A DNA stretch of 64,000 nucleotides from Anniella stebbinsi (lineage: Eukaryota; Chordata; Lepidosauria; Squamata; Anniellidae). Under the pieces are notes generated by a model. That model ran no database searches, had not been told where the DNA came from, and saw nothing but the letters and a program-made list of their open reading frames with translations. How positions within the stretch are numbered: the first letter of the stretch is position 1; each line of letters begins with the position of its first letter. The stretch lies in contig JARDYH010000003.1 in NCBI GenBank assembly GCA_029215795.1, forward strand, positions 68,883,109 to 68,947,108, read 5' to 3'. Positions 1 through 64,000 of the stretch are shown one piece after another. The position numbers and the translations under genes are program-made.

Positions 1-344
1 TTATGTTCCTTTACTCTTCTAGAGCCAGATCCAATACTCTCTGAAGGAAATGAATGAAATTTCTTCACTTATTTCAGTTGGCTGGATCAAGCTGTTTAGT
101 TTAGGTGAAATGGGGTAGGGTGATAGAGCACACTATTAATTTGTGATAAATTGTTAAGATATTGGCTGTGAAGTACTTTGCTGCTACTTCTTTTGTGTAT
201 CAGATAAAGGTGACCTGTCAAGAAAGTATTGTGTCTAACACTACAATGAGTTATAATCAAAAGTTTTGATTATAAATGTGAGTAACCTCCATTTATAAAG
301 GAAAGATTCTATAAAGTTAGATTTTAAGTTACTGTATTTACAGT

Positions 345-426
345 ACAATCCTAAATATGTCAACATGTAAGTCCCATTGAGTTTAATTGGGATTACTCCC
401 AGGTAAATTGGTATAGGATTGCAGCC
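345..426. repeat. ~80-bp foldback repeat, family FB80, copy 1
   Basis: This is a self-complementary short repeat: CAATCCTA at one end, TAGGATTG at the other, and AGTCCCATTGAGTTTAATTG near the centre. Five further copies in the window share this skeleton. It looks like a very small non-autonomous foldback element. I do not know its autonomous partner. Confidence 0.65.
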
Positions 427-427
427 T

Positions 428-1670
428 TAACTGGCCATATTAACTGTGAAGAACATCATACAATTTGTTTGCTCTTACTAGTATATGCACCCAGGCTGAA
501 CACATCATCTCCACAAGTTGGTGACAAAGCTACCATTTTATGTAAAATTAAAATGGGTAGCAATATTTTGCATGTGCAAATTTAGTTATCTTGGGAAATT
601 AATTCATAAATATGTGAAAGAAAGAAAATGGAGGATTAAAGTCAAGAGATATCCAAAGTATGTATAGCCATGTGCCTGTGTTATCTAAAATTAAACCATT
701 TAATACTGTATTCTTATGGAGTATCTAACATGAATGCTTTAAACAAGGTGTTGTGATATATTAAAATAGCTATTATCTGTTGAGGATCAGTGCATACTAA
801 CAAGAAAGCTGTATTTGTATTCTTCATTCAGCGCCTTTGTGCCATACCACACTGGAGTCACTAGTGATAAAACTGCTAATGAAAACACATCAGACAAAAT
901 TTATTCCTTTTATATTGCTTAGTTTTTGAGAGAAGTGGGGAGAGCTTGGTTTTTTTGGGGGGGGGGGAAATATTGTATTCTTTTACAAAATATTCCAAAA
1001 TATAACATATCAAATTAATAACCTGGCCTACCTCTTGGTTAGATTGAAGTATTGGTTAGACTGGACCATGCTGGGATTTTTTCTGTATAAACATACATAC
1101 AATTGCACCCTAAGATAACATTGCTTCTGTACCGACTTGTCTGGCATATTGAAGTTAATTTATTAATATTTGTGAAATAAACTGTTACTGTTTACTAGGC
1201 TAATATTGGGGTAGGCTAGTTCTTGGTAAAGGAAGAAGTGAATAATGTGTCTTCATACATTTTCTGAGTCAAATTGTGAATGTAGTGTTTACTTTTGTGA
1301 ACTGAAAATGATTTAGGACACAGGTCACTGAGAAATACTTAGGTATGATTGTTAGTGGAGAAAATTGCAAATCACCGTTAAAATTGGAAAGTTATAAGTT
1401 CCATTACAAATATTGAATACAAATTTTGGGGGTTCTCAAACTGATTACTTTTCTAAGGCTATTCTCAATGTAGCACTAGAAATAACATAAATAATGTCTT
1501 ATATGAGCACTGGCATGGATCTCAACTGTCATTTATACAAATATGTCAGTGGATTCTTCAGAACTAGATTTTATACTGTACGCATGTATAGCTAATATTT
1601 TTCATAGATGCTGAGTGTATATAAGCTATTACTATTAGATTGGCAGAACTAATCCCTATTTTTAAGCAAT
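428..1670. other. Unassigned AT-rich sequence
   Basis: No gene, known repeat or long open frame is visible. There is a G-run at 957-967. Confidence 0.6.
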
Positions 1671-1676
1671 TGTAGA

Positions 1677-1762
1677 CTGCAATCTAAGCACTCTTACTAG
1701 GGATGGGGAGTAAGTCCCATTGAATTCAATGGGGCTTATGTCTGAATAAACACTGAGCTGAT
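1677..1762. repeat. FB80 foldback repeat, copy 2 (degenerate)
   Basis: Shares AGTAAGTCCCATTGAATTCA and GGGGCTTATG with the FB80 core. The outer arms are eroded. Confidence 0.5.
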
Positions 1763-1867
1763 GTTGTTAGGGTTACTACAGAAAGCACTTTGATGTAAGA
1801 AAAAGCATGGAAGCTGCTGGCAATTGTTGCATGTAATGGTTGTCTGTGTGCCTATCTTGCTGCATTT

Positions 1868-2045
1868 AGAAACATAGGAAGCTGTCATATACTGTGTCAG
1901 ACCATTGGTCCATCTAGCCCAATATTGTCAACACTGACTGGCAGCAGATCTCAGGCAGAAGTATTTCAGCCCTACCTGGAGATGCTGGGGATGGAACCTG
2001 AGACCTTCTACATGCAAAGCACACGCTGTACCACTGAGCTATTTT
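1868..2045 (-). mobile_element. tRNA-derived SINE, antisense
   Basis: Read on the minus strand it begins with a tRNA-like head. The A-box-like ATAGCTCAGTGGTACAGC is followed by TTTGCATG and a degenerate B box (GGTTCCATCC), resembling tRNA-Ala(TGC). It continues through a body to a tail that resembles CR1/L2-type LINE ends (GGGCTAGATGGACCAATGGT). A second, plus-strand copy lies near 38.6 kb. Mutations make this an old copy. Confidence 0.7.
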
Positions 2046-2606
2046 TAGTATACCACAAATGCAGCAAAATAATATGTATTGTGCACATAGCACTTAGCAC
2101 TTAGCATGAGGCTTTCATTTTCTGTTTATATGGAGATGTTTTGATGTAGAACTTTCATAATATTTGAAGAAACCATTATTTGGAAATACATTGGGTTGGA
2201 TCCAGGTGGGCAAAGCAGTCCAACCCCCTGTCAAATACTAGCCATAGGGTTGATGGATGGAGAAGTGCCATTCTGTTGGTGAGATGACACTTTAACCCAG
2301 TTATGTTCTGGGGTTATATTGGGGCAGCCTTCGATCCAAGGATCCAAAGCCCTTTGTTCTCTTGACATGCCCTCTGATCAGGTCCCTCCTGCTGGTATTA
2401 GTGGGAGGGAGAATTTAAGAAAATGCTTGGGGAGAAAAAAACAATCCCCACCTTCTGCCCTGGTCTTTGCCATGGAAATCCCTCCACCCCCAACAATCCT
2501 AAATTAGTTGCAGTTGGCATCCATTGTAATCCTTGAGACAAATTATGACCTCTGATGTCAATGGAACCTAAGTGCAACTAGCTTTGGTTGCAATCCTATT
2601 TACTAG
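2046..2606. other. Unassigned sequence
   Basis: No supported gene. A 62-codon open stretch at 2319-2507 has no recognisable content. Confidence 0.55.
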
Positions 2607-2730
2607 AGGTAAGTAACCTGGAGCCCTCCAGATATTTTGGATTACAACATCAGCCCCAGCCAGCCAATGGTCAGGGATTATGGGAATTGAAGTCTAAAAC
2701 ATTTGGAGGGTAGGGGGTTGCCTAAACCTG
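2607..2730. repeat. Foldback hAT-like repeat (family FB130), copy 1
   Basis: Two arms around CCAGCCAGCCAATGGTCAGG are roughly complementary (CCTCCAGATATTTTGGA against AAACATTTGGAGGG). The same skeleton recurs at 31.7, 48.7 and 60.7 kb; the 31.7-kb copy shows a hAT-type 8-bp duplication. Confidence 0.6.
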
Positions 2731-2731
2731 C

Positions 2732-2808
2732 TATAGATATTTACTTACCTGAGAGTGTCTCATTGAAATCAATGAGACTTCTAAATAGACATGTATAGGG
2801 CTGCACTG
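2732..2808. repeat. FB80 foldback repeat, copy 3
   Basis: Palindromic core CTCATTGAAATCAATGAGAC with TTTACTTACC and TATAGGG arms, adjacent to the FB130 copy. Confidence 0.5.
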
Positions 2809-3544
2809 TTAGTCTGGATCTAATCTAATATTTTTAAGAACAGAGTGTATGTCAGGAATCTTTTTGCAATTTATGTATGTTTAAGTCCATTAACTTCTAT
2901 GGATCTAAATAAGGTTGACAATGGCCAGTAAACCCCCTCGCAGTGAATTAATTTTAAGTTTTTAAAATGGCAACAACAACAAAATGGAATGACGCTACAA
3001 AAGCTGTTCTCTAGAAGACTCTAGAATTCTTTAACCTTTTACAGAACACTAATAAATCACACTGAGACTACTTCCTCCCCATAGCAAATGCAGTGGACTC
3101 AGTGATAGTACTGACCCATGTGCAATGTAAGTTATTTGAATAGGTTGCCAGGGGCTGAGTGCCTCTGAACTTATGCTGAGTTCTTGAGGAAATAAATCTT
3201 TCCAAAAATTGCCCAAGGACATAGTTCTACAAATATGTGCAGCGTGCCTTCCTTTGTGAAAGGATGCTTCCCTTTGCCATCGCAGAGCAGCTTTTAGATT
3301 AATTTTTGCAGGAAAACCAAAAGGAGATAGGGAGCTTCTGAAAGGGAAACTTGGTCTTGGTGGCATACAATTACTTCCCTGATCAAAGGTTGATCTTAGG
3401 ATGGTGAAAGAAATCAAGGAGATAGTCAAAAGAGAAAATATAACAATGTGTGTTTTCAACTTCCCTCATTAACTGAGTAAATGTGTATTCAGATTGTGAC
3501 AAAAAGACATGGGGCTGTTTGTATGTCATGGTGACATTCCACAG

Positions 3545-3793
3545 CAAATTGTGGATTGATTGATTAATTAATTAACCCATGATTTATGGGGATGTATGCT
3601 GCATGTGACCCACTTCCATTTTCTGTAAATAACTTCTGATCGGCCCATAGGTTAACCGCTGGTTTGTTTAGCCCCTAAACAACCCATTGGTCTAAATTTG
3701 TATGTCACATTCACAGAAATGTGACATACAAAACGGCTCACAGGTGGCATGCATCCCTGCAAATCATGAGTCATTTAAATAATTGACAATTTG
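3545..3793. repeat. ~250-bp foldback element with 15-bp central hairpin
   Basis: The ends are CAAATTGT and ACAATTTG. The next arms (CATGATTTATGGGGATGTAT against GCATGCATCCCTGCAAATCA) are complementary with mismatches. The centre is a perfect 15-bp hairpin at 3697-3732 (TTTGTATGTCACATT and its complement, 6-nt loop). It is probably a non-autonomous DNA element. Confidence 0.6.
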
Positions 3794-3967
3794 CCACCAT
3801 TTGTTAACTGGATCAACTTTTCTAGATGTGACACATTACTGTACTGTAGAACTTTTATAAAGTGAGCTGATAGTGAGGAGGTGACCCTTGATGATCCTGA
3901 GTGATGCCAAGGATCTGGCATGCTATGTTAATGATGTTGAACAGTTTAAGAATGGTGACTATACTGT

Positions 3968-3999
3968 TGTCAAATTCTCTCTCTCTCTCTCTCTCTTTA
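3968..3999. repeat. CT dinucleotide microsatellite followed by TA run
   Basis: Simple (CT)n tract followed by TATATATA. Confidence 0.9.
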
Positions 4000-4189
4000 T
4001 ATATATAGAGTAGTAAATTGTTTAGAAGATCCAACATGGCCACATTTTAACTTCAGAAGACGAAACTTAGTTAAAAGTAAGTGAAAAGGAAGAGTGAAGA
4101 GAGTGAAGAGAGTGAAATATCTTCAGGATACTTGAAAGTTATTTAAATTCAAGATAATAAACACTCAAATAGAATGTATATCTTAGATT

Positions 4190-6165
4190 AGGAAAGGTAT
4201 AAATAAGTCCCATGGGGATGCCAGCATGGTTAACCAGCAGAGTCAAGGAAGCTATAAAAGGTAATAAGGCTTTCTTTTAAAAAGTGGAAATCTAGCCTAC
4301 ATGAGGAAAAATATGGAAGACTGCAAATTTTGCTAAAACTAATGTAAATAGATGATAAGGGAAAGAAAATAATGACTTTTGAGGAGCACGTTCCATGAAA
4401 CCTTAAGACAAATAATACAAACTTGGCTACTTATCAGAAGCAGGAAACACAACATGAAGGCTGCTGGACTATTCAGTGACAAAGATGTGAAAGGATTAAA
4501 GGAGAATAAAGAGATCGCAGAGAAGCTGAACAATTACTATGCATCGATATTTGCAACAGAAGATATTGGACAGATAGCTAGGCCTGAACTATTTTTTTTC
4601 TAGAAAGGTGCAGGAAGAATGGTCAAATAGAAGTGATGAGAAATGAGGTTTAGGAAAATCGACAAATTAAAAATGATCAAGCTATTGGGTCTAAATGGTA
4701 TATACCCAAATGTGAAACTGTTGATCTTCTAACAACAATATACTACTTGTCACAAAAATTGGATTTTGTACTGGAGGTTTGGAAGGTAGCCAATGTAAAC
4801 ATGAATCTTAAAAAAGGGATCCAGAGGGAGCTAGAAAATTACAAGCCTATTAACATAACATCTGTCATGGGTAAATTGGTAGAAAAGCATAATTAAAGCC
4901 AGAATTGTTGAATATATAGAAGAATAAGCTTGCTGAGGAAGTATTGGCATGGCTTCTGCAAAGGAAAATCCTGCCTTTTATGTATATAGTAGAGATCTGG
5001 TAATCCATTATATAATTGGATTTCTAAACTTTTGGACACAGTTCTGCACTAAGTTCTCCTAAGTAAACTTTGCAGTCATATAATAAAAAGATTATTAACT
5101 AGTTATAAAAGAGGTAGCTGTGAACAGACAAGTGTTCACAATACAGCAGGTAAGCTTTGCAGTGCCAAAGGGTCTGTATTGGGACAGGTGCTATTTAACT
5201 TGTTCATGAAATAATCTGGATTGGGGTGAACTGTGAGTTGGGGTGAGCAGTGAATTAGGTGTCTTCTACAAATTTGTGGAGGACACCAAATTATATAGAA
5301 AGGTGAAAATCCAGTTGGACTTTAAGGAGCTCCAAACTGTGTGAATGGACAACAAAATGGCAAACGAAGATCAATGTAAGTAAAGTGATCCACAGTGGGG
5401 CAAAAATCCCAATTTAAGATATATTGATATTATCTGAACTGGCTGTGACTAACCAGAAAAGAGATCTTGGGATTGTGGTGGATAGCTCAGAGAAAATGTC
5501 CTAGGTGCTGCAGCATTAAAGAAGGCAAATTCCATGCTAGCGATTATTAGGAAAGGAACTGAAAATAAAATGGTCAGTATAATAATGTTCTTGTATAAAG
5601 CTGTAGCCACACTTTAAATTCTATGTGTTATTTTGGTTATCTTGCTTCAAAGAGGATATCATAGAGCTAGAGAACGTGTGGAAAAGAACAACCAAAATAA
5701 TCAATGGAGTATCTTTCCTCTTGGGAAAGATGGAAGCGTTTGAGGCATTTTAATTTACAAAAAAAAGACACTCGGGGATGTGGACATGGTAGGGATTTAT
5801 AACATTATTCGTGGGGTGGAGGAAGCAGATAGAAAGAAGTTCTATATACTATAACTTGGGGACACCTATTGGTGTTAGATTTTGGATGGACTTCTTTACC
5901 CAATGCTTGATTAAGCTCCTTAAATTTCATGTTTTTGGTGGAAAGGCAGCGTTCAAATCAAACCAAATAATCAATAAATGATTTAATGGAATTCACTTTC
6001 ACAGTATGTGTTTAAAATGGGATTAGACATGGAATATCCAGATCCACAGGCAGTAGCTCCTGAATATCTGCAGCTACTGCATTAGGAGAGGGTCTTGCTG
6101 TAGGCTTCTCACAAGCATCTGGCTGGCCACTATTGGAAACAGGATGCTGGATCTGGTGGATCTTT
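4190..6165 (+). mobile_element. Old CR1-like LINE remnant (type A), pol fragment and 3' end
   Basis: A decayed non-LTR retrotransposon. Translated pieces in shifting frames match CR1/L3-type pol. Early residues include CATGGTTAACCAGCAGAGTC (a PAWLT-like motif) and a segment reading AEKLNNYYASIFATED near 4520-4560. Later comes GSVLGQVLFNLF at about 5172-5207, the RT motif usually written GVPQGSVLGPxLF. The 3' part (5440-6165) carries the CR1 C-terminal region (EKRDLGIVVD-like text near 5460) and the 3' UTR text GGCTGGCCACTATTGGAAAC. Stops and frameshifts are frequent, so it is non-functional. The same family recurs at 21.4, 44.2-45.8 and 61.1-62.1 kb. Confidence 0.8.
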
Positions 6166-6439
6166 ACCTTCACACTATGGCATTTGTTGTTGCTTTTTTG
6201 GATACTCTGGAATGTGGTATCTTGCTCTTCACCTATGTCCTACATCTCTATGGTGGCAGTTGTCCCAAGGATATTACTTTGCCTGAGAAATTGCCTAGGT
6301 TGAGTTGGGAGAAGCTGGACTAGTTGGCTCTTCTGTAGTGTATATGCATGTGGTATTTCCCTGCCAGCCATCTTCATGTCTCTTTGGTTAAGGGGTGGAA
6401 TACTGGTTACATTTTCGTGTGTGTGTCTACTTAGTCCTG

Positions 6440-6600
6440 GATTAAGGTGAGTATTAAGATCCTTGCCAGTCTAGTTTTAGTTCTGATTTTGGAATGGAAA
6501 CTGCCTTGGTTGCTGTGGACCTGTGGGGAAAGTGTGATCTTGTTGATTCTTCTGGACCTCTCAGTAGCTTTTGATACACTTGATGATGGTGTTTTCACAC
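6440..6600 (+). pseudogene. L2-like LINE reverse transcriptase fragment
   Basis: In one frame at 6536-6585 it reads LLILLDLSVAFDTLDD, the L2/CR1 RT block usually seen as LLLLDLSAAFDTVDH (catalytic Asp block A). Upstream text resembles the L2 segment before it. No other motif survives. Confidence 0.65.
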
Positions 6601-7050
6601 TGCTTGCATAAAGCATGCAATATTTTTCACTCCAGTAAAAGTTAGACCTAGCTCTTCTTCCCCATTGTCAAAACACTTTATGAATCCTGGAGTCCAAGCC
6701 CTCAGTGTTCCAATGATCCCAGCTGGTCCCATTGGGCACCATACATTATTCCTGGCCTTCCAAGTACAACGTACAACTCCGCTGAAATCATTTGATTTTG
6801 TGGCCTCTCAAGATCTGTTGAATCCATGGCTACGGATCCACTATTGTGATGAGAAGATAGGAAGAAGCTATCAGTGCACAAGCGGGTATGAGTGTGTTTA
6901 GTACAGATGCCCAGTTTGTCATACTCTCCTCTCTTGCCTTGCTGACTGTGTGCAGCTTCTATGTGTCACCCATGGTTAGAGACAGATGTTTGCAAAGTAT
7001 TTTACTGGTCCCAATCTGGCATACTTCCTTTCTCCCCTTTTTCTTTCTCC
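6601..7050. other. Unassigned, possibly decayed LINE
   Basis: Continues from the L2-like fragment with no clear motif; nothing else recognised. Confidence 0.4.
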
Positions 7051-7507
7051 CAGGGCATGTCTACACCTAAGGATGTAGAGGGAGGGGGCGGGGAGGAGGA
7101 TTGTGGACTTATCTGCTTCTGCGATCCTACCCGGAAATCTACACTGCTACACAATGCCCTGGAAGGAAAAAGGGATGTTGCGGGCACCATTTTTTTTAAG
7201 GAAGAGGAGCTGTGCAGCTCTGATCTGCCCCAAAAGGGAAGGTAACAAAAAACCCACTCCCAACCCCCCCCCCCCGCCATCCTGGGGGTGGCGAAATTGT
7301 TCCCCTTCCCACAGGGGCATGGAGCCACCCCATGCAACTCCATGCCTGTTTTACAACCTGGGATGGCAGAAAAAATGGGATATTCTCAGTTTCTGCTATC
7401 ACGGAGTTATCCTGGGGTTGCCCCTGGGATCCCCTGTGAGTCATGTGGACACACAGGGACAACTTAGGGATGACCCCGGGATAAATCCCTGGTGTAGACA
7501 TGGTCCT
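7051..7507. repeat. Foldback element with GTCTACACC termini
   Basis: Left end GGGCATGTCTACACC and right end GGTGTAGACATGGTCC are inverted. The interior is GC-rich with a C-run near 7266. Open frames in both directions here are by-products of composition. No target duplication is clear. The ends resemble those of the 41.5-kb foldback (ATCTACACG). Confidence 0.65.
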
Positions 7508-7647
7508 AGTTTGCTTTAGATCCCCAGGGTGGGAGGTGAAAGGAGAGGTTTTTTTCTGTAGTGCCTGGGACAAGTGAGAGGTATGGAGAGAAACAAAAAA
7601 GTGCTGCCATGGAGGTTGTATGGGCTTGGGAGGGGTGGGGTAATGAT

Positions 7648-7650
<3 letters not shown>

Positions 7651-7684
<34 letters not shown>

Positions 7685-7686
7685 GG
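7651..7686. repeat. GT/GA compound microsatellite
   Basis: (GT)n runs directly into (GA)n. Confidence 0.9.
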
Positions 7687-7931
7687 GAGAAACTTATGCA
7701 GGTTGTGTATGTGTAGCAGGCATTGCCAGCTCTGCCTCAGCAGAAGCATGGAATGAAATGATGGTTTGAATTGGATATACAAACTATGGTTTTGGGCAAG
7801 CTCTACTATTGGTCTAATGCAGATGTCATACTCAACTCTGGTTACAGCAAACCATGGAAGGTGGAGGAATTCATGTGCAAGAGCTGAGTGAAGTAAGTTT
7901 CTTCTTTTACATTAAGCAATTATATATATTC

Positions 7932-7971
7932 AATAATAATAATAATAACAACAACAACAACAACAACAACT
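7932..7971. repeat. AAT/AAC compound trinucleotide microsatellite
   Basis: (AAT)n switches to (AAC)n; abuts the left arm of the next foldback. Confidence 0.9.
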
Positions 7972-8733
7972 TCTGGTTTAAGACCAGAGTTAAGGTTATC
8001 TCATGTTGGTTCAAGCTCCACAAAACCAGGAAATTGGAAACTTAGGCTGAACAGATATGTTTCATGATCAGTAATGATGTCATGCAGTGTCACAAATTGT
8101 ACTTGCTTACAACTTGTCCTAGATGCATCCACACTTTTAGTGGGTATTTCAGGCCCAGATCCAGTTGGGGAGGGTGGGGTGCTTAGGACCAGCAAAGATG
8201 CCTTACATTGTTTTAGTCCTGTATTGCTTTACGAAGAGCTGAACCTCACAGTATTTCTAGAGGAATCTTCTAGATTCCTGATTCGTGCCTGTTTGTTGCT
8301 TTTAAACAAGGTCAATTTGTGACAATGCACAACATCATTAATGATCACGGGGCGTGTCTGTTAAGGTGTCAGCCTAAGGACAGTATCCAGTTGCATCTTT
8401 CCGTTAGTGCAAATTATGTTTTCATAGAGGAAGCTAGCTTCTGAATTATGTGCAAGAGAAGAATCCAAGTAAAGTTAAGGTTGTGCAAGCAGTTATGCAT
8501 TATACTTGTGCAATGCATTATGCAATGTGCTGTGCATGGTTGCTTAACTGATTGTATAATAGTTGCACAAGCGTAATGGACAACTGTTTGTGTAATGGAA
8601 AGATTCCATAGAGCTTTGCTAATGTTTGAGTTTGCGGAATGACACTGTTGGATATTGCCCTATGTTTCCAATTTCATGGCTTTGTGGAGCTTGAGCCAAT
8701 ATGAGATAACCTTAAGTTTGGTCTTAAAACTGG
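7972..8733. repeat. ~760-bp element with ~75-bp terminal inverted repeats
   Basis: The left arm 7972-8047 (GGTTTAAGACCAGAGTTAAG, GGTTCAAGCTCCACAAAACC) is the reverse complement of about 8658-8733, with scattered mismatches. The interior is AT-rich and non-coding, with a GCAATGCATTATGCAATGTG stretch near 8510. It is a likely non-autonomous DNA transposon. Arm similarity shows it is old but not ancient. Confidence 0.65.
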
Positions 8734-9741
8734 CAGGTTTTTTTGAACATTGAATTTCTCTGGTTTTTAAAAAGGACATTTATTATTACAGTGTTCCGAA
8801 CACCTCCACCACAAACAAGTCATTAACTGACTAGATTTGTACAAATGAACAGATATGTCCCTGTATGTTCAGAACAGCTTACTTCTGAAGTAAAGCCTGC
8901 ACAGGATTCTGACATAGTATTTCCCCCCCCTTTTCCTCCCCTTCTTCATCATTGAGAGTGTTTCCCTCATCCTTCAAAATTACTTGGCTCTTCTATCAGA
9001 TGACAGTTCTCTGTTATACCTTCCCCACTGTCAGAATGCTGACAGGAGCAGTGGAATTCAAAACACTGGAGTGTTCTAGCAGCATTCTAACTTCAGAATA
9101 AAACTGAGCCTGCACGACATAACTTTGCCAGCAGTTGCTGCCATAGACTTTCATGGGACAAAAAAATCTTGCCAATTCACCAAACTAACCTGAATAAAGT
9201 AGATCAGTAATTTGCCCCAGAATATGAAAGACATTGATGATATGCCAAGCCGCAACTTAAGTAAAAAGTACAAATGTGTCAATTTCCAGCACTTTTTAAC
9301 TTGCTCTATCTGTGGGAATTTGCATCAGATCAGTTTGAAATGTTGCATGATCGTAGACCTCATCAACTAGATTATGGCTGCCAAGTTTCACATTTTAGCT
9401 CAGCAGGTGTCATTTTTTAAACAGTAGAGTTTTGAGCCTTATAATGGTAGAACCTTTTTGTTGTTGTTGCGAAATCCCTTTAATGAAAGCTATATGACAC
9501 ATTATACCACAACACCATCGAGACTGCTGGTACAAATTTAAACCATTCCTTTGCCACTCTAATTTATGTTACTCTCCACCCTTCCCCCCCCCCCCCGGAA
9601 TTTGTAATTTTGTTCAGGGTGCTGAAAATTCTTTGGGAGTTCTAGTTCATTCATAAATCTACAATTCCTAGAGTTCCTGAGTTAAGCAGCTTTGAAACTG
9701 GTTTAAATGTGGTTATACATGCCCCAGCTTACTTTATGCAG
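8734..9741. other. Unassigned sequence
   Basis: Nothing recognised except a C-run at about 9585-9597. Confidence 0.55.
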
Positions 9742-9828
9742 AGCAATCCTAAGAATGCTTACTTGGAAGTAAGTCCCACTGTGTTCAGCAGGATTTATAT
9801 GCAGGTAAATGTGCATAGGATTTCAGTC
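9742..9828. repeat. FB80 foldback repeat, copy 4
   Basis: GCAATCCTAAGAATGCTTAC at one end, GTGCATAGGATT at the other, central AGTAAGTCCCACTG. Confidence 0.65.
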
Positions 9829-11950
9829 TTGGTATTTTGTGAACTACTTCAGTAGCTCATGCCATAATAAAATATCAGCTTTTTGTTGTCTTCTTACTGC
9901 TATAGCGTAGTATTCTGTCTCTTCTGGAACATGTATGCTATTTAAATGGTTGCTCTCATTTGTTATATTGACGAAAACAGAAGGGAAGTGATATTCTGAA
10001 GGCCAAGCTAGATGTGACATTGGAGATTCAGTCACTGCTCTCCTAAAGCTTCCCCCCTTCTTTTTTGCTTTAAAAGCAATTGCAGGAAATGATGGTGCTG
10101 GTGAATTGTTTGGATTGGGCGTCTAGAGGGGGACGTCCTTTAACCGTTCCCATAGTGAGATTTTCTCAAGTGTCCCCCTGCTGTTGCTCCTCCTAATTAA
10201 AATGCCTACATAATCTGTAACCTGATGGTAAGATCGTTTACTTGGAAAGATGAACAAAATTAAACATTCACAGCCTGAGGTAGTACAGATGCATGCTACT
10301 TCAATTTCCAGAGAGAGAGAGAGAGAGAGAGCATGTGTTGTTTGTTAAAAAGTAATTCTGCGTGAAACCTTTGGCTCAGCCCACATCAAAACCTGCCATT
10401 AAAAACTGGTTAGCTCAGTTGGGCTGGGCTTTGGGTTTTGTTTTTAGTTGTGGAAGAAAATCCTACACATTGGGGTTGCAGTAGCATGAGGAGGAACCTC
10501 TTGGTTGTCCTGCACGCTCTAAAAACCATCTCTGGAAAGGTGTGGCACAGGTACAGTTGCGTCTGCTTTCAGGGATTTTCACCAGAAAGAGGACAATGTA
10601 CAGGCGCTAGATTTGACCAGGAATGGGAAGGGTTTTAATTGCATTAGCTCAGGAGAGGTCTGAAATCCTCCATAGTAATTGTGGGGGTAAAGAGAGTGCA
10701 GTCCTCCCTTCCACCTCCAAAGCAGGCAGAAATTGTTTTTAGTCCTCCTTTCTATCCAAAATTGTAATTATGTAGCAGTTCTTATCTTTGTGCTTTACTC
10801 TTTTGAAAAACTGGTTCTATTCTTATAAGTTAAGTTTGTTCATGCTGCCTAAGACCAACTTGCGAGTTTTAGTTGTCAGTTCTCCAAATAGTATTGATGT
10901 GGATGAAGTGGCAATAATAGTTTGCTAGTTTAAAAGGTCTGGAAGTGGCTGTGTGCATGACCCATATAGATCTCAGCCCAAGCACAACTGTGCATTGGCC
11001 AAAAAGTAATTAAGGCTAAACTGACACAGGCCATAGGAGAAATATTCACATAACTATTAGAAGTACCAACGTATTGGCTGACTACATTCAGTGCAACATT
11101 GTGACATCATGTGCTGTTCAGTCCAGTCATGTTCAATTAAAACAACAGTGGTAGTTGAGCACAACTTTTTGAAGAATTCTAACATTTTAACAATCAGGAG
11201 TTTAAAAGGTTCTAATTTTATCTGTTCTTCTGGCTATAAAGGTATGGCATGTCAACCTTTGTTTTCTTCCCCCTAGATGCTTTCTTCTTTGGCATTAACA
11301 TTGAGTTCTTATGGCTTTAGTACCAAGATTGAAAAAAAGCAAGTGTCTGTAATAAAATTATTACGCAACTAGATTTAAAACATTTTGGGTCCTGCACAAA
11401 TAATTATAAGGAAATTGAGATGAACGGGTTGACATAATCAACTAGGAATTTGAAAGTATAAAAAGAAACCTAGACCTAGGCTAGTTTTGTGTAAAGTGGC
11501 CAAGTAAAGTTTTGGATTGAATAAAAGCCATAGAAAATATAAGAGCTATGAATAGTATAGAGTTGACAAATGATGTGAGTGTTTTGAAATTATACATATA
11601 TAAGGAGGATTTGGCTTCTATTTTTGCCTAATTTATTCTATTCATTCTAGGGGTGAGGGAGAAGTAGCAGAGGAAAACTTTCCAAAAGTTTAGTGGGATT
11701 CCTGTCTGAGAGAGAACTCTCAATTGAAGAAGGAATTGATAAAAGATCTTATGCAGAGAGTTTTGTGTGCATGTAAAGATCACCCCAATTGAATGAGAAT
11801 GATGAAGTAATATTTTTGTGTTGAGCAATGATAGTGGACATTCTTTGAGCTTTTCTGTTCATGCACATATCAAAGCCATTAGACTTAGAGTATCTTCTAA
11901 TGTTATTGTGTGTTTACATGTCAGGAAGTGGGCAGAAAAGTTCTGAAGAC
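9829..11950. other. Unassigned sequence with a GA microsatellite
   Basis: No supported gene. (GA)n lies at about 10311-10331. Short open stretches carry no motif. Confidence 0.55.
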
Positions 11951-12441
11951 ATGTTAAGAAGCTTTCAAAAAGGTATTAATGACTACAAGTCACCTCTTCT
12001 TATGAGGACCATCCTTTATTTCAAACTAATCACATTTCCATATTAACTGCAAAAAGTAGAGCACCAGCTTCATCTTCCTTCTTTTTGAATGGTAAATTTA
12101 AGAAATGTGTTAGTCATTTGAGCATAGTATTTTACATATTACTAAGAGGCAAGACCCTAATGGCCCAAAGGTAAATACATTTTTGTGGAAGAGTTGATTC
12201 TGTTTCTTTTCCTTATTTGCATCTGTAAGATTTATCTACAGAAGCAAGGAGACTATCCCATGAGACAGCCTTTCACATGCTTGTAACAGAATAGCTCACT
12301 AATTTCCGCCAGTTGCATTCATCTCTGACTGATACCATGCTAAATATGGAAATATGATTAGTCTGAAATAATGGCTGGCCCTTAAAAAGAAGGGGTGACT
12401 TGGAGTCTGTAATGCCGTTTTTGAAAGCTTCTTGATAGCAT
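11951..12441. repeat. ~100-bp inverted repeat pair spaced 285 bp
   Basis: The arm 11951-12050 (GAAGCTTTCAAAAAGGTATT, AGTCACCTCTTCTTATGAGG) is the reverse complement of 12335-12441 with about 15-20% differences. The interior is AT-rich. It could be a foldback element or two opposed copies of a dispersed repeat. Confidence 0.65.
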
Positions 12442-15400
12442 CTATTATGTGTTGTTTCCCTCCTCTTTGCATCTCTAAATGTAAGATTATTGAAGTTGCA
12501 CAAGAAAGACATTCTTAAAGTGAGGAGAAAATAAGCGTTTATATAAAACACAAACATAAGATTTTCTAGAGTTAAAAATAGGAATTAAAATATTGATGAT
12601 GGAACATACTGTTGTATGTGAAAGCACAGACAAGGCTGTGGTTACATTACAGTACTTACAGTATTTTCATGACCTAAAAATTAAAGTGCAAAAGATCTAA
12701 TGCAGTCAGGAATGAAGAGTTTGCCAAGACTGCTGAGGAATAGTTAAGTTTCTTCAGTATCAAGAAGTTCTAGTATTTGCTTAAAAACATATCTAAACTT
12801 AATGAGGGAATGCTATTAGGGAAAGAAATACTGATTATCTTGCATATTGTGCAGTTGATGTAACATAGATGATTACGGGGTATTGTCAGGCATTTTGTAA
12901 GGATGATTTTTCAATTGAAAACCAATTAGCATAGTGTATGAACACTTAAGAGTGCAGGAATATGAGGATGTTACTTTTGGAAATGATCATGAAATGCTTT
13001 CACTCAGAAAATTCATTCAGACTTGCTTGGTACCAATCTTGAATGCATGTAAATAACTTTTAAGGTTGTGATGATGCCAGTAAATTGTTCTTAGTACACC
13101 ATGTAATATGTATGGTCAACAGTTCACAAAATGGTTATAATTTACAGAAGGGAGCCATAAAGTGTTGAAAACATGTCTGTTTAGCAGAGAGAAACCAAGG
13201 TTTATTGAGATATAAATTAGCAGAGAAACATTTGTTGTTTGCTTATGTTTTAGGTGACTAATGCCCTGTATAGAAAAGGATAGTTTGGAGCATAAAGTTG
13301 TAATCAGTGTTTTTTCCCTTTTGAAAGCTTTCTAATGATGCTGCCCAGAAAAGGACATAAAATAAATACAAACGGGTTTTTAAAATATGTATTTTGTAAA
13401 ATCCCTGTGCAGTTTATTTAAAGATATTTCGGCATTCTTTTTAACTAGGATTCAGATTATACTATCAGTTACACTGCTGGGGAATGGAGTTACAGCTTAA
13501 CTAGAGTGTATAGGGAGTTACTTTTGAGGGGGGATATTCTGCAGGCAATTATTTTTCATTTATCTTTTTATCCATTGTCTCTGAAGTCGCTCTTCAATAT
13601 TCAGGGGCTATTTTTTTCTTTTAGTGAGTCAAAAGTCTGAATTTGTGGCTCACTAATCACTTAGAATGTCCCTCATTGCATTTTGAATCATCTTGGCCTT
13701 GACTCATTCCTAGTTGTACAACTGTTGGCCCTGAATAAGGAGGCACATCCTTAATGTGCATCAGTATACATCCTTCAAGTTCATTGGGGGCCATATGGAC
13801 AGTGTAAGATTGAATGTTCCTTCCATGCTTGGTCTTCCTTACAAGATGGGGGCAAGGCAGCTGTGTGAGCAAATTAAAGAAAACAAGCTAAACTCCATTA
13901 TATGAATGACATATAATATTTAATTTTAACTTCAGTAATAAATGTTTGTGGTTCAAACTACCATTTCTTTGGTTAAGTAAGAAAATAGCTAAATTGAGTT
14001 GGCTGCTTACCACTGGTATGTAGGATGTTTCATGTTAAAAATACGATTTATCTTTACTGAGGATAATTCATTGTACGTGTCAGTGGATGTGAGTATTGGG
14101 TGAAGTATGACTGTTAATGTATTTACTTGTAGTGGAGATGCTTCTGGGTTGGCAATTCAGAATCCATCTTCGGTAGCTTGAATAGAGTTGTAACTTACCA
14201 GTGAGAGAGACTTTCGCTGGTTTCCATCCTTTGTATACCAACCTGGCTTGCTCCTAGCAGTTTAATTAGATTAGGGGTCATCAGGTATAAAGGAGAGCTG
14301 TCTTGTCCTGGCTCATCCTAAGATGTTACTTCCCCAGCCTTATGAGACAAAATGGAGATCTCAAAAATAACAGTGCAGTTGGGCTCCTTGGGAACATCAT
14401 TGTTTCCTGTTTAATTGAAGACTTCTGGAGTTGTGGCCTGCTGAAGGACTAGGCTGCTTTCATGAGCACAAGGTTTGTTCATAGCCAAGTTATGATTATC
14501 TGAACTGGGCCATAGTGAAGGAAGTCCAAATTCAAAGTTAGGATATAATGCAAAATGTTTTTATTCAGGCTAGCTGTGTTAGTAATAAATTAATCGGTTT
14601 ACACCTTGCTGAAATACTTCACGTTGATGGAATTTCTATTTAAATTTGATAACTAAGCTTAGATGTTTCTGTGGATTATTTTTATAGTTCCAAACTGACT
14701 GTACTAGGAGGATATAAGTCTTAATATTGGTAGCAAAATAGGAGCGTAGATTGATATGATGTATGCTTTGTACAGGACAACCATAAAAGAAATGCAAAAA
14801 CTGTATTGTATACCTATTGGCCTTCTGACCTGTAAGCATGCTTCTTTCAGTTTCTGTGCTAACCATGTTGGAATATCATGACTGCACTGATAGTTTCACT
14901 AATCACCATGGCCAGTTACAAACCACAGTGTTCACATCCACTTATAAGCATGGTTTCCCCTTGCTGTGTATGTGCTATCTAATAGGGGGAACTTAAATTG
15001 TACTTCAGGATACTTCTTATGGTATCTTTGTACAACTACTTAAGTACCAAATTTTGCTAATGCTGTATTTTAAAGGGAAATGGTAATAATTATTAAAGGG
15101 TTCTATGCAACTTCCTTAGTTGGGTGTTACTTCTTGCAGTTTGCAGTGAACTTAGTAGGGAGAAAAGTTTGTGATAGGTGACATTTGTGAAAATTGGTTT
15201 GTACTAGGGTTAAGGAAGGAATACTTTTGGACAATCTATGCATTGTGCATTTGTCAAGAAGAATGGTACAGTAAAAATAACTGCATTTCAAAGCAATAAT
15301 TAGGTCAGCTATGACCCAGTGCAAAATCACCGTAACCAGCATATCTAAAAGTCTTAGATATGTACATAAGAGAGACTGTAATTATTTTGCCGTTGAAAAG

Positions 15401-15810
15401 ATTTAAGATAAAGTAACTTAAAATTCATTTTAAAATTCATTTTTGGCAGAACATTAAATGAAAGCCAGAAAAGCTGTATGTGCTCTGTCCTCAACAAATG
15501 GCTATGAAGTCAATATTTCCTTTTGAATATCTCTTGAGATACATATAATATACATAAAGATATAGTGTTAAACTGTTTTCTTTGATTTTTCTGGTTCACA
15601 CATAGGGAGCAAATATCAGCTCTTATATTTCTTTGTGAAAAGGTGGGATTGTTCATAGATACTTCTTCAAACAAGAGTTGTAAATACACTTGCTTGGAAA
15701 TTCCATTGGAGTAGGTAGGATTTGCCTTAAAGTAAATGCTTTTAGGATTGGAGTGAAAGAAAGTTAATGTACTCTTCATGTTGACTATTACTATGTGACT
15801 TGTCATTAAG
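12442..15810. other. Unassigned AT-rich sequence
   Basis: About 3.4 kb with no recognised repeat or gene. It could hold single-copy intronic or conserved non-coding DNA, but that cannot be judged without alignment. Confidence 0.5.
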
Positions 15811-15880
15811 GCTGCAATTCTAATCACATTTACATGGAATTACATTGAAATAAATGGGTCTTGTCTTCAAAGTGAGCATG
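15811..15880. repeat. FB80-like fragment, copy 5
   Basis: Begins GCTGCAATTCTAATCACATT and keeps the ACATTGAAATAAATGGGTC core; degenerate. Confidence 0.4.
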
Positions 15881-18250
15881 GTTAACACTCTAGAAATAAC
15901 CTTGTGTGCATAATTTACTGTGCTCGTCTTTTCTATGGAGAAAATACAGCTAGCATGATGGAAAGTAAGAGATTTCTACCCATCAAACATATATAATCCC
16001 ATTGTCCTTCATTCTCAGTCAATTTGTATTACAATTCCCTTTCCTGAATAAACAAAATTTCTAGATTAACTTTGGGCTTGAGTAGAATCCATATTCATTT
16101 ATTGTTGTTTAGTGCAAAGTCAAAGTTGTTTGATAAAGAAGTTACACTATAGCTCAGGGGAGTGCCATGTTGATGCCATCTGATAAACAGGCAAACATTT
16201 CTTGCTGCTTGTTTCATTTTTAATCTCTAGTCCTTTTCAGGCATCCATATCACATGATCACTCTTGGGAGGGGGAGAGTGGGGGCATGCTTGCTGGCCCC
16301 AATCCCTCCATCCATATGTTGAGATGGTGAGGAGGGAGATCTGAAGCAGAGAGCCTGTGCTATCCTTGTAGAACCTGGTGAAAATGGTCAGCCAGATAGG
16401 GCTACTGTTTGATATACACATAGGTGGGGACCAGCATAGTTTTACCTAAGTGCATACATGGCTGTTAGTTACTAAATGAGAAAAGAAATAAAGAACAATA
16501 TTCTGATATGCTTACGACAGTGACATGGCCCCAATGGCTGCTTGCATCATTTTAAAGATTTTGAAGAATTACTTTTAATATTAATATAAGTATCAAACAT
16601 CTAAAATGGAAGAGAGAGGTTATATTGGGGCCACACGTAATGTAATTTTCATATCATGTTGTGGAAAGCATCCTTTAAAAGTGTGTACAGTGATTTTAAT
16701 AGCATCTCTTCCCACACCAAAAATGTTTTTTGGTATCCCTGAATTGAAAGAAACTTACTGATAAGGGTTTGTTGAGGCTGTGATAGTAATCACCCTTGTT
16801 TGACTCCTGTTGGCATGTATTTTGGGCTTTAAAATTATTTAAGGAACAATAAATCCTTCTTCATTTCATTGCAAACCTTAATGTTTATGGCAACTCCTTT
16901 TGGATGCTTTAACTCTTTGTTTGCTCAAAAGGCATAGTCTTCGATTTTGGCAACCAATTTTATGGGATGTGGAACAAGTCCCTCTGTATCAGTACACTAG
17001 GTCATGAACTCTTTCTCTAAGAAAGCAAGGCTCATCAGACACAGAAAGTAGTTACAGATTACTCAGACAATGTAATCAACACCCCAAAAAGCAAAAGGTA
17101 GGTTTCAAATAAATTAGGTTAGATGAAATCTTGATCTTGGTTTGTGTGCTTTTATGGTATTGAGCAGTCACATTTTCTAACTTTCTTTGTAAATACCAGC
17201 ACTAGAAACTATCTTTATAAGGCAAAACAGGAGAGCTTCAAGGTTGAATTGACAGTCTGTTGATTCGAGGATTAACAAACTCCTAAAATTACATGAGTTG
17301 GCAATGCTTGGATAAACATAAGTCAGGGAGTCTTTCCCACCTTTAATTTGTCATTTGTTGATACTCTAAATGAAATATGCTTCTTTTGTGATTGCAAAAG
17401 AGGAGTATTGGTTAGCTATAGCTTTCAGGTTATTTTGATGATACCTTAGTGGTTCAGAAAATTCTGCTGTAAACTAGAGTCCCATTCAAACTATTAGAGT
17501 TATGTTTAGGTATGTTGATCTACGAGAAACAAATGTCTCATTGAGTTCCTTTCACAACCCTGTTTTTATATTTTATCCTAATCTTGGAAATAAGAAAAAC
17601 AGCTTGGGAACGTGAACAGGTATGTCCTTAAATTGTTTTACATGGTAGAAGAGAGGGGAGTGGTGAAACCGTCAGGTCTCCAAAACCTGGGTGCATTTCT
17701 GTAGATGAAGCATCATGTGCAAGGAACCAATAGACTTTAATCTGAAAATCATAGCCCATGTATGAGAAATTTGCAGCAGTGGTAGAGACTTTGCCAGGTT
17801 ATTTAGTTTTGTGGGGTTGTTGTTGATAGTTTTACTTCTTTACTAAGAGGGCTTTTTCTCCAGTTTTTACTATTTTGGTGAAAGAGTAGACTTGTATATT
17901 TGGAAGCGACACTATGGTATATGTAGCTAAAAGGTTACATCCATGTAGCTTTTTTGAAGTCAAAACCAGATTTAGATTATCTTTCAAGGTATTTACTATA
18001 GTGAGAGAGATGTTGGATTAAAGCACTAAATTCATAGATTTACAGAAAAACACAATTTGTCGCCTAAATATGTTAAAAACATTTCCAACACTATGATAAA
18101 CACAGGCAGTCATTTTTGAAACCTATGGTCTATGAAAATTACTGTAACTTTAAAAGATTTCTTAAAACTCAGTTTTTTAAAATAAAATTTCCCTGAAAAA
18201 ATGCAGTCATCTGTAGTATTGGGTTTATATAGTTGCATCCAGACATAGAT
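15881..18250. other. Unassigned AT-rich sequence
   Basis: Nothing supported. Confidence 0.5.
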
Positions 18251-18432
18251 CCTGTTCAGATGACACGCTAAGCCATGGTGGTTAAGCATTTTGAGCTAAA
18301 CATTATGGTTGAGCCTGTTGAGTGAACCATTCCTAACCATGGTGGCTACATAACCACGGTTTAAACACACTCACCATTTTCTGCAGAAAGGTTAATGGTC
18401 TAACCATGGCATAGTGTGTGTTGTCTGAACAG
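18251..18432. repeat. ~180-bp foldback element with CCTGTTCAGA termini
   Basis: The ends CCTGTTCAGATGACACGCTA and GTGTTGTCTGAACAGG are inverted. The interior is built from CCATGGTGGTTAAG / CTAACCATGG units in both orientations. It resembles the squamate non-autonomous hAT foldbacks. A target duplication is not clear. Confidence 0.65.
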
Positions 18433-21404
18433 GCCCATAATAAGTTAAGTACCTGATTTTGCAGAAGTGGGGAAATGTAGTGCTGTCCAACACACACCTT
18501 CTAGACATTTGGGATTCCCAACTGCAAGTACTTCCTTTCTGTCATGTTTGAGATGTATTTCATTTCATTTTTATACTGTCCAATAGCTGAAGCTCTCTGA
18601 GTGGTTCACATTTTTTTTGCCTGTTATCTGACATTCACTTACCCAAGATTCCATGTCATGAGTTCAGAACCACCACTACTGCTTTTGGATTGGTGGAAAA
18701 AGGAAGGTAAGGTAGTATCATCAGCTGTTGCATTCCACTTCTTTGGATGGTTTCTCCCAATATTTGCCTTTAGATGTTAAATAGTAACAAAATTGAATCT
18801 GCCATACCCCACAGGGAGGCTTCCTAGCAAGGCTTCAACTCTGTTTTCTGTCACTCCTTGAAAACTAGATAAATTTTCAGGTAATCCACCTTAATCTGAT
18901 GGTCAATTGTATGCTATTATTTTTGTCCATCACTAGACAGAGATTGACTGCCAACACTAAATCAAGTTGATTTGGTCCATTAACTAAATCATATTAAAAT
19001 AGGATGAGGAAGGCTGTATTATCTTGGTTAATTGTGTAGTGACCACTTGCTTAACAGTGAACGCAAGACATATTTGGTATCGATCTATGGATGTCCTTTG
19101 CCTCTAGTATTGCTTTTTGATAGGTTTACTCACCAGTAGTCTTCACTTTTATTAAGATTCTTTTAAATCATCCCTAGAGATCTGACCAGCTTTCCTCCAA
19201 AGATTTTAATTAATAAAGGGGTAGAGTACACTTGATGTGTCATTTTACATTTCCCCAAGTACCCTTGTGACATCGAAGTGAGCAACAGGTTGAAAGTAAC
19301 CCCACCAAAACAAAATGTGAAGACTGCTTTTGATACCTGGTTCTGATACTGTTCCAAATATGGCATCTTGGTTGCATTAGAAATGATCACCTTCTCTGTC
19401 AGTCTTGGTATTGGAAATAAGTAGGAATTAGAATACTCATATTATTCCTCCACTAATGTTGTTTTTTTCTTGCATATCAAGCAACATCAGTTGAATCTGG
19501 GCCAGTGTAGAATGAGGTGACCTCCTCAGGTGGTGGATACTCTGGGGAATGTTGTGGCAGCTGTCTTACCTATTCCTCCTGAGCCCTCCCCCTGGCTGTT
19601 CCCTTCCTTGTGAGTGGTGTCACGGCAGTGGGGTGCTTGCTTGTCGCTGGCCTAGACTAGCTGGCTGTTTCGCGAGTCACCTTCCAGCATGTTGTAGACT
19701 TTGTTCCTGGGATAGGCTCCTGAATGAGTAGGTAAAGGCAGCCAGGCCAGACCAAATATTTCAGTAAGTATTGTATATGTATTTGCATAATGGTGCATGG
19801 TTGTGCCATTGCTGTTGCACTGCAGTATTGTTTGAGCAGGCACCAGGTAGATTGATGAATGAGTGGTGGCCAGCACTACTCTATGGAATCGTAGCTGTGG
19901 GTGCCACACAGCCTGCCTTTTACCCTCTAAGCAAGTTTACTGCTCTCAGGTGTGCTGGAGGACATTGCCATGTTGCCCGTCCTGGAGTAAGATTCAACTG
20001 CCAGTGTGGTTTAATGTTTTGACTTTTGTTTCAGGCAACAAAATGTCTTGTAACATCTTACAGTATTTGCAAAACTCATAATGGGATTGTCTGTAAATAG
20101 AGTATCTTGGTGAAGTTTCTGCATAAAAGAACAATTCTACTTTAGAAGGATATTTTAGTTGGTGTTACAATTGCTTCATGCTGCTGGTTTGAGCATTCTG
20201 AATGTAGTGGTTAGATAGATGTCAAAGCATAAATAGATCTGCATTCATTTTGCACTGAGTACAAGATTCTCATGGCAAGTGCTCATCGATAAATTTGTAC
20301 TAGACAAGGCTGTATTGTGGATCTTGTTGGAAGAAGCTAATGTCTTAAGGTGAATGATTCAATATTTCCTAGTTTCCTTTCATTAGAAATCCCTTTTGTG
20401 AACATCTATGTGTTGTTTCTGTTCTAGGTTAATTTACCTTGTTTCATTGGGTTGTATATAGATTGTTTCTCTGCCCAGAAAATGCATTCCTGGATTTACT
20501 TATAGCTGATTAAAAATATAACAGAGTTATAATTCCACTAAAATCAAAATTATGGTGATCTTGTACGCACTGAAATGTACTTTAATATAATTCATGATGA
20601 CATCATTTATATTCTTTGTGTCTACTTTTATTCGTTGCTTTTGGGAATTTCGCTGCCAGCTATAAAAGACAACCACCATGTTATACTGTACAGTATAGAT
20701 ATTATAAATTTTGGTCTTGCTTTCCATTGATCTGAATCGCCATGTGGGAATCACATTCAGCTGATTTTTATTTCCTGAGTCAGAAATTCTGTTTTACCCA
20801 TCTATGGGGTTTTCAGCAGTTATTCTCTGTAGGCTATCAAGTATTGCACATGAAAGAAAAGGTTCAAAGGCTTATAAGGAAGGCTGAGGTTTGAAATGTT
20901 TACTTAACACTGCATTTCTTCTCCTTCTTAAAAATGTTTTTTCAAAACATTTCCCAGACTGAGGGAATAGCAGGAAGACTTAATAAATTTATACTTTCTA
21001 TGTGCTATTGTCTGTCTTATACACACATTCTCTTTTGGAGTTGCCTGGTATTCATCAACTGTAAACTTGATAGTGCAACAGCTTGTTTGCATCTGTTTTG
21101 CTAGTGAGTTGGATTAACAGCCTTGCAATTAGCTTTTATTAGTGTATTCATTTTGTTGTTTGGGTTATTTCTATTCTCCTGTTTTGTTTTGTTTTTAAAA
21201 CTTTGAGCCTGGTGAAATGCTTTAAATAGGTTTAATAGAATTTGATTGTCAGAATTATGTGACCATTTTGTTGTTTTTAATAATAAAACAGATAGGACCA
21301 TAGTGGACCAGCATACCTTCTTAACTGGTGATTTTTGAAAACTCTGTGGAAGAGATTTAAGAGTGGGGCACAGGATAGTCCTCTCCCTCTCCTCTCTGGT
21401 GTAA
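18433..21404. other. Unassigned sequence
   Basis: No gene or repeat recognised. A slightly GC-richer stretch at 19500-20000 has short open frames without motifs. Confidence 0.5.
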
Positions 21405-21570
21405 ATCCCCCTTCCACCATTAACCAGCAGACTCAGAACAGACAAAAGATAATTCTTTTCATAATCCATAGTTACGGAATTTCCTACCATAAGATGTGGC
21501 TTTAAAAATAAGATTAGATGGCGTTGGAAAATGATTAGACAAATTTGTGGAGGATAATTATATCTACATA
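21405..21570 (+). mobile_element. CR1-like LINE 3' fragment beside the DIRS insertion
   Basis: Matches the type-A CR1-like 3' region seen at 61.4 kb: CAGAACAGACAAAAG, CCTACCATAAGATGTGGCT, TAGACAAATTTGTGGAGGAT. It shows that the DIRS element landed next to or within older transposon debris. Confidence 0.6.
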
Positions 21571-21592
21571 TATTTGCCATGATAACTAGCAC

Positions 21593-21749
21593 TTTCTTCT
21601 TCGTGGTCTCTGTGCATCACACATATGGGCTCCGCGCCGGCGCCGAGCCCCAATCGGGAAACTTCACTAGCTAGCTTAGTGATTTTTGGCGGGAACCCCT
21701 CCCCCACCATCCATTGCGCATGCTCCGGGTCCCGCCTCACCTCAGTTCT
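21593..21749 (+). repeat. Left inverted terminal repeat of the DIRS element
   Basis: From about 21619 to 21749 this is the exact reverse complement of the right repeat (27518 to about 27648), roughly 130 bp by eye. The outermost ~25 bp differ by small gaps: the left copy lacks AG, A and T that the right copy has. The internal complementary region keeps the left version and the right version separately. The repeat is CpG-rich, with the self-complementary core GCGCCGGCGC and an ACTAGCTAGCTTAGT motif. In this family the left repeat is expected to hold the promoter, but I see no clear TATA box. Confidence 0.93.
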
Positions 21750-21951
21750 TCTTCGACCGCTTGCTGATCGCCTCGCGGGAGACTTCTTCGAACGACTTCC
21801 GTTCGTATTACTCTGAAAATTAGAGAAAAATAGTGTTAGTTTAGCTTAGTGTTAGTGTTACAGTTAGTGTTAGTATTAGACTTCGTTAGTTTGAAAAAAA
21901 AAAAAAAAAATTCTATATACAAATATATATATCTTATATATTGGGTCAATT
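21750..21951 (+). other. DIRS leader between left repeat and Gag
   Basis: This 200-bp untranslated leader starts GC-rich and becomes AT-rich. It has several GTTAGTGTTAG-like iterations at 21835-21875 and an A-run at about 21895-21910. It ends directly at the Gag ATG. I see no reading frame of note in it. Confidence 0.7.
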
Positions 21952-24351
21952 ATGGCGCAGTCAGCGCTGTTTAAGCATTGTTCCCGCTGTAGGGCAAAGT
22001 TAACTTTGACCGATGGACACTCTTTGTGCCTCGTCTGTTTGGGGGAAGGGCATGTCGTGGACTCCTGCCCACACTGCATGACTTTTTCCCGCCAAACCCG
22101 GCGGATTAGGGCGGATAGGCTCCGCAGTCTGCTCTGGAGCAAGGCCCTATCCGCGGTTGACCGACCTCGCCAACGTTCTCGATCTCCTCTTCCGTTGGAC
22201 TCAGATACCGAACGGTCAAATTCCGGTGAGCGTAGGCGAACGCCCCAAAATCGCTCGCAACCGGCATCTCCCTGCTCGCCCCCTATGGAGGAAGCAGCAG
22301 AGGCTCCCTTGCCACGACTCGTCTCGAAGCCGACCAAAAAGACCGCGACAACGAAAAAGTCGGGCAAGACTAAAACTAAATCGACAAAATCAAAACCGTC
22401 GTCGTCGACTCCGAAACCTTCGACGTCGACGCAGGGAGAGGGTCGATCCACTCCGAAGCGACCATCGACTTCAGCTCTGGAGCCTCCGTCGGCGCCGAAA
22501 CGATCTTCGGCATCGAGTGTTCAACAGCGACCATCGACCTCAACTCCATCGGCGTCAAAGCGATCTTCGGCATCGGGCGCTCCTTCGACATCGAAGCGGC
22601 CGTCGGCGTCGAAAATACACCAACCGAAGCCTGCTTCGACGTCGAGTCGAAAATCGACTTCGTCGACACCGAGGCGGCCGGACCCGGCGGCGCAGGAAGG
22701 CTCTACACCGCCGATGCCATCACGCCAGCCGTCCCTGCCATCGAGGAGGCACTCGACACCGACACCGGCCCGACCGGCCTCGTCACCGATCCCATCTCAA
22801 CGATCCACTTCGCTGGCCCACAGGGCTACGTCGCTTCCACCTCGTCCAATCCAATCCGTAGACATAGAAATCTGCTCTTCTGACGTCGAGCTCGTCGATG
22901 TTATACCATCGGATGTATCTGTAGACCACGACGTCGACAACCGTACCGATGTCGACTATACGCAACGGCCGTTGCCAGTCGGTATCGTGGCTTCCCCGGT
23001 GTCGAGATCCTCAAAGACAACAGGACGGTCTCGATCCCGTACCCGATCCCGATCCAGATCGCGATCCCGTCGTTGGGACTCGTATTCGGATAGGTCCAGA
23101 AGTCGATCCCGGCACCGCAGTGCCCCGCGTTATTTATTTGACCCCTATACAGGGAAGAGAATTGGAAGGCACGCGTCGCAGCGCAGACAGCAACACAACA
23201 CCGCACGACAACTTCCTTCTGTGACGTCGGTACAACCATCGACGGCAGTGGTGCAGCGTCCCCTCTCGCCTACTTCGGGCGATGGCTATGCGTCAGACAC
23301 ATCTTCGGAACGCTCTCAAGCACCTTCAGTTCCGTCTCCACCAGGGGGCATTGGGTCGAAGGATAGACCATCCCCATCACTGGAACTAGGTTCCTTCTCG
23401 GACCAAATGCAAAGAATGGCTCAATCCCTTGGCCTGGACGTCGATCAGCCACACGAGGATCTGAATGATAAGATATACGACGTAATGTATGCGGAACCAG
23501 CACCTCAACTCACCCTTCCGTTAGTACCTACGCTTCTTAAAACTTTTAAAGGCGCATGGGAAAATCCAGCCACGGTGGGAGCTACGTCAAAACGTTTAGA
23601 TACATTGTACAGGGTCAAAGACGTCGAAGCTCCTTTCTTGAGTCAACACCCAAGACCAAATTCTATTATAGTAGAGTCCTCGCAAGGGCGCTCGACAAAA
23701 ACCCATTCCACCCCTGTCGACAAGGAAGGTAGGAAGCTGGATGCATTTGGGCGCCGGATTTACTCGTCGGCGACGTTGGGTTTTAAAGTAGCAAATTATC
23801 AAGCTACCATGGCCAGGTACCAACTCTTCCTCTGGGAGAAAATTTCTACACTAACAGACTATCTCCCAGACGACCAACGTGAACTGGCCCGAGTTTTCCA
23901 GGCAGAAGCAACCAGACTGTCTAGGCAGCAATTAACAACTGCAAGCCACCAGACAGATTGTACAGCCAAAGCTCTGGCAGGAGCAATCGCATTGCGTCGC
24001 CATGCATGGCTACGCTCGTCCACGCTACCAACCGAGACAAAAGCCCGTATTGAAGACCTCCCGTTTGACGGGGAGGGGCTCTTTCACTCATCCACAGACA
24101 ATACAATGGACGTTATTCATAAGTCTAAGATAACAGCACGCAAGATGAGCGCCCCTGCGGTACAACAAACGCAACAGCAATCTAGGCCACGACGTTGGTA
24201 CCGTTCTTTCCAGTTTCAGCCCCGGCGGCAACAAGAACGCACCCAACGTTTCCAATCTCAGCAGACACAATCCTCTTTCCAGTCTCGGAAGCCTGCCAAC
24301 AGATACACCAAATCACGGCGGCAGGATCAGTCGACGAAACGGCGCCTTTGA
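21952..24351 (+). CDS. gag: Gag-like protein of DIRS element (799 aa)
   Basis: This is the putative nucleocapsid/capsid ORF1 of the DIRS element. The N-terminus is cysteine-rich: C10-x2-C13, then C26-x2-C29-x4-H34-x4-C39-x2-C42. It therefore contains the CX2CX4HX4C zinc-knuckle spacing, but at the N-terminus rather than the C-terminus. Residues ~110-300 are low-complexity Ser/Thr/Pro/Lys/Arg. Residues ~355-395 form an Arg-Ser dipeptide tract like that of SR splicing proteins. Residues ~500-720 are more ordered and are the likely capsid-like region. The C-terminus (~720-799) is Gln/Arg-rich and probably binds nucleic acid. The ATG has G at +4 and is the first in-frame ATG after the leader. The frame ends in TGA (24349-24351) followed by C. 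Beyond that stop the same frame stays open into the recombinase ORF. The Gag role is inferred from position and composition; there is no close sequence signature. Confidence 0.85.
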   Translation: MAQSALFKHCSRCRAKLTLTDGHSLCLVCLGEGHVVDSCPHCMTFSRQTRRIRADRLRSLLWSKALSAVDRPRQRSRSPLPLDSDTERSNSGERRRTPQNRSQPASPCSPPMEEAAEAPLPRLVSKPTKKTATTKKSGKTKTKSTKSKPSSSTPKPSTSTQGEGRSTPKRPSTSALEPPSAPKRSSASSVQQRPSTSTPSASKRSSASGAPSTSKRPSASKIHQPKPASTSSRKSTSSTPRRPDPAAQEGSTPPMPSRQPSLPSRRHSTPTPARPASSPIPSQRSTSLAHRATSLPPRPIQSVDIEICSSDVELVDVIPSDVSVDHDVDNRTDVDYTQRPLPVGIVASPVSRSSKTTGRSRSRTRSRSRSRSRRWDSYSDRSRSRSRHRSAPRYLFDPYTGKRIGRHASQRRQQHNTARQLPSVTSVQPSTAVVQRPLSPTSGDGYASDTSSERSQAPSVPSPPGGIGSKDRPSPSLELGSFSDQMQRMAQSLGLDVDQPHEDLNDKIYDVMYAEPAPQLTLPLVPTLLKTFKGAWENPATVGATSKRLDTLYRVKDVEAPFLSQHPRPNSIIVESSQGRSTKTHSTPVDKEGRKLDAFGRRIYSSATLGFKVANYQATMARYQLFLWEKISTLTDYLPDDQRELARVFQAEATRLSRQQLTTASHQTDCTAKALAGAIALRRHAWLRSSTLPTETKARIEDLPFDGEGLFHSSTDNTMDVIHKSKITARKMSAPAVQQTQQQSRPRRWYRSFQFQPRRQQERTQRFQSQQTQSSFQSRKPANRYTKSRRQDQSTKRRL

Positions 24352-26248
24352 CTCCGTTCCTGTATCACTACCACGCCATTACACCAGGCTTCAACCCTTT
24401 GTGCAACACTGGGCGTCCATAACGACCGACAAATGGGTGCTCTCCACAATTTCAACAGGTTACCTTATAGAATTTCGAGCTCTCCCTCCTCTAGGTACCG
24501 TGAGGACCACTCTACCATCTCCCACGTTGTTACAGGAAACAACAACCCTGTTGCAAAAGAACGCAATCACCCGCGTTCCCACGCGGCTCTTAAAAGCGGG
24601 TTTTTACTCGCGTTACTTCACGGTTCCAAAGAGAGACGGGGGGCTTCGACCCATAATGGATCTCAGACGTTTAAACAAATTTGTCAAACCAAAGAAATTT
24701 CGCATGGTTACGTTAGCCCAGATCCTTCCGCTTCTAAAACGCCATCGGTGGTTCACCTTGGTGGATCTCAAGGATGCATATTTTCACATTCCTATCCACC
24801 CCACTCATCGCAAGTATCTGAGGTTCGTTATAGGAAAAAAGGCCTATCAGTTTTCGGTCCTTCCGTTTGGCCTCCGGTCTGCACCAAGGGTCTTTACCAA
24901 ATGTATGGCGGCGGTCTGCGCCCATCTCAGGTCACAGAACGTCGAACTATACCCTTACCTCGACGACTGGTTAATCGTTTCTCCATCCCAGTCGCGAGCA
25001 CGCTCCGACGTCCGCATTGTCACGTCATGCCTCACCAGCCTGGGCCTGCAAATAAACAAAGAAAAGTCCATTTTTCGCCCAACGAAAATGATTCAGTTTA
25101 TAGGGGTTGTCTTAGACTCGACTGTCGGACGAGCATTCCTGCCCACGGATCGCATTCAAACCGTTGTGTCTCTTGCCTCGCAGCTGCGAAAAAGCACGAG
25201 TGCAACTGCATTCACTGTGCTCCGTCTGCTAGGCTACATGGCTTCTGCAGTGTTTGTCGTCCGCTGGGCTCGTCTCCACATGCGGCCGCTGCAGCAGGTA
25301 CTCCTCCGGCGTTACCGTCCTCACCTAAATCCGAAAAAAATAGTACTTACGATTCCGTCGTCTCTCCTTCCGTCGCTCCGTTGGTGGTCGTCGGCAACTC
25401 ATCTGTCCAGAGGCATGCCTTTTCACCAAGAAGGTCCCACTCGAGTCGTCACTACCGATGCTTCTCTAGAAGGGTGGGGCGCACACTTCAACGACCTGAA
25501 AATTCAAGGAAAATGGTCGAAATCAGAGTCGCGGCTCCATATAAACCTCCTAGAGTTCCTAGCTGTAAAACGGGCACTGCATGCTTTCTTACCACACCTT
25601 CAAGGGCAGCATGTCCGCATAATGTCAGACAACACCACTGTGGTGTGGTACGTCAACAAGGAAGGCGGGACACGATCTCCTCGCATTCTGCGTTTGGCAT
25701 TAGACATTCTACATTGGGCTATTCGCAACGATATCGAGCTGTCGGCACTTCACATTGCGGGCGCAGACAATGCGAAGGCGGACGCCCTCAGCCGAGAGTT
25801 CACCGACACCCACGAGTGGGAGTTGGATCGGAACGTACTGGCTCGCCTATTTGCAAGATGGGGCACACCATCCATAGACCTGTTTGCGACTTCTGCAAAT
25901 GCTGTTTGCCGGGACTATTGTTCCCGTGCGGGGATTGGACCTGCATCGCTCGGAGATGCATTCCACTGGGACTGGTCCAACGACTTCCTGTATATATTCC
26001 CCCCGTTTCCGCTTATTGCGAAGACGGTAGCAAGAGCAAGCAGATGCTCCTTGGACGCGATTCTGGTGACCCCTTGGTGGCCGAGACAACACTGGTTCAC
26101 CACCCTCTATCGCCTGTCAGGACAACAGTGGTGGCGCCTACCCATGATACCGCGCCTACTATCCAGGGATGCGGGAGCCATCCTGCACCCGAATCTCCAG
26201 TCGTTGCACCTCACAGCGTGGAGGATCCAACCAGGTGGCAATCTCTAA
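24149..26248 (+). CDS. pol: DIRS reverse transcriptase / RNase H / Dam-like methyltransferase polyprotein
   Basis: The frame is open from 24149 (after a TGA) to the TAA at 26246-26248 and overlaps the end of Gag by ~200 bp in the +1 frame. No ATG occurs in it before 24656, which already lies inside the RT domain. Frameshifting or another non-standard start is therefore likely. Residues are numbered from 24401. RT: VPKRDGGLRPIMDLRRLNKF (~75), FTLVDLKDAYFHIPI (~118), LPFGLRSAP (~154), and the catalytic YLDD at 186-189. RNase H (~345-470) shows the acidic residues in TTDAS, LLEFLAV, MSDN and NAKADALSRE. A third domain (~473-612) has the DIRS methyltransferase-like pattern (RWGTPSIDLFAT, FPPFPLI, LVTPWWPRQHW). 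It reads FPPF where Dam-type enzymes have D/NPPY/F. The domain order RT-RH-MT is diagnostic of DIRS elements. Confidence 0.93.
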   Translation, partial: APLRYNKRNSNLGHDVGTVLSSFSPGGNKNAPNVSNLSRHNPLSSLGSLPTDTPNHGGRISRRNGAFDSVPVSLPRHYTRLQPFVQHWASITTDKWVLSTISTGYLIEFRALPPLGTVRTTLPSPTLLQETTTLLQKNAITRVPTRLLKAGFYSRYFTVPKRDGGLRPIMDLRRLNKFVKPKKFRMVTLAQILPLLKRHRWFTLVDLKDAYFHIPIHPTHRKYLRFVIGKKAYQFSVLPFGLRSAPRVFTKCMAAVCAHLRSQNVELYPYLDDWLIVSPSQSRARSDVRIVTSCLTSLGLQINKEKSIFRPTKMIQFIGVVLDSTVGRAFLPTDRIQTVVSLASQLRKSTSATAFTVLRLLGYMASAVFVVRWARLHMRPLQQVLLRRYRPHLNPKKIVLTIPSSLLPSLRWWSSATHLSRGMPFHQEGPTRVVTTDASLEGWGAHFNDLKIQGKWSKSESRLHINLLEFLAVKRALHAFLPHLQGQHVRIMSDNTTVVWYVNKEGGTRSPRILRLALDILHWAIRNDIELSALHIAGADNAKADALSREFTDTHEWELDRNVLARLFARWGTPSIDLFATSANAVCRDYCSRAGIGPASLGDAFHWDWSNDFLYIFPPFPLIAKTVARASRCSLDAILVTPWWPRQHWFTTLYRLSGQQWWRLPMIPRLLSRDAGAILHPNLQSLHLTAWRIQPGGNL

Positions 26249-27264
26249 ATCTGCCCCCTCCCCTACGGTCCATTTTCGAAGCCTCCACAAAACCATCTAC
26301 CCGGGCTTCTTACACTAGAAAATGGAACCGCTTTCTGAAGTTTGCCAATGACAGGGGATTCTCAGCTCGCGATGGTCCCGTTACAGGGATTATCGATTTC
26401 TTGTACTCCCTTTATGAAGAAGGTCTGAAGCCCTCCTCTGTCAAAGTATACCTGGCGGCCATTTCGGGGCAACATACTAAGATCAATGGGTTTACAGTGT
26501 TCTCACACCCAGTGGCGAAAACGTTCATGAAGGGCTTACGCCACATGTTCCCCCCAGTACGACAGATTATTCCTCAATGGAGCCTGTCGGTGGTACTGAC
26601 GGCGTTAACGAAAAAGCCGTTTGAACCGTTGGCCACAATTGACCTCCGACTACTAACATTTAAGACTGTGTTCTTAGTAGCTATAACATCTGCTAGACGT
26701 GCTTCGGAGTTAGCGGCGCTCATGGTGGGCCCCCCCTATACTCAATTTTTTCAGGATAAAGTTGTGTTACGTCCTGGTCCCTCGTTTATTCCTAAAGTTT
26801 CTTCCATGTTCCACATTAATCAAGATATCGTCTTGCCTACGTTCTTTAAGGCGTCTACCGATCCACTTTGTACAACGTTACATTCTCTGGATGTTCGGCG
26901 TACGTTAGCGTTCTATAAGACAAGGACACAGTCGATCCGAAAATCTGATAAGCTGTTTATCTGTTATGGGGGTAAAACGAAGGGGTTGGCAGTTTCCTCC
27001 CAACGTTTAGCCCACTGGATTGTTGACACTATTATTCTTGCATATCAAGTTCTTGGCAAGCAGCCTCCAGAGTCGTTCACGGCGCATTCCACGAGGGGGC
27101 AAGCCGCGTCGACAGCCCTGATACACGGATCAACAGTCCCGGATATTTGCAGGGCAGCGACATGGTCAACCGCTTCAACCTTCGTGAAGCACTACAGACT
27201 GGACGTGAGAGCGGCACGGGACGCCTCATTCGGACGGGCAGTCTTGTCTTCTATCTGTCAATGA
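24433..27264 (+). CDS. Tyrosine recombinase ORF, with a long 5' part overlapping RT
   Basis: The recognisable recombinase is the C-terminal third, from about 26265 (residue ~612) to the TGA at 27262-27264. It begins with a core-binding-like segment (PSTRASYTRKWNRFLKFAND). Catalytic residues are R756 (SARRASEL), H885 and R888 (HSTRG), W911 (ATWST) and nucleophile Y921 (VKHYRLDV), the R-H-R-W-Y set of tyrosine recombinases. Its role is to recombine the circular cDNA into the genome. The ATG at 24433 opens a frame that covers essentially the whole RT ORF. Residues 1 to ~600 resemble nothing I know and may be overprinted or untranslated. The frame is the same as Gag, with one TGA between them. 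Expression could be by UGA readthrough, reinitiation or a spliced/internal start; the sequence does not decide between these. Confidence 0.9.
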   Translation: MGALHNFNRLPYRISSSPSSRYREDHSTISHVVTGNNNPVAKERNHPRSHAALKSGFLLALLHGSKERRGASTHNGSQTFKQICQTKEISHGYVSPDPSASKTPSVVHLGGSQGCIFSHSYPPHSSQVSEVRYRKKGLSVFGPSVWPPVCTKGLYQMYGGGLRPSQVTERRTIPLPRRLVNRFSIPVASTLRRPHCHVMPHQPGPANKQRKVHFSPNENDSVYRGCLRLDCRTSIPAHGSHSNRCVSCLAAAKKHECNCIHCAPSARLHGFCSVCRPLGSSPHAAAAAGTPPALPSSPKSEKNSTYDSVVSPSVAPLVVVGNSSVQRHAFSPRRSHSSRHYRCFSRRVGRTLQRPENSRKMVEIRVAAPYKPPRVPSCKTGTACFLTTPSRAACPHNVRQHHCGVVRQQGRRDTISSHSAFGIRHSTLGYSQRYRAVGTSHCGRRQCEGGRPQPRVHRHPRVGVGSERTGSPICKMGHTIHRPVCDFCKCCLPGLLFPCGDWTCIARRCIPLGLVQRLPVYIPPVSAYCEDGSKSKQMLLGRDSGDPLVAETTLVHHPLSPVRTTVVAPTHDTAPTIQGCGSHPAPESPVVAPHSVEDPTRWQSLNLPPPLRSIFEASTKPSTRASYTRKWNRFLKFANDRGFSARDGPVTGIIDFLYSLYEEGLKPSSVKVYLAAISGQHTKINGFTVFSHPVAKTFMKGLRHMFPPVRQIIPQWSLSVVLTALTKKPFEPLATIDLRLLTFKTVFLVAITSARRASELAALMVGPPYTQFFQDKVVLRPGPSFIPKVSSMFHINQDIVLPTFFKASTDPLCTTLHSLDVRRTLAFYKTRTQSIRKSDKLFICYGGKTKGLAVSSQRLAHWIVDTIILAYQVLGKQPPESFTAHSTRGQAASTALIHGSTVPDICRAATWSTASTFVKHYRLDVRAARDASFGRAVLSSICQ

Positions 27265-27310
27265 TCCACCAGCGTGCATCCCCTCCTCCGGTAAGTTTGG
27301 CTGATTACTC

Positions 27311-27405
27311 GCCCATATGTGTGATGCACAGAGACCACGAAGAAGAAATGCAGGTTGCTTACCTGTAACTGTAGTTCTTCGAGTGGTCATCTGTGCATTC
27401 ACACA
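27311..27405 (+). other. Internal complementary region (ICR) of DIRS element
   Basis: Positions 27311-27348 are the exact reverse complement of the left terminus (21593-21630, 38 bp). Positions 27346-27405 are the exact reverse complement of the right terminus (27644-27703, 60 bp). The two halves overlap at AAA (27346-27348), the complement of the TTT at each end. This is the classic DIRS arrangement: the ICR templates both ends and lets the linear cDNA close into a circle. It lies 46 bp after the recombinase stop codon. Confidence 0.95.
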
Positions 27406-27517
27406 ACCCGCCCACCATCCCCTCGTGCAACGCTAAGGTGTATGCAGGAGTTTTTTTTTTTAGGGCGCATATGCTTCTAATCTATTGCCTTAGGGCGAGG
27501 CCATAATGCGGTCTCAG
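27406..27517 (+). other. Spacer between ICR and right repeat
   Basis: About 110 bp of non-coding element sequence with a T-run near 27450 and no recognised motif. It is not part of the inverted repeat. Confidence 0.6.
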
Positions 27518-27703
27518 AGAACTGAGGTGAGGCGGGACCCGGAGCATGCGCAATGGATGGTGGGGGAGGGGTTCCCGCCAAAAATCACTAAGCTAGCTAG
27601 TGAAGTTTCCCGATTGGGGCTCGGCGCCGGCGCGGAGCCCATATGTGTGAATGCACAGATGACCACTCGAAGAACTACAGTTACAGGTAAGCAACCTGCA
27701 TTT
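27518..27703 (-). repeat. Right inverted terminal repeat plus 29-nt right extension
   Basis: Positions 27518-27674 pair with the left repeat. Positions 27675-27703 are a terminal extension with no partner in the left repeat but with an exact complement in the ICR. A right-end extension of this size is a known property of DIRS-1. The flank resumes at 27704 with no duplicated target. Confidence 0.92.
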
Positions 27704-28854
27704 TTCCTTCATCCTATTCTTTTAGGTTTTCCAGATGGATCAGACTGAACATGTCTGAAATGAAATGGTTTGATTTTGCACTTAATGGCAAACCATGTTT
27801 TGACCATTATGTGAGGGATAGTTTCATCACTCCTGTGGGGTATTGTATTTTTTAATTAAGATTGAATGAGAAATAGTCTGGAAGGCTATGGGCCTTTTCG
27901 ACCTCTGGAATGTCAGAATCTGTGTGAGTTGATCTCTGCCAGCGTTTTCAGAGCAGAGATGGGGAGTTGCCCTATCCCCTGCAGCCACCTGCTTGCCTTG
28001 GCTGAGAAGCTATCTGTGTGAACTTGATAGAGAAAGTGTAGGGGTTTGCAGAAGGATTGCCCAGATTGAAGTGTCATCTTGGTGGGCTGAGCAGTGCTGC
28101 CCTGTTTAGACAGGGGCATTGCCGAAAGGCCAAAAACCCCTGTCTGTCAAGTGATCTGAAAGAGACCTACATCCCCTTTTTAAGCTGATGCAAAGGTAAA
28201 GAGCCTTTGCTAGGAACATCTCGTCTGCAATTCCCCAAACCCCTCCCTGTTTGGATCCATCATCATCTGGGTTTCTGAAAGCACTCTGCACATGGTCCCT
28301 TCCAATTGGAATTTTGGATTACTAAGGGCTTGCCATGAAAAGTACTTTGAGGCTTTTCATAGACTTGAATTCTCGTTTGCTGTGGATTTTGTGACTTCCC
28401 TTCCCTGGATCTTGTTTAGGCCTTGACCATGTTGCCTGGAGTTGCCAACATATGATCCGAGGTTGTACTAGCTCTTTTTGGGTGGTTTGTTAGGCTTTTC
28501 AAGAATTTGCCCCTTTGATTGCCTGAGGGGTCATGTCAGGAATTGTTCCCTCCCTTATCCAGATTTGGAATCTGTTTATAGATTGACCTTGTTTTGTGTT
28601 TGGAACCAGGGAGATGGCAATGGGGAAATCACGTTGATGAAGATCTCATCATGGTAGTAGTGATTAGCTTTGACTGGTCTGGAATTTGCTACCATCTCAT
28701 CTCCAATAGTGGGGAAAGGAAAGAAGGGTTTTGGATGCTGATCTTAATACACTGGCTGGTTGACATAGGAGGAGGTAGTCTCTGATGATGTTGCAATTCA
28801 GGTAATTTTGACTACTCAGAAGTATTTGTATGAAAATTATTTAACTATATTAAT
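27704..28854. other. Unassigned sequence right of DIRS
   Basis: Normal AT-rich flank; nothing supported. Confidence 0.5.
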
Positions 28855-29283
28855 ATATAATTCATTAAACAAAAAACCTACGGTTTATAAAAACAACGTT
28901 AAGGCTCTACAGTTTATAAAAACAACGTTAAGATATACTGATTTGCAATGATGGGAGTTGTAGTTCAACACCTTTGGAGGGCACCAAGTTGGGGAAGGGC
29001 TGCTCTAAACAAAAAAAGGGAAGTAGGTGGCCCTAAGTTGTTCGTCATCAGTTTTCCACAACCCCATAGTCTCCTCTGCATATCATATTCTCCATCCTGT
29101 TCTCATGGTTTATCTGTTTTGGGAGAATGAGAATTTAGCTTGCACTATCTGCCCCTTTAGGGGGGATGTGACGTCAAGGCTTGTGAGCCTTAACTCCCAA
29201 TTTCCCTGCTTTTTGGTGCTTGGTTGGAAACTGTAGAGCCTTAACATTGTTTTTGTAAACCATAGGTTTTTTGTTTAATGAAT
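28855..29283 (+). repeat. Dispersed repeat R29, copy 1, bounded by inverted ends
   Basis: The ends TTCATTAAACAAAAAACCTA and AGGTTTTTTGTTTAATGAAT are inverted. The left end also carries a 33-bp tandem doubling (GTTTATAAAAACAACGTTAA). Positions 28995-29275 match 57291-57590 (CATATCATATTCTCCATCCT, TTTGGGAGAATGAGAATTT). An FB130-like half (28948-28990) lies inside. The family is not known to me. Confidence 0.6.
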
Positions 29284-29458
29284 TTCATGGCTTTGTTTAA
29301 TGGATGACTAGATATTATACAGTTGACAACCAAGCCAGTGTCAGCCAGGATGTTACACCATGTTGACATCCAATATAAAATCAAAGCTAGTGTTACATGT
29401 TGAAGTCACTTTTAAAATAAATAAATTAACCAAAATACTTACATCTCCCTCAGTTTTA
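29284..29458. other. Unassigned short interval
   Basis: AT-rich, nothing recognised. Confidence 0.4.
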
Positions 29459-29811
29459 AAGATAAAGAGATGAAACCTGACATCATGGTAGCTCTTAAGT
29501 AGGGATATAGCCATGCCAAGTTGGAAGGAGATCCATTCATGCATTGAGATTTAGGAATTTTTTAAACTTCAAACTCAATGCTCCTCTTTGGGGTCTAGGA
29601 CCTTGAGCAGTACAAGTTTTTTAAAAAAGAAATTAAAGATGAAGAGATGAAACTTGGCACCATGGTACGTCTTAAGTAGGGCTTTAGCCATGCCAAGTTG
29701 GAAGCAGATTGATTCATGCCTTGAATTTAGGAATTTTTTTTAAGTCAAACTTTAAAAAAAATCTTAAAAATCAAGGCATGAATCAATCTGCTTTCAACTT
29801 GGCATGGCTCT
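29459..29811. repeat. Tandem plus inverted repeat cluster
   Basis: Two direct units (about 29459-29570 and 29638-29750) share AGCCATGCCAAGTTGGAAG and TCATGCMTTGA-like text. A third, inverted unit (29765-29811: AATCAATCTGCTTTCAACTT) follows at once, forming a strong hairpin with the second. It looks like a satellite-like array with one inversion. Confidence 0.7.
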
Positions 29812-30197
29812 AGGGTGACCAACTGTCAGGATTTCCCCAGATTTGTCCTGGTTTTTGTTCTATCCTGGGTGTCAGGGGATTTTCTGCAATTGTCTATAAT
29901 GACCTGAAATGACACACTTTCCCCTTTAAGGCCACTATTAGCATGGCAAGGGGGAATTACGTGCTTTCTGGAGGTGTGTCATTCTCCCCCACTACTCCAG
30001 TCAAGGCCCTAAAGGGGAAACCGTGTCATTCCCAGACATTATAGGAAAGGGCCTGACTGGACCAGTGGGGTGGGGGTGAGAATGACACACCTTCCCCTCC
30101 CCTGCTCCAATTGGGGCCTTTAAGGTGGCCTCAGAAAGCCATTTTCTTGCTTCCCACTAGGTGTCCTCATTTTTGGTTCCCCAAATATGGTCACCCT
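29812..30197. mobile_element. Non-autonomous DNA element with AGGGTGACCA termini (386 bp)
   Basis: Starts AGGGTGACCA and ends TGGTCACCCT, a perfect 10-bp terminal inverted repeat. The interior has inverted GACACAC / TTCCCCTTT motifs. No transposase is encoded. It shares its ends with the 39.0-kb element. Confidence 0.75.
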
Positions 30198-30931
30198 ACT
30201 CAGTTCTTGCACAGGCTGCATTTCCATCCCTAGATATTTACTCAAAAGTAAAACCTATTGAATTTCCTTGATTCTTGAAAAGCAACACACTTGCTTTTAG
30301 ATTTGCCAGTATCAGCATTCTATGTGTGCTATGAATGCTTGTTCTGTCTGTCCCTATAGTTTCCTGCAAGGCCCAGCCAGGGGAAGCCAGTAAATTAAAC
30401 CCAGGGGTGGAGGGTGGGATTCCCTCAAGTTCCTCTGACAGCAAGTGCTATAGAACATGGACCTTGCGGGAGTGTTGAGGCTGGATTTCTGGCAGACCCA
30501 GCCAGGCAACTTTATGGCCTGTTAGTCCCTCCATTTGGTAACCTGCAGGAGCACCTGCCTCATAATGCAAATGGCCACATGAGAACTGTTATTATGGTCT
30601 ATTACTTTGTTTGTCTTCAGTAGTCTGTGTTCCAGATCTCTTCAGAAGGGGGAATAGTGTTATGTGGTTGGGATCAGTCTAACTTAACTCCAGGGATCCC
30701 TGACTCAGTGACTCTGAACGCAAAGAGATTGAGCATTTCCCCCAACTCTGTTACTCTTGAAGCTACTAGCCCTGTTGAAAATAGATTTTATAACATAATC
30801 AGGAAAACAGTGAATACCCCTTTTAACTTGTTAAACCAATGAAAACATACCACACAATAATTCTTAAGATATGAATGGTTTATAAAGAAAAGTAAATGCA
30901 AAAGAACATCAGATACAGAAGTGAAATCTAA
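30198..30931. other. Unassigned sequence
   Basis: Nothing supported. Confidence 0.45.
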
Positions 30932-31330
30932 AATTATTATTATTATTATTAGTAGTAGTAGTAGTATCCTGCCTTTTGCCCAATGCTGGGCCTCAAGGTG
31001 GCCTTATAAAATTAAAACATATACAGCTAAGGCCTATAAATAGAACTATACAAAAGTTAAAAATAATACATAACAATTTAAAAGTCAAAGGTATAGACAG
31101 AGGTACTGAGCGTGTCTCGCACTATGAGGGAAGAAGGCCTCTGCATTGACTCCAGTGGTATGAATAATATTCATTAAAAAATAACCTGAAGGGATTTTTT
31201 TTTAAAGGAAAAGCATTCCACCAACTACAGTGAAGGAGGAAGAAGACCCCACCACTGGATTAATTAGTTAGTGTTTAATCCCTTCGAAAATCATGAGCAC
31301 AAATGGTCGCCAATGGGAATGATGAGTCCA
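30932..31330 (-). mobile_element. Possible LINE 3' end, antisense, with ATT/AGT tail
   Basis: An (ATT)n(AGT)n tract at 30932-30966 is followed by CCTGCCTTTTGCCCAATGCT and GGCCTCAAGGTGGCC. This resembles the reversed 3' ends of squamate LINEs/SINEs, where the microsatellite is the tail. The boundary is approximate. Confidence 0.4.
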
Positions 31331-31678
31331 TTTTCAGGGAGAGAAGCTTTCTCCCCTTTTCTATTTTAAACTGCCCTCCTTCCCTCAATCTTTCACCAAT
31401 CTTCTTGAAAATTTCAGGTTATGTAAGACCAACATTTCTTTCTGGCAAAGGGAAATTTCAGGAAGATTGGTGAAAACATTTTCAATTTTATGAATGTTAG
31501 AATGACGCCCCCTCCCAATTACCCCTTTAACATGGTGGAATGTGTTTTTTACTAGTCATGACTGTAAGTCTCTTAATATTGGTTCTGGTGCAGCAGATAA
31601 CTAAAATACTTTCATTTCTGTTAAAGATAAACTACACAAAATAACACTGAAGTAAAATTAAACACGATGTAGGTAGAG
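31331..31678. other. Repeat-related interval
   Basis: Positions 31370-31500 contain CTTTCACCAATCTTCTTGAA and, inverted, GGAAGATTGGTGAAAAC. The same motif recurs near 56470. Otherwise unassigned. Confidence 0.45.
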
Positions 31679-31809
31679 CAGGGGTGGGGAACGTGTAGCC
31701 AACCTGATGCTATTTTACTGCAACTCCCATCATCCCTCACCATTGGCTATGCTAGTTAGGTGAGTTGTAGTTGAGCAACATTTGGAGGTCCACATATCTG
31801 CCACCTCTG
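31679..31809. mobile_element. FB130 hAT-like foldback, copy 2, with 8-bp target duplication
   Basis: Starts CAGGGGTGGGGAA and ends CCACCTCTG; foldback arms surround ACCATTGGCTATGC. It is flanked by AGGTAGAG (31671-31678) and AGGAAGAG (31810-31817), 7 of 8 matching, which is the hAT duplication length. Confidence 0.75.
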
Positions 31810-33682
31810 AGGAAGAGAAAAGTGATGTAATTGGGCCCAGTCAAGTACAATTCTTATCTCCCATTAATAATTATTCTCATTTTGTTCATTTCTTCTGTTC
31901 ATTTCTTCTAAATTTAAGGATTTTGAGAGTGTTCTAAAACTGGAAAAAGAATGTGTACTTTTAAAAAGCAGTTGTGTCAAAGTTCTTGAATTTTCCTGTA
32001 TTTTTAATTTTACTTATTTGTGTCTTTTGAAATTTCATCCTCGGATTTGTTATGGTAGATCATTTTGAGCTTCTACTTTCTACTGCATTTTATCATAATG
32101 CGCTTTGAGTATAAATAAACTGTGGTATGCTAAACCTAATAGCAATTAAACTGGAAGTGTTTGTGTTTCATCACTGTGAACTTCGCAGAAATGTTTCCAT
32201 GACAACCTCCATGCTAGTTAAGGCAACCAGAGGTGATCAACAGTTTATATTTTTTTTCCTCTTGTAAGAATGGAATTTGTGTTGACAGTTTTGGCCTTTA
32301 ATGGCACTTTTGTACTGTGTGAAAGTATTTGTTTACTAGATCATATGCTGTTAACTGTCAGGCTGAGATAGAATGACTGCTTTTGATAAAAGACTTGCAT
32401 TTTGTTTCTTAAGTCTGTGAAGCTTTAATTATTCACATCAGTACAAAAGTCTCTATTCTTTGTACAGTTTAGAGTTAGACTTAAGAGATGCACGCATTAA
32501 TGGTGAGACAGTTTGGTTTTGGATATTGTTTTAAATAAATATATGACTTTTAAAAAACAATGCAATCTACAATGTTGAATACTAAAGCTTCCTTTCTATT
32601 GTAGGATCCCACCTATTGGAGCTTTCCTGTCTAAGGAAGCATCCTGACAGCATCATTGTCATTCAGGTGCCAGGCTAAGTGCAAACCCACCCACCCCAAT
32701 TTAGCTAAAAGCAATGGTTCTGTTTTTGCTTTGTTTTTAATACATTTCTCTGCTGCTGTTTCATTTTTGTTTTATTGTTTATAATACATATTGGCTACAT
32801 TTGACCATGGTGTAGCTTTATATTAGCCTCCCACTGGTTTTATATGGTTCCTCCACCCCTTTTCTCCTCCAGTGTGGCCGTACATTTTAGCAGGTCATCC
32901 AAATCCTCAACTGTAATTAATCTTCATGAAATTTTATTGTGAAATAACGTTTTTCGTAAAAAAATAAAAGCAACAAAGAATATACATAAAAATGTAACAA
33001 GGTAACTAAAGAACTATGGCTTATTATGGCTTGTTTTTACTTACCATATTTAGTGGAAACAAACCATGCCAGTTAATATTTACCACAGTTGTCCAGGTTT
33101 GGGAACATATGACTGTGGTTAAGCAAAAATAGAAGCAAAGGTTTCAGATCTGTTCCATGTGGCTGTGCCAGAGGAGAAGGCATGGAGAATACATGAGCCT
33201 GTGGGGAGACTATGATATTCTCATAACATCAACTGTGGTTTAGGGTTACATGTGAACTGGCCCATTGTAAGCTGTCTTGAGGACTTTCTGTAACAATTTC
33301 TGTGGTGATGCATCAACTTTCATATAAGAAGAGACAACAAGGATATTATTTGTTTCACTGTGAATTATTTTCACTGGAGTCTGTGATTTGTATTTAATCC
33401 TGATTGATTGTAATGTCAAATACAACATATCCTGGTTTTCAAAAGGGAGGCTGGCTAATTTGGAGGTTACTCTGCCATTACATTGTTTGATGTAATGTTT
33501 AGTTCATCTTCAGCAGACAACATGAGATATGGATTATGAAACACTTTGCACACTAAAATAATATTTTTAAACATCTGTTAAAAGTTCAAATGTCAGCATT
33601 CTTTGATGAATGTAAGAATGTAAGAATTGTTCTTCAGACATGTGAATGCTAGGTTTCATAGAAGTAACAGCTTTGAACATTG
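31810..33682. other. Unassigned AT-rich sequence
   Basis: No supported gene. A 62-bp exon-like segment at 32605-32666 was considered and set aside. Poorly preserved CCATGG-type foldback text lies at 33000-33260. Confidence 0.45.
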
Positions 33683-33727
33683 GTTAACAAACCAGGATAA
33701 GATCCTGGCTTATCCTGGTTTGTTAAC
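33683..33727. repeat. Perfect 18-bp hairpin
   Basis: GTTAACAAACCAGGATAA, 9-nt loop, then its exact complement. It is probably the centre of a small foldback repeat and not a terminator. Confidence 0.85.
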
Positions 33728-34398
33728 TGACAGAATTCTGTGGTTCCAGGACCCTACCATATTTGCCTTCTGTAATTCTGCAGGAATTTCTTCTTGGCCT
33801 GAGGCCTTCCTGAATACAACTGTGTAATACACCCTTTTATTTCTGATTGGCTCACTAGGGGCCAGTCTGGAATATTAGGCACAGTAAGAAAAGGAGAGTC
33901 TCTGAAAACATTTTTGGATCAGTAAAGATCACCTAAAAATGTTTTCCCAGCCATTTGTTGGGATACTGAATTGCATCTGTCCCAAAGTATGGGACAGAAC
34001 TCAGTTACCAACCACCAAAATGTCCTGCTAGTATGAGTGAATGAAGCACTAATCCACAAATGGCACTATTTATTTTTTTCCCATCAGCTTCCTTCAGGAA
34101 ATTAAGGCTTAGTATTTTTTCTCTTAGCATAGTAGTGCTTGTTTATTACTAAATCTATAGACATTGTAAGTGCTGGTTAGGAAATGAATCTATGTTCCAA
34201 TGAACATAGGAAAGGGAAACTGTTAACACAGTGTGAGAGTTGGAAATTATCATATGGTTAATGTTGTACTTTCTCAAGCAGCCTGAAAAAGACGAATTAA
34301 GATGGTTTGGGAATAATCCTTGGGTTTGAGTGCTCCCTCCTCCCCTTCTGCATGCAGTGAATCACTTCCCCTTTTGATCAAAGTGTAGTTTGCTGTTA
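33728..34398. other. Unassigned sequence
   Basis: Nothing recognised. Confidence 0.45.
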
Positions 34399-34522
34399 TG
34401 TCCAAATGAGCAAACTGTGGTTTGAGCAAGTCCTCCACAATAGGATTGCAAATTGCATTTAATTCTGGTTTGCAATCTTGTCTTGAAAGGGTTGCTCAAA
34501 CCATAGTTTGCTGGTTTGGACA
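34399..34522. repeat. ~120-bp foldback repeat
   Basis: TGTCCAAATGAGCAAACTGT with GGTTTGAGCAA pairs with TTGCTCAAACC and AGTTTGCTGGTTTGGACA. It is a squamate-type AAACCATGGTTT foldback. Confidence 0.65.
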
Positions 34523-34833
34523 AAAGGGGAATCTATACTTTAGAGAAGAGAAAGTAAATTATTAAGCTGTATGTGGAAGGAGCGGAAGCAGCGCCAAATC
34601 TTATAGCTTGTTCCCAAAGCTCTAAATCATGAGTTGGGTAATCTTAATTTAGATTATTTTTGCGTGCACAAGGTGTTCAGGCTTTGTTTTCCATAGAATT
34701 ATGTCATCTGGGAACCTGGTATAAAGCAGTGTCTGTAAATATGATATAGTTATTTCAAAGGAGTTAGGACAGAGATAAAAGTGGAAGATTGGTGCATGTC
34801 TCTAAGGACAATTTTTAAAAGAAATGTCTATCC

Positions 34834-35467
34834 CAGGGGTCTCTAATCTTTTAGTCCCGTGGGCACATTTGTCATTTTGAAAAAGTGTCCTGAACATCAC
34901 CACAAGTTAGCTGCTGTAGTGGGTGGGTGGGCAATCAGCAAAATGTTAAGAGTGCCGCCTTACCTGTGTTTGAGGGTGTATGCGTGAGTGTGACCCTGCC
35001 TGTGTGCTATCTATTTTAGCTTCTCGCTCTCTCTGGCTCTTTTTTCTCTATCCCTCTCTCATCGTGCAACTGAATGGAGCAATTTCTTATTTCATTCGTA
35101 TATGGTGAGAAAAGCCCTCCCTGCTGAAGATCAGTTGTTGCACTAAGGATCCTTGGCGGAGGCTGAGCTTTGGCAAGCGGACTTTTTCGTTCTCTATATA
35201 GGCCAATGGAGCAATCTGCATTGATTTATATTGGGAACGAACTCCCCTTGCTGAAAATTGGCTGCTGGTTGTGTTTGTGCTCACCTGCTGCCATGGACCC
35301 TGTTGCCCCAAGGCTCCTTGGTGTGGGGTACACTTTACCTCTGTTCAGCCAATTTTCAGCATATTCATGAATGAAGGAATTGCTCCAATCACTAGCAGAG
35401 GAGAAAATAGCTAATCCTGGTCTTGCAGGCACAGTGGAATCCATGGGCATCATATTGGGGATCCCTG
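34834..35467. mobile_element. Non-autonomous hAT-like element (634 bp) with perfect 8-bp target duplication
   Basis: Starts CAGGGGTCTCTAATC and ends TATTGGGGATCCCTG (imperfect inverted termini beginning CAGGG). It is flanked on both sides by GTCTATCC (34826-34833 and 35468-35475), an exact 8-bp duplication as made by hAT transposases. The interior is non-coding with TTGGGAACGAACT and CCATGGACCCTGTTG segments. It depends on a hAT transposase supplied elsewhere. Confidence 0.85.
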
Positions 35468-35639
35468 GTCTATCCTCTGAAGATTTGACAAGAAACAATT
35501 GTTCTGACCATGAAAAACAAAAGATAAAACGCAGTGGGATTAGAACAATTAAACAGAATAAAAAGATGACAAGAGAATAATCCTAAACATTCCATCAAAT
35601 GTTTTCTTGAAAACCACGAATTAGGTACAGAATAACTTT

Positions 35640-35715
35640 GTTAATTAAGGAACTGAACTAGATGATCTGTTGTTAATTAAGGAACTGAACTAGATGATCT
35701 GAACTAGATGATCTG
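35640..35715. repeat. Short tandem duplications
   Basis: A ~33-bp unit (TTAATTAAGGAACTGAACTA, GATGATCTG) is doubled, then its last 14 bp (GAACTAGATGATCT) are repeated once more. A replication-slippage signature. Confidence 0.85.
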
Positions 35716-36421
35716 TCATTGAATCTATGCCTCAGAACTCAATTGCTCGTGCTCTTTTAATTTCAGTCCAAATGTAATGCAGGGATATATGTTTGAGGAT
35801 GAATAAATGCAAGACTGAAGAATGACTTGCACTATCTTGCATTATCTGATAGGAGTGGCCTTGTCTCCCATTGGTAGGGACTGTCTCCCCTTGTAATTCA
35901 AATTCTCAATTCTAATTTGCTCTTGGATCTGTGATTATAATGGTATTGTCAGACTGTTCTACTGTTAAGGGTGCTTTCCCCAGCTCCATCTGGTGGTAAG
36001 ATTGCAACTTTTTTCTCAGATTTGAATCGTAATTTACACATTTCTAACCCAAAACTAGACCAATGCAGTGTGTTTGAGTTAACCTTAAACTGTTTTGAGA
36101 CCATGGGTGGCTCTTAATAAGGTGGCTATTTTCTAACTTTCCAACCCCCTAAAAAGCTTGAGTTTTCTGTGCCTTAGGAATCTTTTCTCTCCCATCATGA
36201 GTAGGATTTGTCCTGTTGAAACCATCAGTGTTTCCTGTTAAAAGAGTGTATACATAGAGACATTAAGTAGCTATGAAATGGTGATGGGGCCCTTGCTTTG
36301 GCCTCTACTAAATAATTCCAGAGCAGCTACATGCATAATACTCATTTTGAGAAGGCAATTTGAACAGATAGGATGATTGTTTCAATTGGCAATATTTAAC
36401 CTCTTTTAAAAGACTAACACC
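35716..36421. other. Unassigned sequence
   Basis: Nothing recognised. Confidence 0.45.
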
Positions 36422-36493
36422 ACAATCATATCCTCAGAAGTAAGCCCCATTGATTTCAGTGATGTTTACCCCTGGGTAAGTAGATTGCAGCCT
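36422..36493. repeat. FB80 foldback repeat, copy 6
   Basis: ACAATCATATCCTCAGAAGT, AAGCCCCATTGATTTCAGTG, and GATTGCAGCCT at the end. Confidence 0.6.
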
Positions 36494-37794
36494 AAACCTG
36501 CCCTGAGTCTTCAGAATAGGATGGGATATAAATTGAAATAAAAATCTACTTGAACATAGTTTTTTGTGTTTCTGTTTAAATTTATACAATTTCAGTTCTG
36601 TGAAACACATGCCTTTCAGTTTAACTAATACATTTCCTCAACATTCTCTTTACACTTTGAAAGACAGAATTGTATTTTTCAGTAGTCATTGTTTACCTAA
36701 GCTTTCTATTAATTATTTTAAGCTCTCCTCTCCTGTTTACTGTTAATTAACTCTTGCCTTTGACTTTCTCCTAACATCTATTTTTAACTTCAAAACTGAA
36801 TATAGCTTTCCCCCCAGAATAATGCACTCATTGGCATTAGTTCACAAATATATTGCAACATTTTTTATTTATGGGGATCTTTCATAATTAGTTTTTTTAC
36901 GTTATTATTTATGCCCATCATGTTACAATATCACCAGGGCACTATTTGAGACAGGCAATGTTTCTGCCAGTATATTACAAAATAGTGCAAGACCATGGAA
37001 TTATTCTGATGTTTATAAATGTAAGAAATTGACAAACCACATTTTTCTTTTTTGTTTATTTGCTGTGATGCTACTCTACAGAAAATAAATACATTGTGGT
37101 ATATTTTAATAGACTCGTGTATGTGTCAATGCATTAGACCTAAAGTATTATGAAGTATGTTAGGCTGCCTGTCAATCGATGGAGCAGATGTACAGGTGAT
37201 TGTCTATTTTAGTATGAACAAACATCTGAAAAAAGACATCTCGAAATAGGTAAATAGGAATAATGTAATCTATCTAACTCCTATAACATTATGCAAAGAA
37301 ACTTCCTGTGTCTATAAAAGAAATAAAATGAGCAACCGATATTTAAAGAAATAATTATCCTCTGTACAAGATGGTGAAAAATTGTTTTTATAATTATCAG
37401 TCAGTATAGGCCAGTCATTTAGGTGCAAAATATGACAATTCTAAAGATGAGGAGAAAAGAAAGAAAAGAGATAAAAACCATCTGGGTAGTATCCTGTACT
37501 GCTACTGTACCTCTGCTAGTTGTATTGCACCAATGAGACCCATTGCTAGCATAACAGGAACTAGTTCTTCCTAAAGCAACCACAGAAGTAAGCAGAAACT
37601 ATCATTTCTGGAACTGGACATGTCAGACCAGCTCTTTCAGTGAGCACTGCTGACCTATCCCATTCCAGAAACTAGTATTTCCATTTGTTTCTGATTGTTT
37701 CAGAAACCACTAGCTGCCTGTTACACTACCAGTAGGAACCTTTAGTGCACAGGCAGATAGAGGGGACAGATAGAATCCCAGGGATATCTCTTGT
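36494..37794. other. Unassigned AT-rich sequence
   Basis: Low-GC, no gene or repeat recognised. Confidence 0.45.
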
Positions 37795-38410
37795 ATAATT
37801 GTGGAGCATTTTATACAACTAGTTTGAAATGAGTCCCATATCTTTTCAAAAGTTTATAGAGCCTGAAGGCTTTTGTAGCAGTACCTGCCTTATGTGTCAG
37901 ATTTAGCATTTCTTCCATCTATTTTTTAAAAATATCATGGGGATATTTAGCTTTCCATGCCTCCAGTATAAAATGTTTAGCTATTAAAGTGGCAAATAGT
38001 AGCCAGGCTTGCTGTGGCTTTGAGAAAACATTTATAGCTTGGACATAACCAGTTTTAATAACTTTACAAAATTGAGTGAGGAGGTAGAGTTCAAGGTAAA
38101 GTTGATGTGCACAAAGAAATTTCAGTTTCTCTGTGAATTCCTTGTGTGGTCTTGAGAAACTCATTCAGCAAATTGGATAAGTCATTCAGGAACCTGTATT
38201 TTCAGGGAATACTCTGTGATCTCTTTGGACTTTGGACTGGCATTAGAACAATTTCATTGATGATCAGGCTCCATAATACATTAACTTCTCCTAGCATTAT
38301 AATTTGTGGTATATGCACTTGGATAGTTTGAAGTTCTCCATGGGCACAGATGGACAGAGGAAGCAATATGCTTTCTGAAACACCTCCCGCAAGAGGCAAT
38401 TTAGCAGTGA
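37795..38410 (-). pseudogene. Possible L1/Tx1-like LINE pol C-terminus, antisense
   Basis: On the minus strand one frame reads AKHFILEAWKAKYPHDIF and continues KWIEEMLNLTHK. This resembles the extreme C-terminus of L1-type pol (ILxxWKxKxPP...WIEEM). Further upstream on that strand the frame is broken by stops at about 38165-38190. Family assignment is tentative. Confidence 0.4.
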
Positions 38411-38554
38411 TCATTGCTTTTTTTTAGCTTACAGGTGACACTATGAGTGAATTTTCCTTACAGATTGATTAAAACCTTGGGAGGACCAGATGGAGTGACT
38501 TCAAGAACTGGCCTGTGGGCTCCCAGTTTTGGGCTCCCAGGGAAAACCCATAGT

Positions 38555-38685
38555 TCTGCGGTAGAGCACATACTGTACTTTGCATTCAAAAGTTCCCAGG
38601 TTCAAGTCTTGGCATCTGGAGGAAGGACTGGGAAACTCTCTTTTCTGAAATCATGTATACGGCAGCTTCATATGTTCCTATCCCT
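38555..38685 (+). mobile_element. tRNA-derived SINE, sense (same family as 1.9 kb)
   Basis: The tRNA-like head GCGGTAGAGCACATAC, then TTTGCATTC and a B box CCAGGTTCAAGTC. The body ends in CGGCAGCTTCATATGTTCCT, matching the complement of the 1.9-kb copy's end. Confidence 0.7.
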
Positions 38686-38989
38686 GGTATAAGTGATGGG
38701 AAGGACTGTTTATAAGTAACATAGAAAATTACTGCATTGAAGTATAAATACCAAAGTACTTTATTTTATTTGTTTTATAGCTAAGTGTAGCTACTGCTGT
38801 TTGAAAAGATGCTACTAGTCATTCTTCCCTCATGTTGGCCTAAATGTATGACAGCGCTGTCAGTTTTCTGAAATCTTGTAATCAATGATAATCTAGTTCC
38901 TTGTTTTCCAGAATGAGTTGGATGTCACTGAGTTGTGAGTGTAGTGGAGTTTTGGATTTCTCTTGCCTTGGATGACCTTCCCCTTGCTA
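38686..38989. other. Unassigned sequence
   Basis: Nothing recognised. Confidence 0.45.
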
Positions 38990-39000
38990 TATCATACGTT

Positions 39001-39317
39001 AGGGTGACCAGATAAAATCCAGGTCAGGGCTCATGTAACTTTAACAGTTGTAGAGAAAAGGGCATTTCAGCCAGTGTCATTTGTATGCAATTAGTTCCTG
39101 GTGAAATTCCCTCTTCATCACAACTGTTAAAGTTGCAGGGGCCCTGCCTTCTTTTGTATATGGTCACTCTAGTATAGCTCCTGCAGCTTTAACTGTTGCG
39201 ATGAAGAGGGAATATCACCAGGAACTAATTGCATACAAATGACACTGGCTGAAATGCCCTTTTCTCTACAACTGTTAAAGTTACATGAGCCCTGACCTGG
39301 ATTTTATCTGGTCAGCC
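39001..39317. mobile_element. Near-palindromic MITE (317 bp) with 11-bp flanking duplication
   Basis: The two halves are close reverse complements over almost the whole length, e.g. AGGGTGACCAGATAAAATCC against GGATTTTATCTGGTCAGCCT, and CTCTTCATCACAACTGTTAA against TTAACTGTTGCGATGAAGAG. It is flanked by TATCATACGTT on both sides (38990-39000 and 39318-39328). An 11-bp duplication is longer than hAT and closer to MULE. Its ends match the 29.8-kb element. Confidence 0.85.
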
Positions 39318-39328
39318 TATCATACGTT

Positions 39329-41341
39329 GCTTCTGGAGCTCCTGGAGCTCCATGTCCCAAAACCAGTTTGCCATGTAGTGCAAAAACTGCTGCTCCGAGG
39401 AGAAAGTCGAACCTCCAAGGAGTTCACGATGTGAGGCAGGTTTGCCTCTAGATTTTGTCCCAATTCTCTTGGGTTTAAACAAAAATGCTTTTCTTTTTAA
39501 GCTTGGTGACTGTGGAACTTGGTTGTTTTCAAAAGTTATTTAAACTGGTATTCTTTCTTCTATATTAGCAGTCTGTATCCCTGGATTCTTCTCTCCCACT
39601 GCTTTCCCCCCCAGCTGTATATTGCACAGGCTTCTCTGCATTTTGAACAGAGTTAAAGAATCTGGAGTCAAGGATTGATTTGGATCTTAGAAGTAGAAAT
39701 TGCAGATGCAAGAATTACTTGCAGTTCCACCAAAGTCAATTAGAAGCATGAGTGACTCTGTTACATTCCATTCATGCTTGTAAGTAATGTCTGAAAAGCC
39801 CTTGTACTGTCATGCAGAAAGCCTTGCAGTGTGCTAATGACATTCTGAATCATATATTCAGCAGAGAAAAGCCCATTAAGCAAGATGGTACATGGCCTTT
39901 TAGTGACTTCTTAAGTAATGGGTAGCCAATCGGTGTTGTGAATAGCAGATGTTTGTGGCACTCCTAGATAGGAAAGAGCAAAGGAGCGCATATGCCTGCA
40001 ATGGTATATAGCCAGTCTTATATTTTTGCCTGCTTGTTTAACCCTGCACTACTGGCTTCTCTCTGGCTCAGTAGACTAGAGACAAAATCAAGACAGGAAT
40101 CTTGTATCAGCCTGCATGTCTGCACTTGCTCCTTACAGTAACCTTGGCATGCTACTGTAAGGAGATGGGCAGCTACTATTTCATGAATTTTTTTAGTGTT
40201 TGCATTTCTGTTTCACCTTTCTGGAACCAACCCATGTGGTTTATAAAAATTCTGAAAAGAAGAATGACTTGTAGCATACTTCCCCCAGACCTGGCCATCA
40301 CTGGCATAAATGGTTTCACAGCTATATGTTATAAGTATTAAACACTATAGTTGCTTTTATAAAGTATTAAACTTTTATGAAGTTTCTCTTGCCTTAAAGC
40401 TTACATTAAGACAGGCCAAGTAACTTTCATCTTCCCAAGTCCTTTGAGAACCTCATTGTTTTGTCATGCCCATGTCAGTTCATAAGTTATGATTTCCAAA
40501 TCTGAACTCTTTCTCCTCCTCTTTCGCTGATGATTGTTATCCCAGATGGTGGAATAGGTCTATGTAATGAATCTGTCATATCTGTAATTAACAGCTTGTT
40601 TGCTTGGGGCCTATTTGGACAACTTTCACAAGTTTGTTACTCTATTTTGAGGCATCTTATACTAAAATGTAAATTATTACTGATCATGAGAAATAAATAT
40701 TCACTGGGTGTGTTTTGTTGCATGAGGTCATGAGAAACCTTTCTCTATATAAAAAATGGAAAGTTGTCTAATAATGCAGTCACTTTCAAAGTTATTCAGT
40801 ACATATGGAATATATATTGTAACAATTCAATTTTAAAATAAAAAAGCCGATTTTGGATGGAAGCCTATTCCAAATACCTCCAGTCATCTTTTCAAGCAGA
40901 TGTTTGTGGTAAGCGACTGGTCTTAAAAAACACAAATGAAATTGTCATTTTATTGGGTTTTTTTTCTTATAAAGTGTAAATATCTATGGATCTACTTCTG
41001 TTCTCTAAGTTGACTAGGCTTAAATTGCAGGTCATAGTCAAACCATGGTTGGACCACTGGGAATGTCTGTGGGTTTGTGCTCACCACATCTCTTTCTCTT
41101 CTTGTGCACCCCAATTTCTCCACTTCCTGGTTTGCTGTAACCATGGTTTTCCTAACATGGACATCATGGTAAGTTATGGTTAGGTCACCATAAACTAGGA
41201 GATGGAGAATAGAATTGGCATCATTACCAAATTTGCTTTTCTAGAGATGTGTACAACTTTGTGTATGCTCTCAAGATATGCATCTGTTAAGGGAACTTTA
41301 AACTTTGGCAATAGTGCTTCTTGGCAGGAGGAATCCAATGA

Positions 41342-41342
<1 letters not shown>
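39329..41342. other. Unassigned sequence with one perfect hairpin
   Basis: 40129-40164 is a perfect 12-bp inverted repeat (CTCCTTACAGTA with 12-nt loop). The rest is unassigned; degenerate CCATGGTT foldback text lies at 41030-41190. Confidence 0.5.
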
Positions 41343-41398
<56 letters not shown>

Positions 41399-41399
41399 A
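41343..41399. repeat. CT/CA compound microsatellite
   Basis: (CT)n switches to (CA)n; likely polymorphic. Confidence 0.95.
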
Positions 41400-41538
41400 G
41401 GATTCTTAAAAAGAAGGGGCAATTAGCTGGTAAAGCATTTGGTGTAAAATCCTAAACTATCAACAGGTTACACACACATAACATACAGAACACTAACGTA
41501 TTGAAGTGGATTGAAGTATTATGAGGATCCAAACTCTA

Positions 41539-41937
41539 GGGCAGGATCTACACGTTGTTCTCGATGCGCCCTCCCTGCACCACAAGCCGCTTCGGAGCGC
41601 TTCACCCCGCCTAGTGTGGCTCAAGCCTCAGAGGCTCTGCCCGCGCCGCCGCGGCCGCTGCCCTTTCATCCAGGCCGGTCCCAAGGAGGGGGGAGGGAGG
41701 GGGGAGGGAGGGAGGAGGGTTGTAAACAAAAGCCAGCGATTGGGAGAGGGATTTCCAATTGCTAGCTTTTGTTTACAACCCTCCCTCCTCCCTCCCTGGG
41801 ACCTGCCGGGATGAAAGGGTGGCGGCGAGAGCGCGAGCAGAGCCTCTGAGGCTTGAGCCACACTAGACGAAGTGCAGCGCTCCAAAGTGGCTTGTGGCGC
41901 AGGGAGGGCGCATCGAGGACGACGTGTAGATCCGGCC
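41539..41937. mobile_element. GC-rich foldback element (~400 bp) between TA dinucleotides
   Basis: The arms (~190 bp each) are near-perfect inverted copies: GGATCTACACGTTGTTCTCG against GAGGACGACGTGTAGATCC, and GTGGCTCAAGCCTCAGAGGC against GCCTCTGAGGCTTGAGCCAC. The centre pairs TTGTAAACAAAAGCCAGC with GCTAGCTTTTGTTTACAA. TA flanks each end (41537-41538, 41938-41939). It is far GC-richer than its surroundings and could form a very long hairpin RNA if transcribed. Open frames across it are compositional. Confidence 0.85.
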
Positions 41938-42091
41938 TAGGTTTGGGGAAATTAGCTTATAGTTCTCTTGTGCTTAAAACAAGGGCTGTAGTGTATAAAC
42001 TAGGCCATGGACATGTGTATAACATCCAGGCTAATCTGGGCTGGGCTTCTGGGTGCAGCGGTAATAGGAAGGATGGGGCTAGGTAAATAGG

Positions 42092-42790
42092 GAACCCAGA
42101 CATTATAGGGAGAGGAAAAGAAAGGTTTGGCTGGGGAAGAGAGGGGGTTTCACAGAGGCTTGTCCTACCAGTGGGTGGTACAATCAGGCTAGCCAGGTGC
42201 ACTGTTGCAATAGCAAAAGGGTAGTGTTAGGTAAATTTGTTTTGCGCTGCCAGTTTTTCCACATCTGCCTAGTTTTGTTTAGACAAGGTTTCTTAAAGTG
42301 ACCATATTCATGGTTGTCTAATACTATGGGAGCCATCACTCCTACTGGTATCAGCTTGCTAACAGTATGCACTTGTGGAGGAGGGAACATGGAACAGCAT
42401 TCAATACAACTCAATTGCCCACAAGGCCCTAACCACAATTTAACTCAACACTTAACTTAACGGCCAGTCTTCTGATTTTCAGGTGGAAGTTTTTCTGGTC
42501 AGTTCAGGGCAACCCTTCAGTGAAGGAACATTTAAGCTGTAATGGAATCACGTGAGTCTAGCTTTAAAGCCTAATGGTCTAAAAGTTATCACTGATTTCC
42601 CCTTTTTCTAGCTGTTACTTTTATACTATTTTCAGCAAAGCCAGTACACAGAGATGCAAACCAGTCCCTATGGTATCCTACAATACTGAGGTTGTTCAAG
42701 CAATCCAGTAGTGTCAATTGAATCAATGTAATACGTTCAGTGGCACAATGTGTAAAACCTAATCAATGAGTTCACAAAAGTTCAAAATTA
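42092..42790. other. Unassigned sequence
   Basis: Nothing recognised. Confidence 0.4.
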
Positions 42791-42794
42791 AAAA

Positions 42795-43078
42795 CAAGTG
42801 ACTGGCTCAATTCGGACGACACAATAAACAACTGGTGTGGGGGAAACAAGTGACTGGCTCAATTCGGATGACACAATAAACAACTGGTGTGGGGGAAACA
42901 ATCATCAGTTGTTTTTACTATTGTGTCATTCCAGTGCTGCCATAGTCAACTCAATGCTGATCCTAATCCACACCACAGTTGATTATTTATTACCATGTTG
43001 TTTGGGGAGTACCCCCTAGGGTTAGGGTTAGTCAACCCACCATTGACTATCGTGTTGTCCGAATTGAGCCACTGAGTC
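42795..43078. mobile_element. Foldback MITE with doubled left arm
   Basis: The left arm (GTGACTGGCTCAATTCGGAC, GACACAATAAACAACTGGTG) occurs twice in tandem (about 57-bp period, 42792-42900). The single right arm is GTGTTGTCCGAATTGAGCCA at about 43050-43072. The interior includes inverted CAACTGTGGTG-type units. The TTAGGGTTAGGGTTAG-like text near 43020 is too short to be telomeric. Confidence 0.75.
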
Positions 43079-44205
43079 ACAAAACGGGAGATGGATGCGA
43101 TAGGTGGGTAGGTGAAGATAGATGGATGTTGTGGACAGGAGACTGACATAGTGGGCTTCTATAGATATCTTCTATAAAGTAAGTACATAATGGTATACAT
43201 GGTTAAGTTATTACTACAATTCCCTCCAGTTTCCTTTGTGATGAGGTGTCAATTGAAGACATGGTAACAATGTGTTGCCACTCAACCATGATATTTTTAT
43301 GTCCATCATCATAGGGTGTCCCATAGTCCGTAGTTGGCCATATTATCTTGTAAGACTTTACTGCAGAATAGATTATCGTATAATGGGTAGTCCAGTTCTA
43401 CACTTCCATCCCTCATTTGGGATAGACAGTGTTGTGATGATCTTGATTCCCATGGTCAGGATTATTTCACCCTCCCCACATTGGATCATGTGCTATGCTT
43501 CAAAAGAAAATAACTATGACAGAGATCCTATATTTGTAGACACATAGTAATTGTATGTACCAATAATTCCCCAGTACCATCAGTATTACTGAGGTCACTA
43601 CTGTATACTCATTCCATTCCTTAGGGCTGGAATTTCTGATGAGCAAGTCCTAAACTTCAGCAGGTTTTTTACTGGTAAGTTTTCTTTTGCTTCTGTCTCC
43701 TTTACAATTTAAACCGAAAAACAGTCATCTCACTTGCTTCACAATGTTCCACAATGGAGACAAGCTGTGTCCACTTGGATATCAGATAGCTTTCCTTCAG
43801 CGGTCTCTCCCTTCACGCCACCCCCCAACACACAACGATTATATGTGTTTTGCCATGTTGTCTAAATTGCATCACACTTCGTAATAATTTTGTTCCCATG
43901 TACACAAAATGTATGCATGTAGCAAGCAATACATAGTGACACTGGCCTAATCTGCTTTTGATTGCTGCTTGCTTATATTTTGAAGAGAAGTGCTGTGATT
44001 CATGCAGTCATGCATGCTTCACTGAATTAGTCATGTATATGTTGTACTTAAGTACTGGAACCAAAGCACAAATGTTTCATTAAGAAATGGACATTCACAG
44101 AATGAAACAGGTACATGTGTGCTCAAGTTAAAGTACAGACAGCATGACTTTTTAAGTCCCGTGTTTGGTACAGTGAGGAAAAAGAAGAGAATGAGCAACA
44201 ATAAT
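43079..44205. other. Unassigned sequence
   Basis: Nothing supported. Confidence 0.45.
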
Positions 44206-45813
44206 ATAGGTATGAACTAGCGATGCCTAAGAAAGAGGACTTGGGGTTGTGGTGGACAGCTCAATTAAAATATCGAACCAGTATGTGACTGCTGTGAAAA
44301 AGGTCAACTCCATGTTACATGTAATTTGAAAAGGAATTGAAAATAAAACTGCCAATGTCACAGAAATCTTATGGTGCAACCACACTTGGACTGCTGTGTA
44401 CAAATCTGGTCACCACGCCTCAAAAAGAATATTGTAGAGTTGGATAAAGTGCAGAAAAGGGCAAGTAAAATCAAGGGACTGGAGTAACTGGGCTGAAAAC
44501 AACAGAATGAAATTTAATAGGGATAAATGCCAAGTTCTACACCTAGTAAAAAGAAACCAAATGCACAGTTACAAGATGGTAGATACTTGGCTCAGCAATA
44601 CTACAAGTGAGAAGGATCTTGGAATTGTTGTAGATCACAAGCTGAATATGAACCAACAGTGTGATGTGGCTGCAAAAAAAGCAATGCTATCTTGGGCTGC
44701 AGTAATAGAAGTACAGTTTCCAAATCATGCGAGATACTGATTCCCCTCAATTTGGCACTGGTTAGGCCTAATCTTCCAGTTCTGGGCCCCACCAAGAAGG
44801 ATGCAGACAAGCTGGAAGGGAGTTCAGAGGAGGGCAATGAGGATGATCAGGAATCTGGAAACAAAGCCCTATGACGAGAGACTGAAAGAACTGGGCATGT
44901 TTAGCCTTGAGAAGAGAAGACTGAAGGGAGACATGATAGCACTCTTCAAATACTAGAAAGGTTGTCTCACAGAGGATGACCAGGATCTCTTCTCAGTCAT
45001 CCCAGAGTGCAGGTCACGGAATAATGGGCTCAAGTTACAGGAAGCCAGATTCCGGCTGGACATAAGGAAAAACTTCCTGACTGTTAGAGCAGTATGACAA
45101 TGGAACCAATTACTTAGGAAGGTCGTGGGCTCTCCTACACTAGAGGTATTTAAGAGGCAGCTGGACAGCCATCTTTCAGGTATGCTTTCAGGTGGATTCT
45201 TGCATTGAGCAGGGGTTTGGACTCGATGGCCTTATAGGCCCCTTCCAACTCTACTATTCTATGATTCTGTGAACTTCCCTATGAGGAAAGGTTACAACAT
45301 CACAGACTGTTGCGCTTAGAACAGAGACAAGTAAGAGGAGACATGATGGAGGTGTAGAGGATGATGCATGGTGTGGACAAAGTGGATAGGGAGACATTTT
45401 TCTCCCCCTCTCATAATACTAGAACCCGGGTCATCATATATAGGGTATTGGTGGGAGATTCAGGAAGGTTAAAAAGACTACTACACAGAATGTATAGTTA
45501 AACTATAGAATTCGCTTCCACAGAATAGAATGATTTTCACCAATTTGGTTGGCGTTCAAAGGGAATTGGACATATGAATGGAGGAGAAGGCTGTCAATGG
45601 CTACTAGTCCTGATTGCGATATGCTACCTCCAGTATCAGAGGCAGCATGCCTATGTACACAAGTTGCAGATAAACATGGGGATGCTGTTGCACTCGTGTC
45701 CTGTTTGTGGGCTTCTCACAGGCAGCTGGTTGGCCACTGTATGAACAGAATACTAGACTAGATGGACCTTGGTCTGATCCAGCTTGGCTTTTCTTATGTT
45801 CTTATGTAGCCAA
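44206..45813 (+). mobile_element. CR1-like LINE (type A) 3' end, split by a second LINE
   Basis: The left part (44206-44488) reads GATGCCTAAGAAAGAGGACT, TGGTGGACAGCTCA and GGGACTGGAGTAAC. The right part (45272-45813) resumes with TTCCCTATGAGGAAAGG and runs to the 3' end GGACCTTGGTCTGATCCAGC and the octamer tail TTCTTATG. Joined, it follows the type-A consensus seen at 5.4-6.2 and 61.1-62.1 kb. Non-coding debris. Confidence 0.8.
44489..45271 (+). mobile_element. CR1 LINE (type B) 3' end nested in the type-A copy
   Basis: A 5'-truncated CR1 fragment. It starts in the pol C-terminus (44507-44650 reads MKFNRDKCQVLHLVKRN and SEKDLGIVVDHKLNM in frame, typical of CR1) and ends in the CR1 3' UTR GGGGTTTGGACTCGATGGCC with tail ATTCTATGATTCT. 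It interrupts the type-A LINE at GGAGTAAC/TTCCC. The coding frame is broken downstream. It is younger than its host by nesting. Confidence 0.85.
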
Positions 45814-46878
45814 AAAAAAAAGGGTTCAGAGACCTTTAGCTAGTGGTTAACATGTAGACGAAACCCCTACTTTACTGTGTTCAGGTCACCAGTAACTTCC
45901 AGGGCAGGAGGGTAAAATGTTTCTAAATGTTCTGGATCATGTATTGTAGCCTTTTATTTATATATGACAGCTATCCTGAAAGTCTCCAGGCAAAATGTGT
46001 CATGCTTACTTGACTTTATTAAAGCATGTTTATATTGCTTTCCCACAAACCCAAAAGAGGTTTACAGTAGAAAGATAAACACCAAAAATAAAAATAAAAA
46101 TAGACAGTTATAAACTTGTCACAATTATAAACTTTTGTCTCATGTGGTCATGCCTTCCCTTCTTACAATAGAAGCATTTCTCAGAGTCCTCTGGAAGATT
46201 TCTTAGAGTTGTTCAGGACTGTCAATGTAATTGCCAAAACAGGCCACTTCAGCTTGCTGATGGGCTCATAACATTAACATATATGCTAGGAAATATATCC
46301 ATGCCTATTTAGAAAAAGTAATCAAGTTTTCAAAATTGAGAAAAGTGTGGATATATGTAATGATATAATATGCTACAAAGGTTTAAAATGCAGGCTTTTC
46401 ATTATAGATATGTCAGTTTATCCTTTCACACTTAATTTTTCTTGCTTTCTAAGCAATAATAAGAATGCTTAATTAATACTGTATTATGCTAATTTAAAAC
46501 AATGATGATCACAGCTTTCTGAGATCATGTATTCTAATTAATTGAACTTGACCAGCTCTGCTTACAGTGCTGATGAATTCTTGCCACATTAATCCATACT
46601 TTTTATTTTATGTAGATTTAATTGTGGTTCGCTTTGTTTTGCTTGTTTTTCCAAATTTGTCTTTGAGTAACTGATAAATAATAATGCCACAACGAGGGGG
46701 GGAAATAAATCCAAAGTTGGACAATACCTTTATTGGGAGAACTATAATACCACAAAAGAACATGCAGTTTTTCACATTCTCCATAATTCTTTGTCAGGCT
46801 TGATGGTACAAAAAGCAGTGGATGTGGGAAGAAACAGAAAAGTTCAAAACATAAACGTTGTGGCCATAAGTTCTGCAG
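45814..46878. other. Unassigned AT-rich sequence
   Basis: Nothing supported. Positions 46690-46870 look repetitive (CAATACCTTTATTGGGAGAA) but are not classified, and continue after the inserted element at 47131. Confidence 0.4.
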
Positions 46879-47122
46879 CATAGGCGTACACAGCTCATTT
46901 CATTTAGGATGTGCACCTGATTGGAGTAGAGGAGGGGAAAGCGTGCTTTCCAGGGCCTCTGGAAAGTGCGTAGTTCCCCCAGGGATGCTAATGGCAGCTT
47001 TCCGGAGGCTTTCACGTCCTTTTAAAAGCCCCGATTCAAGCGAGGGGGCAGGAAAGCAGAGGTGCCCTGGGAAATTAGGGTGTGCCTAGGCGCACCCAGC
47101 TCACCCTGTACACACGCCTATG
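46879..47122. mobile_element. Non-autonomous hAT-like element (244 bp)
   Basis: Ends CATAGGCGTACACAG and CTGTACACACGCCTATG are inverted. The flanks TTCTGCAG (46871-46878) and CTCTGCAG (47123-47130) match 7 of 8, the hAT duplication size. The interior is GC-rich and non-coding. Confidence 0.75.
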
Positions 47123-47130
47123 CTCTGCAG

Positions 47131-48675
47131 TTTAGATCCGGTCTTAGGATGGAAATTCCAACCTGAATAAATTAGTCACTGATAGGTGCTGTAAGTATCA
47201 GGTTACACCAAGGATTCTGGGACAAAGAACCAATGGATTATCCCCATTTCTGAAAACCTACATTTGCTTAACTTTTATGAGATGTTTCTGTGTAAAATAA
47301 ACCATTTCAATTGCTAAATGTGGTTCTCATTTTTGGGGGGGAAAGTAACTCTACTGAGTTTTACTTTTATTTTCTGTATTTACTATACTATTTTGCTATA
47401 TTATTTATTATACTATTATCTTTACTATGGTTTTGACAGTGCATCTTTTCCCACTCTAAAAAATCCACCGTCACCACACACTTAAAAGCATTTTAAATGT
47501 TTAAAATGAATTTACATTTTAAAATAACAGGCACTCTTGAGCCATCAATGTTGCTGTTTCAGATGATAACAACCTTGCCTTTGTAAATACCCTTTTGTAA
47601 GGCATTCATAACTCAGAGGCAAATAATAGATACTCATGGATGGGCTTTGTAGCAGATGGGAGGAAAGGGCATAAAGAACAGACATGGGGTAGGGCTGCTA
47701 AGTGTTGACAGCGCTATGAGGCAGATTTAGCCTTGCCAAACCTACAGTCATGGGAGGAAAGGAAGGTCACACTCTGGTATACTCCAAGTTGTTTAAAGTT
47801 AACCAAGTAATTTGACCACCAGGGGCAACACTGGTGTCTTCTAAGTCCTTTGCTTAACTTTTTAGAGTGTCAGTGTTTCCATCCTGTCTGATCTCTGGTT
47901 TTTTGCACAAGAACTTGTACAGTTGTTGCATGTTAAAAAATACTTGCGGGGGTGAAGCATGTTTAGAGCTAGGAAACAGTGGTTATGTTTTCACAAGAGA
48001 GACAGGGAAATACTAAGTTTTGTCCATTCAGGGTTTGTTATTTTGATATGTCAACTTTATAGCTTTTTCTTTTTGTGATTTGGGTAAGTCAATGCATTGT
48101 ACATTAGAAAGAGCAATATGCAATAACAGACAAAATTTGGTCTCAAGAGAGATTTCAGGGTTCTCTCCCCCTTCCCCGCCCAAATGGCTAGAATATACAA
48201 TTTTAGAGATTCGTTATAAATTACAAATTCAAAAACACTTCAAAAACCTACACGAGATTGCTTTTTACATAAAGAAAGTAGCTCTGAATTGAAATATGCT
48301 ATAATATAGCTTGAGTAGTGTTCTAATGGTGTACAAAGATATCAGTCCAATTTCTATTAAAGGCCCCCAAAAAAGTTGTTAATTTCATTCCAGCAACTAT
48401 TAGGCTTCCCTTAAAATTCTAGAAACCTTTGTAGCTCTGAGAAATACTGCAATACTGAGGCTTGCATTTGGACTTTTGAGAAGAATTATTTATCCAGTGA
48501 TGTACAATATTACTTTGAAATAATAAAGTCAGTGGGACAATTTTGAAGCAACTAGTTTAATGGCCCTTACCTATTGATTTTGGTTTTACTGAAAACTGTT
48601 TGTGTATGTTCTTAATTTCTAGGAAAATACATAAATAAATAATAGAACACTCGAAGCATGTCTCCTTAGAAATAT
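47131..48675. other. Unassigned AT-rich sequence
   Basis: Nothing supported. Confidence 0.45.
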
Positions 48676-48806
48676 GCCCCACCTTGTGGCTTTCCATATG
48701 TTGTTGGAGTCCAGTTCACATTGGCACCAGCCGTCATGGACAGTGGTCAGGGATAATAAGACTTGTAGCTGAACAACTTTTTGGAGGGCTACAGGTTCTC
48801 CACCCT
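48676..48806. repeat. FB130 foldback, copy 3 (eroded)
   Basis: TTGTTGGAGTCCAG, ACAGTGGTCAGGGATAATAA and GGAGGGCTACAGGTTCTCCA follow the FB130 skeleton. Confidence 0.6.
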
Positions 48807-49840
48807 AGTGTTCAGGATTGCAGACAAAGTGTATTAGATACATAAAGTGCTTAACCATACACGGAGGCCTTTTGATAAGACATTTTGATGAGGCATTCTT
48901 TCCTTTAGGTAGAAAGGATATAAGATTCTTCCAGGCAGTTCCACAAACTATGGTAATAAAGGAACTTGCACCACTCATCAGGATAATCCACAATTTGAAA
49001 GTAATAACAAAAATCAGGCCTCCTTTTTTGAATTATTCATGCTATCTTATTTAACTGTATCTTGACTATAGTAGTGGCAAAAAAATATATTAATGACTAG
49101 CACTATTTTGTAAGATAACATCAATAATGTACTAGCGTTCTATTCTGGACCAGATTGTGAAAACCTGGAAAAGCATCTCCATTATAAGAAAATGTGTAGA
49201 CTTTTTTTTTCCTCCAGGAAAGAGGTAATTGGAACAATGGCTTTGAATTCCAGTGGTTTTGAATAAGACAAAGCAATTTTAATACATGACTGTATGAATT
49301 TTTCATTTAGAAATTATGGCCACATTTCAGCAAAAGTTAAGCTGTTTTAAGACCCATTGGTTTCAGTAGCAGAGAGAAAAGCATGTGAGTTAAAGTATAG
49401 CCTGTTAGAGAATGTGGAGGAGGAGATAGTGGTCATATTAGATGTGGGGCATTTGAAGGCCAAATTTAAGTTATAGGTTTGAAGATTATAGTCAATGGTA
49501 ATATTTTCAGAAAATTCTTCCATCTGTGTTTACAGGATTGTCTTGACAGATAAATCCTCAGCAAGCTTCAACATTCCAGTTTACTGTTCAGATTATGGAC
49601 TTTAGATTTGTTATACACAGAGGATCATTTTGGGTTGGAGAGGTGTGGTAGCTTTGAAAGGTAGTTTTTAATTTTAAGCCAGTAGGAGATAATTTCTGAT
49701 ACTGAAAAATATTAGAGCTGCTTTTAAATGTGAATAGGAGATAGGTGTTGAAGAACAATTACTTTAGAATTCTTAATATTCATTCTTTTTGGGGGATTAT
49801 GATACAGGATAGGATTAGAAGCTGATAAAATTCTGTCATG
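48807..49840. other. Unassigned sequence
   Basis: Nothing supported. Confidence 0.45.
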
Positions 49841-50329
49841 GATCAGAAACCTCATTCTCAGTAGAATCTGACCTCTTGTCCTCAGAAGAAGAGGCTCTAG
49901 ATTTAATGGGAGAAGACTTGGCCATAGAAAGGCGTCACGAGGGTTCCATCTCCTCAGGACCCAGTTCTCCAGAAAAACCCCAGGGGTTGGCTCCCCTGCA
50001 TCCAGAGGAGGTTCTATTACCATTCTCAACCTCTGAGGCCTTTAGGACACTAGCATGCCATAGCCACTTCTACATCACCACAGCTTGAGATTGCTAAAGC
50101 CAGGCCCCTAAGTCAGTATGGAGGCAGGACCAACCAGGCTAAAGGCAGCTAATGTTATTTAAAGCTCAGTCTTGATCATCTTCTTGGAGAAATATACATA
50201 CAAGCCTATCTGGCTTCCAAGCCCAGCACCAGTCAGACCTTTCTATGGTGCTGTTCTATTCCTGGAACCTGGCCTTGCTGATAAAACACAGTCCAGGCCT
50301 CACCAGTACCTGAATGGTGTGATGTCCCC
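49841..50329 (+). repeat. Dispersed repeat with an acidic open stretch; 3' 205 bp duplicated at 52.7 kb
   Basis: 49860-50088 is open in one frame (SSEEEALDLMGEDLA..., ending at TGA 50086-50088) and reads like a fragment of a retroelement protein; I cannot name it. Positions 50125-50329 are repeated at 52695-52899 with 3 differences in 205 bp. Confidence 0.6.
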
Positions 50330-51139
50330 ACCACAATCGAGGGAGAACAGAAAAATGTACACATAACTTAATACAAATAAAATTTTAATTTTAATGACTG
50401 TGAAAAAAAACGTTGTTTTTTTATGGTATCCACTTGTATGGTTTTTGCTGGCATGATGCAAACAGTAATGTTACGAATATTGATTGCCTCACAAATAAAT
50501 CTTGAGTAAGATGTAGAAATACAACTTCATCGATAACATCAGTATATTTATTACTTCTCACCTTACCACAATTAAAAAATTCATTAATACAGAACACCGT
50601 ACTGGTGGCCTAGGAATAACTTTAGATAGATAGATCTAGCTTCTCTCCCTTTCAATCCTGCTCAAGTTTTAGAAAATTAGATTAAATGTGAAAAGCATTT
50701 ATCTGATCTGATATGTGACCTGGCTCTTACAAAATCTAAAATTTTAACTTTTTCATTCAGTATCTTTTCTTTTTTCTTCACTCTTCTGCTCTGGACACAT
50801 ACTAAGTTGATCTTGTAAATTAAAAAGAATCAGTGACCTGAAACTGGTCATTTCTTTGGCTTTGTTCATTTTACATCAAGAGCCAGTGCCGGCAAAAATT
50901 AATTGGTGCATATCATCAGAAGAGAGAGAAAGACATGAGGAAATAATAACATCTTCAAATTTTAACTACTAATTTAAGATGAGCTGGAAGGTAAAAACCT
51001 AAGGCTGGGATCTTGGAAATTGGGATCTTTGCCTGAATGACCCCTAACCTGTGTGTATGTCCAAGGATTCCACAGTAGTATTTGTTGGGGGGTCTTTATT
51101 GAATGTGGATGCCAAGTTTATTTATTTGTTTTATTTATA
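50330..51139. other. Unassigned sequence
   Basis: Nothing supported. Confidence 0.45.
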
Positions 51140-51580
51140 AAGTATAAAGTGTTGGTTATTACCTTTAAAGTCCTACATGGTTTGGGTCCAGGTTACCTGC
51201 GGGATCGCCTTCTCCCGTATAATCCGCCCCGCACACTCAGGTCCTCTGGGAAGAATTTACTCCAGTCAGCCAGAACTAGGCTGACGAGTGTTACCCAGAG
51301 GACCTTCTCTTCTGCCGCTCCCAGGCTGTGGAATGGCCTGCCGGAGGAGATTCGACAAATTAGCAGTCTTCTGGAATTTAAGAAAGCCGTGAAGACTGTT
51401 CTCTTCCGGCAGGCCTATCCAGTTTAATTTTAAGATGTTTTTAATAATGTATTTGTTTTTATCTGTTTTAACGGTTTATCTATTTTATTGTTTTATATTT
51501 ATATTTGGTGTTGTTCCCCGCCTCGATCTAGATGGAGAGGCGGGTTAGAAATGAAATAAATAAATAAATAAATTTATAAC
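51140..51580 (+). mobile_element. 5'-truncated L2-like LINE with intact pol C-terminus
   Basis: 51140-51427 is open to a TAA and encodes the L2-type pol C-terminus: VITFKVLHGLGPGYLRD, then RTFSSAAPRLWNGLPEEIR and FKKAVKTVLFRQAY. A 3' UTR with GTTGTTCCCCGCCTCGATCT follows and the element ends in (AATA)n at about 51555-51580. The ~95 codons contain no stop or shift, so this copy is comparatively young. A second tail of this family lies at 57836-57965. Confidence 0.8.
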
Positions 51581-51584
51581 TTGC

Positions 51585-51795
51585 CTTCTTTCCTCCAAGG
51601 AACCCAAGGAAGTATACATAACCCTCCTCCTCTCCATGTTACCCTCACAACAAGAACCCTGTGAGGTAGGTTGGGCTGAAAGTCTGTGACTGGCCCAAAG
51701 TCACCCAGTGAGCTCACATGACTGAGTGGGTACTAAACCTGAATCTCCTGGCTCCTAGTCCAACACTCTAGCTGGTACACTACACTGGTTCTCAA
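51585..51795 (-). mobile_element. MIR-like tRNA-derived SINE, antisense
   Basis: The minus strand starts with a tRNA-like head (AGTGTACCAGCTAGAGTGTT, GGTTTAGTACCC as a weak B box). The plus strand shows CAGGTTGGGCTGAAAGTC-like core text and TGGCCCAAAGTCACCCAGTG. It directly follows the L2-like tail. A sister copy is at 62.1 kb. Confidence 0.65.
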
Positions 51796-52694
51796 GGTTG
51801 GCCTTGAATAGTTTTTCTGTACGTTTTGGAGTCCTTAAACACTGTGTCAGAGCTTGGGAATTGTCTTCTCATTGCATCTGTACAGGGTTGAACTGATATT
51901 GTGACAGCTAGCTATAATGTACATTCCAAGCAATTGCAACTATAGAAAACAATCTAATTCCTATTTGTAAATGGAGATGTAAACTTATTAACATGCAGGT
52001 CTGATGGGTTTTCTTTATTGCCTTGTAACTTTAGTGCTCAGGTTATTCTGCAAATGGGCATGTATACACTTTTACAACTTTTTTGGTAGTTTTCCTCTCC
52101 ATGTTAAAGCATCAAATTATTCTAATTCATCCTGAAATTAATTAATCATTTTAAGGTCTTCCTTAATACAACTTTGCAAAGCTCCTCACAGTAGCCTTTT
52201 TCTTCATTATAGCAGCAATAGGATTGAAAAAAACATTTTAATGCCTTTTTATTTAATAAAGTGGGTTATTTATTTATTTACAATATATACATACCACTTC
52301 CCATTCCAGAATTTCGGAGTGGTGAACAAGTGGAATAAAAAGAGAATAAAAACACATTTAAATAATTTTTTAAAAGAAACAAAGTGCAAATAAAACCACA
52401 GCTGGTCATTTGGGGAAAGCTTTCTGGAGGTACAGGAAAAAATGCAAGGTTGGCACCTGCCTGACCTCCAAACGCCGGGAATTCTATAGGAAGGGGGGTA
52501 CTACATGTTTTAAAAGGTAAAATAAAACAAAACCTTGTCAATAACTATTAAATTATTTGGAGGTGTTTACATTTTAAATTGACAATGAAGGAAAACAATG
52601 TAGAAACAGATTCTGAAGGCAACTGCTTTGCTCTTTTGAAATTGCTGATGGTATTTGAGCTATAACTGAATGTTTAGTGAAGATGGAACAGGAA
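51796..52694. other. Unassigned sequence with a TTTA-rich repeat tail
   Basis: 52262-52345 (TTATTTATTTATTTACAATA, TACCACTTCCCATTCC) resembles a reversed LINE/SINE 3' end. The rest is unassigned. Confidence 0.4.
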
Positions 52695-52899
52695 CAGGAC
52701 CAACCAGGCTAAAGGCAGCTAATGTTATTTAAAGCTCAATCTTGATCTTCTTCTTGGAGAAATATACATACAAGCCTATCTGGCTTCCAAGCCCAGCACC
52801 AGTCAGACCTTTCTATGGTGCTGTTCTATTCCTGGAACCTGGCCTTGCTGATAAAACACAGTCCAGGCCTCACCAGTACCTGAATGGTGTGATATCCCC
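52695..52899 (+). repeat. Second copy of the 205-bp duplicated repeat
   Basis: About 98.5% identical by eye to 50125-50329. It ends at TGTGATATCCCC and is followed at once by CTTCCTGTTTTGTGTAATAC, which recurs inverted at 53334-53358. Confidence 0.9.
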
Positions 52900-53330
52900 T
52901 TCCTGTTTTGTGTAATACAAATGGGTTTAGAAGAATGCCTTACTGATTAATCATAGCTGTGTAATAGAATATATAAGGCTATTAACTTAGAGCCAGGCTC
53001 CACACAAGTCTTTTCTAAGGACCACGTGTTAATATTTTTAGAGTCTGGTGGATGTGGCCAAAACATAGGTTATGGCAAGGTAGGAAACATTCTCATGTGG
53101 AAATAGTAGGCATCTTATATAAGCATTCGGTGGTGTAAGTTTTATTATTTGAGATCTACCAGGCCGATTTCACTCATTTTTGTTTTAAAGTGAAGCTTGA
53201 GAAGTGTAGATGTGTGGAAAATTTTGACAGTAAAAAAGGTTCAAAGCTCGAGAAATTAATAGCAATAAATTTCTTCCACACCAGACAGGCAGGGCAGCTC
53301 CTTCGCGAGGGGGGAATCAGTATGCATGGT
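52900..53330. other. Unassigned interval between the duplication and the Penelope-like element
   Basis: Bounded by a perfect 25-bp inverted repeat (52899-52923 and 53334-53358). No gene recognised. Confidence 0.5.
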
Positions 53331-53393
53331 CCACATTTGTATTACACAAAACAGGAAGAGGCAGTCCTCATACTAAGACAAAACACACAGTAG

Positions 53394-54317
53394 TGGATCC
53401 CTGATGTGTGTATGAGTGTGTTCAACCACTATGGTAAACTATATATCAATATGCTACAATCATGGAAAACTTATTAATATGTTGATAAACAGTATGGCTT
53501 ACTAGACAATCATGTGTAATATTACACAGTGTTATTTATTAATGCAATTGAACACTTGACAAAAGTACACAGTAACAGTACACAGATAAACACGCGAGTA
53601 TGCCCATACACTGATGCACACACGGGTGAACCTAACACGCACAGAGGCACACACAAAAATGTACATACACTGATGTACACACAGGTGAACAGACGGTTAT
53701 ACCGGTTTGTATTGAGCCGTTTCAAAATTCTTCTTCAGTGACTGTGCAATATGCCATTTATATCAATAATAATTATGCAACAGATTTTAGAAAATATTCA
53801 ATGTTAAAACTTAACATATAGTATAGAATTAACAATGTCCAATATGTAAACAAACTTAACATGTAGCAAAATTATATGAAGGTTTCATTGTCCATATTTC
53901 AATCTGGATTTTAGTCTTTAATCCCCATTGTAGGCGGAACATCAAGCTGTGTCTGGAACAATATATTTAAACATAATGCCATTATACAAGCTATCATCAT
54001 TGTTATTAGGTTTAATCTAGAATTAATCCAATTATTACTGTAATATTTTGGTTGAACATCAAACTGGAACCATAAATCGTCCCACACAATAATTTTTGAT
54101 TATTATTACAAAGTATATATTTACCTGTTCTTGGTGTCCTATGAGCCTCAATTCGTCTATCCCAATGAGGAGAAGCATGTAGCATTCAGGAATGAATCCC
54201 TCAAATATATGTGTGTAAAGGACAATGAGTTAACACCTGAAACTGATTCCCATACTCAAGTTGGAGGAACCACATGAGAAACTAATCATGACTAATAGTC
54301 AAAATGATTGATTCAAT
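53394..54317 (-). repeat. Left (longer) inverted arm of the Penelope-like element
   Basis: Outer part rich in ACACACA/GATGCACACA units, the complement of 54739-55022. The middle part, unique to this arm, holds GAGCCGTTTCAAAATTCTTC, a motif common in Penelope LTR-like regions. The inner part is complementary to 54655-54738. Confidence 0.75.
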
Positions 54318-54579
54318 ATAAAGACCAGAATAACGGAACACAAAAGTCACATCCGGAACAGGATCATGGAAGCTCCTTTGACAGCCCATTTTGTATCACA
54401 CACTCACCCACCAGATTCTTTGGAAGTTTTTTGCTATTGAACACATCACAAACAAACCTTATCATCGGATTAATCTTAGTGAGGTGTTAACCAGAAGAGA
54501 GGCTGTTTGGATACATAAGCTCAAATCTCTGAGCCCCAGGGGTCTAAATGATAAAATGGACTTGACAGTCTTTCTTTAA
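54318..54579 (+). pseudogene. GIY-YIG endonuclease C-terminal fragment of Penelope-like element
   Basis: Penelope-like elements fuse RT to a GIY-YIG endonuclease. Here only the C-terminal half remains. Frame one reads RITEHKSHIRNRIMEAPLTA then HFVSHTHPPDSLEVF. Near 54425 the frame shifts by one, and frame two continues AIEHITNKPYHRINL, LTRREAVWIHKLKSL and SPRGLNDKMDL to a TAA at 54577-54579. The conserved Arg and His of the R-x-x-EH block, the catalytic Glu (RREAVW) and the terminal Asn (GLN) are visible. The GIY and YIG strands and the whole RT are missing. It is not functional. Confidence 0.8.
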
Positions 54580-54654
54580 TCCAAACTTCTACTCCCAAGT
54601 ATTAGGTTAATGGGGGATAGCTGCCATGTATAACTTCATATTGAATTCTTTACT
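54580..54654 (+). other. 3' UTR start of Penelope-like element
   Basis: AT-rich stretch between the endonuclease stop and the right arm; no motif. Confidence 0.5.
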
Positions 54655-55022
54655 TTAAATTGAATCAATCATTTTGACTATTAGTCATGATTAGTTCCTC
54701 ATGTGGTTCCTCCAACTTGAGTATGGGAATCAGTTCCTGTGTGTACATCAGTGTATGTACATTTTTGTGTGTGCATCTGTGCGTGTTAGGTTCACCCGTG
54801 TGTGCATCAGTGTATGGGCATACTCGCGTGTTCATCTGTGTACTGTTACTGTGTACTTTTTCAAGTGTTCAATTGCATTAATAACACTGTATAATATTAC
54901 ACATGATTGTCTAGTATGCCATATTGTTTATCAACATATTAATAAGTTTTCCATGATTGTAGCATATTGACATATACTTTACCATAGTGGTTAAACACAC
55001 CCATACACACATCAGGGATCCA
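54655..55022 (+). repeat. Right (shorter) inverted arm of the Penelope-like element
   Basis: Complement of 54233-54317 followed directly by the complement of 53394-53690. The junction GGGAATCAGTTCCTGTGTG marks where the left arm has ~540 extra bases. Confidence 0.8.
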
Positions 55023-55033
55023 CATTTGTATTA

Positions 55034-55794
55034 TTCATGATCCCTCTGTGGTGTAGGGACTGAGGGGCAGAAAAGTGGGAAAGGAGCAGGACTACTAGCA
55101 CCCATGACGACATGGGCTTTACACTAATAATAGAGATGATCGTTTAAAATAGACTTGGTAAACCTTGGCTACCTGAATGCCGCCTATAGGCTTTTTGAAG
55201 TTTTTCCTCATTAATTGGCATGCTGTTGCAGATTTAAGTGACTCGGGGAACGTTGGAGTTAAAGAGCATGAAGAATAGAACTTATGGTTCCAAGTTAGTA
55301 AAACATGTTGGTGCCATGGTAAACTCTGTATAAATAGAGAGTAGTAATATCGTTTGAGCAGTGGGAACCTGCCTGTCTAAGCAGTGAAAACGTAATAGTT
55401 TACAGCATGGTTGTGCTACATTCAGAGATGAGAAAAACTAATCCCAAAGCAAGTGAGGAAGAGTAGTACTTAAGAACTATTAATAGCAAACATAATCAAG
55501 CAAACATTTATGTAAAAAATCAGGATGGAAGTAAAAAAAGTTATTTTTGCAAAATCACTTTTTGCCTAAGTCTTAACATTTTATCATCATTATCAATTTA
55601 AGTGCAGTGTAGTGTATTCTGAAGTCAAATATCTTTGCTCATAATCCTGGACAGCCATAATTTTGGGCAGGAAAGGAGCGTGCGCAGTCCGAAGTGCTTT
55701 GCAAGATTTCATTCAGCAGCTCTTCCAGCTGCCAATGCATGTTACTGTCTATGTGTATAAAGTAAGAGTACCATCTAAAAAGAGATCACATTTT
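55034..55794. other. Unassigned sequence
   Basis: Nothing supported. Confidence 0.45.
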
Positions 55795-56530
55795 AATTAG
55801 AGATATTTTTTTGGCTTGATTTTCGAAAAGAACCTACCAAATTTTGCAAATTTCTTCATTAATGAATGGGAAGAGTATGAGATTAAAATATTTGAATGTG
55901 AGGGAAAGCAAAACTGACATGTGTACTTAGCTCTTAAAAGTCTGGTTGTGAATGCCTATGAATTCAGCCATGTTTGTGGTGCTGAATTAGTATTGCCATA
56001 TTGGTTTTTTTTTCTGACAGTCTCCTCATCTTTAGGTACAGGCATGGGAAGAGTTGTAGCTATTGAATTTGACTAGTACACATAGGTGAGAATTTCATTA
56101 GCTCCCCCCCCCCCCCCATAAGTACTTACCAAAATTTGCAAATCTCTTCATAAACAGTCTGGAAAAGACTTAAGATGGAAAAAAATTGACTATTGGAGAA
56201 AGCAAAACTGACAGATTCATATATCCCTAATTATTATCCATATACTATTTTTCCATTAAAAGCAAATCTGAAGATGATTTTTCTTGATACTTCAGATTAG
56301 TATTATAAGTGATAGCTGTTTTAAGGCCCATCTGTACATTTAAGATTCCACTATGTTACGGGGTGAACAGGATAAGTTCGTCATGATAACATTTATAAAA
56401 CTGAATTGGGTTGACCAATCTTTCCAAAAATTTAAGGTGTGAAAAAGAAGTGTTCATTTAATATAACCTGAAAATTTCAGGAAAATTGGTGAAAAGTTGA
56501 GAAAGGAAGAACAGTTTAAGAGCAAAAGAA
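55795..56530 (+). repeat. Satellite-like imperfect tandem repeats (~300-bp spacing)
   Basis: ACCAAATTTTGCAAATTTCT...GGGAAAGCAAAACTGACA at 55838-55920 recurs as ACCAAAATTTGCAAATCTCT...GAGAAAGCAAAACTGACA at 56129-56213. Then AAAATTTCAGGAAAATTGGT at 56471 echoes 31.4 kb. A C-run lies at about 56104-56117. Confidence 0.6.
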
Positions 56531-57290
56531 GTAGGAAGAAACCCTCTGTCAAAAGTGACTTTGACAGATGTTCTGGCAACCATTTTTAGTCATAATATGT
56601 GAAGACACCAAAGGGTTCTCAACTAAAACATTGATGGCTTTCTATTCTTCTATTAGATTAGGTGAAAAACTATTTTTCTTCAAAGTTCCATTTCATTTGG
56701 TTTTTGAAGCAAGATTAATTGATTCAGACATGTAATTATAGTTAATGGGACTAACGATAAGTCTGGGCATGCTCAGAAACTCACTCTCTCCACCTCCACC
56801 ATTTCAGCTGATTTAGAATGTTGGGGAGGTGGGGGAGACTGGCCCTTCCCACATTAGTGGCTGAGAAGGAGAAAGCGAAGGTGATGCTGCTTGGTGAGCT
56901 GGGGTGGGGACTGAATTAGCTGGGAAAGGCAGGCTGGGGGAGAGGGGAGACAATACTTTTGAAAAGCTGGCACTTGAGGAGGGCTCTCCTTGGACGCCAG
57001 TTTTTCAACAGAGTCACCCCTGCCCATCTCAGCCCACTAAAGAGAACTTGATAGGAGCTGGAAGGACTCCTTGAGTTCTACTGAAGGGAGTAAGGTATAG
57101 TGGTTAAAGCAACAATGTTCTTTGAGTCCTGGGGAGTGATAAAAAGGGTGGGGGGCGGATTCCAGTTCATTTTACTCCAGGAAAGGCAGGCAAAAATTTA
57201 ACTGGGAAACATAGTGTTCCCAAACATCTCGGAGATGGCAGGGACGGGAGTGGCAGTCTAACACATCTAAGGGGCACCAGATGGGAGATG
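56531..57290. other. Unassigned sequence
   Basis: Slightly GC-richer at 56850-57000. 57086-57125 has a tRNA-like GTATAGTGGTTAAAGC that may be a SINE scrap. Confidence 0.4.
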
Positions 57291-57590
57291 GCTGCTTTAA
57301 AAGAGAGAGCAAGAGAGCGAAATAGGTGGACCCTAAGTAGTTCATCAGTTTTCTACAATCCAGGGTCACCTCTGTATATCATATTCTCCATCCTGTCCAT
57401 ATGGTTTATATGCTTTGGGAGAATGAGAATTTCACTTACACTTTCTGGTTCCTTAGGGAGGATAAGGTGGTGAGGCTTGTGAACCTTAGCTCTCAATTTC
57501 TTGGGGTTTTGGTGCTTGGTTGAAAACTCTAGTCTTGACTTTTTGTTGTTGTTGCAAACTGTATGTTTTTGTTTTATTAAATTAAAATAT
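57291..57590 (+). repeat. Dispersed repeat R29, copy 2
   Basis: Shares GGTGGACCCTAAGTAGTTCA, TCATATTCTCCATCCTGTCC and GGTGCTTGGTTG with 28995-29283, same orientation. Confidence 0.7.
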
Positions 57591-57835
57591 ACATTCTTTA
57601 TTTCTACTGTTGAGATGAATTTATTAAAAACATATCCACCATTTCCTAAAAATTCAAGGTAGCTAACAAAAATGAAAAATTCATTAAAATACAAAATAAC
57701 TAATAAAATAAAAACATTAGATGGACCATTATTAAAAAGAAACAAGCTGCAGTGAACCAGCTAAAAAAATAATCACAGTTGCAACCAAACAGATTTCAAT
57801 GAAACCAATTAAAACCGAAGGCCTTCCTTTTATAT

Positions 57836-57965
57836 GTTTTAATCAGTTTTTATGTATTTTATATTGTTTGTATTTGATGTTGTTCCCAGCCTCGATCCAG
57901 AGGGACAGGTGGGTAAGAAATATATTATTATTATTAATAATAATATTAATATTATTATTATAAGG
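57836..57965 (+). mobile_element. L2-like LINE 3' end with ATT tail
   Basis: TTTGATGTTGTTCCCAGCCT and CGATCCAGAGGGACAGGTGG match the 3' UTR at 51.5 kb; the tail is (ATT)n. Confidence 0.65.
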
Positions 57966-59599
57966 GAACTTAAGGGATAGGTGGCTCAAGAAGTTGTGCA
58001 AATTGTAGGCAGATTTTTTTTGTGTGTGTTGAAAATTAACAACAAAAGATAGCAGAATATTGACTTATGTATTGCTTTGATTCATGCATTCCTAATCCAG
58101 TCAGTGATACTCTGGATGCTTGCATGTGATGATCTTAGGTTTATTGGGTGAGGAAACCTGGTGGGGATGGTAAAAGGGGCAAAAACTCTCCTCCTCTTTG
58201 CCAAGCCCCTCTGTTTTCCCCTCAGAGAAATGTAACAAAAATGATAGGAGCAAAATATACAATCTGCAACATTATTCTTTTGCATACTCCCTCTCCCCCT
58301 TCCATGCTCTACTTAATTCCCCAGAGGTGCTGTGGTGCCAGCCTCCCCAGACAATGCCATGGATCCAGTTTAGGAGACAGACGCCTCATCAGCCAGCTAC
58401 CCATGTGGTTTATTGAAAAGTACCTGACTCGAGAAACTGACAGATGTGAAGACCTGGGGAAAAAAAACAAGAAAAAGGGGGAAACACCCCCCAAAATTAC
58501 ACCCCCACCATTTTCCCCAGTGGTTTTTGGAAAATTTGGGGGGAAATGTTTTTCTCTATTCCCCCCCCCCCCCCCCCCGGGACAAGCCTTCACATCATAC
58601 TCCTATTATCCCCGGCCAGGCTAGAATTGGTGTCTGTGTACTCCTCTTTGCTACCAAAGTTTATAGGCAGCTTGAGGAAAGCCCAGCAGGTCTGCATGTA
58701 GAAAGCCTGTAATGTGTAAATGGCCCTTTATGGCCACCGTTTACATAACATTAGATTTCTGGAAAATATAAGCTGGAATTTTTATACAAAATGGTGGCTT
58801 GCTAAGGGGATGGGCAGCTGGGCTGTTCAGCACTTGTGCGGCATGGCAAGCAAGTGCAGACAGCAACAGCGGTTCGGCAAAACTGGATGGAGGTGAGTCC
58901 GTCTATCCCTACCTTCCAGTTTTGTACCTGTGTGTGAGAATCAGGGTAACTTTAAAACCCCCTCAAGGTTTTTCTGAATATCTGGAGTGGGGTGGGGTGG
59001 GGTGGAAGTTTCTGCTGATATACAAGGATCCTCTCTGGTTTATGTTGGTGCTGAGCAGGGTCTGTATGTAGAAAACATGCTTTACCAACAGAAGTGGTGA
59101 ATGGGATTTCACTACAAAGTGCTTGTGATAGATAAATGTTTTATAATACATAATTGAAATATTTGAAGTTGAACTTTAGAGATATTTCTCTTTGTAATAT
59201 AGAAGGAACTGAAATTATCAATAGATATAGCAGGGAGCAAGTTACCAGGTAACGGAAAAAGAATGATGGCAGTTGATGTGGGGCGAGGGGGAAAGAAGGA
59301 AGTGCTGAAAGGAGGGAGTCATGGCTGACTGATTGGGAAGCTAAAGAAAGTCTTCATGAGAGGAAGAAGAAAACAGATGAAGTCAAGAATAAGTGCCTGA
59401 GACAGTAGAAGACCAAGAGTAAACGATCTGACAAAGAAAGAGAGCAGTTGCTGTTAACCGAAGAAGCATCTGTTCCTAAGAGAGTGAAGGATCTGTGCTG
59501 TGTGTCAGGCCTGACTGAAGTGGAAAGTGGGACTTTTAGGGGTTTGTGTTTTCTGAAGGGGATACCTCCGGAAGTTGGGGAAAGGAGAGACAGAACTGC
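57966..59599. other. Unassigned sequence
   Basis: No gene. A C-run at about 58561-58578 and A/C-rich low-complexity text at 58450-58560. Confidence 0.45.
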
Positions 59600-59700
59600 A
59601 ACAGACTCACTGTGAGTCTGTTTAATTTTTGTGAACTGCCCAGAGAGCTTTGGCTATTGAGCAGTATAGAAATGCAGTCAATAAATAAATATAAATGCTG
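59600..59700 (+). mobile_element. LINE/SINE 3' tail (L2 type)
   Basis: GAACTGCCCAGAGAGCTTTG, GGCTATTGAGCAGTATAG and (AATA)n form a common reptile LINE 3' end; only the tail is recognisable. Confidence 0.5.
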
Positions 59701-60702
59701 CTTGTTGAAACCGTATTGATTTAAATGCTGGAAGTATTCATTTATTTTGGCATCATTGTTATATGGGTTGACTTCTCTTTCTTCATTATCTGAATTCTGT
59801 ACTTGCCTTTTCCTTTATTTTTTATATTTGTGTTAACCTTGCCCTATTGTTTAGATCTAATTACATATCTAGGAACCTGTGGTCCGATACAGTAAGAGCA
59901 AATACACCAAAGCATAAGTAATGACTTCAGTTTCTTGTAATTAATACTAATAAATAGTCTAATAAGTTTAGCTTTTTCTGACTGATTGAAAGAGAAGAGA
60001 ATTGTTCTTTTGGCAACAGTCATATTTAAAAATATGCGAACAAAACTTTGATATCAAGCTTAGTATATTTCATTTTTAAACTATATCACTTATATTTAAA
60101 CACATCTCAATCAATTCATGAAAGGTTAATCAAAATGCTTTACATTTTTGTGAGCACATAAAGAAAGAAATGATTATTTTTCTTTGTAGAGTAAAAGTAT
60201 TTCTAGACAAAATAGATTTGTGATTGTAACATCTTTTGACAAGCACATTGGACTGTAGAAAGAGCATCCAACTTGGGGCTTGGGGCATATGTTGCTACCT
60301 TCTGCTAGCATAGCTCCAAAACAAGTCACTGTTTGCTAAGGGTCAGGTTCATTCTTTCAGATCACAGAAGTAAATATATAGTTGTCTTTTTAGAATCGGT
60401 AATTTATAATATATAACATAAAAAGTGTGTACATAACGGTGCTCTGATCTAATTGTGGCATGGTGTTTTCACTAGTGGTTGAGTCCACAACTATGTGATG
60501 GAATTGCTGCCATATTCAAGCCCCTATAAAAGCAGTTAAATAGAAGTGTTTGGTTTTAAGCACATATAGTCTAAATGGATTTCTGCGTTAGAGATTGAAG
60601 GTATTGTAGCCTGGCAAAATAAACATTCAGGGGTAAGCTGCTCTCTTGCCTGTTCCCTTGAAATGGGGGGGGGGGCACGTAAAAACGTGTTGTTGTTTGT
60701 TA
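59701..60702. other. Unassigned AT-rich sequence
   Basis: Nothing supported; G-run at about 60665-60675. Confidence 0.45.
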
Positions 60703-60825
60703 CAGGTATAGACAACTTGTAGGTCAAAACATCTGGGTCCACAACTCCCATTAACCCTCACCATTGACTATGCTGGCTAGAGCATAGGCCAAAACATCTG
60801 GAGGATCACAGGTTGCCCACCCCTG
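60703..60825. repeat. FB130 foldback, copy 4
   Basis: ACATCTGGGTCCACAACTCC, CCTCACCATTGACTATGCTG, AACATCTGGAGGATCACAGG and the end CCCACCCCTG. Confidence 0.65.
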
Positions 60826-61074
60826 AATTGTATTATTCATATAAATGCCATCAATGTGCATAACACTTTACAGAGAAACAAGAAGACCGGTCCCAGCCCC
60901 AAAGAATTTACAATCTAAAATTTGACAAAGGAAAAGCAACAGAGGGGGAGGAAGAATCAGTTCAGTTACACATATTTAGAGTCAAACTACACTTTTGTTA
61001 ATTATGTAGCATGTAGCTGACCCCTCTCTTATTTATGTAGCGTAAGTGCATACAGCCCTGATTTGGATTGGGAC

Positions 61075-62080
61075 CACAATGCTCTTGTAAAAAAGCAAAT
61101 TCGATGTTGGGGCTAATTAGGAAAGGAATAAAAATTAGAACTTAATATTGTACTGCCTTTTTACAAATCTGTGGTGCACCTACACTTGGAATACTGTGTA
61201 CAGTTCTGGTCACCTCACCTAGAAAAGGATATTATGTGTAGGGGTTGGCGCAACTATCCTATGAAAAAAGGTTATAATGTCCGTGATGGTTTAGCTTAGA
61301 AAAATGGTGAGTAAGGGTAATTATGGCAGAAGTGTACAAAATTATGCATAGTGTGGAGAAAGTGGCTAGGAAGAGATTTTTCTCCCTGACTAATAATAGA
61401 ATCCTAGTTCATCCCATCAAACTTAATGGTGGGAGATTCAAGATGGATAAAAGGAAGTATTTTATCACACAACACATAAACTATGGAATTGACTACCATA
61501 AGATGTAGTGACAGCCACCAATTTGATGGCTTTAAGAGGGGTTTAGACAAAGTGCTTCATGAGACAAGCATTTTATTACATGCTCGTTTCTGGGCACTCA
61601 GAGATTTTCACGTGTCCCTCTCACGATGTCATCTGTCTCCCATTCGCCTCCCACGCCTTCTAGCTTTCTTCGAACCACAAAAAACCACCCCAGTAAGTCT
61701 GACTTGTTTTTTGAGCCGGAACTTGCTGCTATCGCCTGTTGTCTGCAGGAGAAGCAGTGCGATCAAAACGGCCCACTGAATGGGCCATGTGCATATTGTT
61801 TACTTCCGCTTTTGAAAGAAGAAGTAATGGACAAATGCACGGTCAGAGAAGCAGTGGTAAAGAAGTGCAATTTCCCCTGTGTGATGACGCTCATAGTCAT
61901 GGAAGACAAGGCTATCAATGGATTCTAGTTACAATGTTGATATGTTACCTCCAGTTTCTGAGGCAATATGCCTATGTACAGCAGTTGCTAGGGAACACGA
62001 ATGTGATGATAACTATTGCACTCAGGTCTTAATGGTGGATTTCCCATAGGCAGCTGGGTGGCCATTGTGTGAACATGACT
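61075..62080 (+). mobile_element. CR1-like LINE (type A) 3' end, interrupted
   Basis: CACCTACACTTGGAATACTG, CAGTTCTGGTCACC, GTTATAATGTCCGTGATGG, TAATGGTGGGAGATTCAAG and, after an insertion, AAGACAAGGCTATCAATGGA and TCTGAGGCAATATGCCTATG follow the type-A consensus. Non-coding. Confidence 0.75.
61569..61897. mobile_element. Unclassified ~330-bp insertion with 12-14-bp flanking repeat
   Basis: It splits the LINE. TCATGAGACAAG (ending 61568) and TCATGGAAGACAAG (61898-61911) flank it as an imperfect duplication of the LINE's own sequence. The insert is GC-richer (CGTGTCCCTCTCACGATGTC, AAACGGCCCACTGAATGGGC) with a palindromic GCCCACTGAATGGGC. Family unknown. Confidence 0.65.
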
Positions 62081-62109
62081 TGTTGTTGTCTTGTTTTTCT
62101 CTGTAAAGT

Positions 62110-62275
62110 GTCATGCACATTGTCACACTTTATCCTTGCAGCAACCCTATGAGATAGACTAGGCTTAGAGAGAGAAACTGTTCCAAGCTCAGCTTCATAG
62201 TTTATTAGGGATTTAAACTCAGATGTTCCTAGTCAAAATCCAACACTCTAATCTACACCATTCTGTCCTGTAGCA
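62110..62275 (-). mobile_element. MIR-like tRNA-derived SINE, antisense, copy 2
   Basis: GCAACCCTATGAGATAGACT on the plus strand and a reversed tRNA-like head (CTAGTCAAAATCCAACACTC, TAATCTACACC) match the 51.6-kb copy. Confidence 0.55.
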
Positions 62276-62384
62276 CACCAAAGTCTATGGGGTTTACTGC
62301 CGTTTTCCTTGATGTGTTACTTTTCAGTGTAGGTATACAAGAAAGTAGATCTATTCAAGGGACCAGTTCAGATACAATGACATC

Positions 62385-62768
62385 CCAGGGTTTTTAAAAT
62401 CTGTGGGTTGTGAATGAGCATGAGTGAGCATGCTGGCACCTGCTGTCTGATAGCTCCTATTGGGGCTAAAAAAAACTAGGGACACTCCATCACTGTGTTG
62501 TTTAGCCTTACAGGCAGTTTGAGAACTCTGAGTTATTGGGTGAGAGACAACCTGGAGTTGGAACTTGGGGTTTAACCATGGGCTCCAACTCTGGGTTATC
62601 TCTCCGCCAACAATCCCATTCACACGCAGTGCTTAAACAACCTAGGTGCAGGACATTCCAGGATTGTTTAGCTCATCCCATTTGCAGCAGGGGTGATTGG
62701 GTGGCAGGAGCTAGAATGTTCTCTTGCTTCCACTCATACACTACAACCCAAGGGTTTTTTTAAACTAG
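62385..62768. repeat. ~380-bp foldback with GGGTTGTG arms
   Basis: CAGGGTTTTTAAAATCTGTG with GGGTTGTGAATGAG is inverted against CTCATACACTACAACCCAAG with GGTTTTTTTAAACTAG. Inner CTCCAACTCTGGGTTATCTC is inverted to GACAACCTGGAGTTGGA. Probably a non-autonomous DNA element. Confidence 0.6.
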
Positions 62769-64000
62769 GTCAAGTACTGGTTGTTGTTAACAAGAGTGAA
62801 TGCAAGATATTACCTTACCTATTTTACATCTTTGTCTGCCAAACTATATGTACCAAATATGTAATGAAACATTCTGTGCCACAGAATGTATTGTATATTC
62901 GTATATTGTCTGTCGTCTAATAAAATACAGGTTCTTGTGTATTATGATTCAAGTCATACAAATATTAAAATACCTGTGGATTCTTAATATAAATATTCTC
63001 AAATAAATTGCAAGAAGCCTTTCTTATTTGCCTGTTGCATATTTCATGTATTTTAGTGGATTTTTAATTTTGATAACTTTTTTTTTCATCCTGGGAATTT
63101 AACATATGGAAGAAGATGCTGTGATAATTAGTTATACAAGATCTAGTGACCAATTTTTAATCCAGGCTGTCATTTCTAAGCAACAGCACTACAGATGGCA
63201 GGATTTTGACTGCCCGTCACAGCCACAATACCGTCGGGAGAGCAGTTGCTCATGAACCTCTTTTACATGCTTTAGGTCAAGAGTAGTCAAACCTGTTATA
63301 GCACCTACTTTTGCATGTGCAAAGCTGTTGTTTTGTCATTTCATTAAACAAGCAGTCTCTTGTGGTAAAGAAGTCTACAGCATGGACCATATGAAATGAA
63401 ATTTAGCAAAAAGACAACTGTGATTTCTGTAGCATAAAGCCATGGGATACTGCTTCTGTTTTGGGACTTTGTTTCTGGAAGACTGCCTGTAAACTGGAAG
63501 AAGGGTAGAGAGTAAAGTATATGTTTGGAGGCAAGAAGAAAAGGGAAGGTGTTTGCTGTCATTGACTGTAGGATAGTTGTGAAGTTTGACATGCCCAGAA
63601 GCTAATGGATGCCATGTGGGGCAGCCATACACAGCATACTTCAGTTTTCATCATCTGGTGAGCCTGCAGCATGATTCCCAGGCACAAGAGCTGTAACACG
63701 TCTACTTTGGTTTGGAGCTGATTGATCCGTAGTACAGAACATGCTTGTGGGATCTTCTCTTGTTAGAGAAGGGCATAAATGATTGAAATGATTTCTTTAA
63801 GGAAAGGGGTGGTGGTGAAACTAAATAATTTGTTTATAAGCAGTAATGTTTACTTAAAGTAATTGTCAAATAGTAATCTTGGAATCACTGACAGTTTGCT
63901 CTTAAATACTGCATGGCAAAATTATTGTCAGCTACTTTAATCTTAATATAATGTATTGAGAAAGTAGGCAGGAACCTAAAGTAGGAAGAGAGTCAACGTC
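62769..64000. other. Unassigned AT-rich sequence to window end
   Basis: Nothing supported. Confidence 0.45.

What the first reader, a model, noticed from the sequence alone, without database searches (positions are those of the whole stretch)
21593..27703. Apparently intact, young DIRS retrotransposon in a vertebrate genome
The inner terminal repeats are identical over ~130 bp, both ends match the internal complementary region exactly (38 and 60 bp), and Gag, RT/RNase H and recombinase frames are all open with catalytic residues present. CpG is dense, as in sequence not yet eroded by methylation. Most vertebrate DIRS copies are decayed, so this could be a recently active master copy.
Basis: partly seen in the sequence, partly recalled or inferred. 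Interest (0 to 1): 0.9.

Follow-up and report, generated by a model that had tools for sequence, protein, structure and literature searches.

The report
Young DIRS element with shifty stop
A recently inserted, apparently complete jumping element of the DIRS kind sits in what is probably a lizard genome; it is an ordinary member of its kind, but comparing its copies points to a ribosome frame-shift signal that would make its reverse transcriptase and to the DNA sequence at which it inserts.

Summary
Confirmed: window 21594-27703 is a full-length DIRS1-like tyrosine-recombinase retrotransposon. ITRs (133/133), both terminus-ICR pairs and all three frames are intact. It is young: two sister copies are 99.8-99.9% identical, three more 98.4-98.9%; against the two closest it has 2 private substitutions, neither at a CpG. 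"Master copy" is not shown: 7 of 21 copies read are open in all frames, and other families in the genome have their own near-identical pairs. Active DIRS in lizards were already known, so the element itself is ordinary.

Three results go beyond the finding. (1) Gag ends in CTT TGA C, the "shifty stop" of bacterial prfB, in 41 of 41 copies; selection switches there from the Gag frame to the +1 (RT) frame, and most copies offer no early AUG, so RT is most likely made by +1 frameshifting. (2) The recombinase frame, in phase with Gag, stays open through 1.9 kb of RT without amino-acid conservation. (3) Insertions prefer G|TT (G in 39 of 41 left flanks), with flanks resembling the circle junction; an empty-site paralogue of another copy lies in this window (39094|39095). 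Frameshifting is inferred, not measured.

The parts
21594..27703 (+). whole DIRS1-like element, 6110 bp (TT...TTT); base 21593 is most likely the target's
21594..21630 (+). left terminus, complementary to the left ICR
   Evidence: 38 nt counted from 21593, 0 of 36 mismatches
21617..21749 (+). left inverted terminal repeat, conserved part
   Evidence: 133 of 133 complementary
21952..24351 (+). Gag ORF, 799 aa; N-terminal Cys/His-rich motif and an Arg-Ser-rich stretch (read by eye)
   Evidence: purifying selection, mean dN/dS 0.10 over 9 family representatives; weak LAP2alpha match below cut-off
24346..24352 (+). CTT TGA C at the Gag stop: proposed +1 frameshift site
   Evidence: CTTTGACTC in 21 of 21 full copies and 20 of 20 further copies
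24350..26248 (+). RT / RNase H / Dam-like methyltransferase frame (+1 relative to Gag), first codon GAC overlapping the Gag stop
24352..26245 (+). Gag-phase frame kept open through the RT region, upstream part of the recombinase ORF
   Evidence: no amino-acid constraint
24433..27264 (+). long recombinase ORF from its first ATG, 943 aa
26194..27261 (+). tyrosine recombinase domain; catalytic R 26698, K 26794, H 27085, R 27094, W 27163, Y 27193
27311..27348 (+). left internal complementary region
27346..27405 (+). right internal complementary region; AAA junction 27346-27348 shared with the left ICR
27518..27650 (-). right inverted terminal repeat, conserved part
27644..27703 (+). right terminus, complementary to the right ICR
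   Evidence: 0 of 60 mismatches
39035..39154 (+). paralogous empty site of ANOTHER copy (C2:57492627-57498721); insertion point between 39094 and 39095
   Evidence: joined flanks of that copy match 117 of 120

Best explanation
The finding is a recently inserted, structurally complete DIRS1-like retrotransposon, one of at least ten copies of 95% identity or more and of several sister families in the same genome. Steps shown by sequence: intact ITRs, ICR and three frames; insertion without target duplication at G|TT; flanks that resemble the junction the ICR predicts for a circular intermediate. Steps inferred: RNA is copied to cDNA, the ICR serves to restore the two ends, the recombinase joins the circle junction to a matching G|TT site. 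Expression, inferred from anatomy and selection: ribosomes translate Gag to CTT TGA C; most stop (Gag), a minority slip +1 on CTT and go on in the RT/RNase H/methyltransferase frame. The recombinase comes from the long Gag-phase ORF that lies over RT, by internal initiation at the ATG 28 codons downstream, by reading through the same UGA, or by splicing; these three are not resolved.
For: Anatomy. Youth: 99.8-99.9% sisters; 2 private substitutions and 0 CpG transitions in the window copy, against 8 (6 CpG) and 7 (4 CpG) in its sisters; different flanks, so not segmental duplicates. Frame switch: pN/pS in the last 66 Gag codons 0.18; RT frame upstream of the stop 1.42, in the first 50 codons downstream 0.27. 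CTTTGACTC in 41 of 41 copies. First ATG of the RT frame is 102-103 codons downstream in 16 of 21 copies, while R12, L13, W20, D26 of that frame are invariant across 10 relatives. Relatives: Phe-Asp, the frame reading of TTT GAY, upstream of the RT domain in 11 of 45 anchored sequences, 1.84 expected from composition. CUU UGA with a following C is the prfB shifty stop (PMC13245932 passages; PMC3500957 table); UGA_C raised both +1 shifting and readthrough in antizyme reporters (PMC9841425 passages). Recombinase: AlphaFold model pLDDT 83.7, best Foldseek matches Cre-family chains, top E 4.2e-9. Integration: G at -1 in 39 of 41, empty site.
Against: No frameshift was measured, and no RNA evidence was available. 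No stimulatory structure: the 121-nt stretch folds no better than shuffles (z 0.97), and 1 of 15 predicted pairs shows a two-sided change. 4 of 21 copies have an early ATG in the RT frame (codon 4 in two, codon 55 in two). 34 of 45 anchored relatives lack Phe-Asp, 206 of 251 proteins could not be anchored, and several dipeptides are commoner. Of 12 Gag relatives only two end in Leu or Phe after a basic tail (P0127, P0129); one with a similar tail ends in Gln (P0121), and the rest are chimeric or cut models. Several NCBI gene models join Gag to the recombinase, which would fit splicing. DNA of distant families was not obtained: the genome search stayed unreachable.
Confidence: 0.83

Rival explanations
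1. RT, the recombinase, or both are expressed by splicing rather than recoding.
For: Gene models in other species join Gag to the recombinase (P0150 Anolis sagrei, P0152 and P0155 Sceloporus, P0172 Rhineura, P0176 Xenopus); three Sceloporus models (P0126, P0152, P0155) share a similar junction after the RMRT..KKH motif.
Against: Selection switches to the RT frame right at the stop codon, leaving no room for an intron unless it is tiny; the site itself is invariant in 41 of 41 copies. A spliced Gag-recombinase would not need the whole 1.9-kb frame kept open. Whether the gene models rest on RNA reads is unknown to me.
Confidence: 0.15
2. The recombinase is made by reading through the Gag UGA (a Gag-recombinase fusion) rather than by initiation at the ATG 28 codons downstream.
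For: Gag and recombinase are in one phase, with a single stop between them in the window; after it 970-971 codons are open in 10 of 21 copies; UGA followed by C is a weak terminator (passages).
Against: The 27 codons between stop and ATG show no constraint (pN/pS 2.11) and are too few to prove openness; 20 of 45 relatives' ORFs of 900-1010 aa begin Met-Gly, as the ATG inside the RT motif D-[K/R]-W-V would give; initiation there needs no recoding.
Confidence: 0.3
3. The near-identical copies are segmental or assembly duplications, not transposition.
For: Only one assembly was seen.
Against: Flanks of the copies do not match each other apart from dispersed repeats; copies lie on different contigs; insertion sites share a motif and one has an exact empty-site paralogue.
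Confidence: 0.02
4. G at -1 is added by the element (non-templated or heteroduplex repair) rather than chosen in the target.
For: The circle junction predicted by the ICR has T there, and almost all left ends show G.
Against: The empty-site paralogue has the G already; other preferred bases lie further out in the flanks. It is one site only.
Confidence: 0.08

Closest known systems
AcDIRS2 of Anolis carolinensis (Table 3 of PMC3266345, passages seen)
   Same: 5997 bp, starts TTT, AAA circular junction, long ORF overlap, conserved ITR 136 bp, divergent ITR 26 bp, right extension 28, ICR 39-60: almost the same anatomy
   Different: 6110 bp here, conserved ITR 133 bp; ends TTT instead of TGT. No sequence of AcDIRS2 was compared.
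DIRS-1 of Dictyostelium (PMC5633606 section 8, read)
   Same: ITRs, ICR, three overlapping ORFs, recombinase, proposed circular intermediate
   Different: DIRS-1 is described as targeting its own copies without apparent sequence preference; here a G|TT preference with junction-like flanks is seen
Xenopus DIRS-like families (PMC9210276, passages)
   Same: three ORFs with overlap of ORF2 and ORF3, Dam-like domain, LAP2alpha-like Gag, TTT at both ends
   Different: expression mechanism not discussed in the passages seen
prfB (RF2) and antizyme +1 frameshift sites (PMC13245932, PMC3500957, PMC9841425, passages)
   Same: slippery P-site codon followed by a slow UGA stop, then continuation in the +1 frame; CUU UGA C is the prfB core
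   Different: no upstream Shine-Dalgarno-like element applies in a eukaryote and no downstream pseudoknot like that of antizyme was found

Membership tests
DIRS1-like retrotransposons | inverted terminal repeats | tested here: met
   133 of 133 complementary
DIRS1-like retrotransposons | internal complementary regions matching both termini and overlapping on a 3-bp junction | tested here: met
   0 mismatches in both pairs, AAA shared
DIRS1-like retrotransposons | RT and RNase H | tested here: met
   RVT_1 E 1.7e-27, RT_RNaseH E 1.3e-7
DIRS1-like retrotransposons | Dam-type methyltransferase domain after RNase H | tested here: inconclusive
   Pfam Dam E 0.0019, 18.3 bits, below the 28.1-bit cut-off; the region aligns with relatives
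DIRS1-like retrotransposons | tyrosine recombinase with catalytic R, K, H-x-x-R, W, Y | tested here: met
   Pfam alone gives only a sub-cut-off match (Phage_int_SAM_1)
DIRS1-like retrotransposons | no target-site duplication | tested here: met
   empty-site paralogue of a sister-family copy; the window copy's own empty site was not found (search unanswered)
DIRS1-like retrotransposons | circular DNA intermediate | not testable with these tools
   only implied by the ICR and the target logo
PAT-like and Ngaro-like YR elements | split direct repeats | tested here: not met
   no long direct repeats between the ends; the terminal repeats are inverted
LTR retrotransposons and proviruses | direct LTRs and a DDE integrase | tested here: not met
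   no direct terminal repeats; no integrase, protease or envelope family among the Pfam matches up to E 0.1
programmed +1 frameshift sites | slippery P-site codon next to a stop, with a conserved ORF continuing in +1 | tested here: met
programmed +1 frameshift sites | stimulatory RNA structure | tested here: not met
   such a structure is common but not universal (recalled)
programmed +1 frameshift sites | measured frameshift product | not testable with these tools
   needs a reporter, ribosome profiling or peptides

The most novel reading that the evidence does not exclude
One slippery stop codon, CUU UGA C, is the switch for the whole element: termination gives Gag, +1 slippage gives Gag-RT-RNase H-methyltransferase, and in-phase readthrough gives a Gag-recombinase fusion, with the overlapping frame kept open only so that ribosomes can cross it. 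The +1 part may be an old, shared expression device of DIRS elements from lizards to frogs and beyond, and not yet described.
Probability: 0.25. Interest if true: 0.8.

Novelty: new member of a known kind. Interest (0 to 1): 0.45.

Why it matters
How DIRS elements, with three overlapping frames and no obvious start for RT, make their enzymes has no answer in the passages I saw. A conserved shifty stop gives a direct, cheap test. If right, it would make DIRS an animal retroelement group that uses a prfB-type +1 signal, and the invariant heptamer could serve to annotate Gag-RT products. The target logo and the empty site give the first constraint in these data on the recombinase's DNA preference in a vertebrate. 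As an observation of a young element alone it is ordinary.

Tried and rejected
Splice-acceptor targeting: left flanks ending in AG suggested it, but no pyrimidine tract shows up in the position counts, so it was dropped for a recombinase half-site. A 3-bp TTT core: dropped, because the base before TT at the left end is the target's. Amino-acid coding by the recombinase frame inside the overlap: rejected (ratio 1.76 against 1.53 in the third-frame control; one of nine 210-nt windows fell to 0.80). A conserved RNA stimulator: not found. Distant relatives' DNA in viral contigs: none. Rfam on the window: no match. Whether +1 shifting in DIRS is in print: searches and passages of PMC3266345, PMC3783388, PMC6681497, PMC4157794 and PMC9210276 showed none; PMC5009743 gave no match for the terms tried, and only its first 300,000 of 475,107 characters are held. 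The founding papers of Goodwin and Poulter are not in the library, so priority is open. For a DIRS target preference: search and section 8 of PMC5633606 only.
Full report
Observation. The window lies in an unnamed 1.89-Gb assembly in 91 contigs. At 21594-27703 there is a 6110-bp element with 133-bp perfect inverted repeats and an internal region complementary to both termini. GC and CpG content are far above the flanks (CpG observed/expected 1.06 against 0.15 and 0.21).

Identity. The RT frame matches RVT_1 and RT_RNaseH; a Dam-like match is below its cut-off. The recombinase domain is hardly seen by Pfam, but in an alignment with 23 relatives the catalytic R, K, H, R and W are invariant and the Tyr is present in 23 of 24 rows; an AlphaFold model (mean pLDDT 83.7) matches Cre-family recombinases best (top E 4.2e-9, TM-score by query 0.63). 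The closest RT relatives are 54% identical; the named ones near the top are Pogona, Chrysemys, Pelodiscus, Pleurodeles and Varanus. The host is therefore probably a squamate; it was not identified. The anatomy is nearly that of AcDIRS2 of Anolis (PMC3266345, passages).

Age and copies. Searches score only the best 40 of 1,929 to 4,318 first-look candidates, so copy numbers are lower bounds. Ten places, the window included, are 95% or more identical over 1 kb of the recombinase. I read 21 full copies: sisters at 99.8-99.9% (two), 98.4-98.9% (three), about 96% (two), about 95% (two), and eleven at 81-86%. Inside several of the other families pairs differ by only 0.46-2.85%. Against its two closest sisters the window copy has 2 private substitutions, none a CpG transition, plus 3 gap columns; the sisters have 8 (6 CpG) and 7 (4 CpG), so ageing copies lose CpGs here. 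With a neutral rate near 1e-9 per site and year (recalled) 2 in 6110 is of the order of a few hundred thousand years; this is rough. Flanks of the copies do not match each other except in dispersed repeats. By my thresholds 7 of 21 copies are open in all three frames; no copy is singled out as a source. Against the 11 divergent copies the ICR (99.8%), the termini (99.5-99.6%) and the ITRs (97.4%) are far more conserved than Gag (78%), the overlap (85%) or the recombinase (83%), as expected if these ends are rebuilt by pairing and bound by the recombinase.

Expression. Gag and the recombinase ORF are in the same phase, separated in the window by one UGA; RT is in the +1 phase. RT has no ATG until codon 102-103 after the Gag stop in 16 of 21 copies (four have one at codon 4 or 55, and in one the first is at codon 369), yet residues from position 12 on are invariant among ten relatives. 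Selection switches at the stop: pN/pS 0.18 in the last 66 Gag codons, 1.42 in the RT frame before the stop, 0.27 in the 50 RT codons after it. The switch point reads CTT TGA C in every copy seen: 21 of 21 full copies and 20 of 20 further copies taken from the right-end list, although neighbouring codons vary. For scale, third positions of four-fold codons in Gag are invariant in 65 of 435 cases and CTN leucine codons in 6 of 19, so the codon alone is not decisive; the whole unit is. CUU UGA plus C is the core of the bacterial prfB site (PMC13245932 and PMC3500957, passages), and UGA_C weakens termination in favour of both +1 shifting and readthrough in antizyme reporters (PMC9841425, passages). 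In relatives the signature should appear as Phe-Asp in the RT frame: 11 of 45 anchored sequences have it, 1.84 expected; controls DF 3, FE 1, YD 1, LD 1, FN 2, ID 0, FG 7. These include Pogona and a frog, and four read Phe-Asp-Ser just as here. The sequences are related, so the count is not a probability. Gag C-termini agree in Pogona (...KQYL) and Anolis (...RRRF) and disagree in one Varanus protein (...RRRQ); the other nine are chimeric or cut. No stimulatory RNA structure was found.

The overlap. Shuffling synonymous codons of RT gives on average 19.7 stops in the Gag-phase frame, minimum 8, none in 2000 shuffles as low as the observed 0; the other frames and the Gag and recombinase regions behave as expected. 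The amino acids of that frame are not conserved (ratio 1.76, control frame 1.53). So ribosomes seem to cross this frame, but the peptide hardly matters. Five of 21 copies carry a stop there and two carry one in RT, as expected of ageing copies. Of 119 recombinase relatives read, 45 are 900-1010 aa long and 20 of these start Met-Gly, which fits a start at the ATG inside the RT motif D-[K/R]-W-V; ORF callers would choose that ATG anyway. Long overlaps in DIRS are known (PMC3266345). Gene models of other tetrapods that join Gag and recombinase leave splicing open.

Integration. From 41 left and 41 right flanks: G before TT in 39 of 41 (p 4.9e-24 against flank composition), A at -9, C at -7, A at -2, T at +2 and +9; every enriched base apart from the G equals the base of the circle junction predicted by the ICR (32 positions were tested, so only the strongest count). 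At the right end the core is TT in 36 of 41 and TA or AT in 5. One copy sits in a dispersed repeat of which an unoccupied relative lies in this window: its joined flanks match 39035-39154 in 117 of 120 positions, with the junction ...ATTAG|TTCC... between 39094 and 39095, no duplication and no loss. This is what recombination at a short TT core predicts.

Verdict. The element is an ordinary, young DIRS1-like retrotransposon. The shifty stop and the target logo are the parts worth following up.

Noticed in passing
27684-27692: The right terminus carries CAG|GTAAGC, a perfect-looking splice donor, 12 bp from the element's end; the same 20 bp are seen in nearly all of the 41 right ends printed (motif position). 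Its use is unknown.
   Followed up: no
38999-39320: Two inverted copies of a dispersed repeat lie next to each other; one is the empty-site paralogue of a DIRS insertion elsewhere.
   Followed up: partly
L013 (about 3623-4705): One 98% copy carries an insert of about 1.1 kb in gag.
   Followed up: no
22951-23140: Gag contains a long Arg-Ser repeat like that of splicing factors (read in the translation); role unknown.
   Followed up: no
51053-51427: A 124-aa ORF ending in a stretch that resembles the tail of LINE-type reverse transcriptases (-style listing; resemblance recalled).
   Followed up: no
relatives P0034-P0119: Many fish RT frames show a different conserved stretch, GA[I/V/L/T][A/T]P, upstream of RT; fish DIRS may use another junction signal.
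   Followed up: no
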